Origin: Undibacterium sp.
GTDB taxonomy: Bacteria > Pseudomonadota > Gammaproteobacteria > Burkholderiales > Burkholderiaceae_D
Reading direction: 5' to 3'
Length of the DNA stretch: 45,561 nt
Assembly (NCBI GenBank): GCA_025359635.1
Contig: JANYFV010000370.1
Coordinates: 1 to 45,561, forward strand
Under the pieces are notes generated by a model. That model saw nothing but the letters and a program-made list of their open reading frames with translations, did no database searches and was not told where the DNA came from. Below, piece after piece: positions 1 to 45,561 of this stretch (position 1 is its first letter; each line of letters starts with the position of its first letter). Position numbers and translations under genes: made by a program.

Positions 1-1474
1 GTAAATTCTTCTCAGATGCAGCACCATTAGTAATCAATTTGCGGAAAAAAGGTATCAGCAAAATCATCACAACACCAACCGCAACGCTACCCCAGCCTAA
101 GTTGGAAAAAATACTCGTGTAGATAGGGTTAGTCGTGGCAGCTAAACCTTCGCGTGCTTCAGGTACCAGGCCGGAAAAATAACTGGAAAATACTGAAGCT
201 ACACCCGTCAATAACATCCATGTACCCATCATGATACCTTGGTATTGTTTTGGCGCGAGGCGACCTATCATCGCATAGCCGATAGGTGAAATCAGCAGTT
301 CAGCAATGCTTTGGAATACGTAGCTGATGAAGATCCATTTAAAGCCGACGATGCCATCTGGGCCAGCTAATGCGATCCCAACTGGCAAGACGAGGAAGCC
401 CACGCCGATTAATACCAGCGATGTGGCAAACTGATTTGGTACATCAATTCTCCAGCCTTTCTGGCGCAATTTATTAAACCAGATTGCCATCAAGGGGCCG
501 CCTATCATGATGATGAAAGTATTGATATTCTGTATCCATTGCGGCGCTATTTCTATGCCCCAGACATGACGATTGACGTTGTTGTCAGTGAAGAGTTGTA
601 AGCCTGATGGTGCCATCTGATATAGCGTCCAGAATGTCAGGGAGCCGATTGCTAGCATGAGATAGGCGACCATGTTTTTACGTTCGCGGCTGTCCTTGTG
701 TTTGATCGTCAGAACGATCAAGGTCACTGCGATCAGTGCCCCAACCATGATCACCAGGTTACCGCTAAGTTCGGCGTGATGCAGCATGATATTGACTAGA
801 GGTATCAGTCCAAGCAAGATCCCTAATCCAACCAAAAACCTTATTTTAAATTTTGCCGGTGTTGCATTGAGTAACGGAGTATTCAGGTCTTTAAGTATCT
901 TCCAGTTCGCCCCGGCTAACACGACGGCAAGAAAATTGCCGATTGTCGCAAAGATAAACAGGTTGGGGTAATCATGTTGGTTTTCGAAATATCCTGCAGC
1001 AGAAAATCCAATAAAAAACCCCAGATTCATGCCGGCATAATTCCACAGAAAGGCACTTTCTCTGCGATCATCCTCAGGTTTGAATCGTTGAGTTAACATG
1101 AGATTAATGCAGGTGACATTGAGGCCGCTACCAGTTAAAAAGAAGGCTAGGCCCCAGTAGAGTTCCGAGGCTGAACCGCCAGAAATAATGCCGCAACCAA
1201 TAACCTGCGCCAGCATGCCGCCGACAAAAAGATTGCGGTTACTCAGAAAGCGCCCGCCTAAATATCCACCGAATAAATGTAAGCCGTAGTTAAACGCACT
1301 GAATACCCCCATGATGGCGGTCGCGTCTTTGGTGGTGAAATTGAGTTTTTTGGTCGTATATAAAACTAGGGTGGAGTACAAAACCGCAAAGCCTAAGGTG
1401 GCGAAAATTTGAATGAAAAATAAGACACCAGCGCCTTCGGGGATTGCCGCAATTCTCTGTTTGAGCGTTAACAA
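1..1474 (-). CDS. POT/PTR2-family MFS transporter, 3' end cut by window edge
   Basis: I translated about 491 residues from a TTG start at 1474-1472, preceded by a good ribosome binding site (CAGGAGA); the C-terminus lies beyond base 1. The protein is a string of hydrophobic helices. Features such as FGGYLGGRFLSNRN after the second helix, a Met-Leu-Ala-rich core and SPIGYAMIGRLAPKQYQG late in the protein match proton-coupled oligopeptide transporters, which import di- and tripeptides across the inner membrane. The first helix reads FFIQIFATLGFAVLYSTLVLY, so the usual ExxERFxYY proton/peptide motif is absent; I recall a divergent bacterial subgroup with this kind of helix, so the substrate may not be a classic dipeptide. 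It is transcribed away from sodB's terminator region and appears to be a single gene. Family call is firm; substrate unknown. Confidence 0.8.
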   Translation of the reverse strand, partial: MLTLKQRIAAIPEGAGVLFFIQIFATLGFAVLYSTLVLYTTKKLNFTTKDATAIMGVFSAFNYGLHLFGGYLGGRFLSNRNLFVGGMLAQVIGCGIISGGSASELYWGLAFFLTGSGLNVTCINLMLTQRFKPEDDRRESAFLWNYAGMNLGFFIGFSAAGYFENQHDYPNLFIFATIGNFLAVVLAGANWKILKDLNTPLLNATPAKFKIRFLVGLGILLGLIPLVNIMLHHAELSGNLVIMVGALIAVTLIVLTIKHKDSRERKNMVAYLMLAIGSLTFWTLYQMAPSGLQLFTDNNVNRHVWGIEIAPQWIQNINTFIIMIGGPLMAIWFNKLRQKGWRIDVPNQFATSLVLIGVGFLVLPVGIALAGPDGIVGFKWIFISYVFQSIAELLISPIGYAMIGRLAPKQYQGIMMGTWMLLTGVASVFSSYFSGLVPEAREGLAATTNPIYTSIFSNLGWGSVAVGVVMILLIPFFRKLITNGAASEKNL

Positions 1475-1677
1475 GTTCGTCTCCTGATTGTTATTTGATC
1501 ATGATTTGATCGCATTTTTAGCAACTTTTTGCGTCGCTTTTGTGTCGATTAACTAATTTTTTTCGACTGCCTTAAGCAGATAAAGATAAAAGGCGTTGGC
1601 ATTGTAAGTCCTTTTGCCGTGTAAATGTTAAGGTGATGGTGATAGAGAAAACGGCAATTGCCAAGGCAATAAAAAAA

Positions 1678-1711
1678 CCTGCGAGATGAAAAATCATCGC
1701 AGGTTTTTTTG
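1678..1711. terminator. Rho-independent terminator downstream of sodB
   Basis: Inverted repeat CCTGCGA...TCGCAGG with short AT-rich centre, flanked by A-runs on one side and T-runs on the other, so it could work in both directions. It lies 37 bases past the sodB stop on the minus strand. Confidence 0.75.
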
Positions 1712-1747
1712 CTTCCTCAATTTTATGTTGAGGAGAAGTATTTGGTA

Positions 1748-2326
1748 TTAAGCTAGGTTTGCAGCAGCAAAATCCCAGTTCACTAAGGACCAGAAAGCTT
1801 CCAGATATTTTGGACGTGCATTTCGATAGTCGATGTAGTAAGCGTGCTCCCACAAATCGCAAGTGACTAATGGTTTGTCGGTTGTCGTCAGTGGTGTGGC
1901 AGCATTGGAAGTGTTGACGATATCGAGTGTGCCGTCTGCTTTTTTGACCAGCCATGTCCAGCTAGAACCGAAATTGCCTATACATGATTTAGTAAAAGCG
2001 TCTTTGAAGGCGTCGAAGGAACCCCATTTTGCATTGATGGCGTCAAGCAAGGCACCAGTTGGAGCACCGCCACCGTTAGGCTTTAAGCCATTCCAGTAGA
2101 AAGTGTGATTCCAGATTTGTGCTGAATTATTGAAAATACCGGCGGAAGATTTTTTAACGATTTCTTCAAGCGTGGCGCTTTCGAATTCAGTACCTTTGAT
2201 TAGGTTGTTCAGATTCGTTACATAGGTTTGATGATGCTTGCCGTAGTGATATTCCAGCGTTTCTTTGGAGATATGCGGAGCTAAAGCGTCTAGGGCATAT
2301 GGCAATGCTGGCAGGGTATGTTCCAT
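1748..2326 (-). CDS. sodB: Iron superoxide dismutase
   Basis: 192-residue Fe-type superoxide dismutase, converting superoxide to oxygen and hydrogen peroxide in the cytoplasm. Metal ligands are visible as H27, H74, D157 and H161, the last two in [12 protein letters not shown]70 in [12 protein letters not shown] is the placement typical of the iron enzyme rather than the manganese form. I chose the ATG at 2326 because [10 protein letters not shown] is the usual N-terminus and AGAAGGA precedes it; a longer reading frame upstream is not conserved-looking. It follows xseA on the same strand with a 124-base gap, an arrangement I recall in other Burkholderiales. A 7-bp inverted repeat lies in the leader. 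Very confident. Confidence 0.97.
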
Positions 2327-2361
2327 GTTGTATCCTTCTGAGGTGAGTTCGGTGGGTCTGA

Positions 2362-2379
2362 GTTTCAGTAATCTGAAAC
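2362..2379. repeat. Inverted repeat in sodB leader
   Basis: Perfect 7-bp inverted repeat GTTTCAG-TAAT-CTGAAAC located 36-53 bases before the sodB start. It could be an operator or an mRNA hairpin near the 5' end; no specific regulator is recognised. Confidence 0.4.
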
Positions 2380-2450
2380 AGTAAAAACAGCATTGTAAGC
2401 GTTTGTGCAATAGCTTGCAGTATCAGTGTAATTTTTGTACTGATATAAAC

Positions 2451-3821
2451 TTAAATACTCTCTGATAATTTAGATTGCACAGAATTAATGCCTATTTCCG
2501 CGCTATCTGTTGCGGTACGTATCGTGATGAAGCTATTCGCTTTGATATCCTGGCTAGTGCGGATGAGCTTGCCCTTGTTGTCGCTCAGAATCGTATAGCC
2601 ACGTTCCAAAGTGCGTTGTGGATTTAATAGTTCAAGCTGCGATGCCGTGGAATTGAGCGTGGTTCTTTGTTGTTGAATCTGACGGGTAAATCCATCGCGG
2701 AGTCGACGCTCTGCAGCATCGAGATGGTGCTGATGCAAGCTCAGTTTGGGTCGGTTTCCGGTCATCCGGGTTTGCAGCTGCGCTAAGCGCGACAGGCCAA
2801 TTTGTACCGGAGTTTGTATCGCATATTGCAATCTTTGCGAGCAGACTTGAACCTGCATGCGTTTGTTGGCGATGCTGGCGATTGGGCTCAGCAGATGGCG
2901 CGCTGTCCAGTCTAGCGTTTGCGCTTTTGTCGAGAGCTGTCTTTGCATGCTTCGCTGTAAATGGCGCTGAAACTGACCAATTTGTGCCATCCATTCTTCC
3001 CTCGTGCGAGTGGCCAGTTCGGCTGCCGCGGTTGGCGTTGGTGCGCGCAGATCTGCGGCAAAATCGGCAATGGTAAAGTCGGTTTCATGGCCAACTCCAC
3101 TAATCACGGGCATGCTGCAATGGGAAATCGTGCGTGCCACGATTTCTGCATTGAACGACCATAAATCTTCGATACTGCCGCCACCGCGACACACTAGTAG
3201 CACATCACATTCCTCACGGGCAGAGGCGGTGGCAATCGCTTGTGCAATTTTTTCGGAGGCGCCATCTCCTTGCACCGGTGTCGGATACAAAATGACGTTG
3301 ATATGCGGTGCGCGTCGTTTTAGCGTAGTCAGCAGGTCACGTAAGGCTGCTGCCTGAAGGCTTGTGACGATGCCTATGCATTTGATGAATGGCGGAATGG
3401 CACGTTTACGCTCGGGATCAAACAGCCCTTCTTTGGTCAATTTTTCTTTTAACTGCAAGAAGGCTTCATACAGGTTGCCGACACCAGCGCGACGTATCGC
3501 CTCGACATTGATCTGGTAGTCGCCTCTTGGCGTATATAAGCTGACCAACGCGCGCACCTCAACCTTGTCGCCTTCGCGCGGAGAAAAATCCACATATTGG
3601 GCACGCCCGCGAAACATCACGGCCTTCACTTGCGCCGCGCTATCTTTCAGGGTGAAGTACCAATGTCCAGACGTGGCGCGGGTAAAATTTGAAATTTCAC
3701 CGGAAACCCACGTCAGTGGTATGTTTCGCTCCAAAAGTTGTGCAACCGCTTGGTTTAGCGCGGAAACTGTGATGACAGAACCCGTAGATAATGGATTTGG
3801 GAGGCGCGAATCAGTATTCAT
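2451..3821 (-). CDS. xseA: Exodeoxyribonuclease VII large subunit
   Basis: 456-residue large subunit of exonuclease VII, which with XseB degrades single-stranded DNA into oligonucleotides in mismatch and damage repair. The N-terminal OB-fold is seen in [27 protein letters not shown] (about residues 19-45) and [10 protein letters not shown]. The catalytic core follows with [32 protein letters not shown] and [29 protein letters not shown], then a long helical, coiled-coil-like C-terminal region (roughly 280-400) and [13 protein letters not shown]. Length matches the family. No clear Shine-Dalgarno is seen before the ATG at 3821. xseB is not in the window. The start abuts the DnaA-box-like region at 3841-4350. 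Confidence 0.96.
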
Positions 3822-3842
3822 AGGGGATGTGGCAGTAAAAGC

Positions 3843-3859
3843 TGTCCACAGAAACGTGG
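3843..3859. repeat. Degenerate copy of the TCCACAGAA hairpin unit
   Basis: TGTCCACAGAAACGTGG resembles the three better copies downstream: CCAC and GTGG can pair around a six-base loop. It lies 22 bases upstream of the xseA start codon and so could fall in its leader or promoter. Confidence 0.45.
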
Positions 3860-4016
3860 TGTGGTCATCAGAATGTCATTAAGTGTGTCAGAAGTCAAAA
3901 GCAACATAAGTGTTTGTTGTAAGTCTTTGTTTTTAATGATGAATATTTATTGCTCAATAATTGGGCATTTTCAGAAAATGCTTATAAATCAAGGACTTTG
4001 GTTTGCTTGGGTCATC

Positions 4017-4048
4017 TTGTGCACAAACTTATCCACAGAAAATGTGGA
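4017..4048. repeat. Repeat unit A: palindrome, perfect DnaA box and hairpin
   Basis: TTGTGCACAA palindrome at 4017-4026, then TTATCCACA at 4029-4037, an exact match to the bacterial DnaA box consensus TTATNCACA. TCCACA (4032-4037) pairs with TGTGGA (4043-4048) around GAAAA. Confidence 0.7.
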
Positions 4049-4155
4049 ATCAGATTCGGATAATTGAGTCTTGGGCTTTTCATTTCTACCTGCTTGATTG
4101 TTTGGCAGTCGCACTTAATGGTATGAAATCATAGACTTAAAAAGTAGTCAGAACT

Positions 4156-4190
4156 TTGTGCACAATCTTGTCCACAGAATCTGTGGAAAA
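4156..4190. repeat. Repeat unit B: palindrome, two DnaA-like boxes and hairpin
   Basis: TTGTGCACAA at 4156-4165, TTGTCCACA at 4168-4176 (one mismatch to the DnaA consensus) and TGTGGAAAA at 4182-4190, whose complement TTTTCCACA fits TTWTNCACA. TCCACA and TGTGGA form a stem around GAATC. Same layout as unit A, 139 bases away. Confidence 0.7.
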
Positions 4191-4216
4191 CTTTTACTTT
4201 CAATCATTATGCCGGG

Positions 4217-4238
4217 AAACTATTTTCAGAAATAGTTT
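4217..4238. repeat. 9-bp inverted repeat
   Basis: AAACTATTT-TCAG-AAATAGTTT, perfect over nine base pairs with a four-base loop, between repeat units B and C. No T-run follows that would make it a simple terminator. Confidence 0.55.
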
Positions 4239-4311
4239 AAGTTCTTTGCTTATTTTGATAGCGCGACTTAAAAACCGCTTAAAATCAAACTGTTAAGAAG
4301 TTAACTCGGAG

Positions 4312-4346
4312 ATATCCACAATCTTGCACACAGAATTTGTGCAAAA
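4312..4346. repeat. Repeat unit C: DnaA-like boxes with altered but still paired stem
   Basis: ATATCCACA at 4312-4320 (one mismatch to consensus), then TTGCACA (4324-4330) pairing with TGTGCAA (4338-4344) around CAGAATT. The complement of 4338-4346 is TTTTGCACA, fitting TTWTNCACA. Relative to unit B the arms have changed together (TCCACA/TGTGGA to GCACA/TGTGC). Confidence 0.65.
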
Positions 4347-4402
4347 CTTTGGTTTGATTGCGCTATTTTAAAAGTTTAAAATAAAAAAATGTAAGCATCC
4401 AC

Positions 4403-4431
4403 TTGCTCACAAGCACACAACAGGCTACATT
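4403..4431 (+). promoter_or_regulatory. Candidate sigma-70 promoter for the exbB-lpxK-kdsB operon
   Basis: TTGCTC at 4403-4408, 17-base spacer, TACATT at 4426-4431; start of transcription would fall near 4438, about 27 bases before the exbB-like start codon. Four of six bases match consensus in each box. Confidence 0.45.
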
Positions 4432-4464
4432 GCAGGGCTAGATTCATACGCTAAGGAGTTTCAT

Positions 4465-5070
4465 TTGTTCGCTATTCTTCAAGCCGCTGGTTGGCCGATT
4501 TACCTTTTACTCGCTGCGTCTATCATCGCGCTCGCGCTCATTATCGAGCGTAGCTTATCGTTGCGACGCCAACGTATACTCCCTAAAACCTTACTTGCTG
4601 AAGTTATCCGCGTGTATCACGCCGGAAAAGTTAAGCAAGAAGTGATTGATCAGCTGGCGAATAATTCACCTTTAGGTAAAGTGCTTGCGGCTGGTCTGCG
4701 CAACGTTAATGCACCGCGAGAAGTGATGAAGGAATCAATTGAAGAAGCTGGCCGTGGCGTTGCCCATGAACTCGAGCGCTTCTTGACTACTCTCGGCACG
4801 ATTGCTTCGCTGGCGCCTTTGATGGGTTTGTTTGGTACTGTCGTGGGGATGATAGAAATTTTTGGCTCACAAAATTCTGCTGGTGCAAATCCTGCGCAAC
4901 TGGCGCACGGCATTTCAGTCGCACTTTACAATACCGGTTTTGGTTTGTTAATTGCGATGCCCGCTATGGTTTTCTACCGGCATTACCGTGCTTTGGTCGA
5001 TAGTCTGGTGGTGGATATGGAGCAGCAGGCAGTCAAGTTCGTCGACACTGTTCACGGCGCGAGAAAATAA
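4465..5070 (+). CDS. ExbB/TolQ/MotA-family proton channel subunit
   Basis: 201-residue inner-membrane protein of the MotA/TolQ/ExbB family, which with its ExbD/TolR partner uses the proton gradient to energise envelope processes. Membrane segments are visible at about 9-28, 108-132 and 150-172. The family signature is TLGTIASLAPLMGLFGTVVGMIEIF, followed by the helix GISVALYNTGFGLLIAMPAMVFYRHY. The start is TTG at 4465, chosen because AAGGAG sits 6 bases upstream and MFAILQAAGW is a normal N-terminus. The ExbD-like gene begins one base after the stop codon. No tonB, tolA or tolB lies here, so whether it serves TonB transport, Tol-Pal or another system cannot be told; placement before lpxK suggests an envelope role. 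Confidence 0.88.
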   Translation: MFAILQAAGWPIYLLLAASIIALALIIERSLSLRRQRILPKTLLAEVIRVYHAGKVKQEVIDQLANNSPLGKVLAAGLRNVNAPREVMKESIEEAGRGVAHELERFLTTLGTIASLAPLMGLFGTVVGMIEIFGSQNSAGANPAQLAHGISVALYNTGFGLLIAMPAMVFYRHYRALVDSLVVDMEQQAVKFVDTVHGARK

Positions 5071-5071
5071 G

Positions 5072-5521
5072 ATGGATTTTCGCAAAGGTAAGGGCAGGGA
5101 AGATCCAGAAATCAACCTGATTCCTTTTATTGACGTCTTGCTGGTCATACTAATTTTCTTGATGGTAACGACCACCTACAGTCGCTTTACTGAATTACAG
5201 ATTACCTTGCCAACAGCAGATGCAGAAAAGGCGCAGGTAAAGCCGGATCAAATCGAAATTGGGATTGATGCGCAAGGCCGCTATAAAATAAATAGCCAGC
5301 CCGTGTCTTTTTTGGATACGGCGACCTTGGCCAATGATCTGAAACAAGCTGCAGGCGCAATCGAGTCTGGTAAAGATGGCGCGCAACATGACCCTGTAGT
5401 GATTATCAATGCTGATCGCGCAGCAACACATCAATCTGTCATCGATGTGTTGGAGGCGGCTCGAATTGCCGGTTTGGCTAAAGTCACTTTCGCTGCCCAG
5501 GCGTCGACAAAATCCAAGTAA
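5072..5521 (+). CDS. ExbD/TolR-family biopolymer transport protein
   Basis: 149-residue partner of the preceding proton channel. It has a short cytoplasmic N-terminus, one membrane helix at about 14-36 (INLIPFIDVLLVILIFLMVTT) containing the conserved aspartate (D21) needed for proton use in this family, and a periplasmic domain ending in VVINADRAATHQSVIDVLEAARIAGLAKVTFA, the typical ExbD/TolR C-terminal fold. I chose the ATG at 5072 over an upstream in-frame start because MDFRKGKGREDPEINLIPFIDV is the family N-terminus and it directly follows the upstream stop. Same operon as lpxK, 41 bases downstream. Confidence 0.9.
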   Translation: MDFRKGKGREDPEINLIPFIDVLLVILIFLMVTTTYSRFTELQITLPTADAEKAQVKPDQIEIGIDAQGRYKINSQPVSFLDTATLANDLKQAAGAIESGKDGAQHDPVVIINADRAATHQSVIDVLEAARIAGLAKVTFAAQASTKSK

Positions 5522-5562
5522 TTTATTGTCGACGCATTAGCGTTCAAATGGAGTAATTTCCC

Positions 5563-6597
5563 TTGCGTTCCAATCTCGAAACGGTGTTGCTACGTGTCTG
5601 GTCGGGGCGCGGCGTAATTGCTTGCCTATTGTGGCCGCTTTCCAAATTATTTCAACTCATCAGCAGTTTCCGTTTCGCGTTGTTTGTGATGGGTTTTAAG
5701 TCTCAGACAAGGTTGCCAGAACCTGTCATTGTTGTTGGTAATATTTTTCTCGGCGGTACAGGTAAGACACCATTGGTGATCTGGTTGGCACAGCAGCTAA
5801 AGCTGGCGGGTTGGCGGCCAGGCGTGATTTCTCGCGGCTACGCGGCAAATGCAGCAACCATCTCTGAAGTACATACTGACTCAAATGCCAGTGACGTTGG
5901 TGACGAACCTTTACTCATCGCGCAGCGGGCGGATTGTCCTGTAATAGTTGGGCGCAATCGCGGCGCTGCGGCGCGTGCCTTATTGTTGGCTCATCCTGGC
6001 GTCAATATTATTATTTCTGATGACGGCTTACAGCATTATTCCTTGGCGCGTGATGTAGAAATTCTTATGTTTGATCAACGCGGTGTCGGGAATGGCTGGT
6101 TGTTACCAGCGGGTCCTTTACGTGAGACGGCGCAGCGGCGGCGTGATTTCACGATCCTGAATACCCCGGCTGGTATTGCCGTAACCGGAATTGGTCCGGA
6201 TGTAATCCATATGCAATTGATGCCGGATAAAATGTTTTGTCTAAGTGCGCCAGAACAAATAATGACACTGACAGAAATTAAGGATAAACGTATCACGGCT
6301 GCTGCTGGTATCGGGCATCCGGAACGTTTCTTTTCTATGCTGCGCAGTGCAGGATTGAATTTTGCACCACTGCCTTTGAACGATCACCATGTATTTTCAG
6401 CAAAATCTTTTTGCGATATTGATGCCGATATCATCCTGATCACCGAAAAGGATGCAGTAAAATGTCGCCAGATAGCCGAACTGCAAAGCGATGTGCGTAT
6501 TTGGGTCGTACCCGTTAGCGCGCAGCTTGAGACAGATTTGTTGGCAAATATACTTAAATTGATTTCGGAGAAACAGAATGGACGCACGCTTGCTTGA
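5563..6597 (+). CDS. lpxK: Tetraacyldisaccharide 4'-kinase (lipid A synthesis)
   Basis: 344-residue LpxK, the ATP-dependent inner-membrane kinase that phosphorylates the lipid A precursor at the 4' position. The P-loop is [20 protein letters not shown] (GGTGKTP at 64-70), preceded by an N-terminal hydrophobic membrane-associating segment (about 19-45). [36 protein letters not shown] and LPAGPLRE are further family motifs. The start is TTG at 5563 with GGAG at 5550-5553; an ATG at 5548 is closed at once by a stop. The gene overlaps the next small gene by 20 bases, suggesting translational coupling. It belongs to an envelope operon with kdsB. Confidence 0.95.
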
Positions 6598-6760
6598 TGT
6601 GTTGGTTTGCCCCTTGTGCAAAGGTCCGCTGGCCTATGACAAAGACGCAAAAGAATTGATCTGCAATGCAGATCGTCTTGCTTACCCGATTCGTGATGAT
6701 ATTCCTATTATGTGGACAGATCAGGCGCGTGTATTGGATGCCACTCAGCAAGTGAAATAA
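6578..6760 (+). CDS. Trm112-like small protein (UPF0434 type)
   Basis: 60-residue protein beginning [18 protein letters not shown], with CPLC near the N-terminus, a further cysteine in [12 protein letters not shown] and the end motif DIPIM. This is the bacterial Trm112-like family. In eukaryotes Trm112 activates methyltransferases; the bacterial role is not established to my knowledge. A gene of this type between lpxK and kdsB is a common arrangement in proteobacteria. It overlaps the lpxK 3' end by 20 bases with AGAAAC-type spacing and its stop lies 2 bases before the kdsB start. Confidence 0.9.
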
Positions 6761-6762
6761 AG

Positions 6763-7518
6763 GTGAGCTTTACCGTCATTATTCCGGCGCGTTTGGCCTC
6801 AAGCCGTCTGCCGAACAAACCTTTAGCCGACATCGCTGGCAAACCTATGGTGGTACGTACGGCTGAGCGCGCCCTGTTGTCTGGCGCCAGTCAAATTATG
6901 GTGGCAACCGATCATCTTGATATTCTCGCAGCATGTAAAGAGCATGGTATTCCTGCGTGTATGACTCGGTCAGATCATCCATCAGGTACTGACCGCATTG
7001 CTGAAGTTGCCGCAGTGATGGGGCTCTCTGATGATGCAGTGGTAGTGAATGTTCAGGGCGATGAGCCTTTAATCGCGCCAGAGTTAATTGCCGCGACAGC
7101 AACGCTAGTAAATCTGCAAGTGCCGATGGCGACAGCAGCGCATGCCATCCACGACATGCAAGATGCGTTTAATCCTAATGTGGTTAAAGTGGTGTTGGAT
7201 AAAAAGGGGCGCGCGATGTATTTTTCTCGGGCGACAATTCCATGGCATCGCGATGCCTTCGCAATGAATTGCGAAGTGCTGCCGTCAGATTATGTGGCGC
7301 TACGCCATATAGGCTTGTATGCATACCGGAATGATTTTTTACAATCCTATCCTTTGCTTGAGAAATCACCATTGGAGCAAATTGAGGCATTGGAACAACT
7401 GCGGGTTTTGTGGAATGGGCATGCTATTGCAGTGCACATAACGGAAGCTAGCCCTGCACCCGGGGTCGATACTATTGAGGATTTAATCAAGGTAAGAAAC
7501 CTTTTTGTGCAGGATTGA
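6763..7518 (+). CDS. kdsB: 3-deoxy-manno-octulosonate cytidylyltransferase (CMP-Kdo synthetase)
   Basis: 251-residue KdsB, which activates Kdo with CTP for the inner core of lipopolysaccharide. FTVIIPARLASSRLPNKPLADIAGKPMV is the nucleotide-binding N-terminus; VATDH, RSDHPSGTDRIAE, VVNVQGDEPLI and YRNDFL follow as in the family. I chose GTG at 6763 because it gives VSFTVIIPAR, matching the E. coli N-terminus; the longer frame from 6712 adds 17 residues encoded inside the upstream gene. Two bases separate it from the Trm112-like stop. Functionally linked with lpxK: both build lipid A-Kdo. Confidence 0.95.
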   Translation: MSFTVIIPARLASSRLPNKPLADIAGKPMVVRTAERALLSGASQIMVATDHLDILAACKEHGIPACMTRSDHPSGTDRIAEVAAVMGLSDDAVVVNVQGDEPLIAPELIAATATLVNLQVPMATAAHAIHDMQDAFNPNVVKVVLDKKGRAMYFSRATIPWHRDAFAMNCEVLPSDYVALRHIGLYAYRNDFLQSYPLLEKSPLEQIEALEQLRVLWNGHAIAVHITEASPAPGVDTIEDLIKVRNLFVQD

Positions 7519-7670
7519 TAAAATTCCTGCATGACAGCATGGCAAAGCATCAATAAATAAAAAAAGTGTGGTAAGTTTCGTGAAAAGAAACTGTGTTAAA
7601 ACTGATGCTAGCAAAACTAGAATTATAAAAATAAATACAGGTAAGTATCGGTAGCATCAAATTGCAATAA

Positions 7671-8402
<732 letters not shown>

Positions 8403-8403
8403 G

Positions 8404-8432
8404 AAAAAGCGGACTTTTTGTCCGCTTTTTTT
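8404..8432 (+). terminator. Terminator after adk
   Basis: AAAAAGCGGAC-TTTTT-GTCCGCTTTTT, an 11-bp perfect stem running into T residues, one base past the adk stop. Confidence 0.9.
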
Positions 8433-8669
8433 ATTGTCGAATTTAAATAGCAACTCAATTAAAAATTAACTGACGAAAGGGGGTAGCGAGCAATTTTCTG
8501 AGCAAAAGTTTTAGACCAAAACAGTAGATGATATTTTCAAAAAAACAGAAAAAACGGTTGTTCATTTTATTGAAATAAAAGGCCTTTGAATTTGCCATGC
8601 GTCACAAGCGCATGCGGGTAGTTAGTGCCCTGAATTCAAATGCCAATAACAAAAATTGGAGGAGTCAAC

Positions 8670-10868
8670 ATGGATAAAAGTATGTGGATGGTCTTGGTCT
8701 TAGTTTGTGGAGTATTAGCAGTACTTTATGGCTTGATTACTAGAGCTTGGATTTTAAAACAGGATGCGGGAAATGCCCGCATGCAGGAAATTGCAACCGC
8801 GATTCAAGAAGGTGCAGCCGCTTATCTTGCTCGTCAATATAGAACCATTGCGATGGTTGGTGCGATATTGTTTGTGGTTATCGCTGTCTTGCCAGGTTTG
8901 GGTTTGCCGACTGCGGCGGGCTTTCTCATTGGCGCTGTACTTTCTGGCGCTTGCGGTTTTATTGGGATGAACGTATCTGTTCGCGCCAATGTTCGTACTG
9001 CGCAAGCGGCCACTAAAGGAATGAATCAAGCATTGGACGTTGCATTTAAAGGCGGCGCGATTACCGGCATGTTAGTCGCTGGTATGGGGCTCTTAGGCGT
9101 TACAGTGTTTTATATGTTTTTGACCAAAGATGTTTCAACTGCGTCACAGCATGATCTTATTAAGCCTTTAATTGGCTTGGCATTTGGCGCTTCCTTGATT
9201 TCTATTTTTGCACGTTTGGGTGGCGGTATCTTTACCAAAGGCGCAGACGTCGGTGCAGATTTGGTGGGTAAGGTTGAAGCAGGAATTCCAGAAGATGATC
9301 CGCGCAATCCTGCTGTGATTGCGGATAACGTCGGTGATAACGTTGGTGATTGCGCTGGTATGGCCGCTGACTTGTTTGAGACGTATGTAGTCACTTTGAT
9401 CGCGACGATGTTGCTCGGCGCTTTACAATTATCAGCTGCTGGTACAGAAGCGATTTTATATCCACTATTACTCGGTGCGGTTTCGATTCCCGCCTCTATT
9501 ATTGGTTGTTCGATGGTGAAACATACACCAGGCAAAAAAATCATGTCAGCCTTGTACACCGGGTTGTGGTGGGCTGCTGGCCTGTCATTAATTGGCTTCG
9601 GCGTCGTGACTTGGATGCTTTTCAAAGATGAAGGCATGCGTCATCAAATGATGTTTTCTTCCGTGGTTGGTATTGTGTTGACTGGCCTCATGGTCTACAT
9701 CACTGAATACTATACAGGTACTGATTTCAAGCCTGTTCGCCATATCGCCGAAGCTTCGACCACTGGGCATGGTACTAATATCATTGCTGGTCTTGGCGTG
9801 TCGATGAAGTCAACTGCTTATCCAGTATTGGCAGTCTGTGTTGCGATTTTGGTGTCATATAAATTTGGTGGTGGTTTATACGGTATTGCGATTGCTGCGA
9901 CATCGATGTTGTCGATGGCTGGCATTATTGTTGCACTCGATGCCTATGGTCCAATTACTGATAACGCCGGTGGTATCGCAGAAATGTCTGGCATGCCAGA
10001 ATCGGTTCGTGCCATTACTGATCCGCTCGATGCAGTGGGCAACACAACCAAAGCGGTGACTAAAGGCTATGCGATTGGTTCTGCTGGTTTAGCTGCCTTG
10101 GTTTTGTTTGCCGACTATACCCATGCGCTGAGCTCAGTGGGCTTGGACGTCAAATTTGATTTGGCTGATCCACAAGTGATCGTTGGCTTGTTTATCGGTG
10201 GCTTGATCCCTTACTTGTTCGGTGCGATGGCGATGGAGGCGGTTGGTCGTGCAGCGGGCGCTGTGGTGGTCGAAGTACGTCGTCAATTCCGTGACATCAA
10301 AGGCATCATGGATGGTACAGGTAAGCCGGAATACGATAAGGCTGTTGATATGCTGACTGCCTCCGCAATTAAGGAAATGATTTTGCCTTCTTTGTTGCCT
10401 GTCTTTGTGCCAATTTTGGTCGGCTTGACCTTAGGCCCCGCTGCATTGGGCGGAATGTTGATGGGGACGATTATTACAGGTCTGTTCGTCGCGATATCAA
10501 TGACGACTGGTGGGGGTGCCTGGGATAACGCCAAGAAGTACATTGAAGACGGCCATTTTGGCGGTAAGGGTTCTGAGGCGCATAAGGCCGCAGTGACGGG
10601 TGATACTGTTGGCGATCCTTATAAAGACACCGCAGGTCCTGCGGTGAACCCTTTGATTAAGATCATCAATATAGTTGCTTTGCTGTTGGTGCCATTGTTT
10701 CCGTTGCTGCCATGGACAGCAGCGACAGCCGTTGCTCCACATGTTGATACTTCGGTCAAGGTTGTTGCGCCAGTCGCAAATGTCGAAGTGCTTGCGCCTG
10801 CGATGGCTGTGGTCGAATCAGTGCCGGCAGCCGAGGCTTCAATGGCAGCATCGGCATCAATGAAATAA
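8670..10868 (+). CDS. hppA: Membrane proton-translocating pyrophosphatase, K+-independent type
   Basis: 732-residue integral membrane pyrophosphatase that couples pyrophosphate hydrolysis to proton pumping. The substrate site is complete: [20 protein letters not shown] with the [18 protein letters not shown] segment (about 183-227), and [12 protein letters not shown] plus [12 protein letters not shown] near the end. [10 protein letters not shown] (Lys at about 461) is the residue that marks the K+-independent, proton-pumping class. Start is the ATG at 8670, preceded by GGAGGAG; an upstream ATG at 8640 lacks such a site. The last 50 residues form an Ala/Val/Pro-rich tail after the final helix, beyond the usual core. 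A terminator with a TTCG loop follows. Confidence 0.95.
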
Positions 10869-10885
10869 AAATTAGCAAAATGCAG

Positions 10886-10915
10886 AAAAAAGGCAACTTC
10901 GGTTGCCTTTTTTTA
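10886..10915 (+). terminator. Terminator after hppA
   Basis: AAGGCAAC-TTCG-GTTGCCTT with flanking A and T runs; the stable C(TTCG)G tetraloop closes the stem, and seven T residues complete it. Confidence 0.9.
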
Positions 10916-10951
10916 TTTTGCTTCATGAAATATGGGTAAAATATATGGTAA

Positions 10952-10973
10952 TTGACGTTTACGTAAACGTAAT
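10952..10973. promoter_or_regulatory. 16-bp palindromic operator candidate upstream of SDR gene
   Basis: ACGTTTACGTAAACGT at 10955-10970 is a perfect 16-bp palindrome, overlapping TTGACG (10952-10957) and followed by TAATATAAA. It lies 118 bases before the dehydrogenase start. From memory it resembles ACGT-core sites of MerR-type regulators of acyl-CoA and branched-chain amino acid catabolism such as LiuR; the regulator assignment is inference. Confidence 0.55.
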
Positions 10974-11087
10974 ATAAAAATTTGTAAAATCCAACTGTCG
11001 GCGAGACTAACGAATACATTCCGTTTAATTCACACTTCGTCGACTTTTTTTGATCAATTTCATATTCACTATTTAAAGAGGCAAGAA

Positions 11088-11846
11088 ATGCAAATTCAGA
11101 ATAATGTTTTTATCGTTACAGGTGGTGCTTCTGGCCTAGGCGCAGCTACTGCCCGAATGATCGTTGCCAACGGCGGTAAAGTTGTCTTGGCAGATGTACA
11201 GGTAGAATCTGGTGAGAAACTGGCTGCTGAATTAGGCGCTAAGTTTGTCAAATGCGATGTAACTTCTGAAATCGATGGCAATGCCGTCGTCGAAGCTGCG
11301 ACTGCAATCGGTACCGTACGTGGGTTGATCAATTGTGCGGGCGTGGCACCAGCGGTCAAGACTTTGGGAAAAGACGGTGCACACCCATTGGACGTCTTCC
11401 AGCGCGTTGTGAATATCAACCTGATAGGCACGTTCAACATGGCGCGTCTGGCCGCATTGGCAATGAGCAAAACAGAAGCGAATGAGCACGGTGAACGCGG
11501 TATCATCATCAATACGGCATCGGTCGCCGCCTACGATGGTCAAATGGGTCAGGCTGCCTATGGTTCTTCTAAGGCTGCAATCGTTGGCTTGACTTTGCCG
11601 ATGGCGCGTGACTTGTCAAGAAACGGTGTGCGTGTGATGACAATCGCACCAGGTATATTTGAAACGCCAATGTTGATGGGCATGCCACAGGAAGTACAAG
11701 ATGCGTTGGGTAAGATGGTGCCATTCCCGTCTCGCCTCGGAAAGCCGGAAGAATATGCGCATTTGGCCAAGGCGATTATAGAAAATGTCATGTTAAACGG
11801 AGAAACTATTCGACTCGATGGTGCAATTCGCATGCAGCCAAAATAA
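11088..11846 (+). CDS. SDR-family 3-hydroxyacyl-CoA dehydrogenase (HSD17B10-like)
   Basis: 252-residue short-chain dehydrogenase. NAD-binding TGGASGLG at 11-18, ADVQ at 35-38 (Asp favouring NAD over NADP), NCAG at 82-85, and the catalytic Ser145, Tyr158 and Lys162 (YGSSK). The ending ENVMLNGETIRLDGAIRMQPK and LPMARDLSRNGVRVMTIAPGIFETPM are characteristic of the group that oxidises 3-hydroxyacyl-CoA or 2-methyl-3-hydroxybutyryl-CoA in fatty acid and isoleucine breakdown. RBS AAAGAGG precedes the ATG. It stands alone between terminators, under a palindromic operator candidate. Family is firm; exact substrate is inferred. Confidence 0.9.
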   Translation: MQIQNNVFIVTGGASGLGAATARMIVANGGKVVLADVQVESGEKLAAELGAKFVKCDVTSEIDGNAVVEAATAIGTVRGLINCAGVAPAVKTLGKDGAHPLDVFQRVVNINLIGTFNMARLAALAMSKTEANEHGERGIIINTASVAAYDGQMGQAAYGSSKAAIVGLTLPMARDLSRNGVRVMTIAPGIFETPMLMGMPQEVQDALGKMVPFPSRLGKPEEYAHLAKAIIENVMLNGETIRLDGAIRMQPK

Positions 11847-11923
11847 ATCGTGTTGTAAATTGTCGTACAACAAGCAAATTTGCATAATCCAGCATGACAT
11901 TTTGATAGCAGGCTTATACACTA

Positions 11924-11951
11924 GGGCAAACAGATGTTTGCCCTTTTTTTT
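11924..11951 (+). terminator. Terminator after SDR dehydrogenase
   Basis: GGGCAAA-CAGATG-TTTGCCC followed by eight T residues, ending 15 bases before the patatin start. Confidence 0.9.
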
Positions 11952-11965
11952 CGCGTTGGAACTCG

Positions 11966-13150
11966 ATGATTGATAATTCAAATACAGGCTTGATCTTAAC
12001 TGGCGGCGGCGCCAGAGCTGCGTATCAGGTAGGTGTGCTGAAGGCGATTGCAGATATCTTGCTGGAAGAAGGATGGCAGAAAAAAGATAATCCTTTCGGC
12101 ATTATTTGCGGCACCTCAGCTGGTGCGATTAACGCAACTGCCTTGGCCTGTCGTTGCGACAATTTTCAAGAGGCGATATCGAGCATTCTCCATGTCTGGG
12201 AAAACTTTGAGGCAGCGCAGGTTTATCGTGCCGATTCATTGGGCGTCATTCGTTCAGGTGCGCGCTGGCTGTCACTGATGTCATTTGGCTGGTTGCTGAA
12301 TAAATGGCGCAAGTCCCCACCAACCTCTCTCTTAGATAATTCGCCTTTAGCGGGTTTATTAACTCGCATGCTGGACATGGATAGGCTCGATCAGGCATTG
12401 GCGAATGGTTCACTGCGCGCACTTGCAGTGACTGCATCGTCTTACACGGCTGGTCAGCATCTTACCTTTTATCAGACCTTGGCTGATATTGAGCCTTGGG
12501 TCAGAAGCCAGCGACTAGCACAACGTGATTTTATTGGTGTGCAGCACCTGCTGGCGTCTTCCGCTATCCCATTTATTTTTCCGGCGATTCCACTTAATTG
12601 GGGCGGTCGCCTGGAGTATTGTGGCGATGGATCGATGCGGCAACTGGCGCCAATTTCTCCTGCAATTCACCTCGGCGCGAAAAAAGTACTGATCGTCGGG
12701 GCTGGTAGATTATCCGAGCCACCTCATCACAATACCGAAAATGCGCAATATCCAAGTCTGGCACAAATTGCCGGTCATGCCATGTCGAGTATTTTTTTGG
12801 ATAGTCTCGCGGTAGATATTGAAAGATTAATGAGGATTAATAAAACGCTGTCCATGTTACCCCCCGAGTTGCTGGCAAATACACCCTTGAAACCGGTAGA
12901 TATTTTGGTGATCGCGCCTTCAGAGCGGCTCGACGAAATCGCCAGCAGGCACACCCATAGCCTACCTTTACCGGTCAGAACGATGTTGGGTGGTATCGGC
13001 GCAACGGAAGTTCGTGGTGCGGCATTGGCATCTTACCTATTATTTGAATCTAGCTACACGCGAGAGTTGATCGAATTAGGAAAAAAGGATACTTGGGAAA
13101 AGCGCCAGGAAGTATGCAGTTTTTTTTCTAATAAAGACAAGGCTTTATAA
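11966..13150 (+). CDS. Patatin-like phospholipase family protein
   Basis: 394-residue patatin-like hydrolase. The oxyanion-hole loop is GGGARAAYQVG (13-23), the nucleophile elbow GTSAG (Ser51) and the second catalytic residue Asp221 in CGDGSMRQLAP, giving the Ser-Asp dyad of phospholipase A-type enzymes. No signal peptide is seen, so it is probably cytoplasmic or membrane-attached. Substrate could be phospholipid, other acyl esters or, given the PHB-linked phasin elsewhere in the window, storage polyester; none is shown. The start ATG at 11966 lies 15 bases past a terminator and lacks a strong ribosome binding site. The RNase gene follows 93 bases later. Confidence 0.88.
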   Translation: MIDNSNTGLILTGGGARAAYQVGVLKAIADILLEEGWQKKDNPFGIICGTSAGAINATALACRCDNFQEAISSILHVWENFEAAQVYRADSLGVIRSGARWLSLMSFGWLLNKWRKSPPTSLLDNSPLAGLLTRMLDMDRLDQALANGSLRALAVTASSYTAGQHLTFYQTLADIEPWVRSQRLAQRDFIGVQHLLASSAIPFIFPAIPLNWGGRLEYCGDGSMRQLAPISPAIHLGAKKVLIVGAGRLSEPPHHNTENAQYPSLAQIAGHAMSSIFLDSLAVDIERLMRINKTLSMLPPELLANTPLKPVDILVIAPSERLDEIASRHTHSLPLPVRTMLGGIGATEVRGAALASYLLFESSYTRELIELGKKDTWEKRQEVCSFFSNKDKAL

Positions 13151-13243
13151 AATAGTTATTTTTATGCTACTGAAACTTGATTCGTGGAGTACAAAACGGT
13201 AACCTAGTGCACTTAAAATCATTTGCACTACTTAAAAAGCACT

Positions 13244-13624
13244 ATGAATATTAAAAATGTTTTTGCAAGAACATCATCTATTTTTTTAGTAATACTGCTC
13301 TTTTCACTGAACGTTTTTGCGAAAAGCACCACGCAACTGGATATTGTCGAGGTTGCATCTTTACCAAAAGAAGCGCAATCCATGCTTATGTTGATCAAGC
13401 AAGGTGGATCATTCCCGTATGAAAAAGATGGTGCGATCTTTGGAAATTATGAAAGTAAGTTGCCAAAACAAAAGCGCGGCTATTACCATGAATATACGGT
13501 GAAGACGCCACGAGCACATAATCGGGGCGCTAGACGTATCATTGCTGGCGGCCAGCCAATGACATCCGGTGAGTATTATTACACGGATGATCATTACGAT
13601 AGTTTTAAGAAAATACGGCAGTAA
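13244..13624 (+). CDS. Secreted barnase/RNase Sa-type ribonuclease
   Basis: 126-residue protein with a signal peptide (about 1-27: positive N-terminus, FLVILLFSLNVFA, then AKS) and a guanyl-specific ribonuclease domain. GGSFPYEKDGAIFGNYESKLP is the N-terminal family motif; the catalytic residues are Glu83 in YYHEYTV, Arg94 and Arg98 in NRGARRIIAGG, and His117 in TDDHYDSFKKIR, spaced as in RNase Sa. It should cleave RNA outside the cytoplasm or in the periplasm. I prefer the ATG at 13244 to a TTG seven codons upstream; neither has a strong ribosome binding site. A barstar-like gene follows after 30 bases. Confidence 0.88.
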   Translation: MNIKNVFARTSSIFLVILLFSLNVFAKSTTQLDIVEVASLPKEAQSMLMLIKQGGSFPYEKDGAIFGNYESKLPKQKRGYYHEYTVKTPRAHNRGARRIIAGGQPMTSGEYYYTDDHYDSFKKIRQ

Positions 13625-13654
13625 ATTATTTTTGATGTGGCAAACGGAGTCTTC

Positions 13655-14083
13655 ATGACAATGATCTCACCAACAGAGGGAGAAATGGATTTGTTAAAAA
13701 CAGTTGCACCAAATGTTGTGCAGTCTATTCGCGCGTTTCGGATTCCCGATTTGCAAGCGGAGGCGGCTAAACTGGGGCAACATTTTTTGTATGCTTATTG
13801 TCTTGAAGCAAGTACCAAACAGCAGGTTTTAGGGAGGATCGCTACATCATTTGGATTTCCCAAGCATTTTGGTAAAAATTTTGATGCCTTGTCCGATTGC
13901 TTGACGGATCTCGTCCATAAAGCAGGTGCTCAGCCAGGATTTGTAGTTGTGTTGGAGCAACTGCCGAATACCCCCAAATTTGATAAAGAGGCGAGAGAAA
14001 CTCTGCTCGACGTATTTCGCGATGCGGCAGATTTTTGGGCTGAGAAAAAAGTTGCATTTCGTGTATTTTATTCCTTCGAATAA
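13655..14083 (+). CDS. Barstar-family ribonuclease inhibitor
   Basis: 142-residue barstar-like protein with no signal peptide, expected to protect the cytoplasm from the RNase encoded just upstream. The inhibitory segment reads HFGKNFDALSDCLTDL (71-86), matching the barstar stretch YYGENLDALWDCLTG, with both key aspartates kept (D77 and D81; Asp35 and Asp39 in barstar) and the Trp replaced by Ser80. About 45 extra residues precede the fold. The ATG at 13655 is chosen because GGAG lies five bases upstream; a GTG at 13637 is an alternative. The pair RNase-inhibitor with 30-base spacing looks like a toxin-antidote unit, ended by a terminator. Confidence 0.9.
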   Translation: MTMISPTEGEMDLLKTVAPNVVQSIRAFRIPDLQAEAAKLGQHFLYAYCLEASTKQQVLGRIATSFGFPKHFGKNFDALSDCLTDLVHKAGAQPGFVVVLEQLPNTPKFDKEARETLLDVFRDAADFWAEKKVAFRVFYSFE

Positions 14084-14107
14084 ATCTAATTAAGACCAGA
14101 AATGTAC

Positions 14108-14137
14108 ATGCCGACTTTGATAGGTCGGCATTTTTAT
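14108..14137 (+). terminator. Terminator after barstar gene
   Basis: ATGCCGAC-TTTGATAG-GTCGGCAT followed by TTTTATTT, 24 bases past the barstar stop. Confidence 0.85.
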
Positions 14138-14173
14138 TTGGGGCTTGGACTCGTACAGCGGTACAATGCCGCC

Positions 14174-14803
14174 ATGAAAAAGATCGTAATATTAATTTCT
14201 GGACGCGGAAGTAACATGCAAGCAATTGCGCTAGCCGCCAAAGAACAACAATGGCCAGCACAAATTGTTGCAGTGATCAGTAACCGTGCAGACGCTGCAG
14301 GGCTAGAGTTTGCAGCAAGTTTGGGCATACCAACAGCGCTAGTGATCAGCAAAGATTTTGCTACCAGGGAAGCTTTTGACGCCGCACTTCAAGCGGAAAT
14401 AGATCGCTATTCTCCGGATTTGGTCGTGCTAGCAGGCTTTATGCGGATCTTGACAGCACCGTTCGTCGAACATTATGCCGGACGGATGATGAATATTCAT
14501 CCCTCATTGTTGCCGAGTTTTACAGGTCTGGCAACGCATCAACAGGCACTTGACGCTGGCGTTAAAATGCATGGTGTGACCGTACATTTCGTCACTGCCC
14601 AACTAGATCATGGCCCGATTATTGATCAGGCAGTAGTGAGAGTTTTACAAAACGATACTGAAGAAAGTCTATCCGCAAGATTATTGTCGCATGAGCATCT
14701 GATTTATCCACGGGCTGTGCGATGGTTCGTCGAAGGTAAATTAACTGTTAAAGGCAATTGCGTCCATGTTGATGCAGACTTAACAGATAATATAGAGAAT
14801 TGA
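14174..14803 (+). CDS. purN: Phosphoribosylglycinamide formyltransferase
   Basis: 209-residue GAR transformylase, step three of purine synthesis, using 10-formyl-tetrahydrofolate. N-terminus KIVILISGRGSNMQAI binds the ribonucleotide; the catalytic trio is Asn107, His109 (MNIHPSLLPSF) and Asp145 (QLDHGPIIDQ), corresponding to N106, H108, D144 in E. coli. I chose the ATG at 14174; a frame open from 14102 would run through the terminator hairpin and is not family-like. The rRNA methyltransferase starts 14 bases after the stop, so the two are probably co-transcribed. Confidence 0.97.
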   Translation: MKKIVILISGRGSNMQAIALAAKEQQWPAQIVAVISNRADAAGLEFAASLGIPTALVISKDFATREAFDAALQAEIDRYSPDLVVLAGFMRILTAPFVEHYAGRMMNIHPSLLPSFTGLATHQQALDAGVKMHGVTVHFVTAQLDHGPIIDQAVVRVLQNDTEESLSARLLSHEHLIYPRAVRWFVEGKLTVKGNCVHVDADLTDNIEN

Positions 14804-14817
14804 AAAGGAAATAAAAA

Positions 14818-16107
14818 ATGAGATTACCTCCAGCGATCATCGGTCATGCCGAAGAAGTTCTACGCGAAATTTTGCGTTTCACAGGGCCAGCCGATGGAAC
14901 GCTGTCACGTTATTTTCGCGAGCACCCACGTTTGGGTGGCCGTGAAAGAGGTGTTATTGCTGAGGCTATCTACGGCTTGCTACGTAATAAAAGTGTCTAC
15001 ACAAGTTTCTCGGAGTCGGGCACGGGTTCGGCCATGCGTAGAATTACTTTGCTAGGTTTGGCTGATGCAGTCGGTGTGGATTCTCTTGGGGGCCTAAGCG
15101 AAGAAGAAATAATTTGGCTGCAGCGAGTGATGCAGATTGATCGTACGCATTTACCGGTTGCGATGAAATCGAATATGCCATATTGGTTGTGGCAAAAGCT
15201 AGTGCAAAAATTTGGTGAAACAGAGGCCTTGCAACTGACAGATGCCCTGAATACACCTGCTGCTTTGGATTTGCGCGTGAATACTTTAAAAGGTAATCGC
15301 GACGACGTTGTGAGTACTTTGGCGCAAGCGCCGATTATTGCCGAACTTACTCCATATTCTGCAACGGGGTTACGTATTACGAAAAAACCGTCTATCCAAA
15401 ATCTTCCTTTGTTTAAAGACGGCACGATAGAAGTACAAGACGAAGGCAGTCAACTCCTGGCACAGTTGGTTGGCGCAAAACGCGGAGAAATGGTGGCGGA
15501 TTTTTGTGCCGGTGCGGGTGGAAAGACACTAGCCTTAGGTGCCTTCATGCGTAACACTGGACGCTTATATGCATTTGATATTTCGGAAAAACGCCTGGCG
15601 AGATTGAAGCCCCGTTTGGCACGTAGCGGTTTATCGAATGTTCATCCAGTGCTTATCGCTCACGAAAGAGATGCAAAAATTAAGCGCCTGTCGGGAAAAC
15701 TTGATCGCGTTCTGGTAGATGCTCCATGCAGTGGTTTGGGTACGCTAAGACGAAACCCTGATGTGAAATGGCGTCAGACTGAAGCCGGTATCGCCGAGTT
15801 AAATGTCAAGCAAACAGCTATTTTGGATAGTGCGGCAAGGTTGTTAAAAGGCGGTGGTCGTTTGGTCTACGCGACTTGCAGCATGCTGGAAGAAGAGAAC
15901 GAAAACATCGTGCAGGCTTTTTTGGCGGCACATCCTGATTTTACTTTAATCCCAGCTTCACAAATTCTCGCTGAACAAAAAGTGGATCTGGACATGGGCG
16001 ATTATCTCAAGCTCTTGCCGCACTTGCATCACACTGACGGATTTTTTGCTGCGATTATGCAAAGAAATAATGTCGCCGTTGAGAGCACCCCGACTCCAAG
16101 CGAGTAA
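14818..16107 (+). CDS. RsmB/NSUN-family rRNA cytosine-5 methyltransferase
   Basis: 429-residue SAM-dependent RNA m5C methyltransferase. SAM-binding motif DFCAGAGGKTLALG at 228-241, and the two catalytic cysteines of the family: Cys304 in DAPCSGLGTLRRNPDVKWR and Cys354 in YATCSMLEEENE. An N-terminal helical region (about 1-140, HPRLGGRERGVIAEAIYGLLR) resembles the NusB-like domain of RsmB, which modifies 16S rRNA position 967. It is best called RsmB-like; a second rsmB next to fmt often exists in such genomes, so this may be a paralogue with a different target. RBS AAAAGGAAA precedes the ATG. Downstream of purN by 14 bases. Confidence 0.88.
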   Translation: MRLPPAIIGHAEEVLREILRFTGPADGTLSRYFREHPRLGGRERGVIAEAIYGLLRNKSVYTSFSESGTGSAMRRITLLGLADAVGVDSLGGLSEEEIIWLQRVMQIDRTHLPVAMKSNMPYWLWQKLVQKFGETEALQLTDALNTPAALDLRVNTLKGNRDDVVSTLAQAPIIAELTPYSATGLRITKKPSIQNLPLFKDGTIEVQDEGSQLLAQLVGAKRGEMVADFCAGAGGKTLALGAFMRNTGRLYAFDISEKRLARLKPRLARSGLSNVHPVLIAHERDAKIKRLSGKLDRVLVDAPCSGLGTLRRNPDVKWRQTEAGIAELNVKQTAILDSAARLLKGGGRLVYATCSMLEEENENIVQAFLAAHPDFTLIPASQILAEQKVDLDMGDYLKLLPHLHHTDGFFAAIMQRNNVAVESTPTPSE

Positions 16108-16133
16108 TTGAGTAACAGAAAAAGTATTTGCTT

Positions 16134-17441
16134 ATGAACGCAAGCCTGATTGAAAGTTTACTGACTAATTTGCTGGAAGATTCGCGGGAAATTAGCTTTT
16201 TCTGGCAAATAGGGACAGTGCTGGTTTGCTGTGTTCTGGCTTGGTTGGTTTCACGTTTTTTGAGAAAAATATTCTCTAAGCTTGATGCAACATCTGCGTC
16301 AATAAAGTTAGGGGTGCAGAGTTTTTCAAGAGTGATATTTCCTACGCTTATCCTGCTGTTTCTGTTTGTTGCCAAAGCGATTTTGGGGAAATGGCAGCAT
16401 ACAAATTTACTGCGTTTGCTGTTTCCTATCGTCACTTCGTTTGCGCTAATCCGGTTGGTTTTTTATATCGTGCGTCAAACCTTTGCACGCGAGGGAAAAA
16501 TTGGTCACTTCCTCGCTTTTTTTGAAAAAGTATTTGTTGGTTTGGTGATGTTGGGTATGGTGTTGTACTTCTCAGGTTTATGGCAGGAACTGTATTCATC
16601 TTTAGACGGGACGATCATTCCGCTCGGGCGCAACAAAATTTCTATTTTGGATATTTTGCAAACGATCGCCTCTGTGACAGTGACTGTGATTGTCGCGATG
16701 TGGGCAAGCACGGCACTTGAAGCGCGGTTGATGTTGTTACCGCAGCTAAATACTTCACTTAAAGTCGTTTTCTCAAGACTGGGCCGGACGATTCTGATCT
16801 TGCTGGCTATCTTGTTGAGCTTGTCGATGGTTGGAATTGACTTGACTGTTTTGTCAGTGTTTGGCGGAGCTTTAGGTGTGGGCTTAGGATTGGGTTTGCA
16901 AAAAATTACCAGCAGTTATATCTCTGGTTTTATTATCTTACTTGACGGTAGTATCTCGATCGGTGACATGATTTCTGTTGATAAATTTAATGGATCAGTG
17001 ACTGACATCAAAACGCGTTACACAGTGTTAAAAGGATTGGATGGCGGTGAGGCTATCATTCCAAATGAAATGCTGGTATCTAATCCAGTGCAAAATTACT
17101 CTTTGACTGATCGATCTGTAGTCATTACAACAGATTTGACCGTTGCGTATAAAACCGACTTGGAGGCCTTATTACCCGTGCTGGTACAAGCGGTTGCGAG
17201 TGTTGAACGTGTGTCAAAAGAAAATGAACCATCGGCTTACTTAATTAAGTTTGGTGCTGATGGATTGGATTTGCGCGTGGGATTTTGGATTGCCGATCCT
17301 GAGAATGGTCGGACAAATATCCTCTCTGAAGTTAACCGCGCTATCTGGAGAACATTGCAATTGCACGCAATTGAATTACCGTATCCCCAACGAGCTATTA
17401 CAGTAAATAATGCCTCTGGTAAAGTTTTAGACCTTCAGTAA
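16134..17441 (+). CDS. MscS-family mechanosensitive ion channel
   Basis: 435-residue inner-membrane channel of the MscS family, opening on membrane tension to release solutes in hypo-osmotic shock. About five hydrophobic helices occupy residues 20-270. The pore helix and upper beta domain are clear in GGALGVGLGLGLQKITSSYISGFIILLDGSISIGDMISVDKFNGSVTDI (stretch near 250), followed by IIPNEMLVSNPVQNYS and a C-terminal domain ending LPYPQRAITV. The ATG at 16134 or a TTG two codons upstream could be the start; neither has a strong ribosome binding site. It follows the methyltransferase by 26 bases and may belong to the same transcript. Confidence 0.92.
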   Translation: MNASLIESLLTNLLEDSREISFFWQIGTVLVCCVLAWLVSRFLRKIFSKLDATSASIKLGVQSFSRVIFPTLILLFLFVAKAILGKWQHTNLLRLLFPIVTSFALIRLVFYIVRQTFAREGKIGHFLAFFEKVFVGLVMLGMVLYFSGLWQELYSSLDGTIIPLGRNKISILDILQTIASVTVTVIVAMWASTALEARLMLLPQLNTSLKVVFSRLGRTILILLAILLSLSMVGIDLTVLSVFGGALGVGLGLGLQKITSSYISGFIILLDGSISIGDMISVDKFNGSVTDIKTRYTVLKGLDGGEAIIPNEMLVSNPVQNYSLTDRSVVITTDLTVAYKTDLEALLPVLVQAVASVERVSKENEPSAYLIKFGADGLDLRVGFWIADPENGRTNILSEVNRAIWRTLQLHAIELPYPQRAITVNNASGKVLDLQ

Positions 17442-17541
17442 AAAAACGCGTAAAATACTCAGTGAAATATACAAATATAGCGGCTAATTTTTCTTGGAAA
17501 ATAACTGCAATTGTGTAATTAACCACGGAGTAAATGTTATT

Positions 17542-18744
17542 TTGAGTACTTTTTTTGAAGCTGTAGTTGATTTTCTGTCCAATGGACTTACTCGTGCAAG
17601 CGCTTGGCAAGTCTTCATATTTACGATGGTGGTTACCCATATAACGATTGCAAGCGTCACAATATTTTTGCATCGTTGCCAGGCGCATCGCGCACTTGAA
17701 TTACATGCGATCCCAAGTCATTTCTTCCGGTTTTGGTTGTGGTTGACGACCGGGCAAGTGACCAAGGAATGGGCGGCTATTCATCGTAAGCATCACGCCA
17801 AATGTGAAACTGAAGAAGATCCACATAGCCCTGTCACGCGCGGTATTAAAAAAGTTTTGTTTGAAGGTGCCGAGTTATATCGGGCCGAGTCTAAAAACCT
17901 TGAAACCATGCAAAAATATGGTCACGGTACTCCCGATGACTGGGTAGAGCAAAACTTGTATACGCGGTTTAGCTGGTTTGGCATGGTTCTCATGTTAGCC
18001 GTCAATGTATTATTGTTTGGCGTTCTTGGAGTAACGGTTTGGGCAGTACAAATGATGTGGATCCCTATTACTGCTGCTGGGATTATTAATGGCATCGGAC
18101 ATTACTGGGGTTATAGAAATTATGATTGCGCTGATGCTTCGAGAAATATTTTACCCATAGGTATCTTGATTGGAGGTGAAGAGTTACACAACAATCACCA
18201 TACTTTTGGCACTTCTGCGAAATTGTCTTCAAAATGGTATGAATTCGATATTGGTTGGTTGTATATTCGCACTATGGAAATAATCGGTTTGGCAAAGGTC
18301 AAAAAAATTGCACCAGAACCCAAATTCTCTACCGCAAAAATTGTTGTCGACCTCGAAACTCTACAAGCAGTCATTACAAATCGTTATGATGTTATGGCGA
18401 AGTACACGAAGTTCTTACATAAGGCTTGGCGTACTGAAGTAGAACAATTACGAGCGAAATCTCAATTTGAAGAAGGTTTTTTGAAGACAGCGAAAAAACT
18501 GTTGCAACGTGAGCCAACTAAACTTGAGGCTCCTCAAAAACAGCAATTATCTGAATTGCTTGCTCACAGTAATGCATTAAAAACGATGCATGAAATGCGA
18601 GTAGAGCTTGGTTTAATTTGGGAGCGCTCAACAGTAAGTCGTGAACAGTTGGTCTGTCAGTTGCAGGACTGGTGTATTCGCGCTGAAGCATCCGGTATTC
18701 AGACCCTCTCAGATTTCTCACTTAGATTACGTAGCTATGCCTAA
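17542..18744 (+). CDS. Acyl-lipid/acyl-CoA fatty acid desaturase
   Basis: About 400-residue membrane di-iron desaturase, probably introducing a delta-9 double bond into acyl chains to adjust membrane fluidity. The three histidine boxes are present: HRCQAH (about 44-49), HRKHH (81-85) and HNNHH in GGEELHNNHHTFGTSAK. Hydrophobic segments lie before the first box and around residues 150-190. After the core comes a roughly 120-residue helical, charged C-terminal extension. No ATG start is available; TTG at 17542 has GGAG 11 bases upstream, and TTG at 17494 is a longer alternative. A terminator follows. No electron-donor gene is adjacent. Confidence 0.88.
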   Translation: MSTFFEAVVDFLSNGLTRASAWQVFIFTMVVTHITIASVTIFLHRCQAHRALELHAIPSHFFRFWLWLTTGQVTKEWAAIHRKHHAKCETEEDPHSPVTRGIKKVLFEGAELYRAESKNLETMQKYGHGTPDDWVEQNLYTRFSWFGMVLMLAVNVLLFGVLGVTVWAVQMMWIPITAAGIINGIGHYWGYRNYDCADASRNILPIGILIGGEELHNNHHTFGTSAKLSSKWYEFDIGWLYIRTMEIIGLAKVKKIAPEPKFSTAKIVVDLETLQAVITNRYDVMAKYTKFLHKAWRTEVEQLRAKSQFEEGFLKTAKKLLQREPTKLEAPQKQQLSELLAHSNALKTMHEMRVELGLIWERSTVSREQLVCQLQDWCIRAEASGIQTLSDFSLRLRSYA

Positions 18745-18778
18745 TTAATATAAATTACTCATAAATGATCTAGATTTA

Positions 18779-18808
18779 AACAGCGCCCTAAAATGGCGCT
18801 GTTTTTTT
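18779..18808 (+). terminator. Terminator after desaturase
   Basis: AACAGCGCC-CTAAAAT-GGCGCTGTT followed by T residues, 34 bases beyond the desaturase stop. Confidence 0.9.
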
Positions 18809-18846
18809 ATCTGAATATGTTTGGTGATGAATAAAGAAAAAACATG

Positions 18847-18876
18847 AAAAAAAACCCCGCCAGAGCAGGGTTTTTC
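18847..18876 (-). terminator. Terminator after rpmG
   Basis: On the minus strand AAAAACCC...GGGTTTTTTTT with GC pairs inside, 18 bases past the rpmG stop; it faces the desaturase terminator. Confidence 0.75.
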
Positions 18877-18893
18877 GATGAGAAAGCCAAGAT

Positions 18894-19061
18894 TTATTTA
18901 ATCTTAGTTTCTTTATAAATGACATGCTTACGTGCCTTGGGATCAAACTTCATGATCTCCATTTTTTCAGGCATAGTACGCTTGTTTTTTGATGTGGTAT
19001 AGAAATGACCTGTACCAGCAGTCGATTCCAGTTTGATTTTGTCGCGACCAGATTTAGCCAT
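18894..19061 (-). CDS. rpmG: 50S ribosomal protein L33
   Basis: 55-residue large-subunit ribosomal protein, read directly from the minus strand: it starts [18 protein letters not shown], contains [10 protein letters not shown] and [11 protein letters not shown], and ends [13 protein letters not shown]. The four zinc-binding cysteines of some L33 forms are absent, so this is the cysteine-free version. It lies 26 bases downstream of rpmB on the same strand, the usual rpmB-rpmG pair, with AGGAAAA as ribosome binding site. Confidence 0.97.
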
Positions 19062-19087
19062 GATATTTTCCTAACAGTGATTTTCGC

Positions 19088-19324
19088 TTAAACTTTTTCG
19101 CCGCGAGCACGCATGTCTACCAAAACGGCATCGATGCCAATTTTGTCAACAATACGCAAGCCTGCGTTAGACAAACGCAGGGAAACCCAGCGATTTTCTG
19201 ATTCTACGAAAAAGCGACGATTTTGCAGATTAGGCAAAAAGCGACGTTTAGTTTTATTGTTTGCATGGGAAACATTGTTGCCAACCATTGGCCCCTTCCC
19301 AGTAACTTGGCATACACGCGCCAT
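19088..19324 (-). CDS. rpmB: 50S ribosomal protein L28
   Basis: 78-residue ribosomal protein L28 with the typical start [29 protein letters not shown] and the end [20 protein letters not shown]. It is the first gene of the rpmB-rpmG operon and is preceded by CAAGGAG. Constitutive housekeeping gene of the large ribosomal subunit. Confidence 0.98.
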
Positions 19325-19451
19325 GTTTCACTCCTTGATATGTTTCCGAAATTGGAAAAAACAGAGTATAACGAAAATTCTATGAATTATCAATGACTTG
19401 CGAAAAACAATTGTGTCTTAACTTGGATCGATATTTAACAATTTGAATTTC

Positions 19452-20126
19452 TCATATGTGACCGTGTTCTGCAAACGAGTAAACATTTGGATTTGCGATA
19501 ATGAAATGGTCTAGCACCCGGATATCCACCAGCGCCAATGCCTGTTTCAGCGTTGTTGTTAAAGATAAATCTGCTTGGCTAGGTTCACATGATCCAGATG
19601 GATGGTTGTGCGCCAGAATAATACTTGCCGCATTTTTATGAAGTGCCGCTTTGACGATCTCCCTGGGATAAACGCTGGCATGACTCAGTGTTCCGCGAAA
19701 TAGTTCTTCTGATGTGATTAGCCGATTTTTGATATCCAAAAATAATACAGCGAACGATTCGTAAGGTTTATTTCCAATCAAAAGCTGTAAGTAATTTTTA
19801 ACTGAGTCTGGTGACGATAAAGACGTATTCATCGTCAATTCTTCGGAAATGGAGCGCTGCGCTAGCTCTAGCACGGCATGCAATTGTGCATATTTTGCGG
19901 TACCAAGACCATGCATATTGGAAAAATCCTTGAGACTGGCAGCAAACAATGCATTAAGGGAGCCAAAATGACTTAGCATGTCACGGCCAAGATCAACGGC
20001 GCTTTTACCTTTTACACCAATGCGTAAAAATACCGCAAGGAGTTCTGCATCGGATAATGCCGCAGCGCCAAATTTTATCAAGCGTTCCCTTGGGCGTTGA
20101 TCTTCAGGCCAGTCGTTTATTGCCAT
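19452..20126 (-). CDS. radC: RadC/UPF0758 family JAB-domain protein
   Basis: 224-residue protein with an N-terminal helix-hairpin-helix region (WPEDQRPRERLIKFGAAALSDAELLAVFLRIG, then MHGLGTAKYAQL) and a C-terminal JAB/MPN metal-binding domain with HNHPSGSCEPSQAD (His173, His175, Asp186) and an upstream glutamate in SEELFRGTL. The family was once linked to DNA repair, but its biochemical role is unsettled. It sits next to rpmB-rpmG on the same strand, a common arrangement in proteobacteria, and diverges from the FKBP gene. I prefer the ATG at 20126 to a TTG one codon upstream. Confidence 0.92.
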   Translation of the reverse strand: MAINDWPEDQRPRERLIKFGAAALSDAELLAVFLRIGVKGKSAVDLGRDMLSHFGSLNALFAASLKDFSNMHGLGTAKYAQLHAVLELAQRSISEELTMNTSLSSPDSVKNYLQLLIGNKPYESFAVLFLDIKNRLITSEELFRGTLSHASVYPREIVKAALHKNAASIILAHNHPSGSCEPSQADLSLTTTLKQALALVDIRVLDHFIIANPNVYSFAEHGHI

Positions 20127-20246
20127 CAAATGATCCTTGAATGATTTAGAACAGACAGAGTCAGAGAGATCAGCCTGATTCAGAGAGAACGCGCAATCCG
20201 TGCTAGCTGGTTTACAATAGCGGCTTAAATCCTCCCATTCCCAATT

Positions 20247-20702
20247 ATGTCTTATTTGCCAACACTTGTCGTTACTAAAGATGCTTATTTAACTTTGCAT
20301 TACCGGCTTTCCGATATGGATGGCACCGATATCATCAGTACCTTCAACGATAGTCCTGCCACTTTACAAATGGGGAAAGGGCAGCTTGCACCCGGACTCG
20401 AGGCCGCATTACTTGGTTTGCAAGAAGGCTCACATACAAAACAGGAACTGACTGCAGAAAATGCTTTTGGTCCACGGAACCCAGATCTGATACAACGAGT
20501 TTCCTTATTGACCTTGAAGAAAAATTCTGCTTTCGGTGAGCAATACGCCATTGGTGATTTAGTCGATTTTGCAGCGCCATCAGGCGGTAAGTTTGCCGGG
20601 ATATTGAAAGCAATCGATGACGAGGGCGCATTATTTGATTTTAACCACCCGCTGGCAGGTCAATCTTTAATGTTAGAAGCAAAAATCATAGGCATCCTGT
20701 AG
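20247..20702 (+). CDS. fkpB: FKBP-type peptidyl-prolyl cis-trans isomerase (SlpA/FkpB-like)
   Basis: 151-residue cytoplasmic FKBP of the SlpA/SlyD-like type. [30 protein letters not shown] is the FKBP active-site region, followed by [15 protein letters not shown] and an insert-in-flap domain (roughly 75-125), then [21 protein letters not shown], the classic C-terminal motif. It catalyses proline isomerisation and can act as a chaperone. Next to ispH (22-base gap), as in E. coli and many relatives. Confidence 0.93.
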
Positions 20703-20724
20703 GCGCAATACTCAAATACACAAT

Positions 20725-21660
20725 ATGAATAAAGAAATTTTACTAGCTCAGCCAAGAGGATTTTGTGCTGGTGTTGACCGCGCAATCGAAATCGTAGAGC
20801 GGGCGTTGCAACAGTTTGGCGCGCCTATCTATGTGCGTCATGAAATTGTGCACAATGCATATGTCGTCAATGATTTGAGGCAGAAGGGTGCCGTTTTCAT
20901 TGAGGAACTGGACGATGTTCCACCAGGAAATACGGTTATTTTTTCAGCACATGGAGTTTCTCAGTCGGTCAGAGATGATGCGGAAGCACGAGGTTTGACT
21001 GTGTTTGATGCAACCTGTCCTCTAGTGACAAAAGTGCATATTGAAGTCGCAAAAATGCGACGCGAGGAACGCGAAATTATCATGATCGGGCATCATGGTC
21101 ACCCGGAAGTCGAAGGTACGATGGGGCAGAGTGATGGCGGTATGTATTTGGTCGAGACTGTTGATGATGTGGTGAAGCTACAGGTTACTGATCCAGATCT
21201 ATTGGCCTATGTGACCCAAACTACTTTATCGGTTGATGATACTTTGGATATCATCGCTTCCCTCAAGCAGAAATACCCAAATATCCGCGAACCCAAAAAA
21301 GGGGATATTTGCTATGCGACTACCAATCGTCAAGAGGCTGTTAAATTTATGGCACCTCAAGTCGATTTAGTCATCGTCGTAGGTAGTGCAAATAGTTCAA
21401 ATTCTAATCGTTTGCGAGAAGTCTCACAAAAAATGGGAACGGCTTCCTATATGGTTGATAATGCCGACCAAATCAACCCGGACTGGATTGTTGATTGTGA
21501 TCGAATTGGTGTTACCGCAGGCGCGTCTGCACCAGAAGTACTGGTTAAACAAGTCATTGATCGACTAAAACAACTCGGTGCCAAAAGTGTACGGACTTTG
21601 GAAGGGGTTGAAGAGAACGTGATGTTTCCGATGCCAAAAGGCTTATCAATTTCAAAGTAA
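20725..21660 (+). CDS. ispH: 4-hydroxy-3-methylbut-2-enyl diphosphate reductase
   Basis: 311-residue IspH, the last enzyme of the MEP isoprenoid pathway, which reduces HMBPP to IPP and DMAPP with a [4Fe-4S] cluster. The three cluster cysteines are Cys14 ([11 protein letters not shown]), Cys98 (DATCPLV) and Cys196 ([11 protein letters not shown]). HEIVHN, SAHGVS and [11 protein letters not shown] supply substrate-binding residues, and SSNSNRL the diphosphate site. Full length. Likely co-transcribed with fkpB. No clear terminator follows. Confidence 0.97.
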
Positions 21661-22051
21661 CTCATTGACTGAATGTTGATTTTAGCCGCCCTGATACCAT
21701 ATTCACGGCGCAAATAGGTGGTATTTTAAGGACATCTTTTATGTTTTTAGAATGAGTGATTGGTATATTTGACTGAATGCTTGAAAATGCTGAACATTTT
21801 TAATTTCCATGAGTCGAATTGACATTGTTGCGACTTGATCAAAGCTCCAATGGCAGGGGAAATTGACAGGGGCATCAATAGAATTCGAAGTGGAAAATTG
21901 CCACACGGTGCACAATTTTTGCAATAGTTGAAAAATGGATTTCAACGGTATGCCGAAGCATGGGTGTACCGTTTTTATTATTTGAGGTAATTTTAGGATG
22001 ATGATTTTTCAGTCTGTATGAAAAATTTAATTCTTTAATAAAGGAAAAAGC
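21661..22051. other. 391-base intergenic region between ispH and livH
   Basis: No gene found. It holds TTGACA at 21819-21824 and 21863-21868 without convincing -10 partners, and a bulged hairpin at about 21949-21974 (ACGGT-ATGC-CGAA-GCAT-bulge-ACCGT, then TTTTTATT) that could act as a weak terminator or leader structure. An inverted repeat TTTTTCA...TGAAAAA lies at 22005-22025. The livH promoter and control presumably sit here. Confidence 0.5.
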
Positions 22052-22981
22052 ATGGAGACATTCATCCAGCAAATTATTAACGGTATGGTGCTAGGCAGCA
22101 TGTATGCCTTGGTGGCGCTAGGTTACACCATGGTTTATGGCGTGCTGAACTTGATTAACTTCGCTCACGGCGATGTTTTAATGGTCGGAGCGATGGTCGG
22201 CTTGAGCATTTTAAAGGTGCTTCAAGTGGTTGCGCCCAACTTGCCTGGCATAGTTCAGTTGATCATTGCAATCCTCGGTGCGATTCCTGTTTGTATCGCC
22301 GTTAACGTGCTGATAGAACGGGTTGCGTATCGAAAATTACGTAATGCGCCTAGGCTTGCTCCCCTTATTACTGCAATTGGTGTATCTACGCTAGTGCAGA
22401 CATTTGCCATGATCATTTGGGGTCGTAGTCCCCTCCCTTTTCCTTCGATCATGCCATCGACACCTGTAGAAATAGGCGGTGCCGTGATTTCTCAAACGCA
22501 GATTTTATTATTGGTCTTGGCGACATTGGCCATGCTTGCACTGGTGCTGTTAGTGGAAAAAACTAAAATGGGCCGCGCGATGCGGGCTGTTGCCGAAAAT
22601 CCGCGTGTAGCAGGATTGATGGGTGTGGACTCAAATAAAGTCATCGTTGCCACTTTTGCGATCGGTGCGGCATTGGCAGCAATCGCCGGTGTGATGTGGG
22701 TTGCCAATTATTCCTCGGCACAATTTGCCATGGGTTTAATGCCAGGTCTAAAAGCGTTTTGTGCATCTGTTTTGGGTGGTATCGGTAATATTTATGGTGC
22801 GATGTTGGGCGGCATCATTTTGGGCTTGATTGAGAGCTTGGGTGCTGGTTACATCGGTGACCTCACCGGAGGTATTTTCGGTAGTCAGTATCAGGATATT
22901 TTTGCATTTATTGTATTGATCATCGTTTTGACATTTCGCCCTTCCGGCATTATGGGTGAACGTGTTGCTGATCGAGCCTAG
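22052..22981 (+). CDS. livH: Branched-chain amino acid ABC transporter permease LivH
   Basis: 309-residue permease, one half of the inner-membrane channel for leucine, isoleucine, valine or related substrates. Typical start QQIINGMVLGSMYALVALGYTMVYGVLNLINFAHGDVLMVGA and the EAA-like loop MRAVAENPRVAGLMGVDSNKVI. About eight hydrophobic helices. RBS AAAGGAAAAA precedes the ATG. First gene of livH-livM-livG-livF; the periplasmic binding protein is not in this operon. Confidence 0.95.
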   Translation: METFIQQIINGMVLGSMYALVALGYTMVYGVLNLINFAHGDVLMVGAMVGLSILKVLQVVAPNLPGIVQLIIAILGAIPVCIAVNVLIERVAYRKLRNAPRLAPLITAIGVSTLVQTFAMIIWGRSPLPFPSIMPSTPVEIGGAVISQTQILLLVLATLAMLALVLLVEKTKMGRAMRAVAENPRVAGLMGVDSNKVIVATFAIGAALAAIAGVMWVANYSSAQFAMGLMPGLKAFCASVLGGIGNIYGAMLGGIILGLIESLGAGYIGDLTGGIFGSQYQDIFAFIVLIIVLTFRPSGIMGERVADRA

Positions 22982-22990
22982 GAGAAGTTG

Positions 22991-24181
22991 ATGTCAACTC
23001 TATTTAATATAAAGAGCAATCCGGCTAAGGCATACACAAGTTTTGCGTTATTGGGAATTTTGCTATTGGTTTTCCCCTTCGTGGCCGCCAATTTTGGTAA
23101 TTCCTGGGTGCGTATTATCGATTTTGCGTTGCTTTATATCATGCTCGCTTTAGGTTTGAATATTGTGGTCGGATTCACTGGACTTCTCGATCTTGGTTAC
23201 ATCGCTTTTTATGCCGTCGGTGCTTACCTCGCTGCTTTATTCGGTTCACCTCAGTTTGCCTTATTGCTGGAATCTGTTGTCGACAATTATCCTGCATTGG
23301 GTAATTTCCTGGTCACCATGTTCGGATCAGAAATCACACAGAATGGTATTCATCTTTCAGTTTGGTTGATTGTTCCGATGGCCGCCCTAACCGCCGGGTT
23401 ATTTGGAGTAATACTCGGAGCACCGACACTAAAATTACGTGGTGATTATTTGGCGATAGTCACTTTAGGGTTTGGCCAGATAATTCGTATTTTTATGAAT
23501 AATTTAAATTCCCCAGTCAATCTCACCAATGGCCCGCAAGGTATCAACATGATCGATCCAGTGCGGATTTTTGGTTTTTCTTTGGGTGGAGATGCAGATG
23601 CAAATGCGACTGTACATATTGGCAGCTTGAGTATGCCTTCGGTCAATGCCTATTACTTCTTGTTTTTGGTCTTTTGTATTGCGATCGTCATTGTTTCGAT
23701 TCGTTTGCAAAACTCCCGCTTAGGTCGAGCCTGGGTGGCGATACGCGAGGATGAAATTGCCGCTAAGGCGATGGGTATCAATACCAGAAACATGAAATTA
23801 CTGGCGTTCTCTATGGGGGCTTCATTTGCAGGTGTTTCGGGTGCAATGTTCGCATCTTTTCAAGGTTTCGTCTCACCAGAGTCGTTTTCGTTGACTGAGT
23901 CGATCGTCATTCTCGCCATGGTGGTGTTAGGCGGCATTGGGCATATACCCGGAGTTATTCTCGGTGCAGTTTTACTCGCTGCTTTGCCTGAGGTTCTGCG
24001 CCATGTTGTTGAGCCTGCACAAAATCTGCTGTTCGGGAAAGTGTTGATCGAAGCTGAAGTCTTGCGTCAATTACTCTATGGATTTGCTTTGGTCGCGATT
24101 ATGCTGAATCGACCTTCAGGTTTGTGGCCATCACCAAAACACGAAGATAGAATTACTAGCGCAAATGAAGCTGCAGCATAA
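22991..24181 (+). CDS. livM: Branched-chain amino acid ABC transporter permease LivM
   Basis: 396-residue second permease. It has the LivM hallmarks LGLNIVVGFTGLLDLGYIAFYAVGAYLAAL, GAPTLKLRGDYLAIVTLGFGQIIRI and the loop SRLGRAWVAIREDEIAAKAMGINTRNMKLLAF that contacts the ATPases. The ATG at 22991 with GGAGAAG nearby is taken; an upstream TTG adds one codon. It is 9 bases after livH, in the same operon. Confidence 0.95.
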   Translation: MSTLFNIKSNPAKAYTSFALLGILLLVFPFVAANFGNSWVRIIDFALLYIMLALGLNIVVGFTGLLDLGYIAFYAVGAYLAALFGSPQFALLLESVVDNYPALGNFLVTMFGSEITQNGIHLSVWLIVPMAALTAGLFGVILGAPTLKLRGDYLAIVTLGFGQIIRIFMNNLNSPVNLTNGPQGINMIDPVRIFGFSLGGDADANATVHIGSLSMPSVNAYYFLFLVFCIAIVIVSIRLQNSRLGRAWVAIREDEIAAKAMGINTRNMKLLAFSMGASFAGVSGAMFASFQGFVSPESFSLTESIVILAMVVLGGIGHIPGVILGAVLLAALPEVLRHVVEPAQNLLFGKVLIEAEVLRQLLYGFALVAIMLNRPSGLWPSPKHEDRITSANEAAA

Positions 24182-24192
24182 GGAATACAGAC

Positions 24193-24963
24193 ATGACTGA
24201 ACAGACTATTTTGAAAATTGAAGGCGCCAATAAACGATTTGGCGGCTTGCAAGCATTGTCCAATGTGGGTATCAATATAAAGCGCGGTCAAATTTACGGT
24301 TTAATTGGTCCCAATGGCGCTGGCAAGACGACTTTTTTTAATGTTATTACCGGTTTGTATCAACCTGATTCCGGTAGTTTTGAACTTGATGGAAAACCTT
24401 TTTCGCCAACTGCTCCGCATGATGTCGCAAAGGCGGGAATTGCACGTACCTTTCAAAATATTCGTCTTTTTGGGGAAATGACAGCAATAGAAAACGTCAT
24501 GGTGGGCAGACATATTCGTACTCATCAGACCTTGTTCGGCGCGATTTTTCGCCATTCTGCGGCTCGTAAAGAAGAGATTGAAATTCGTGAGCGCGCTCAA
24601 GAGTTGCTTGATTTTGTTGGAATTGGACAATTTTCGGATCGTACCTCTAAATTTTTGTCGTACGGCGATCAACGTAGACTCGAAATTGCTCGTGCGTTAG
24701 CAACAGATCCAAAATTACTGGCTCTAGATGAGCCTGCCGCAGGGATGAACGCTACAGAAAAACTCGCCTTGCGCGAATTGCTAGTCAAAATCAAAGCGGA
24801 AGGTAAAACGATTTTGCTGATTGAGCATGATGTTAAGTTAATGATGGGTTTGTGTGATCGCATGACTGTGCTTGACTACGGAAAGCCAATTGCTGAAGGT
24901 TTGCCTGCGGACATTCAGAAAAATCCTGCAGTCATTGAAGCGTATTTGGGAGGTGGCCATTAA
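24193..24963 (+). CDS. livG: Branched-chain amino acid ABC transporter ATPase LivG
   Basis: 256-residue ATP-binding subunit. Walker A GPNGAGKTT at 39-47, LivG-type signature LSYGDQRRLEIARAL, Walker B LLALDEPAAGMN and switch histidine in LLIEHDVKLMM. The C-terminus AVIEAYLGGGH is typical. Its stop codon overlaps the livF start by one base (TAATG), indicating coupled translation. Confidence 0.95.
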   Translation: MTEQTILKIEGANKRFGGLQALSNVGINIKRGQIYGLIGPNGAGKTTFFNVITGLYQPDSGSFELDGKPFSPTAPHDVAKAGIARTFQNIRLFGEMTAIENVMVGRHIRTHQTLFGAIFRHSAARKEEIEIRERAQELLDFVGIGQFSDRTSKFLSYGDQRRLEIARALATDPKLLALDEPAAGMNATEKLALRELLVKIKAEGKTILLIEHDVKLMMGLCDRMTVLDYGKPIAEGLPADIQKNPAVIEAYLGGGH

Positions 24964-25688
24964 TGGTTGAGAATGTATTAAAGGTACGCAATCTTCAAGT
25001 TGCATATGGTGGTATTAAAGCTGTCAAGGGTGTTGATCTCGAAGTCAATAAAGGTGAGTTGATTACCTTGATTGGTGCCAATGGCGCTGGGAAGACGACG
25101 ACCTTAAAAGCGATTACAGGCACCTTGCCTAGCTGCACCGTAGAGGGCGATATTATCTACAATGGCAAATCGATAAAGGATATGAACTCGTTCGAGTTGG
25201 TGAAAAATCATCTTGCCATGGTGCCGGAAGGTCGCGGAGTTTTTACTCGTATGTCGATTCATGAAAATTTGATGATGGGCGCCTACATCCGAAACGATAA
25301 AGCGGGAATCGATGTCGATATCGAAAAATGGTTTTCTGTGTTTCCTCGCTTAAAAGAGCGTTCTGCGCAATTGGCTGGCACTTTGTCTGGTGGTGAGCAA
25401 CAAATGCTCGCTATGGCACGTGCCCTAATGAGTCATCCAAATTTGCTGTTATTGGATGAGCCTTCGATGGGATTATCTCCCATTATGGTCGAAAAAATCT
25501 TTGAAGTGATTCGCAATGTTTCAGCGCAAGGTGTGACTATTTTGCTGGTTGAACAAAATGCTAAACTTGCTTTACAAGCTGCGCATCGCGCTTATGTGAT
25601 GGACTCTGGGCTTATCACCATGAGTGGAAACGCCAGTGATATGTTGAATGACCCGAAAGTACAGGCCGCCTATTTAGGCGAAGGCTGA
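24963..25688 (+). CDS. livF: Branched-chain amino acid ABC transporter ATPase LivF
   Basis: 241-residue second ATPase. Walker A GANGAGKTT (38-46), signature TLSGGEQQMLAMARAL, Walker B LLLLDEPSMGLSP and switch VEQNAK. LAMVPEGRGVFTRMSIHENLMMGAY is a LivF hallmark. Last gene of the operon, overlapping livG by one base and ended by a strong terminator. Confidence 0.95.
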   Translation: MVENVLKVRNLQVAYGGIKAVKGVDLEVNKGELITLIGANGAGKTTTLKAITGTLPSCTVEGDIIYNGKSIKDMNSFELVKNHLAMVPEGRGVFTRMSIHENLMMGAYIRNDKAGIDVDIEKWFSVFPRLKERSAQLAGTLSGGEQQMLAMARALMSHPNLLLLDEPSMGLSPIMVEKIFEVIRNVSAQGVTILLVEQNAKLALQAAHRAYVMDSGLITMSGNASDMLNDPKVQAAYLGEG

Positions 25689-25703
25689 TCGCTTTTGATA
25701 TAA

Positions 25704-25738
25704 AAAATGCCCCGAAAAAACTCGGGGCATTTTTTTAT
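25704..25738. terminator. Bidirectional terminator between livF and the phasin gene
   Basis: ATGCCCCGA-AAAAAC-TCGGGGCAT flanked by A-run and T-run, so it can serve both convergent transcripts. Confidence 0.9.
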
Positions 25739-25770
25739 GCTAACTTCTATCTCTACAAAAGAAATTTGAG

Positions 25771-26340
25771 TTATTTTTTAGCGGTTGTGCGTGGTGTTGC
25801 TTTGGTCGCAGCTTGTGTGATTTGTTTTACGGCGGTATTCATGTTAGCTTCAATCGTTTCAACCGCTTGCTTGCTTGTTTTGGTCAAATGATCGTAACCA
25901 GCACTTGCATTGCCAATAGCATTTTTTACAAATTCCACTACACCTTCAGAGCCAGATGGTGCATTTTTTGAGACTTCTTCAAACAATGCCAGCACTTTGC
26001 GATTTGTTTCTGTGATCTGAGTCTCTGCTGCCAAGGTGAATTCAGCTTGAGCGCTAGAAGCGATTGTGGCTAAATGACGGCCATAAGCCAAGGCTTTTTC
26101 TGCCGTTGGTTGTACTTGGCTTGTTGATAAGCTAAAAAATTCTTGCGGGTCTTTTGCTGAAAGCAATTGTTTTGCTGTCGCAGTGGATTCTTCAATTGAT
26201 GTTTTAACTACTGTCATGTTCAATTCAACAAATTTTTCAACACCTTCAAAAACTTTGCCAGTGAGAGCAGTCATCATAGCCAGGTGAGTGTCAAAATTTG
26301 CTTTAGTCGCTGCAGAAAATTGTTCAGGTGCTGTAAACAT
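25771..26340 (-). CDS. phaP: Phasin family protein
   Basis: 189-residue phasin, a small amphipathic, Ala/Thr/Glu/Lys-rich helical protein without cysteines that coats polyhydroxyalkanoate granules. The start MFTAPEQFSAATKANFDTHLAM and ELNMTVVKTSIEES match the PhaP family of Burkholderiales; the C-terminus is a Lys/Thr/Ala-rich tail. It implies that the organism makes PHB, although no synthase gene lies in the window. The upstream region contains repeats that look like PhaR-type operators. RBS AGGAG before the ATG. Confidence 0.93.
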   Translation of the reverse strand: MFTAPEQFSAATKANFDTHLAMMTALTGKVFEGVEKFVELNMTVVKTSIEESTATAKQLLSAKDPQEFFSLSTSQVQPTAEKALAYGRHLATIASSAQAEFTLAAETQITETNRKVLALFEEVSKNAPSGSEGVVEFVKNAIGNASAGYDHLTKTSKQAVETIEANMNTAVKQITQAATKATPRTTAKK

Positions 26341-26407
26341 GGAATTCTCCTAATGGAAGATGAAATTGAAAACAATAGTGACACTAAAATTTAATAATTT
26401 GAAAAAA

Positions 26408-26500
26408 TTGTGCGGTGCAATAATTCATATTCTATTGCATAAAATCACGAAGTCAAGCTAATTTTGTGCATTGCAATAATTTAATTTTTTATTATTGCAA
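26408..26500 (-). promoter_or_regulatory. Candidate PhaR operator array upstream of phasin
   Basis: TTGTGCGGTGCAATAATT (26408-26425) and TTGTGCATTGCAATAATT (26464-26481) are direct repeats 56 bases apart differing only in the central dinucleotide; TATTGCA (26433-26439) and TTATTGCAA (26492-26500) are further half sites. Phasin genes in related bacteria are repressed by PhaR at TGC-N-GCA-type sites; assignment is inference from that. Confidence 0.55.
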
Positions 26501-26610
26501 ATAGGTATTGAACAACCATCAATATATATTTATGGCAAAAAACTTTGCTTAACTTCAATTGATTATCTGGATTAATTGTGACCTCTTAATGAAATTTACG
26601 ACGTATGTTA

Positions 26611-26647
26611 GACTCAGTATCAAGATCCCTGATCTTGATCCGAGGTC
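26611..26647. repeat. Long inverted repeat upstream of thioesterase
   Basis: Perfect core ATCAAGATC-CCT-GATCTTGAT (26619-26639), with outer arms GACTC and GAGGTC extending the pairing with small bulges. No T-run follows. Lies 66 bases before the thioesterase start. Confidence 0.6.
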
Positions 26648-26712
26648 TATTAATTCGTAAATTAGGTGCAAAATTCAGGCTGGATTTAAATTTATATAGT
26701 GAATAAATTGAT

Positions 26713-27150
26713 ATGAGCATTGATGCGAAACTGCGAAGTGATTTCCAGCATTTTCATACGATCCAAACTCGCTGGATGGATAATGATGCTTATGGGCATG
26801 TTAATAATGTGGTTTATTACAGTTGGTTTGATACTGTTGTGAATCAATTTTTGATTGTTAATGGCGAGCTCAATGTCGTCACCAGTCCGACTATAGGTTT
26901 GGTGATAGAGACGCAATGCAACTATTTTGCTTCGGTCTCATTCCCTGATGTAATTACTGCAGGAGTTTGTGTGAGTAAATTGGGAAATTCTAGTGTTCGA
27001 TATGAAGTAGGGATCTTTAGAAACGATGAGAATCAAGCTGCGGCACAAGGGCATTTTATACACGTCTATGTTGACCGTGAAACGCGAAAATCGGTCAGTA
27101 TCCCTGAATCAACGAGAAATTTATTAAAAACAATCCAGGCAAAACTGTAA
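26713..27150 (+). CDS. Acyl-CoA thioesterase of the 4-hydroxybenzoyl-CoA thioesterase family
   Basis: 145-residue hot-dog-fold thioesterase, hydrolysing an acyl-CoA to free acid and CoA. The active-site motif RWMDNDAYGHVNNVVYYSWFD has the catalytic Asp at about 25; VIETQCNYFASVSFPDVITAGV follows as in the family. Substrate unknown. Its TAA overlaps the ATG of the nitroreductase gene by one base, so the two are translationally coupled. Divergent from the phasin gene. Confidence 0.88.
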   Translation: MSIDAKLRSDFQHFHTIQTRWMDNDAYGHVNNVVYYSWFDTVVNQFLIVNGELNVVTSPTIGLVIETQCNYFASVSFPDVITAGVCVSKLGNSSVRYEVGIFRNDENQAAAQGHFIHVYVDRETRKSVSIPESTRNLLKTIQAKL

Positions 27151-27845
27151 TGATCCACACCTCAGTGCAACAATTAGTCGATGAAATTATCGTTTCCAGA
27201 CGATCAATTAGAGCATTTCTCCCCAATGTCGTCGAACATGATGATATAAAAAAAATTCTGGAAGTGTCGTCAAGAGCACCCTCTGGCACTAATACCCAAC
27301 CTTGGAAGGTTTACGTTCTTACTGGCGATAAGCTCAAGCAATTATCTACGCAAATAATGGCCGCACATAATGATATTGAAATAGCGAAAACTCACGTTGA
27401 AGAATATAACTACTATCCAGTAAAGTGGGCTTCACCGTATATTGATAGACGCAGAAAAATTGGATGGGATTTGTACTCACTACTGGGTTTGGGGCGAGAA
27501 AATAAATCCGGCATGCACGCGCAACATGGGCGGAATTATTCTTTTTTTGACGCACCTGTTGGTTTAATCTTTACTATCGATAGAGTAATGGAGCAAGGTT
27601 CTTGGCTGGATTACGGCATGTTTTTGCAAAATATCATGTTGGCGGCTAGGGCGCGGGGTTTGGATACTTGTCCGCAGGCGGCTTTTACTCAGTACCATAA
27701 AATTATTGCTGAAGTTTTGCAGTTTCCAGAAAATGAAATGCTGGTCTGTGGGATGTCTCTCGGATACGCAGATCCAGATAAAATTGAAAATACGTTAGCG
27801 ACAGAACGTGAAAATATGGCTAATTTTACAAAATTTTTTGATTGA
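27150..27845 (+). CDS. Nitroreductase family flavoprotein
   Basis: 231-residue FMN-dependent nitroreductase-type oxidoreductase. IVSRRSIRAFLPNVV (about 14-28) and SRAPSGTNTQPWKVYVLTG form the FMN phosphate and isoalloxazine contacts; DYGMFLQNIMLAARARGLDTCPQAAF and VCGMSLGYADPD complete the fold. Such enzymes reduce nitro compounds, quinones or enones with NAD(P)H; the physiological substrate cannot be told. Coupled to the upstream thioesterase, hinting at a joint catabolic or detoxifying role. Confidence 0.9.
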   Translation: MIHTSVQQLVDEIIVSRRSIRAFLPNVVEHDDIKKILEVSSRAPSGTNTQPWKVYVLTGDKLKQLSTQIMAAHNDIEIAKTHVEEYNYYPVKWASPYIDRRRKIGWDLYSLLGLGRENKSGMHAQHGRNYSFFDAPVGLIFTIDRVMEQGSWLDYGMFLQNIMLAARARGLDTCPQAAFTQYHKIIAEVLQFPENEMLVCGMSLGYADPDKIENTLATERENMANFTKFFD

Positions 27846-28009
27846 ATAATTTTTGATTTCTAATATATTTATATTTAATTGTGTAAAATTCAAATAAAGA
27901 AAGCAATATTTTTGTTCAAGTGTTTGCGCTAAGTCTTTAATTTTCTTGCGAATTCTCACAGTTTTGCTACACTGCATTTAATTATCTTAAGTTTGTCTAG
28001 GGAGCAAAG

Positions 28010-29035
28010 ATGACGAAAATTTTCCGTCACGTACTGTGTTTTTTTGTTGCTGCAATTTTGCCGGCGACCTTGGTGCTTGCTTCGGCCACTGAATCGACTA
28101 AACCAGTTTTAAAGAAACGCGTCCTCCATAAAAGAATTATTGTTAAGTCTGCGTCTACAAATTTTGTCAAACGTACGATCATTGTTAACGGTAAGCGCAG
28201 AGTCATTACAGAACGTGTTGCGTCACTCTCCGAGTCAATTGATAAACCATCTGTTGGAGATCTCGCCGGTTTAAAACACACACAAGATCGATTGGCGTTG
28301 CAATCCAATGCTGCTTTTATCGTAGATCAAGCAAGTTCTGAAGTGCTTTTTGAAAAAAATTCTGGTGTTTCTTTACCTATCGCTTCGATTACAAAATTGA
28401 TGACGAGTTTAGTCGTTGTTGAATCCAATCCGGATATGAATGAGATTATTGAGATCACCACAGACGATCTCGATAAAGAAAAAGGCACCAGTTCAAGACT
28501 AAAGATAGGGGCGAAATTGTCCCGAGCCGATATGTTACATATCGCATTGATGAGTTCTGAAAATCGCGCCGCGTCTGCCCTTGGCAGAAATTATGTCGGG
28601 GGCTTACCGGCTTTCGTAGCTGCTATGAATGCCAAAGCAGCCGAATTGGGGATGACAGAAACCCATTATGTCGATTCAAGTGGCCTTTCAAGTCATAACG
28701 TCGCTAGCGCCCGTGATTTGGTTAAGCTGATCGATGCTGCATATCAACATCCCTTGATTCGGGAATACTCTACTGATTCGAAATATGTTGTGAATCCAAG
28801 TGGGCATCCTTTGCAATACTCAACTACCAATAGACTGGTCGCCAATCCTAGCTGGGATATCGGTTTGCAAAAAACCGGTTATATCGCCGAAGCTGGACGT
28901 TGTTTAGTCATGCGCGCAATGATAGAGGGGCGTGCAATTGTGATGGTTTTTCTTGATTCCAAAGGCAAATATTCCCGCTTGGCTGATGCCGGGCGAATCA
29001 GAAAGTGGCTAGAAACTGCTAAACCACAAGCCTGA
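28010..29035 (+). CDS. pbpG: D-alanyl-D-alanine endopeptidase (PBP7-type)
   Basis: 341-residue periplasmic penicillin-binding protein. Signal peptide at about 1-26 (FRHVLCFFVAAILPATLVLASA), a Lys/Arg-rich linker to about residue 75, then the S11 peptidase domain with Ser126-xx-Lys129 (SITK), Ser183-Glu-Asn185 (SEN) and Lys288-Thr-Gly290. It cleaves crosslinks in peptidoglycan. RBS AGGGAGC precedes the ATG. Its end is 5 bases from the end of glnE, which runs in the opposite direction. Confidence 0.92.
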   Translation: MTKIFRHVLCFFVAAILPATLVLASATESTKPVLKKRVLHKRIIVKSASTNFVKRTIIVNGKRRVITERVASLSESIDKPSVGDLAGLKHTQDRLALQSNAAFIVDQASSEVLFEKNSGVSLPIASITKLMTSLVVVESNPDMNEIIEITTDDLDKEKGTSSRLKIGAKLSRADMLHIALMSSENRAASALGRNYVGGLPAFVAAMNAKAAELGMTETHYVDSSGLSSHNVASARDLVKLIDAAYQHPLIREYSTDSKYVVNPSGHPLQYSTTNRLVANPSWDIGLQKTGYIAEAGRCLVMRAMIEGRAIVMVFLDSKGKYSRLADAGRIRKWLETAKPQA

Positions 29036-29040
29036 CAGTT

Positions 29041-31770
29041 TTAGCCCTCAACAACTCGATGAAATAAGCTCTCCCAAAGGGCGCGTGTAGCCAGCAATTC
29101 GCTGGCTATTTTTTCGTGTGGAACCCTGGCATTTTCTTCTCCCTGCAAGCGTATGTTGTGCTGTAATTTTCGAAATATGCGATACGCATTTGCACTATTT
29201 TCGGCGAGTTGTGTATTAATCAGTTGGAGTTCTCCACAGCGCTTGAGTAAGGCGATATTGCCGATGTTCGCGGTGAGTTCCGCGTATTCATGGGCGTGCC
29301 GTAAAATAAGAAATTGCACCATGAATTCAATATCGATCATTCCGCCAGCGTCATGTTTGAGATCAAATAAAGTACTGCGATTTGGGTGAGCATCGCGCAT
29401 TTTTTTTCGCATGCTCAGTACTTCAGCAGCGAGTTTGTCTTGGTCTCTTTCTAGGCGCAAAACTTGATCACGTATTTGATTGAATTGCACACCAATCTCA
29501 GGTGTGCCCGCGCAGAAACGTGCTCTAGTGAGCGCCTGATGCTCCCATAACCAGGCAGATTTTTCCTGATAGCGAATAAAAGAAGTTATAGATGAAACCA
29601 TCAACCCGCTTGCGCCATCCGGTCGTAATGCAACGTCGATATCGAATAAAATTCCAGCTGAGGTATGTGAGGTCATCCAGGTAATAAAGCGTTGCGCTAG
29701 TTTGGCGTAATTACCAGGTGCCTCCTGGCTATCATCGTCGTAAAGAAAAATTACGTCGAGATCGGAAGCGTAACCCAATTCTTTCCCCCCCAATTTTCCG
29801 TAAGCGATAACGGCAAATTTGGGTTTTTCGCAATGTCTGCTGGCAATGGTATGCCACACGGCTTGCAAGGTTGCCGCGACCACGATGTCTGCCAGTTGTG
29901 ATAGTGCATCTGCCAGATGTTCGACGCTTAAATTTCCTTCCAGATCTTGTGCTAGCAATCGAATCAGAAGTGCATGATGTACTTCGCGCAAGGTGTCCAT
30001 CTGGCGCTCTGTATCGCCGCTATGATGGGCCAGTTGCTGCTGCAAGTTGTTGGTGAAGCTCTCCCAATCCGGCACTTGATGCAAAACAGATTCATCCAGT
30101 AATTCATCGAGCAAGATAGGGTGACGGGTAAGGAATTTAGCTGCCCAGTCACTTGCCCCCATCATCCTGATCACGCGTTCGAGTGCGTGCGGAAATTCAG
30201 TTAGCAAAGAAAGATAAGCAGATCGTCTGGCAATAGCTTCCATGAAATCGAGTAAGTGCTGCAAAGTCTGGACGTGATTGTGATTTTGTCTGGCAATAAT
30301 ACTGAGAGAGTTATTGATGAGTGAAGTCAATTTATCGCGACTTGATTCCGACAATGTTTGCATTCTGGCCGACTGCCAGGTATTCATCAATCTTTTTGCG
30401 CCTTCCGCAGCATCGGAAAAACCTAGTGCTAGCAAATTGGCGGTAATCATGCCATCTCCATCCTGATCGGATAGAGTGGCAGTGGTCATTTGTGTATTTT
30501 CTGCTTCCTTTTTTTCTTTGAAGATAGCATCAAATTGTTCGGCGACAAATTGTCGATGCGGAGTGAGTTGTGCCAACAGTTCCGTCGTGGTGGCGCAATT
30601 CATCATTTGGGCAATAATTTGCTGGTCTTCTTCTCGGGCAGGGAAGGTATGTGTTTGAGCATCATCAAGATACTGCAGTCGATGTTCCAGATTGCGTAAA
30701 AAGTTATACGCGGCTAGGAGTTTTTCAACGATGTCAATTTCCAGGATTCCTTTTTCAGCTAAAGTGGCGAGGATGGCCCGTGTGGAGCGATGCCTGAATG
30801 CGGGTTCACGCCCACCTCGTATCAATTGAAATACCTGGCTTAAAAATTCGACCTCACGTATTCCACCTCGGCCAAGTTTTACGTTGTTACTACGTTCTGG
30901 ATGTCGGGTTTCTTGCCGTGTGACCTCGGCGCGAATTTGCGCATGCATGGAACGTAGCGAATCGATAACGCCGTAATCCAGATAGCGTCTGTAAACGAAA
31001 GGGTGAATGATTTTTTCCAGTGCATTAATTTGCGCTTGTTGACCAGTGACTGCGCGCGCTTTGACCCAGGCATAGCGTTCCCATTCTCTGCCTTGAATCA
31101 GAAAATATTCCTCTACCATCGCAAAACTGGCAACCAGAGGGCCAGAAGCTCCGTTGGGGCGGAGAGCCATATCGACTCTAAACGTGAAGCCATCCTCGGT
31201 AATTTCAGAGATTGCAGCAATCAGTTTTTTTCCCAGACGACTAAAAAACTCATGATTTGAAAGGCTGCGTTGATCGTCGCGACTCGTCTTGGTTTCACCA
31301 TCCTCAGAATAGCAAAATATTAAATCAATATCGGAAGAGACGTTGAGCTCTCTCCCACCTAGTTTGCCCATGCCAAGGACGATCAATTCTTGTGCTTCGC
31401 CAGATTCTTCTCCTATTGGCTGGCCGTGCAAGTTCACCATGTCACTCATTAGTGTCTGTAAGTGTGTACAAATGACGAAATCCGCAAAATCACTGACGCT
31501 AGTGACAACTTCATCCAGATTTGCTGCACCACTTAAGTCACGCTCGATTAACGTTGAAATCACTAAATTTCTGCATCGGCGCATAGCGCGATTGAGATTT
31601 GCACCTTCAATTATTTCTTTTTGTAAAACATGAGCGAAAATGCTTGGGCTCAGGGATAATCGCGATAGTTCTGTCAGTTGCGATTGACGAGAGTTGTCAG
31701 CTTGCAACCATCTTGAGACAAAACGGGATAAATTCGAGTTCAAAGTCGGTACCTTGCGTGTGTTTGTCAT
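29041..31770 (-). CDS. glnE: Bifunctional glutamine synthetase adenylyltransferase/deadenylylase
   Basis: 909-residue GlnE, which adenylylates glutamine synthetase to switch it off and removes AMP to switch it on, in response to PII signalling. Two nucleotidyltransferase domains are evident: the N-terminal deadenylylase with GMGKLGGRELNVSSDIDLIF (133-152) and the C-terminal adenylyltransferase with AYGKLGGKELGYASDLDVIF (about 645-665); each is followed by a GlnD PII-uridylyltransferase-like helical region (GRGGIREVEFLSQVFQL in the first, HDAGGMIDIEFMVQFLIL in the second). Slightly shorter than the E. coli enzyme, mainly at the N-terminus. No glnA or glnB nearby. Convergent with pbpG, divergent from yhdP. 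Confidence 0.96.
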   Translation of the reverse strand: MTNTRKVPTLNSNLSRFVSRWLQADNSRQSQLTELSRLSLSPSIFAHVLQKEIIEGANLNRAMRRCRNLVISTLIERDLSGAANLDEVVTSVSDFADFVICTHLQTLMSDMVNLHGQPIGEESGEAQELIVLGMGKLGGRELNVSSDIDLIFCYSEDGETKTSRDDQRSLSNHEFFSRLGKKLIAAISEITEDGFTFRVDMALRPNGASGPLVASFAMVEEYFLIQGREWERYAWVKARAVTGQQAQINALEKIIHPFVYRRYLDYGVIDSLRSMHAQIRAEVTRQETRHPERSNNVKLGRGGIREVEFLSQVFQLIRGGREPAFRHRSTRAILATLAEKGILEIDIVEKLLAAYNFLRNLEHRLQYLDDAQTHTFPAREEDQQIIAQMMNCATTTELLAQLTPHRQFVAEQFDAIFKEKKEAENTQMTTATLSDQDGDGMITANLLALGFSDAAEGAKRLMNTWQSARMQTLSESSRDKLTSLINNSLSIIARQNHNHVQTLQHLLDFMEAIARRSAYLSLLTEFPHALERVIRMMGASDWAAKFLTRHPILLDELLDESVLHQVPDWESFTNNLQQQLAHHSGDTERQMDTLREVHHALLIRLLAQDLEGNLSVEHLADALSQLADIVVAATLQAVWHTIASRHCEKPKFAVIAYGKLGGKELGYASDLDVIFLYDDDSQEAPGNYAKLAQRFITWMTSHTSAGILFDIDVALRPDGASGLMVSSITSFIRYQEKSAWLWEHQALTRARFCAGTPEIGVQFNQIRDQVLRLERDQDKLAAEVLSMRKKMRDAHPNRSTLFDLKHDAGGMIDIEFMVQFLILRHAHEYAELTANIGNIALLKRCGELQLINTQLAENSANAYRIFRKLQHNIRLQGEENARVPHEKIASELLATRALWESLFHRVVEG

Positions 31771-32019
31771 GATTAGTGGCTATGTATTGCAGTGTGTTGA
31801 ATTTATTTTAAGTCAAATTGTCTGTAACTATACTTATTTGTTTCTGGTCTTTAGATGATGTAAAAATTGATATATACCGCAATTAGTAGGTGTCAATTTG
31901 GTCTTAAACAGTGCATACGTAATTTTTTTATTGGGTTAGGGGAGTATATTGTTTTTGCTTGAATTGAAGAGCTACTTCTCAAGGTATTCTGCCCCCTCAC
32001 ATAAGTCGATTGATCATCA

Positions 32020-35000
32020 ATGTTAAACATGGATAGATCGCAATCGCCAAATAGATTAAGCAACATGTTTCGACTATGTCGCTCGTCTTGTTTTTCTGTC
32101 GCCTCAATATGTGGAAAAGGTTTGTGGCTCGTTTTCAAACTGTTGGTTATTTGTTATTTCATATTTTGTGCCTTGTTTTTGATATTGCGTTATACGGTCT
32201 TGCCAAATGTAGGGCGATATAAGTCCGATGTTGAACAAACAATCAGCAAAGCAATTGGTAGAGACGTTAGCATATCCGCCATTAAAGCCTCGTGGCAGGG
32301 ATTTAATCCGCGTTTGGCCTTTGGCAATGTCGTTATCCGCGATCAGCAAGGACACAATGCCTTGGTGCTGCCAGATGTCAATGTGACGCTCTCATGGTGG
32401 TCTGTGCTATTGGTTGATTTGCGTTTTGATAAAATCGAAATTGCCAATCCTAGTCTGGATATTGCACGAGATTCCAAAGGCAAGTTGTATATTGCCGGGT
32501 TCTTGATCGATGCCAATAAAGACAATGATGGAAAAGGCTTGGAATGGGTTTTGGCACAACATGAGATTTTGATTCGAAATGGCGTGGTACGGTGGAACGA
32601 CCAATTGCGATCGGCACCTGAATTGGCTTTATCAAACGTTAATTTTGTTTTAAATAATCAATGGCGCAAACATAATTTTGCCCTGAAGGCCGCGCCTCCA
32701 ATTAGTTTGGCCGCTCCAGTAGATATTCGTGGCAGCTTCCAACATCCAGCATTTACCAGAAAAATATCTGACATCTCAAGTTGGACCGGTGATCTGTTTG
32801 CAGATTTGCGTCAAGCGGATTTGTCTGGGCTGAAAACCTATATCACTTATCCAGCAGATTTACAAAAAGGCCAGGGAACAATACGTTCCTGGATGCGCCT
32901 GGAGAAAGGACGAATCGCTGATTTTACAGCTGACGTCAGTTTGGTTGATGTGTTTGGCAAGTTTCGCAAAGATTTGCCTAGTTTAGATATGGCGCAAGTG
33001 AGTGGCAGACTTATCGCCTCAGAGAGACTGACACTCGGGAGGAAATATCTACCTTCTTTGTTCGGGCAAGCGGGGCATACCATTTCCCTGGTTGATTTTG
33101 CAATGCAGACTCGCGATGGAATGAAGCTACCTGCAACAACGATAAGAGAGAGTTTTATTCCCGGCGAAAAGGGGCAGCCAGAAAAAATTGAGTTGTATGC
33201 AAAACTATTGGACTTAAATACGCTGGCCAATTTTGCCGAACATCTGCCACTGCCGAAAGATCAGCTTCAAATGTTAGTTGATTTCGCACCAAAAGGGCAG
33301 CTCAAGGAATTTACTGCACAGTGGCAAGGGGTTTATCCGGAGATTTCTGCTTACAGTATCAAAGGACAATTTGTCGATCTATCCATGCAGGCACAGGCGG
33401 CTCAGTTGGCGCGATTAAAGGTTGGCAATAAATCTGGTAAAGCGGCAGTTCCCGCGATACCAGGATTTGAGAATCTCTCCGGCGTCATTGACGCGAATGA
33501 TAAGGGTGGAAATTTTACGCTTGATTCAAAGAATTTAGCCCTTCAGTTACCTGGTTATTTTGTTGATCCCGTCATGCCATTTTCAACCTTAAAAATGCAA
33601 GCGAGTTGGAAGTTTCAGGCGCAGGACAGTTTGTTATTTCAAGTGAAGAAAATGGAGTTCCAACAAGATGGCTTGACTGGATCCTTGTCTGGGCAACACA
33701 TATTATCCATGCGAAAAGGCCAGGAAAATCAACGGGGTGAAGTCGATATTTCAGGAACTATATCTGGCTTCGATGTGAAAAAAATTAGTCGCTATATTCC
33801 AGAACATGCACCAGATGATTTACGCCATTGGCTAACAACAGCCTTACTTGATGGACGTGCGGATGACGTGCAAATCCGAATTAAAGGTGAACTTGCACAG
33901 TTTCCTTTTAGTAGTGTCGATGGAAAACCTGCAGGAAAAGGGGAATTTCTTATTAAAGGGAAAATCGTTGATGGTAGGCTGGATTTTGCACCTAACCATT
34001 TTTCGGATGACGGCAAAACACTTTTGTGGCCTGTGATCGAAAATATTAAAGGGAGTTTTATTTTTGACCGCGCAAAGATGGAAATTAAAGGCGATACCGC
34101 CAGAACTTTGTCTACCGATCTGGTCAAGGTAAAAGCACTCATTCCTGATTTGTTGAGCCAAAATGCTGTTCTTAATATTGATGGTAACGCCATTGGCGGT
34201 CTGCAAGGGATGTTGCAGTATGTTGCTGCTAGCCCAGTGGCAGGCTGGTTAGGTTATTTTTTGCAAGAAACCAAGGCAACTGCCAATGCGCAATTGGCGC
34301 TGAAATTACAACTGCCACTAAAACACCTGATCGATTCAAAAGTGCAGGGCGTCTTGCAATTTTCAAATAATGATGCAGTGTTACAAGCGGGTATTCCTCT
34401 TATTTCTGGCGTTAACGGAAAACTCGATTTTAACGAAAAAGGTGTCAATCTCAATACGCTAAAGGGCTCTTTACTGGGTGGTGCCGTAGTCGGTACTGGC
34501 GGCACACAAAAAGACGGGAGCATACGCATAAAACTTGATGGGCTAGCGACGGCGGAGGGCTTGAGAGATATTTTCGTGGGAACGCCCATCGAACCACTAT
34601 CCAAAAAAATTAATGGTTCGTCACGCTATCTCGCTCAAATTAATGTTATCGGTCGTCAGCCAGAATTAATTATTGATTCTCCGTTGCAGGGAATCATGCT
34701 TGATTTCCCATCGCCATTGCATAAACAGGGCAATCAAAACATGCCACTACATTTTGAAATGCGCCCGGTCGTTTCTGGAAATGCGGCAATGATGCGTGAT
34801 GACATTAAATTGGCACTTGGTTCCGTCATCAATGCCCGCTACCAAAGGCAAAGGAGCCGTGAAAGGAACGCCGCCTGGCAGGTGTTGCGTGGAGGTATAG
34901 GCGTAAATTTACCAGCGCCAGAACCGGACAGCGGCTTGCATGCGAATATCGATATAGATTCATTGAATGTAGATGCATGGAGCCGATTGATAGGCATAAA

Positions 35001-36192
35001 AGTAGGTGGGCCTTCAACTACCACAAACGCTTCACCACAGTTGGATTTGTCCGCATATATTGAACCGAGTAGTCTAGGGGTACGCACTGCTGAACTTTAT
35101 GTGTTGGATAAAAAATTGGACAACGTTGTGCTGGGAGCATCGCATCAAAAAGGGATGTGGCAAGCCAACATCGATTCGCGCCAGGCGTCAGGATACATTA
35201 GCTGGAATGAACCAAGTTCTGGTCAAGGCTTGGGTAACGTTTCTGCTCGTTTGAGTAAATTGATCATTCCGCAATCTGCTGCAAGCGATGTCACTGATTT
35301 ATTGGAAGGAAAGAATACCTCCTCGCAAATTCCTAGTTTAGATATCGTTGCGGAAAATTTTGAATTGTTCAATAAAAAATTAGGAAATATTGAACTGTTA
35401 GCGGTAAATTTACCGACAGCTATTGGCCGTGAGTGGCGCATTAACAAACTCTCACTTAAGAATGATGATGCTGAACTCAAAGCGACTGGCAAGTGGTTAA
35501 GTGATGTCGGCAATGGTACAAGCAATTTGAATTATGTACTCGATGTGGTCAATGCCGGGAAATTGCTTGATCGCTTGGGTTTTGTCAATATAGTGCGAGG
35601 TGGCCGCGGCAAACTCGAAGGGGACGTAAGTTGGAATGGTCTGCCTTTTTCACTTGATATTCCCAGCATGAGCGGGCAGTTAAAACTTGAACTGGGTGTG
35701 GGACAATTTTTGAAAGTGGAGCCAGGCGCTGCAAAATTATTGGGCGTGTTGAGCATGCAATCCTTGGCGCGTCGCCTTACGCTGGATTTTAGAGATGTGT
35801 TTTCTGAAGGCTTTGCCTTTGACGGCATTAATGGTACGGCACAAATTCAACAAGGATTGGCAAAAACTAGCAACTTCAAAATGCGGAGTTTGAATGCGAC
35901 GGTCTTGATCGATGGAAGTGCAGATATCGCAAAAGAAAGTCAAGATCTGCATGTGGCGGTGATTCCAGAAATTAATGCTGGCACTGCATCGGTCGTGTAT
36001 GCCCTGGCGGTCAACCCTGTGATTGGTCTTGGTACATTTTTGGCGCAATTATTTTTACGTGAACCTTTGGCGCGCGCCTTCACCTACGAGTATCAGGTGA
36101 CGGGTTCTTGGAAAGATCCTCATGTGCTTAAGATTGAAAACAAAGAAGCAAAAAATCACGCGACGAAACAAGATCCGGTGCAAACAAAGTAA
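32020..36192 (+). CDS. yhdP: YhdP family AsmA-like phospholipid transport protein
   Basis: 1390-residue giant protein with one N-terminal membrane helix (about 35-60, LWLVFKLLVICYFIFCALFLIL) and a long periplasmic domain of beta-rich repeats, the DUF3971/AsmA-like architecture. In E. coli YhdP acts with TamB and YdbH to move phospholipids from the inner to the outer membrane. Family marks include VSISAIKASWQGFNPRLAFGNVVIRD near the N-terminus and, at the end, RLTLDFRDVFSEGFAFDGINGTAQI, NPVIGLGTFLAQ and TYEYQVTGSWKDP. Longer than the E. coli protein. No strong ribosome binding site at the ATG. The nitrilase-family gene starts 15 bases later, then tldD; yhdP near tldD is a common grouping. Confidence 0.93.
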   Translation: MLNMDRSQSPNRLSNMFRLCRSSCFSVASICGKGLWLVFKLLVICYFIFCALFLILRYTVLPNVGRYKSDVEQTISKAIGRDVSISAIKASWQGFNPRLAFGNVVIRDQQGHNALVLPDVNVTLSWWSVLLVDLRFDKIEIANPSLDIARDSKGKLYIAGFLIDANKDNDGKGLEWVLAQHEILIRNGVVRWNDQLRSAPELALSNVNFVLNNQWRKHNFALKAAPPISLAAPVDIRGSFQHPAFTRKISDISSWTGDLFADLRQADLSGLKTYITYPADLQKGQGTIRSWMRLEKGRIADFTADVSLVDVFGKFRKDLPSLDMAQVSGRLIASERLTLGRKYLPSLFGQAGHTISLVDFAMQTRDGMKLPATTIRESFIPGEKGQPEKIELYAKLLDLNTLANFAEHLPLPKDQLQMLVDFAPKGQLKEFTAQWQGVYPEISAYSIKGQFVDLSMQAQAAQLARLKVGNKSGKAAVPAIPGFENLSGVIDANDKGGNFTLDSKNLALQLPGYFVDPVMPFSTLKMQASWKFQAQDSLLFQVKKMEFQQDGLTGSLSGQHILSMRKGQENQRGEVDISGTISGFDVKKISRYIPEHAPDDLRHWLTTALLDGRADDVQIRIKGELAQFPFSSVDGKPAGKGEFLIKGKIVDGRLDFAPNHFSDDGKTLLWPVIENIKGSFIFDRAKMEIKGDTARTLSTDLVKVKALIPDLLSQNAVLNIDGNAIGGLQGMLQYVAASPVAGWLGYFLQETKATANAQLALKLQLPLKHLIDSKVQGVLQFSNNDAVLQAGIPLISGVNGKLDFNEKGVNLNTLKGSLLGGAVVGTGGTQKDGSIRIKLDGLATAEGLRDIFVGTPIEPLSKKINGSSRYLAQINVIGRQPELIIDSPLQGIMLDFPSPLHKQGNQNMPLHFEMRPVVSGNAAMMRDDIKLALGSVINARYQRQRSRERNAAWQVLRGGIGVNLPAPEPDSGLHANIDIDSLNVDAWSRLIGIKVGGPSTTTNASPQLDLSAYIEPSSLGVRTAELYVLDKKLDNVVLGASHQKGMWQANIDSRQASGYISWNEPSSGQGLGNVSARLSKLIIPQSAASDVTDLLEGKNTSSQIPSLDIVAENFELFNKKLGNIELLAVNLPTAIGREWRINKLSLKNDDAELKATGKWLSDVGNGTSNLNYVLDVVNAGKLLDRLGFVNIVRGGRGKLEGDVSWNGLPFSLDIPSMSGQLKLELGVGQFLKVEPGAAKLLGVLSMQSLARRLTLDFRDVFSEGFAFDGINGTAQIQQGLAKTSNFKMRSLNATVLIDGSADIAKESQDLHVAVIPEINAGTASVVYALAVNPVIGLGTFLAQLFLREPLARAFTYEYQVTGSWKDPHVLKIENKEAKNHATKQDPVQTK

Positions 36193-36207
36193 AGCGAGAA
36201 AATTTTC

Positions 36208-37005
36208 ATGAAAGTTGCAGCGATCCAAATGGTCTCCACCGCCGAGCTTGCTCAGAACCTCAGCGCTGCTGCGAAGCTAATGCAACAGGCCAGCGATGAC
36301 GGCGCAAAACTCCTGTTATTGCCAGAATACTGGCCTTTGATGGGGATGCACGATACCGATAAATTAATACTGGCAGAACACGCGGGCACGGGTGTCATAC
36401 AAGATTTTTTATCTGCGATGGCATTAAAACTTAATGCTTGGATAATTGGTGGTACGTTGCCGCTGATTTCAAATGATCCCGGCAAGGTTTTTAATACGAC
36501 TCTTGTATATAACCCGCAGGGGGTTTCCATAGCGCGTTACGATAAAATTCACCTGTTTGGATTTAGTAAGGGCAACGAATCCTATGAAGAATGCAGAACA
36601 ATTTTAGCTGGTGAAAAAGTCCATAGTTTCGACACTGATTTTGGTCGGGTTGGACTCTCAATTTGCTACGATTTACGTTTTCCAGAATTGTATCGTGCGA
36701 TGGGCACATGCAGTCTTATCGTGGTGCCAGCTGCATTTACTTTTACCACCGGTCAGGCACACTGGGAAATTTTATTGCGTGCCCGCGCGATAGAAAATCA
36801 GTGCTATGTACTGGCTGCTGCGCAGGGTGGCTTGCATACAAATGGCCGCCGTACATGGGGGCATTCCATGTTGATTGATCCTTGGGGTAAGATCGTTGAC
36901 GTTCTCGATGACGGAGCTGGTGTCGTCAGTGGCATTTTGGATATGAACTTTATGCAGCAAGTACGTGAAGGTCTGCCGGCGCTAAAACATCAAAAACTTC
37001 GTTAA
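36208..37005 (+). CDS. Carbon-nitrogen hydrolase (Nit1/omega-amidase-like)
   Basis: 265-residue nitrilase-superfamily amidase with the catalytic triad Glu40 (LLLLPEYWP), Lys113 ([10 protein letters not shown]) and Cys153 ([18 protein letters not shown]). The pattern is that of Nit1-type enzymes, which hydrolyse deaminated glutathione as a metabolite-repair step, but other amides are possible. Likely co-transcribed with yhdP (15-base gap) and tldD (77-base gap). It is not a true nitrilase by motif context. Confidence 0.9.
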
Positions 37006-37082
37006 TATATATTCTTACTCCAAATGCTCTACAATTTGGTGATTCACTTCTCGATTTTGCACTTTACTCCACTTGTTACGCT

Positions 37083-38543
37083 ATGACACCATTTGATTCT
37101 AATCTGCACCATCTTGCTATTGCCCGGGATATCTTGCTTACTCCATTTGGCCTTGATGAAACTAAACTCGCCAGTGCCCTGGGTTCTATGTTTTCGCATA
37201 AGATAGATTATGCCGACCTGTATTTTCAATTTACCAAAAACGAAGGCTGGAGTTTGGAAGAGGGTATCGTAAAAACCGGCCATTTTTCTATCGATCAGGG
37301 TGTTGGAGTCAGGGCTATTTCTGGCGACAAAACGGCTTTCTCCTATTCAGATGAAATTTCAGAAACTGCTCTGCTCGAGGCCGCAAAGGCCACGCGCACT
37401 ATTGCGCGCCAAGGGGCTGGCAAAATTAAGGTGGCGTCGCAGATGCGTGGTGTCGGCAGCCATGCTTTGTTTCTCAAAGATGATCCACTCGCATCGCTCG
37501 ATGCGAATCAAAAAGTTAGTCTATTAGAGCGTCTGGAAAAAATCGCCAGGGCAAAAGATTCACGTGTTGTGCAAGTCATGGCGGGTCTTGCCGGAGAATA
37601 CGATGTTGTTCTGGTTGCCCGTAGCGACGGTGTCATCGCTGCCGATATCCGGCCATTGGTCAGAGTCTCGTTGACGGTGATTGTTGAGCAAAATGGCCGA
37701 CGTGAAACGGGCTCTAGCGGTGGTGGTGGACGTTATGATTATTCGTATTTCACCGACGTCTTGCTTGAGCAATATGCCAGTGAGGCGGTGAAGTCGGCGG
37801 TGGTCAATCTCGATGCGCGCGCGGCACCGGCCGGCCCGATGACCGTGGTGCTCGGTTCTGGCTGGCCAGGTGTGCTATTGCATGAAGCGATTGGACATGG
37901 CCTAGAGGGAGATTTCAATCGCAAAGGTTCAAGCACTTTTTCTGGCCGTATTGGTGACCGTGTGGCTGCTAAGGGTGTGACTGTGGTCGATGACGGTACT
38001 TTGCCGAACCGGCGCGGTTCATTGAATATGGATGATGAAGGCAATCCTACCCAATGCACGACTTTAATTGAAGACGGCATTTTGAAAGGCTACATACAAG
38101 ACACCATGAATGCGCGCTTGATGAAGATGCCAGTCACCGGTAACGCGCGGCGTGAATCCTTCGCCCATTTGCCGATGCCACGTATGACCAATACTTACAT
38201 GTTAGCCGGTGATAAAGATCCGGCAGAGATTTTGGCTTCCGTAAAAAATGGTTTGTATGCTGTCAATTTTGGTGGTGGTCAGGTCGATATCACGAACGGA
38301 AAATTTGTCTTTTCTGCCAGTGAGGCTTACATGATAGAAGATGGCAAGGTGACTTATCCGGTTAAGGGGGCGACCCTGATTGGCAATGGTCCTGATGTCT
38401 TGAATCGCGTCTCCATGATAGGCAATGATCTACGTCTTGATTCTGGTGTCGGTGTTTGCGGTAAAGAAGGACAGAGCGTTCCTGTTGGTGTTGGCCAGCC
38501 AACTTTACGTATAGACGGGCTGGTTGTTGGCGGCACTGCGTAA
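37083..38543 (+). CDS. tldD: Metalloprotease TldD
   Basis: 486-residue TldD, the metal-binding half of the TldD-TldE (PmbA) protease, known for microcin B17 maturation and degradation of unstructured peptides. Zinc motif [11 protein letters not shown] with HExxxH at 267-272; other marks are [53 protein letters not shown] and [20 protein letters not shown]-like ending. pmbA is not in the window. Followed by the leader region of aroG. Confidence 0.96.
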
Positions 38544-38661
38544 GCCAAGATTCAAGTGGACTGCGCAAAAAATCATAGAATGAAATTGCGGGTTTCTTGT
38601 GAAAAAGTAATTGAAGTCAATGAAATGCGGGATTTATGCTGAACAAAATTAAACAAAAGCC

Positions 38662-38691
38662 TTGCCAAGCCACGTAATATATTGTTATAGT
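38662..38691 (+). promoter_or_regulatory. Candidate sigma-70 promoter of the aroG leader
   Basis: TTGCCA at 38662-38667, 18-base spacer, TATAGT at 38686-38691. Transcription would start near 38698, about 20 bases before the leader peptide ATG. Confidence 0.5.
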
Positions 38692-38718
38692 CAATCCATT
38701 AGACCTACTGAGCTTTCC

Positions 38719-38790
38719 ATGAATTTTGGCCGATTTTACTTTTATTTTTATTTTAGCTATTCCAACCTAAAGGCGGTGGAGAAGCGGTAA
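38719..38790 (+). CDS. Phe/Tyr-rich leader peptide for attenuation of aroG
   Basis: 23-codon open frame: MNFGR, then FYFYFYFSY, ending KAVEKR. It contains five Phe and four Tyr, with seven consecutive codons alternating Phe and Tyr (38734-38754), and no Trp. GAG at 38710-38712 may serve as ribosome binding site. Composition, length and position just before a terminator and a DAHP synthase gene fit an attenuator leader, comparable in concept to pheL. When charged Phe- or Tyr-tRNA is scarce, the ribosome would stall here and leave 38769-38776 free to pair with the terminator's 5' arm. Not experimentally shown. Confidence 0.75.
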   Translation: MNFGRFYFYFYFSYSNLKAVEKR

Positions 38791-38859
38791 GTTCACGTAA
38801 AAGCAAGATCCGAACATATCAAATCTAAAAAATCCGCCCGCAAAGGCGGATTTTTTTTA
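38769..38859 (+). terminator. Attenuator: antiterminator strand and Rho-independent terminator
   Basis: Terminator AAATCCGCC (38830-38838)-CGCAAA-GGCGGATTT (38845-38853) followed by T residues to 38858. The sequence AAAGGCGG occurs both at 38769-38776, inside the leader coding region, and at 38842-38849, the terminator 3' arm, so GGCGG at 38772-38776 can compete for CCGCC at 38834-38838. This is the usual design of two mutually exclusive hairpins. Confidence 0.75.
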
Positions 38860-38903
38860 CCCGCATTTTTTATTCGATATTTTAATCATAGACAGGAAAT
38901 AAC

Positions 38904-39965
38904 ATGCAACGCACAGACGATTTACGTATTCGTGAAATGAAGGAATTAATTCCCCCGTCGCATCTGATCAGAGAATTTGCCTGTTCAGATAAAGCCTCGG
39001 AGACAGCGGCAAATGCAAGGCATGCATTGCATCGCATTTTGCATGCGCAAGATGACCGTGTGATGGTGGTCATCGGGCCTTGCTCTATTCACGATACAAA
39101 GGCGGCGATGGAATATGCCGAAAAATTGGCTAAAGCGCGCAAAACCTTTGCCGGAGAATTAGAAATCGTGATGCGCGTGTATTTCGAAAAGCCACGTACC
39201 ACGGTTGGCTGGAAAGGCTTGATCAATGATCCCTATATGGATAACAGCTTCCGCATCAATGACGGCCTGCGCATTGCGCGTGAGCTGCTGCTCAATATCA
39301 ACGAACTGGGTTTGCCAGCAGGTACAGAATATCTCGATGTGATCAGCCCGCAATACATCGCGGATTTGATTAGCTGGGGCGCTATTGGTGCGCGCACCAC
39401 TGAATCACAAGTGCATCGTGAATTGGCGTCTGGTTTGTCTTGCCCGGTTGGTTTCAAGAACGGCACTGATGGCAATGTCAAAATTGCAGTTGATGCGATT
39501 AAAGCTGCGTCGCAACCGCATCATTTTCTGTCGGTGACCAAAGGTGGTCACTCTGCGATTGTGTCAACCAATGGCAATGAAGATTGCCACATCATTTTGC
39601 GCGGTGGTAAGACGCCGAACTATGATGCGGCCAGTGTCGATGCTGCCTGCAAGGATATTGCGTCGAATGGCCTCGCTTCAAGATTGATGATTGATGCCTC
39701 CCATGCCAATAGCTCTAAAAATCCTTTGAACCAGATCCCGGTGTGCGCTGATATCGCCGCACAAATTGCTGTTGGCGATACGCGTATTGTTGGCGTCATG
39801 ATCGAGTCACATCTGGTTGCCGGCCGTCAGGATCTGGTGCCGGGTAAAGAATTAGTCTACGGTCAATCGGTGACAGATGGCTGCATCTCTTGGGATGACA
39901 GTGTTGGTGTGTTGGAGGGATTGGCTACTGCTGTTAAGCAGCGTCGTTTGAAACTGGCGCAATAA
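38904..39965 (+). CDS. aroG: 3-deoxy-7-phosphoheptulonate synthase (DAHP synthase, class I)
   Basis: 353-residue type I-alpha DAHP synthase, the first step of the shikimate pathway, joining PEP and erythrose 4-phosphate. RVMVVIGPCSIHD, MRVYFEKPRTTVGWKGLINDP, GAIGARTTESQVHRELASGLSCPVGFKNGTDG, VTKGGHSAI and DASHANSSKNP are the active-site and metal-binding blocks (Cys in GPCS, with His, Glu and Asp further on). RBS AGGAAA precedes the ATG. Which aromatic amino acid inhibits the enzyme is not readable with certainty; the leader peptide suggests control by Phe and Tyr. E. coli aroG/aroF/aroH isoenzymes are the closest named relatives. Confidence 0.95.
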   Translation: MQRTDDLRIREMKELIPPSHLIREFACSDKASETAANARHALHRILHAQDDRVMVVIGPCSIHDTKAAMEYAEKLAKARKTFAGELEIVMRVYFEKPRTTVGWKGLINDPYMDNSFRINDGLRIARELLLNINELGLPAGTEYLDVISPQYIADLISWGAIGARTTESQVHRELASGLSCPVGFKNGTDGNVKIAVDAIKAASQPHHFLSVTKGGHSAIVSTNGNEDCHIILRGGKTPNYDAASVDAACKDIASNGLASRLMIDASHANSSKNPLNQIPVCADIAAQIAVGDTRIVGVMIESHLVAGRQDLVPGKELVYGQSVTDGCISWDDSVGVLEGLATAVKQRRLKLAQ

Positions 39966-39982
39966 TAGGCGAGATAAAAGAT

Positions 39983-40017
39983 CCAAGCGCTATGATATAA
40001 GAATCAGAAGCGCTTGG
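39983..40017. repeat. Inverted repeat at the aroG/retropepsin-like 3' junction
   Basis: CCAAGCGCT (39983-39991) and AGCGCTTGG (40009-40017) form a perfect 9-bp stem with a 17-base loop, overlapping the last codons of the minus-strand gene. No T-run; perhaps an mRNA 3'-end structure. Confidence 0.45.
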
Positions 40018-40639
40018 TCAGCACCATTTGTTCACCATCTCTGCGCATTTCCATACGGTTGAGAAATGACATTCCGAGTAAGGTAAATGGTAAGCCTTCT
40101 TCTTGAATGGCGGCATCGACCTGATTGAGCTCGATATCGCCGATCTTGACCGAATCGAGCCTGATTACATACATTGTGATAACGCCATTAGCGGTATTGG
40201 CATGGCCAATCCGGCCGCGTTTATAATCAATCCCAAGGCGTTTGGCGTCAGATGCCGGCATAAAGATCAAGCTGGCTCCTGTATCAACCAGCATCTCGAC
40301 CGAACTACCGCCATTGATTTGTCCCTGCACTTTAAAGTGGCCGAGTGTATCGGCGTGCAAGGTGATGCTGGTGTTGCCACTCGGACCTGAGCGGTGAGTG
40401 CGTTGCCCCATCTCCAACATCTCCCGCTTCCCCTTGGTTTCTATCGTTGCAGAAACATTATCGACTGCCACCAGTTTCACACCATCTGTGATACTACTGC
40501 CAACCGCATAAATTTTTGGGGGATTTCCGTCGACAACAATGACTGCCTTCCCGGGGAATAACCCGACCACACCAATATCAGCGGCTTGCGCAAAAGAAAA
40601 CAATCCGGTGAGTAGCAATGACGCGATCAAGGTTTTCAT
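40004..40639 (-). CDS. Retropepsin-like aspartic protease, secreted (clan AA)
   Basis: 211-residue protein with a signal peptide (about 1-19, MKTLIASLLLTGLFSFAQA) and a C-terminal retropepsin-like domain: VEMLVDTGASLIFMPASDAKRLGI with the catalytic DTGA at 119-122, and LLGMSFLNRMEMRRDGEQMVL, typical of the bacterial single-domain aspartic proteases that work as dimers. Residues 20-90 form a small N-terminal region of unknown role. Expected in the periplasm; substrate unknown. The gene follows yajQ by 16 bases on the same strand and converges with aroG. Confidence 0.87.
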   Translation of the reverse strand: MKTLIASLLLTGLFSFAQAADIGVVGLFPGKAVIVVDGNPPKIYAVGSSITDGVKLVAVDNVSATIETKGKREMLEMGQRTHRSGPSGNTSITLHADTLGHFKVQGQINGGSSVEMLVDTGASLIFMPASDAKRLGIDYKRGRIGHANTANGVITMYVIRLDSVKIGDIELNQVDAAIQEEGLPFTLLGMSFLNRMEMRRDGEQMVLTKRF

Positions 40640-40655
40640 CGAGTGTATGGTTGAA

Positions 40656-41147
40656 TTAATCGCGAAAATTATTGAACTCTAACGGAAGATCTTTGATTTC
40701 TTTGCGTAACATTGCCATCGCCCCTTGCAGGTCGTCACGCTTGGCGCCCGTCACTCGCACGGCATCGCCTTGTATGCTCGCTTGTACTTTAAGTTTGCTG
40801 TCTTTGATCGCCTTGACAATTTTTTTAGCGTCATCGCTTTCTATGCCGTTTTTGATCTTAATGACTTGTTTGACTTTATCACCACCGATTTTCTCGATCT
40901 TGCCTTTGTCCAGGAAACGTACGTCGACACCGCGCTTGCCCATGGTTTGCGTGACTTCTATCATAATTTGTTCTAAATGGAATTCGGAATCGCCAAAAAT
41001 CGTGACTTCGCGTTCCTTTTCTTTTAGTTCCACTTTGGCACTTGTGCCCTTCAGATCGAAGCGATTGGTGACGACTTTATTGGTCTGAACGATGGCATTT
41101 TTCACTTCATCCATGTTGGCTTCAGAGACTGTATCAAAAGAAGGCAT
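40656..41147 (-). CDS. YajQ family nucleotide-binding protein
   Basis: 163-residue YajQ-family protein: [40 protein letters not shown] at the start and [34 protein letters not shown] at the end are near-consensus. Some members bind cyclic di-GMP and act with transcription factors; others bind nucleic acids or nucleotides. A cyclic di-GMP role would fit the HD-GYP gene at the end of the window, but the link is inference. Divergent from murB. Confidence 0.95.
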
Positions 41148-41237
41148 GTTTTTTCCCAGGTAAATTAAAATGATTTATTTGCGCAGGCATATTTTAACAA
41201 ATGCACGTGACAACTAAGCGACTATAATTCTGCCCTT

Positions 41238-42266
41238 ATGAATATGCTACTTCCTCTGCAAAAAAATGTCTCCCTGCAGTCACTCAATACCTTCGGTATT
41301 GCCGCAACTGCGCAATATTTCTTGCGTATCAATCATGTTGAACAACTCGCGCAACTGAGACAAGATCACGCGCTTGCGTTAATGCCGCGCCTCATACTTG
41401 GTGGCGGTAGTAATCTGGTATTGCCGGATCAGCTCGATGGCTTGGTCGTGCACATGGACATGCAGGGAAAACACATAGTCTCTGAAGATGCTTCACATGT
41501 GTATGTGCGCGCCAAGGCAGGCGAAAAATGGCATGAATTTGTTCTTTGGACGCTACAGCAAGGCTTAGGTGGATTGGAGAACCTGTCCTTGATACCAGGC
41601 ACAGTTGGGGCGGCACCTATCCAAAATATCGGTGCTTACGGAGTCGAGATTCAAGACTATTTTCATCAGCTCACGGCGTTCGATTTTTTGTCGGGCGAGC
41701 TCGTTACGCTTGATAAAGCAGCGTGCCAATTCGCTTACAGGGATAGTATTTTTAAGCATGACTACAAAGATCGGCTAGTGATTCTGGATGTCACGTATGC
41801 CCTACCGAAAGCGTGGCAAGCCCGGCTGAATTATGGCGATGTAGCGCAACTGCTCTCGGCAAAAAATATAGTCGAGCCTCAGCCTGTAGATGTCAGCGAT
41901 GCGATCATCGCTATCCGTCAAAATAAATTGCCTGACCCTGCGGTGATTGGAAATGCCGGTAGTTTTTTCAAAAACCCTATCGTCACGGCCGACCTGCGTA
42001 ATGCATTGTTGGCTGGCTATCCAGGGTTGGTGAGCTATGCTCATATCAACGGAGAATACAAGCTTGCGGCAGGCTGGCTCATTGAACAATGCCACTGGAA
42101 AGGGCGGTCGCTTGGTCATGTTGGCGTCTACGAAAAGCAAGCCCTGGTCTTGGTCAATCTGGGCGCTGCTACTGGCCTTGAGGTGCGCCAGTTAGCCCGA
42201 CGGATACAGGAAGACGTGTTGGCGAAATTTTCAGTGAAACTGGAGATTGAACCAGTGTTCGTTTGA
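41238..42266 (+). CDS. murB: UDP-N-acetylenolpyruvoylglucosamine reductase
   Basis: 342-residue type I MurB, the FAD enzyme that makes UDP-N-acetylmuramic acid from the enolpyruvyl precursor with NADPH. SLQSLNTFGIAATAQYFLRI, GGGSNLVLPDQLDGLVVHM, SLIPGTVGAAPIQNIGAYGVEIQDY (FAD binding), AYRDSIFK, GNAGSFFKNPIV (proton-donor Ser) and the C-terminal LEIEPVFV (catalytic Glu) are present. Length equals the E. coli enzyme. No terminator is seen after it. Confidence 0.97.
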   Translation: MNMLLPLQKNVSLQSLNTFGIAATAQYFLRINHVEQLAQLRQDHALALMPRLILGGGSNLVLPDQLDGLVVHMDMQGKHIVSEDASHVYVRAKAGEKWHEFVLWTLQQGLGGLENLSLIPGTVGAAPIQNIGAYGVEIQDYFHQLTAFDFLSGELVTLDKAACQFAYRDSIFKHDYKDRLVILDVTYALPKAWQARLNYGDVAQLLSAKNIVEPQPVDVSDAIIAIRQNKLPDPAVIGNAGSFFKNPIVTADLRNALLAGYPGLVSYAHINGEYKLAAGWLIEQCHWKGRSLGHVGVYEKQALVLVNLGAATGLEVRQLARRIQEDVLAKFSVKLEIEPVFV

Positions 42267-42509
42267 ATCAATTCATCTTGCCAAGTACCAAGGTATACAA
42301 TTATTGCGCGCTTTTTGGATGCAGTCCATTCGTAGATTAGTTTGACTTGTCACCCTTCCGGCTTGTATTGCAGCTTGAATCAAGGTAAGGTCGAAGGGCT
42401 TAAGGTATTTTTTTTAAAATATGTCTTTGAGGTTAGACTTGAGGAGCCAGACTTTGTTTTATCCGGTAATTTACAAAAAATGACTTAATCTGCCCACCAG
42501 GTGACCGAC

Positions 42510-44111
42510 ATGCATTCAGTTCGGGTTCAACTTTCAGTACTTTTTCTTTTTGTTACTACCATCACCCTCGCTGCATTTGGCGTCTATAACCATGTTCAGT
42601 TATCTAACGAGTTGAACGCCAATTTTGTGCAACTGCAAAAAGGCACGATCACTCGCTTGAGTATTAGTTTGCCCTCACCCATGTGGAGCTTTAATCTCGA
42701 TGCCGTTGGCAGCATTATCAAGGCAGAGATGGTGCCGGAAGAAGTGCTTGCTATTGACGTTTTTGATGAAAATTCTCGTTTTCTTTTCGGTAGTGTGCGC
42801 GATGAACAGAAACGTATCGTCACCCGCGCACATGCAAGTGGGCTAAAGGGTATTTTCGTCGACACCATATTATTTCGCTCCGCTGCGGATACTGGAGGCG
42901 AGGAGGCTGTGATGCCGGTCAGTTCAGCCATCGGTCGTGTTGTCGTGTACTTTTCTCGTCATCGGATTGACGAAATTCTCAGAGCAAATGTGATACGCAG
43001 AATATTTGAGGTTCTGGTGCTCGATGCCATGCTGGTTATCGTTTTAAGTTTGAGTTTGCGTATCGTTTTTAATCCGCTGAGACGATTGCGTGAGGCTTTG
43101 TTCGAACTGGCGCGACACGACGGTGAGGATGTCGAGGAGTTACCAGAGACGCAAAAAAATGAATTTGGCGAAGTCGTGAAAGGCTTCAATCAGACCCAGA
43201 GAAAATTCAAACATATCATCGAAAGTCTGCGCCAGGCGGAAGAAGCAACACAGCATGAAGCGAGCAAAACCAGGCAAGCTTTTTTAGGCTTGAAAGCGGC
43301 ACAGGAATCAATGTTGCAGTCAGAAAAATTGGCCAGTTTGGGTGGCCTTGTTGCTGGTGTGGCACATGAAATAAATACACCTGTGGGTATTACACTTACT
43401 TCGGCGTCCACTTTGCTCGACGCGACCGAACGCCTGCGCAGTGCGATGTCAGAAGGTGCGATGAAAAAGTCCGAGATCATGGCGTATATCGTTTCGGCCA
43501 GTGAAGGTAGTCGCCTGATTATGAAAAATGCTGAACGTGCCGCCCATCTGATACAAAGTTTCAAGCAGGTCGCCGCCGATCAAACTAGTGAACACCGGCG
43601 CAAATATGAATTGAAAGAATATATTGAAGAAGTCATGTCCAGTTTGCATCCGAAATTTAAAAGGGAGCATGGGGAAAAAAACGTACAAGCGACAGTAATA
43701 TGTGTTGAATTAATCGAATTGGATGGTTACCCTGGGGCGATGGCGCAGGTGCTCACCAATCTGACCATGAATTCGCTGACCCATGCGTTTAAAGACACTG
43801 AGCAGGGCATGATAGAAATTACTGCCGAACAGCAGGGTGAAATGGTGGTGATGCATTTTTCCGATAATGGATGTGGGATTTCCCCCGCCAATCTTGGCAA
43901 GATTTTCGATCCTTTTTTCACCACAAATCGCGATAATGGCGGAACGGGTTTAGGCTTAAATATTGTGTACAATATTGTGAACAAGCAACTCGGCGGAACG
44001 GTCGTTGTGCAAAGCGAAATTGGAAAAGGGACATGTTTTATCCTTAAATTTCCGCGCAATACCATCGATTCGGAGGATGCTGTAGTTGGTGTGGGTGGCG
44101 CAGCAGTATAG
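42510..44111 (+). CDS. Membrane-bound sensor histidine kinase
   Basis: 533-residue kinase. Membrane helices at about 8-27 and 163-185 enclose a periplasmic sensing domain (30-160) of unrecognised type. A HAMP-like linker (about 186-240) and coiled coil (235-275) lead to the dimerisation/phosphoacceptor domain with His286 in LGGLVAGVAHEINTPVG, then the ATPase domain with Asn421 (LTNLTMNSL), DNGCGIS (452-458), FDPFFTT and GGTGLGLNIVYNIV (477-490). Start is the ATG at 42510, since AGGTGA lies five bases upstream; a GTG at 42501 is an alternative. The response regulator with HD-GYP output follows after 50 bases, so this pair is probably one two-component system. Signal unknown. Confidence 0.92.
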   Translation: MHSVRVQLSVLFLFVTTITLAAFGVYNHVQLSNELNANFVQLQKGTITRLSISLPSPMWSFNLDAVGSIIKAEMVPEEVLAIDVFDENSRFLFGSVRDEQKRIVTRAHASGLKGIFVDTILFRSAADTGGEEAVMPVSSAIGRVVVYFSRHRIDEILRANVIRRIFEVLVLDAMLVIVLSLSLRIVFNPLRRLREALFELARHDGEDVEELPETQKNEFGEVVKGFNQTQRKFKHIIESLRQAEEATQHEASKTRQAFLGLKAAQESMLQSEKLASLGGLVAGVAHEINTPVGITLTSASTLLDATERLRSAMSEGAMKKSEIMAYIVSASEGSRLIMKNAERAAHLIQSFKQVAADQTSEHRRKYELKEYIEEVMSSLHPKFKREHGEKNVQATVICVELIELDGYPGAMAQVLTNLTMNSLTHAFKDTEQGMIEITAEQQGEMVVMHFSDNGCGISPANLGKIFDPFFTTNRDNGGTGLGLNIVYNIVNKQLGGTVVVQSEIGKGTCFILKFPRNTIDSEDAVVGVGGAAV

Positions 44112-44161
44112 TTACTAAATTGGTCAAAATTATATTTCGGAGCATAGTTAAGGGTATAAGT

Positions 44162-45561
44162 ATGAGCCAGATTTCAAACGACGATGACTGGATGATCGAC
44201 GACGACGCTGATGTTAAAGCGAATTCGGCGAGTGCACCTGATGATAGGCCATGGCGAGTGTTGATCGTCGATGACGAGCCCGATATCCATTCTGTCACCA
44301 AGTATGCGTTAGAGCATGTCATTTTCAAAGGACGAGGCATAGAATTGCTTTCTGCCTTTAGTGCTGCCGAAGGCTACCAGTTTATTTCTACTGAGCCTGA
44401 TATCGCGCTGGTATTGTTGGATGTAGTGATGGAAACCGATGACGCAGGTCTGCGTTTGGCGAAGCAGATTCGTGATGAATTGCAAAATCACCTGGTGCGG
44501 ATAGTGCTGCGTACCGGTCAGCCTGGTCAGGCGCCGGAAGAAAGCGTGATCGTTAATTTTGACATTAATGATTACAAGGCTAAAACCGATCTCACCAAGC
44601 AAAAACTTTTTACTACGCTCATTAGTTCTTTGCGTGCCTATGAAGGTTTGGTGATGATAGAGCGCAACCGCTTGGGTTTGAGCAAAATTCTTCATGGTTC
44701 GAGTAATTTGTACCAGCTCAGGTCTTTGCAAGAATTTTCTTCTGGCGTGTTAAATCAGATTTCCGCCATTCTTGATGTGGGCGCAAACGGTATGTTGTGT
44801 CTGATGCTAGATGACAGGCAAAATACCGGACGACGCTCGTCGGTCATCGCAGCCACAGGTGAAATGACAGCCCTGGTAGAAAAAGAACTGCTGAGTGAAA
44901 ATCATCCCTACACGGCGATAGTCAGCAAAGCCTTAAGTGAGAAGAAAAGCCAGTTCGAACATCCACTTGATGCGCTGTATATTCATGCGTCGGCAGGCCA
45001 TGAGTTTGTGATACTCATTACACCGCCATGGCCGATTAGCGAATTGGATCGCAGTCTTTTACGGGTATTTTGCGATCGTATTGCCGCCGCATTTGATAAT
45101 TTGCATATTTATGGCCAATTACAAAAAGCCCAGGAAGCAACGGTCATCGCTTTGGCTGATCTGGGGGAGTCACGCGATGAAGATACTGGTGGTCATGTCA
45201 AACGCGTATGTAGGCTTAGCGATGCGATTGCGCTACAACTAAAAAGCGAGAATAAGTTTCCAGAAGATTTAACGCGAGAATTCATGTCTTTGATCGGCTT
45301 GGCCAGCATGTTGCATGATATCGGTAAAGTTGCCACGCCTGACAATGTATTGCTAAAACCCGGCAGGCACGATGCAGACGAACGCCTCATCATGGAGCAG
45401 CATGCCGAAATCGGTGAAAAAGTCTTGGGCCGTGCCGCCGCCCTGGTTGAAGGAACGAGTTATTTGACTTTAGGGGCGCAAATAGCTGGTGGCCATCACG
45501 AGCATTTTGACGGCAACGGTTACCCCCGCAAACTCAAAGGACAGCAGGTGCCATTGAGCGC
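44162..45561 (+). CDS. Response regulator with DUF3369 and HD-GYP domains, 3' end cut
   Basis: 466 residues lie in the window; the C-terminus continues beyond 45561. Receiver domain about 31-160 with Asp37/Asp38, phosphoacceptor Asp87 (VLLDVVM), Thr118 and a lysine in NDYKAKTD. Then a DUF3369-type region (about 165-325) and an HD-GYP domain with DTGGHVKRV, HDIGKVATPD (His385) and HHEHFDGNGYP (445-455), keeping the metal and GYP residues. HD-GYP domains hydrolyse cyclic di-GMP, so phosphorylation by the upstream kinase may control its level. RBS AAGGG before the ATG. An acidic 30-residue N-terminal extension precedes the receiver. Confidence 0.92.
   Translation, partial: MSQISNDDDWMIDDDADVKANSASAPDDRPWRVLIVDDEPDIHSVTKYALEHVIFKGRGIELLSAFSAAEGYQFISTEPDIALVLLDVVMETDDAGLRLAKQIRDELQNHLVRIVLRTGQPGQAPEESVIVNFDINDYKAKTDLTKQKLFTTLISSLRAYEGLVMIERNRLGLSKILHGSSNLYQLRSLQEFSSGVLNQISAILDVGANGMLCLMLDDRQNTGRRSSVIAATGEMTALVEKELLSENHPYTAIVSKALSEKKSQFEHPLDALYIHASAGHEFVILITPPWPISELDRSLLRVFCDRIAAAFDNLHIYGQLQKAQEATVIALADLGESRDEDTGGHVKRVCRLSDAIALQLKSENKFPEDLTREFMSLIGLASMLHDIGKVATPDNVLLKPGRHDADERLIMEQHAEIGEKVLGRAAALVEGTSYLTLGAQIAGGHHEHFDGNGYPRKLKGQQVPLS

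Follow-up and report, generated by a model that had tools for sequence, protein, structure and literature searches.

The closest described counterparts of the locus reported here are DARS1, DARS2 and datA of Escherichia coli, the organism for which ATP-DnaA regeneration by DARS is worked out in the literature searched. DARS are defined by three DnaA boxes, box I being opposed to boxes II and III (PMC5742627), and the head-to-head pair of boxes I and II is characteristic of these sites and essential for them (PMC10380432). In E. coli, DnaA bound head-to-head on boxes I and II frees ADP, with box III helping, and DARS2 depends on IHF and Fis (PMC10380432, PMC8682772, PMC4245941, PMC5742627); DARS1 works in vitro without added factors (PMC5742627). 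The locus datA, with its boxes 2, 3 and 7 around one IHF site, has that site between boxes 2 and 3 (PMC5835720), and in-line double boxes 2-3 bp apart are the units preferred by DnaA in E. coli cells (PMC11317965). According to the map positions given in PMC4585315, the arm fractions are 0.64 for DARS1, 0.42 for DARS2 and 0.19 for datA. A review reports that DARS-like sequences have been conserved by many species of proteobacteria (PMC10380432), and Kasho et al. 2014 described the DARS2 core as specific to E. coli-related gamma-proteobacteria (PMC4245941).

In the upstream regions fetched from MG1655, the boxes of DARS1, upstream of uvrB, start at 208 (plus strand), 222 (minus) and 234 (minus), and those of DARS2, upstream of mutH, at 336 (plus), 350 (minus) and 362 (minus), giving start offsets of 14 and 12 in both loci.

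Three tandem DARS-type cores between xseA and exbB

The window, i.e. the whole 45,561-bp stretch analysed, is one contig of a draft Undibacterium genome of 4.5 Mb in 602 contigs. It contains a 643-bp intergenic interval (3822..4464) that is bordered on the left by xseA, coding for the exonuclease VII large subunit (2451..3821, minus strand; NCBIfam TIGR00237, 485.8 bits against a cut-off of 180), and on the right by an exbB/tolQ-type gene (4465..5070, plus strand), which matches the NCBIfam TolQ and ExbB models, all below their cut-offs. Among the matches listed, the best named match of this XseA is that of an Undibacterium MAG (78% identity), and the same divergent gene pair is kept in 71 of 80 named xseA loci. 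No structured RNA was matched by Rfam within the window at gathering thresholds.

The sequence-only reading had described a DnaA-box cluster in this interval, repeated at about 140-155 bases, and had called for its density to be compared with the background. The boxes it named were all found in place: a perfect box TTATCCACA at 4029 (plus strand), the boxes TTTTCCACA at 4182 and TTTTGCACA at 4338 (both minus strand), and one-mismatch boxes starting at 4017, 4018, 4156, 4157, 4168, 4312 and 4322. The stretch 3822-4016 contains no box at one mismatch or fewer. The motif TT[AGT]TNCACA occurs 8 times in the interval, where 0.13 would be expected, versus 9 times in the other 44.9 kb (Poisson P about 2e-12), and the strict motif TTWTNCACA 3 times versus 4 in the rest of the window (P about 3e-5). 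Over the whole window, the strict motif is at chance level (7 versus 6.77 expected from shuffles); a window-wide surplus was therefore rejected, and the signal lies in the clustering of the boxes.

The boxes are arranged in three tandem 35-bp cores starting at 4017, 4156 and 4312, hence 139 and 156 bp apart and spanning 330 bases, in agreement with the repeat first described. In each unit, two boxes run head to tail with a start offset of 12, and a third, at offset 14, is inverted; the order on the minus strand is box I, 5 bp, box II facing box I, 3 bp, and box III in line with box II. The core pattern was derived from DARS1, DARS2 and the units of the window, with at most three mismatches allowed, and recovers DARS1 and DARS2 by construction (two mismatches each). 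By pattern scan, together with geometry for the first two cores, the following were identified, all on the minus strand with box I on the opposite strand: (i) core A (4017..4051; two mismatches), with box III TTGTGCACA (4017-4025), box II TTATCCACA (4029-4037) and a degenerate box I GATTCCACA (4043-4051), (ii) core B (4156..4190; no mismatch), with box III TTGTGCACA (4156-4164), box II TTGTCCACA (4168-4176) and box I TTTTCCACA (4182-4190), and (iii) core C (4312..4346; three mismatches), with box III ATATCCACA (4312-4320), a degenerate box II TTGCACACA (4324-4332) and box I TTTTGCACA (4338-4346). Core B is the only full match in the window, the mismatches of core A being in box I and those of core C in boxes II and III. 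A partial fourth unit at about 3838-3860 (CTGTCCACAG) is too degenerate to be counted.

The three boxes that define DARS, with box I opposed to boxes II and III, are thus present, in full only in core B, whose boxes (4182, 4168, 4156) have the same offsets and orientations as those of DARS1 and DARS2; the start offsets of 14 and 12 are likewise common to the array and both E. coli sites. The core pattern contains one in-line double box. Compared letter by letter, DARS2 (TTTTCTGTGGATAGAGTTGTGAAGAA) and core A (TTTTCTGTGGATAAGTTTGTGCACAA) have 13 letters in common (TTTTCTGTGGATA).

Beside each core, on the box III side, a consensus scan predicted an IHF-type site on the minus strand, at 3987..3999 for core A (offset 17, one mismatch, AAAGTCCTTGATT), at 4127..4139 for core B (offset 16, one mismatch, TAAGTCTATGATT) and at 4283..4295 for core C (offset 16, perfect, TAACAGTTTGATT). 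A dyad fitting the Fis consensus lies at offset 50 after core A (3952..3966).

Tandem arrays and single cores among relatives

When the interval was used as a DNA query against 60 genomes, 43 gave a match, including the window's own genome and every one of the 35 congeners covered; some matches extend over no more than about 30 bp, and not all were traced to xseA. Ninety intervals with the divergent gene order were collected, 19 from congeners (some genomes twice) and 71 from the 80 named loci (among the matches listed). In Massilia, Janthinobacterium, Duganella, Rugamonas, Pseudoduganella and Undibacterium, the xseA-exbB interval mostly carries 3-9 units, so many Oxalobacteraceae keep the cluster in the same place; a comparison with relatives had been proposed in the sequence-only reading. 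In brief, cores at up to three mismatches number 3-8 per interval in Undibacterium, 4-7 in 18 named loci of Massilia, 7-9 in six loci of Janthinobacterium (none in one further MAG so labelled), 7-8 in four loci of Rugamonas, 5-6 in six of Pseudoduganella and 1-7 in eight of Duganella. Noviherbaspirillum (three loci) and Herminiimonas (four loci) have 0-1 core each, with no core in two of the four Herminiimonas xseA loci and likewise in several other loci, and among the seven loci labelled Herbaspirillum, four have no core, two have one and one has seven. Altogether, 309 cores (at most three mismatches) were found in the 74.7 kb of interval of the 71 named loci (among the matches listed), none in the 705 kb of their flanks, and none in 400 kb of samples from the one-contig congener G016. 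Core orientation is uniform across intervals, one overlapping match excepted, and cores are spaced by 107-341 bp (median 160 bp; 302 spacings under 400 bp). Some Massilia and Duganella intervals (L122, L136, L119, L123) are 2.1-4.7 kb long, with a G+C near 0.6, and contain extra DNA.

The core geometry was also recovered from box pairs within 40 bp, in tandem units that share ancestry and whose counts are consequently non-independent. Convergent pairs lie at offset 14 in 82 of 268 cases in 20 Undibacterium intervals and in 202 of 281 cases in 65 others, and direct plus-strand pairs at offset 12 in 86 of 128 and 48 of 83 cases, respectively; in Undibacterium, the convergent offset 26, which equals the distance between boxes I and III, accounts for 95 pairs, slightly above offset 14. 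A spacer control had its maximum at (5,3), with 104 matches in the 20 Undibacterium intervals and 287 in the 65 others. Its side peaks in Undibacterium (56 at (3,3), 56 at (4,4), 44 at (7,3), 32 at (5,1), 25 at (5,5)) and in the other intervals (140 at (5,5), 41 at (3,3)) are tentatively put down to overlapping boxes.

In the consensus of the relatives' units, a conserved block 3' of box III fits the IHF consensus. Scoring was performed on 378 units with distinct 80 bp downstream, taken from 83 of the 90 intervals once seven duplicates or near-duplicates had been removed; these units are related by duplication and hence are not independent events. The IHF consensus is matched perfectly in 155 of the 378 units and with one mismatch in 132, and 279 of these 287 sites are at offset 16-17 in the same orientation; one shuffle per segment yielded, at any offset, no perfect and 29 one-mismatch sites in 378. 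For the Fis consensus, 68 of 378 units fit and 24 of 378 do so after shuffling; at offset 49-51 there are 56 fits. These figures weakly suggest a Fis-type site beside the core and give little support to one in every unit.

Outside the array, cores at up to two mismatches are present in 196 of 250 Burkholderiales genomes, most of which have one to three, and the reversed core pattern in none of the 250. Seventy core places were sampled among the matches listed (30 given loci and 40 chosen). Going by the first core, xseA is the downstream gene at 35 of them and priA at 23, with 12 in other positions; one of these 12 (L191) is also an xseA locus, with three cores 135-476 bp from xseA, which brings the distribution to 36, 23 and 11. 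Thirteen of the 70 places, window included, belong to the window's own family group, and of the 57 others, 30 are upstream of xseA, 19 upstream of priA and 8 elsewhere. The single cores upstream of xseA or priA in other Burkholderiales are the same core as that of the array. They usually occur once per place and, unlike the array, 56 of the 57 places have no phased IHF site, an IHF-type site (at most one mismatch, offset 16-17) being found only at L225.

The genome of the window itself has four cores at up to two mismatches, two of them in the window and one between priA and hemE (contig C559, 4529). A single priA-hemE core was also observed in other Undibacterium stretches (L033, 7949; L034, 8169; L035, 7825; L032, 7763), and the priA core is 33-46 kb from oriC in four near-complete Undibacterium genomes. 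The fourth core of the genome (contig C586, 5268; about 2469 in L224) has two mismatches, and neither xseA nor priA was found close to it.

Chromosomal position

In G016, 20 samples of 20 kb give a GC skew that is below zero as far as 1.98 Mb, above zero between 2.205 and 4.43 Mb and below zero once more at 4.655 Mb. The change lies near 2.07-2.08 Mb (10-kb steps, with some noise), where five boxes are found within 1 kb in two repeated modules. About opposite, at 4.50 Mb, is a single dif-type site, located by pattern. The array of G016 is at 3.768 Mb, within one arm and away from both places, and the skew has the same sign on its two sides (+0.084 and +0.056). Matches to the oriC modules were obtained in each of the five other genomes searched, those in G005 and G026 being weak. 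On the arm from oriC to dif, the array is at 0.70 in G016, 0.66 in G015, 0.66 in G026 and 0.47 in G005; in G014, where no dif was found, it is at 0.69 if ter is assumed to be opposite oriC. Both dnaA and dif were located in eight draft genomes of other genera. An ordinary oriC, which the sequence-only reading had already thought less likely and for which it had proposed the skew check, is thus rejected in view of the skew, the dif site and the homologous oriC of congeners.

Some further observations concern the origin region of Undibacterium. The dnaA gene is 82 to 443 kb away from oriC (G005, G014, G015, G016, G026), and twelve fetched dnaA stretches (L001, L021-L031) have merely one to three boxes each. 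The oriC apparently consists of repeated modules, two in G016 (L158, 16740-17660) and three in G014 (2686453-2688298), and those of G016 contain inverted and direct TTATCCACA boxes next to a TTACTATT/TATATATA stretch. In G015, there are 17 PF00308 matches, including two sets of DnaA-like AAA+ ORFs (273 and 290 aa) with seven copies each and identical scores, which are perhaps IS21-type helper ATPases.

Interpretation and significance

The sequence-only reading had seen the interval as a possible locus for replication control or DnaA-dependent regulation, comparable to datA or DARS. The retention of the cluster in relatives supports this, and the box geometry favours DARS over datA. Indeed, the array resembles datA as an intergenic DnaA-box cluster with IHF, but the geometry that DARS1 and DARS2 have in common is absent from the fetched 3-kb datA stretch, in which no three-box core was found at up to three mismatches; identity with datA is therefore considered unlikely. 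The array has the core geometry of DARS1 and a comparable arm position (0.64 for DARS1 versus 0.66-0.70 in three congeners), whereas DARS1 is a single core next to another gene. With DARS2, it shares a place far out on the arm and IHF-type sites on the box III side, possibly followed by a Fis-type site, the IHF-type site standing, as in the DARS2 subtype, at a fixed place beside the core. The offset is unlike that of E. coli: the IHF sites of DARS2 follow the core by about 58 and 74 bp, those of the array by 16-17. In DARS2, the same scan picked up a pair of IHF-type sites, each with one mismatch, at a distance of 3 bp, which agrees with the published IBS1 and IBS2 (PMC4245941). Furthermore, the Fis-type dyad of the array is weak, and DARS2 has one core in 455 bp (PMC5742627), whereas the array has three in tandem and its relatives up to nine.

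Since the defining geometry is present, the array is said to have DARS architecture and, on this basis, most likely works like a DARS; the interval as a whole is probably an amplified DARS-type locus that regenerates ATP-DnaA. The genome encodes Hda (TIGR03420) and IHF alpha, both above cut-off, and a Fis homologue (39% identity over 77 aa). In the proposed mechanism, ADP-DnaA arising from Hda-dependent inactivation would bind each core, and the head-to-head pair of boxes I and II would drive ADP off DnaA, at a time that could be set by IHF bending, perhaps with the Fis-like protein. The apo-DnaA would then take up ATP again, so that DnaA would be recharged by the array late in the cycle. Duplication of an array that is far out on the arm in congeners would help to lift the ATP-DnaA level ahead of the following initiation. 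Having several copies in tandem would increase site capacity and would also titrate DnaA, likely as a side effect.

Titration is also the core of the main rival explanation, that of a titrating or datA-type inactivating locus in which double boxes absorb DnaA or IHF bending between cores promotes ATP hydrolysis. Each unit does contain a 3-bp double box, an arrangement bound in E. coli ChIP-seq (PMC11317965), and successive cores have an IHF-type site between them, as boxes 2 and 3 of datA do (PMC5835720). In G016, the array is the densest DnaA-box site seen, with 9 of the 72 genome-wide TTRTCCACA (40 in the genome for the reversed-pattern control) and 13 TT[AGT]TNCACA in 1 kb versus 0.0875 per kb in 400 kb of samples. 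However, titration needs no inverted box I at a fixed spacing, which the fetched datA stretch lacks, and E. coli datA lies close to oriC, at 0.19 of the arm, whereas the array is at 0.47-0.70 in four congeners; this explanation is considered unlikely. A promoter region in which DnaA boxes couple xseA and the exbB operon to replication is distinctly improbable: the array does fill a divergent interval, most of the 36 xseA places have a core some 165-265 bp away from that gene, and DARS1 and DARS2 are likewise upstream of repair genes (uvrB, mutH), but spacings of 107-341 bp and counts from 0 to 9 are ill-suited to fixed operator positions and the second conserved core is upstream of a different gene, priA.

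Two other explanations have still less in their favour. In a repeat family of another kind, the match to DARS would be coincidental, and duplication does make the counts within intervals non-independent; this is nevertheless very improbable, given that many other families have this geometry at xseA and at priA, mostly as one copy per place, while the reversed pattern is absent from all 250 genomes. A second or relocated replication origin could be imagined from the intergenic DnaA boxes and from the distance of 82-443 kb between dnaA and the oriC place in five congeners, but it is scarcely credible beside the unchanged skew sign across the G016 array (+0.084, +0.056) and the sign change near 2.07-2.08 Mb at another box cluster, with dif about opposite.

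With respect to the amplified DARS-type locus, the core is of a known kind, and its tandem, IHF-phased, multi-core form appears to be new as far as the literature searched shows; neither a DARS at xseA nor a tandem DARS array was found in that literature. Single cores may already be listed in the original DARS paper (Fujimitsu 2009), since the review reports DARS-like sequences in many proteobacteria. It is possible, though this broader proposal is put forward tentatively, that Burkholderiales keep two DARS sites, at xseA and priA, so that these sites would not be a gamma-proteobacterial speciality, and that Oxalobacteraceae have expanded the distal site to as many as nine tandem, IHF-phased modules, the number of which would tune late-cycle regeneration of ATP-DnaA. 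With 0, 1 and 3 to 9 modules occurring naturally at this one place, DARS dosage can be tested against initiation timing, and conserved cores at xseA and priA in Burkholderiales would bring the DnaA recharge cycle to a further order.
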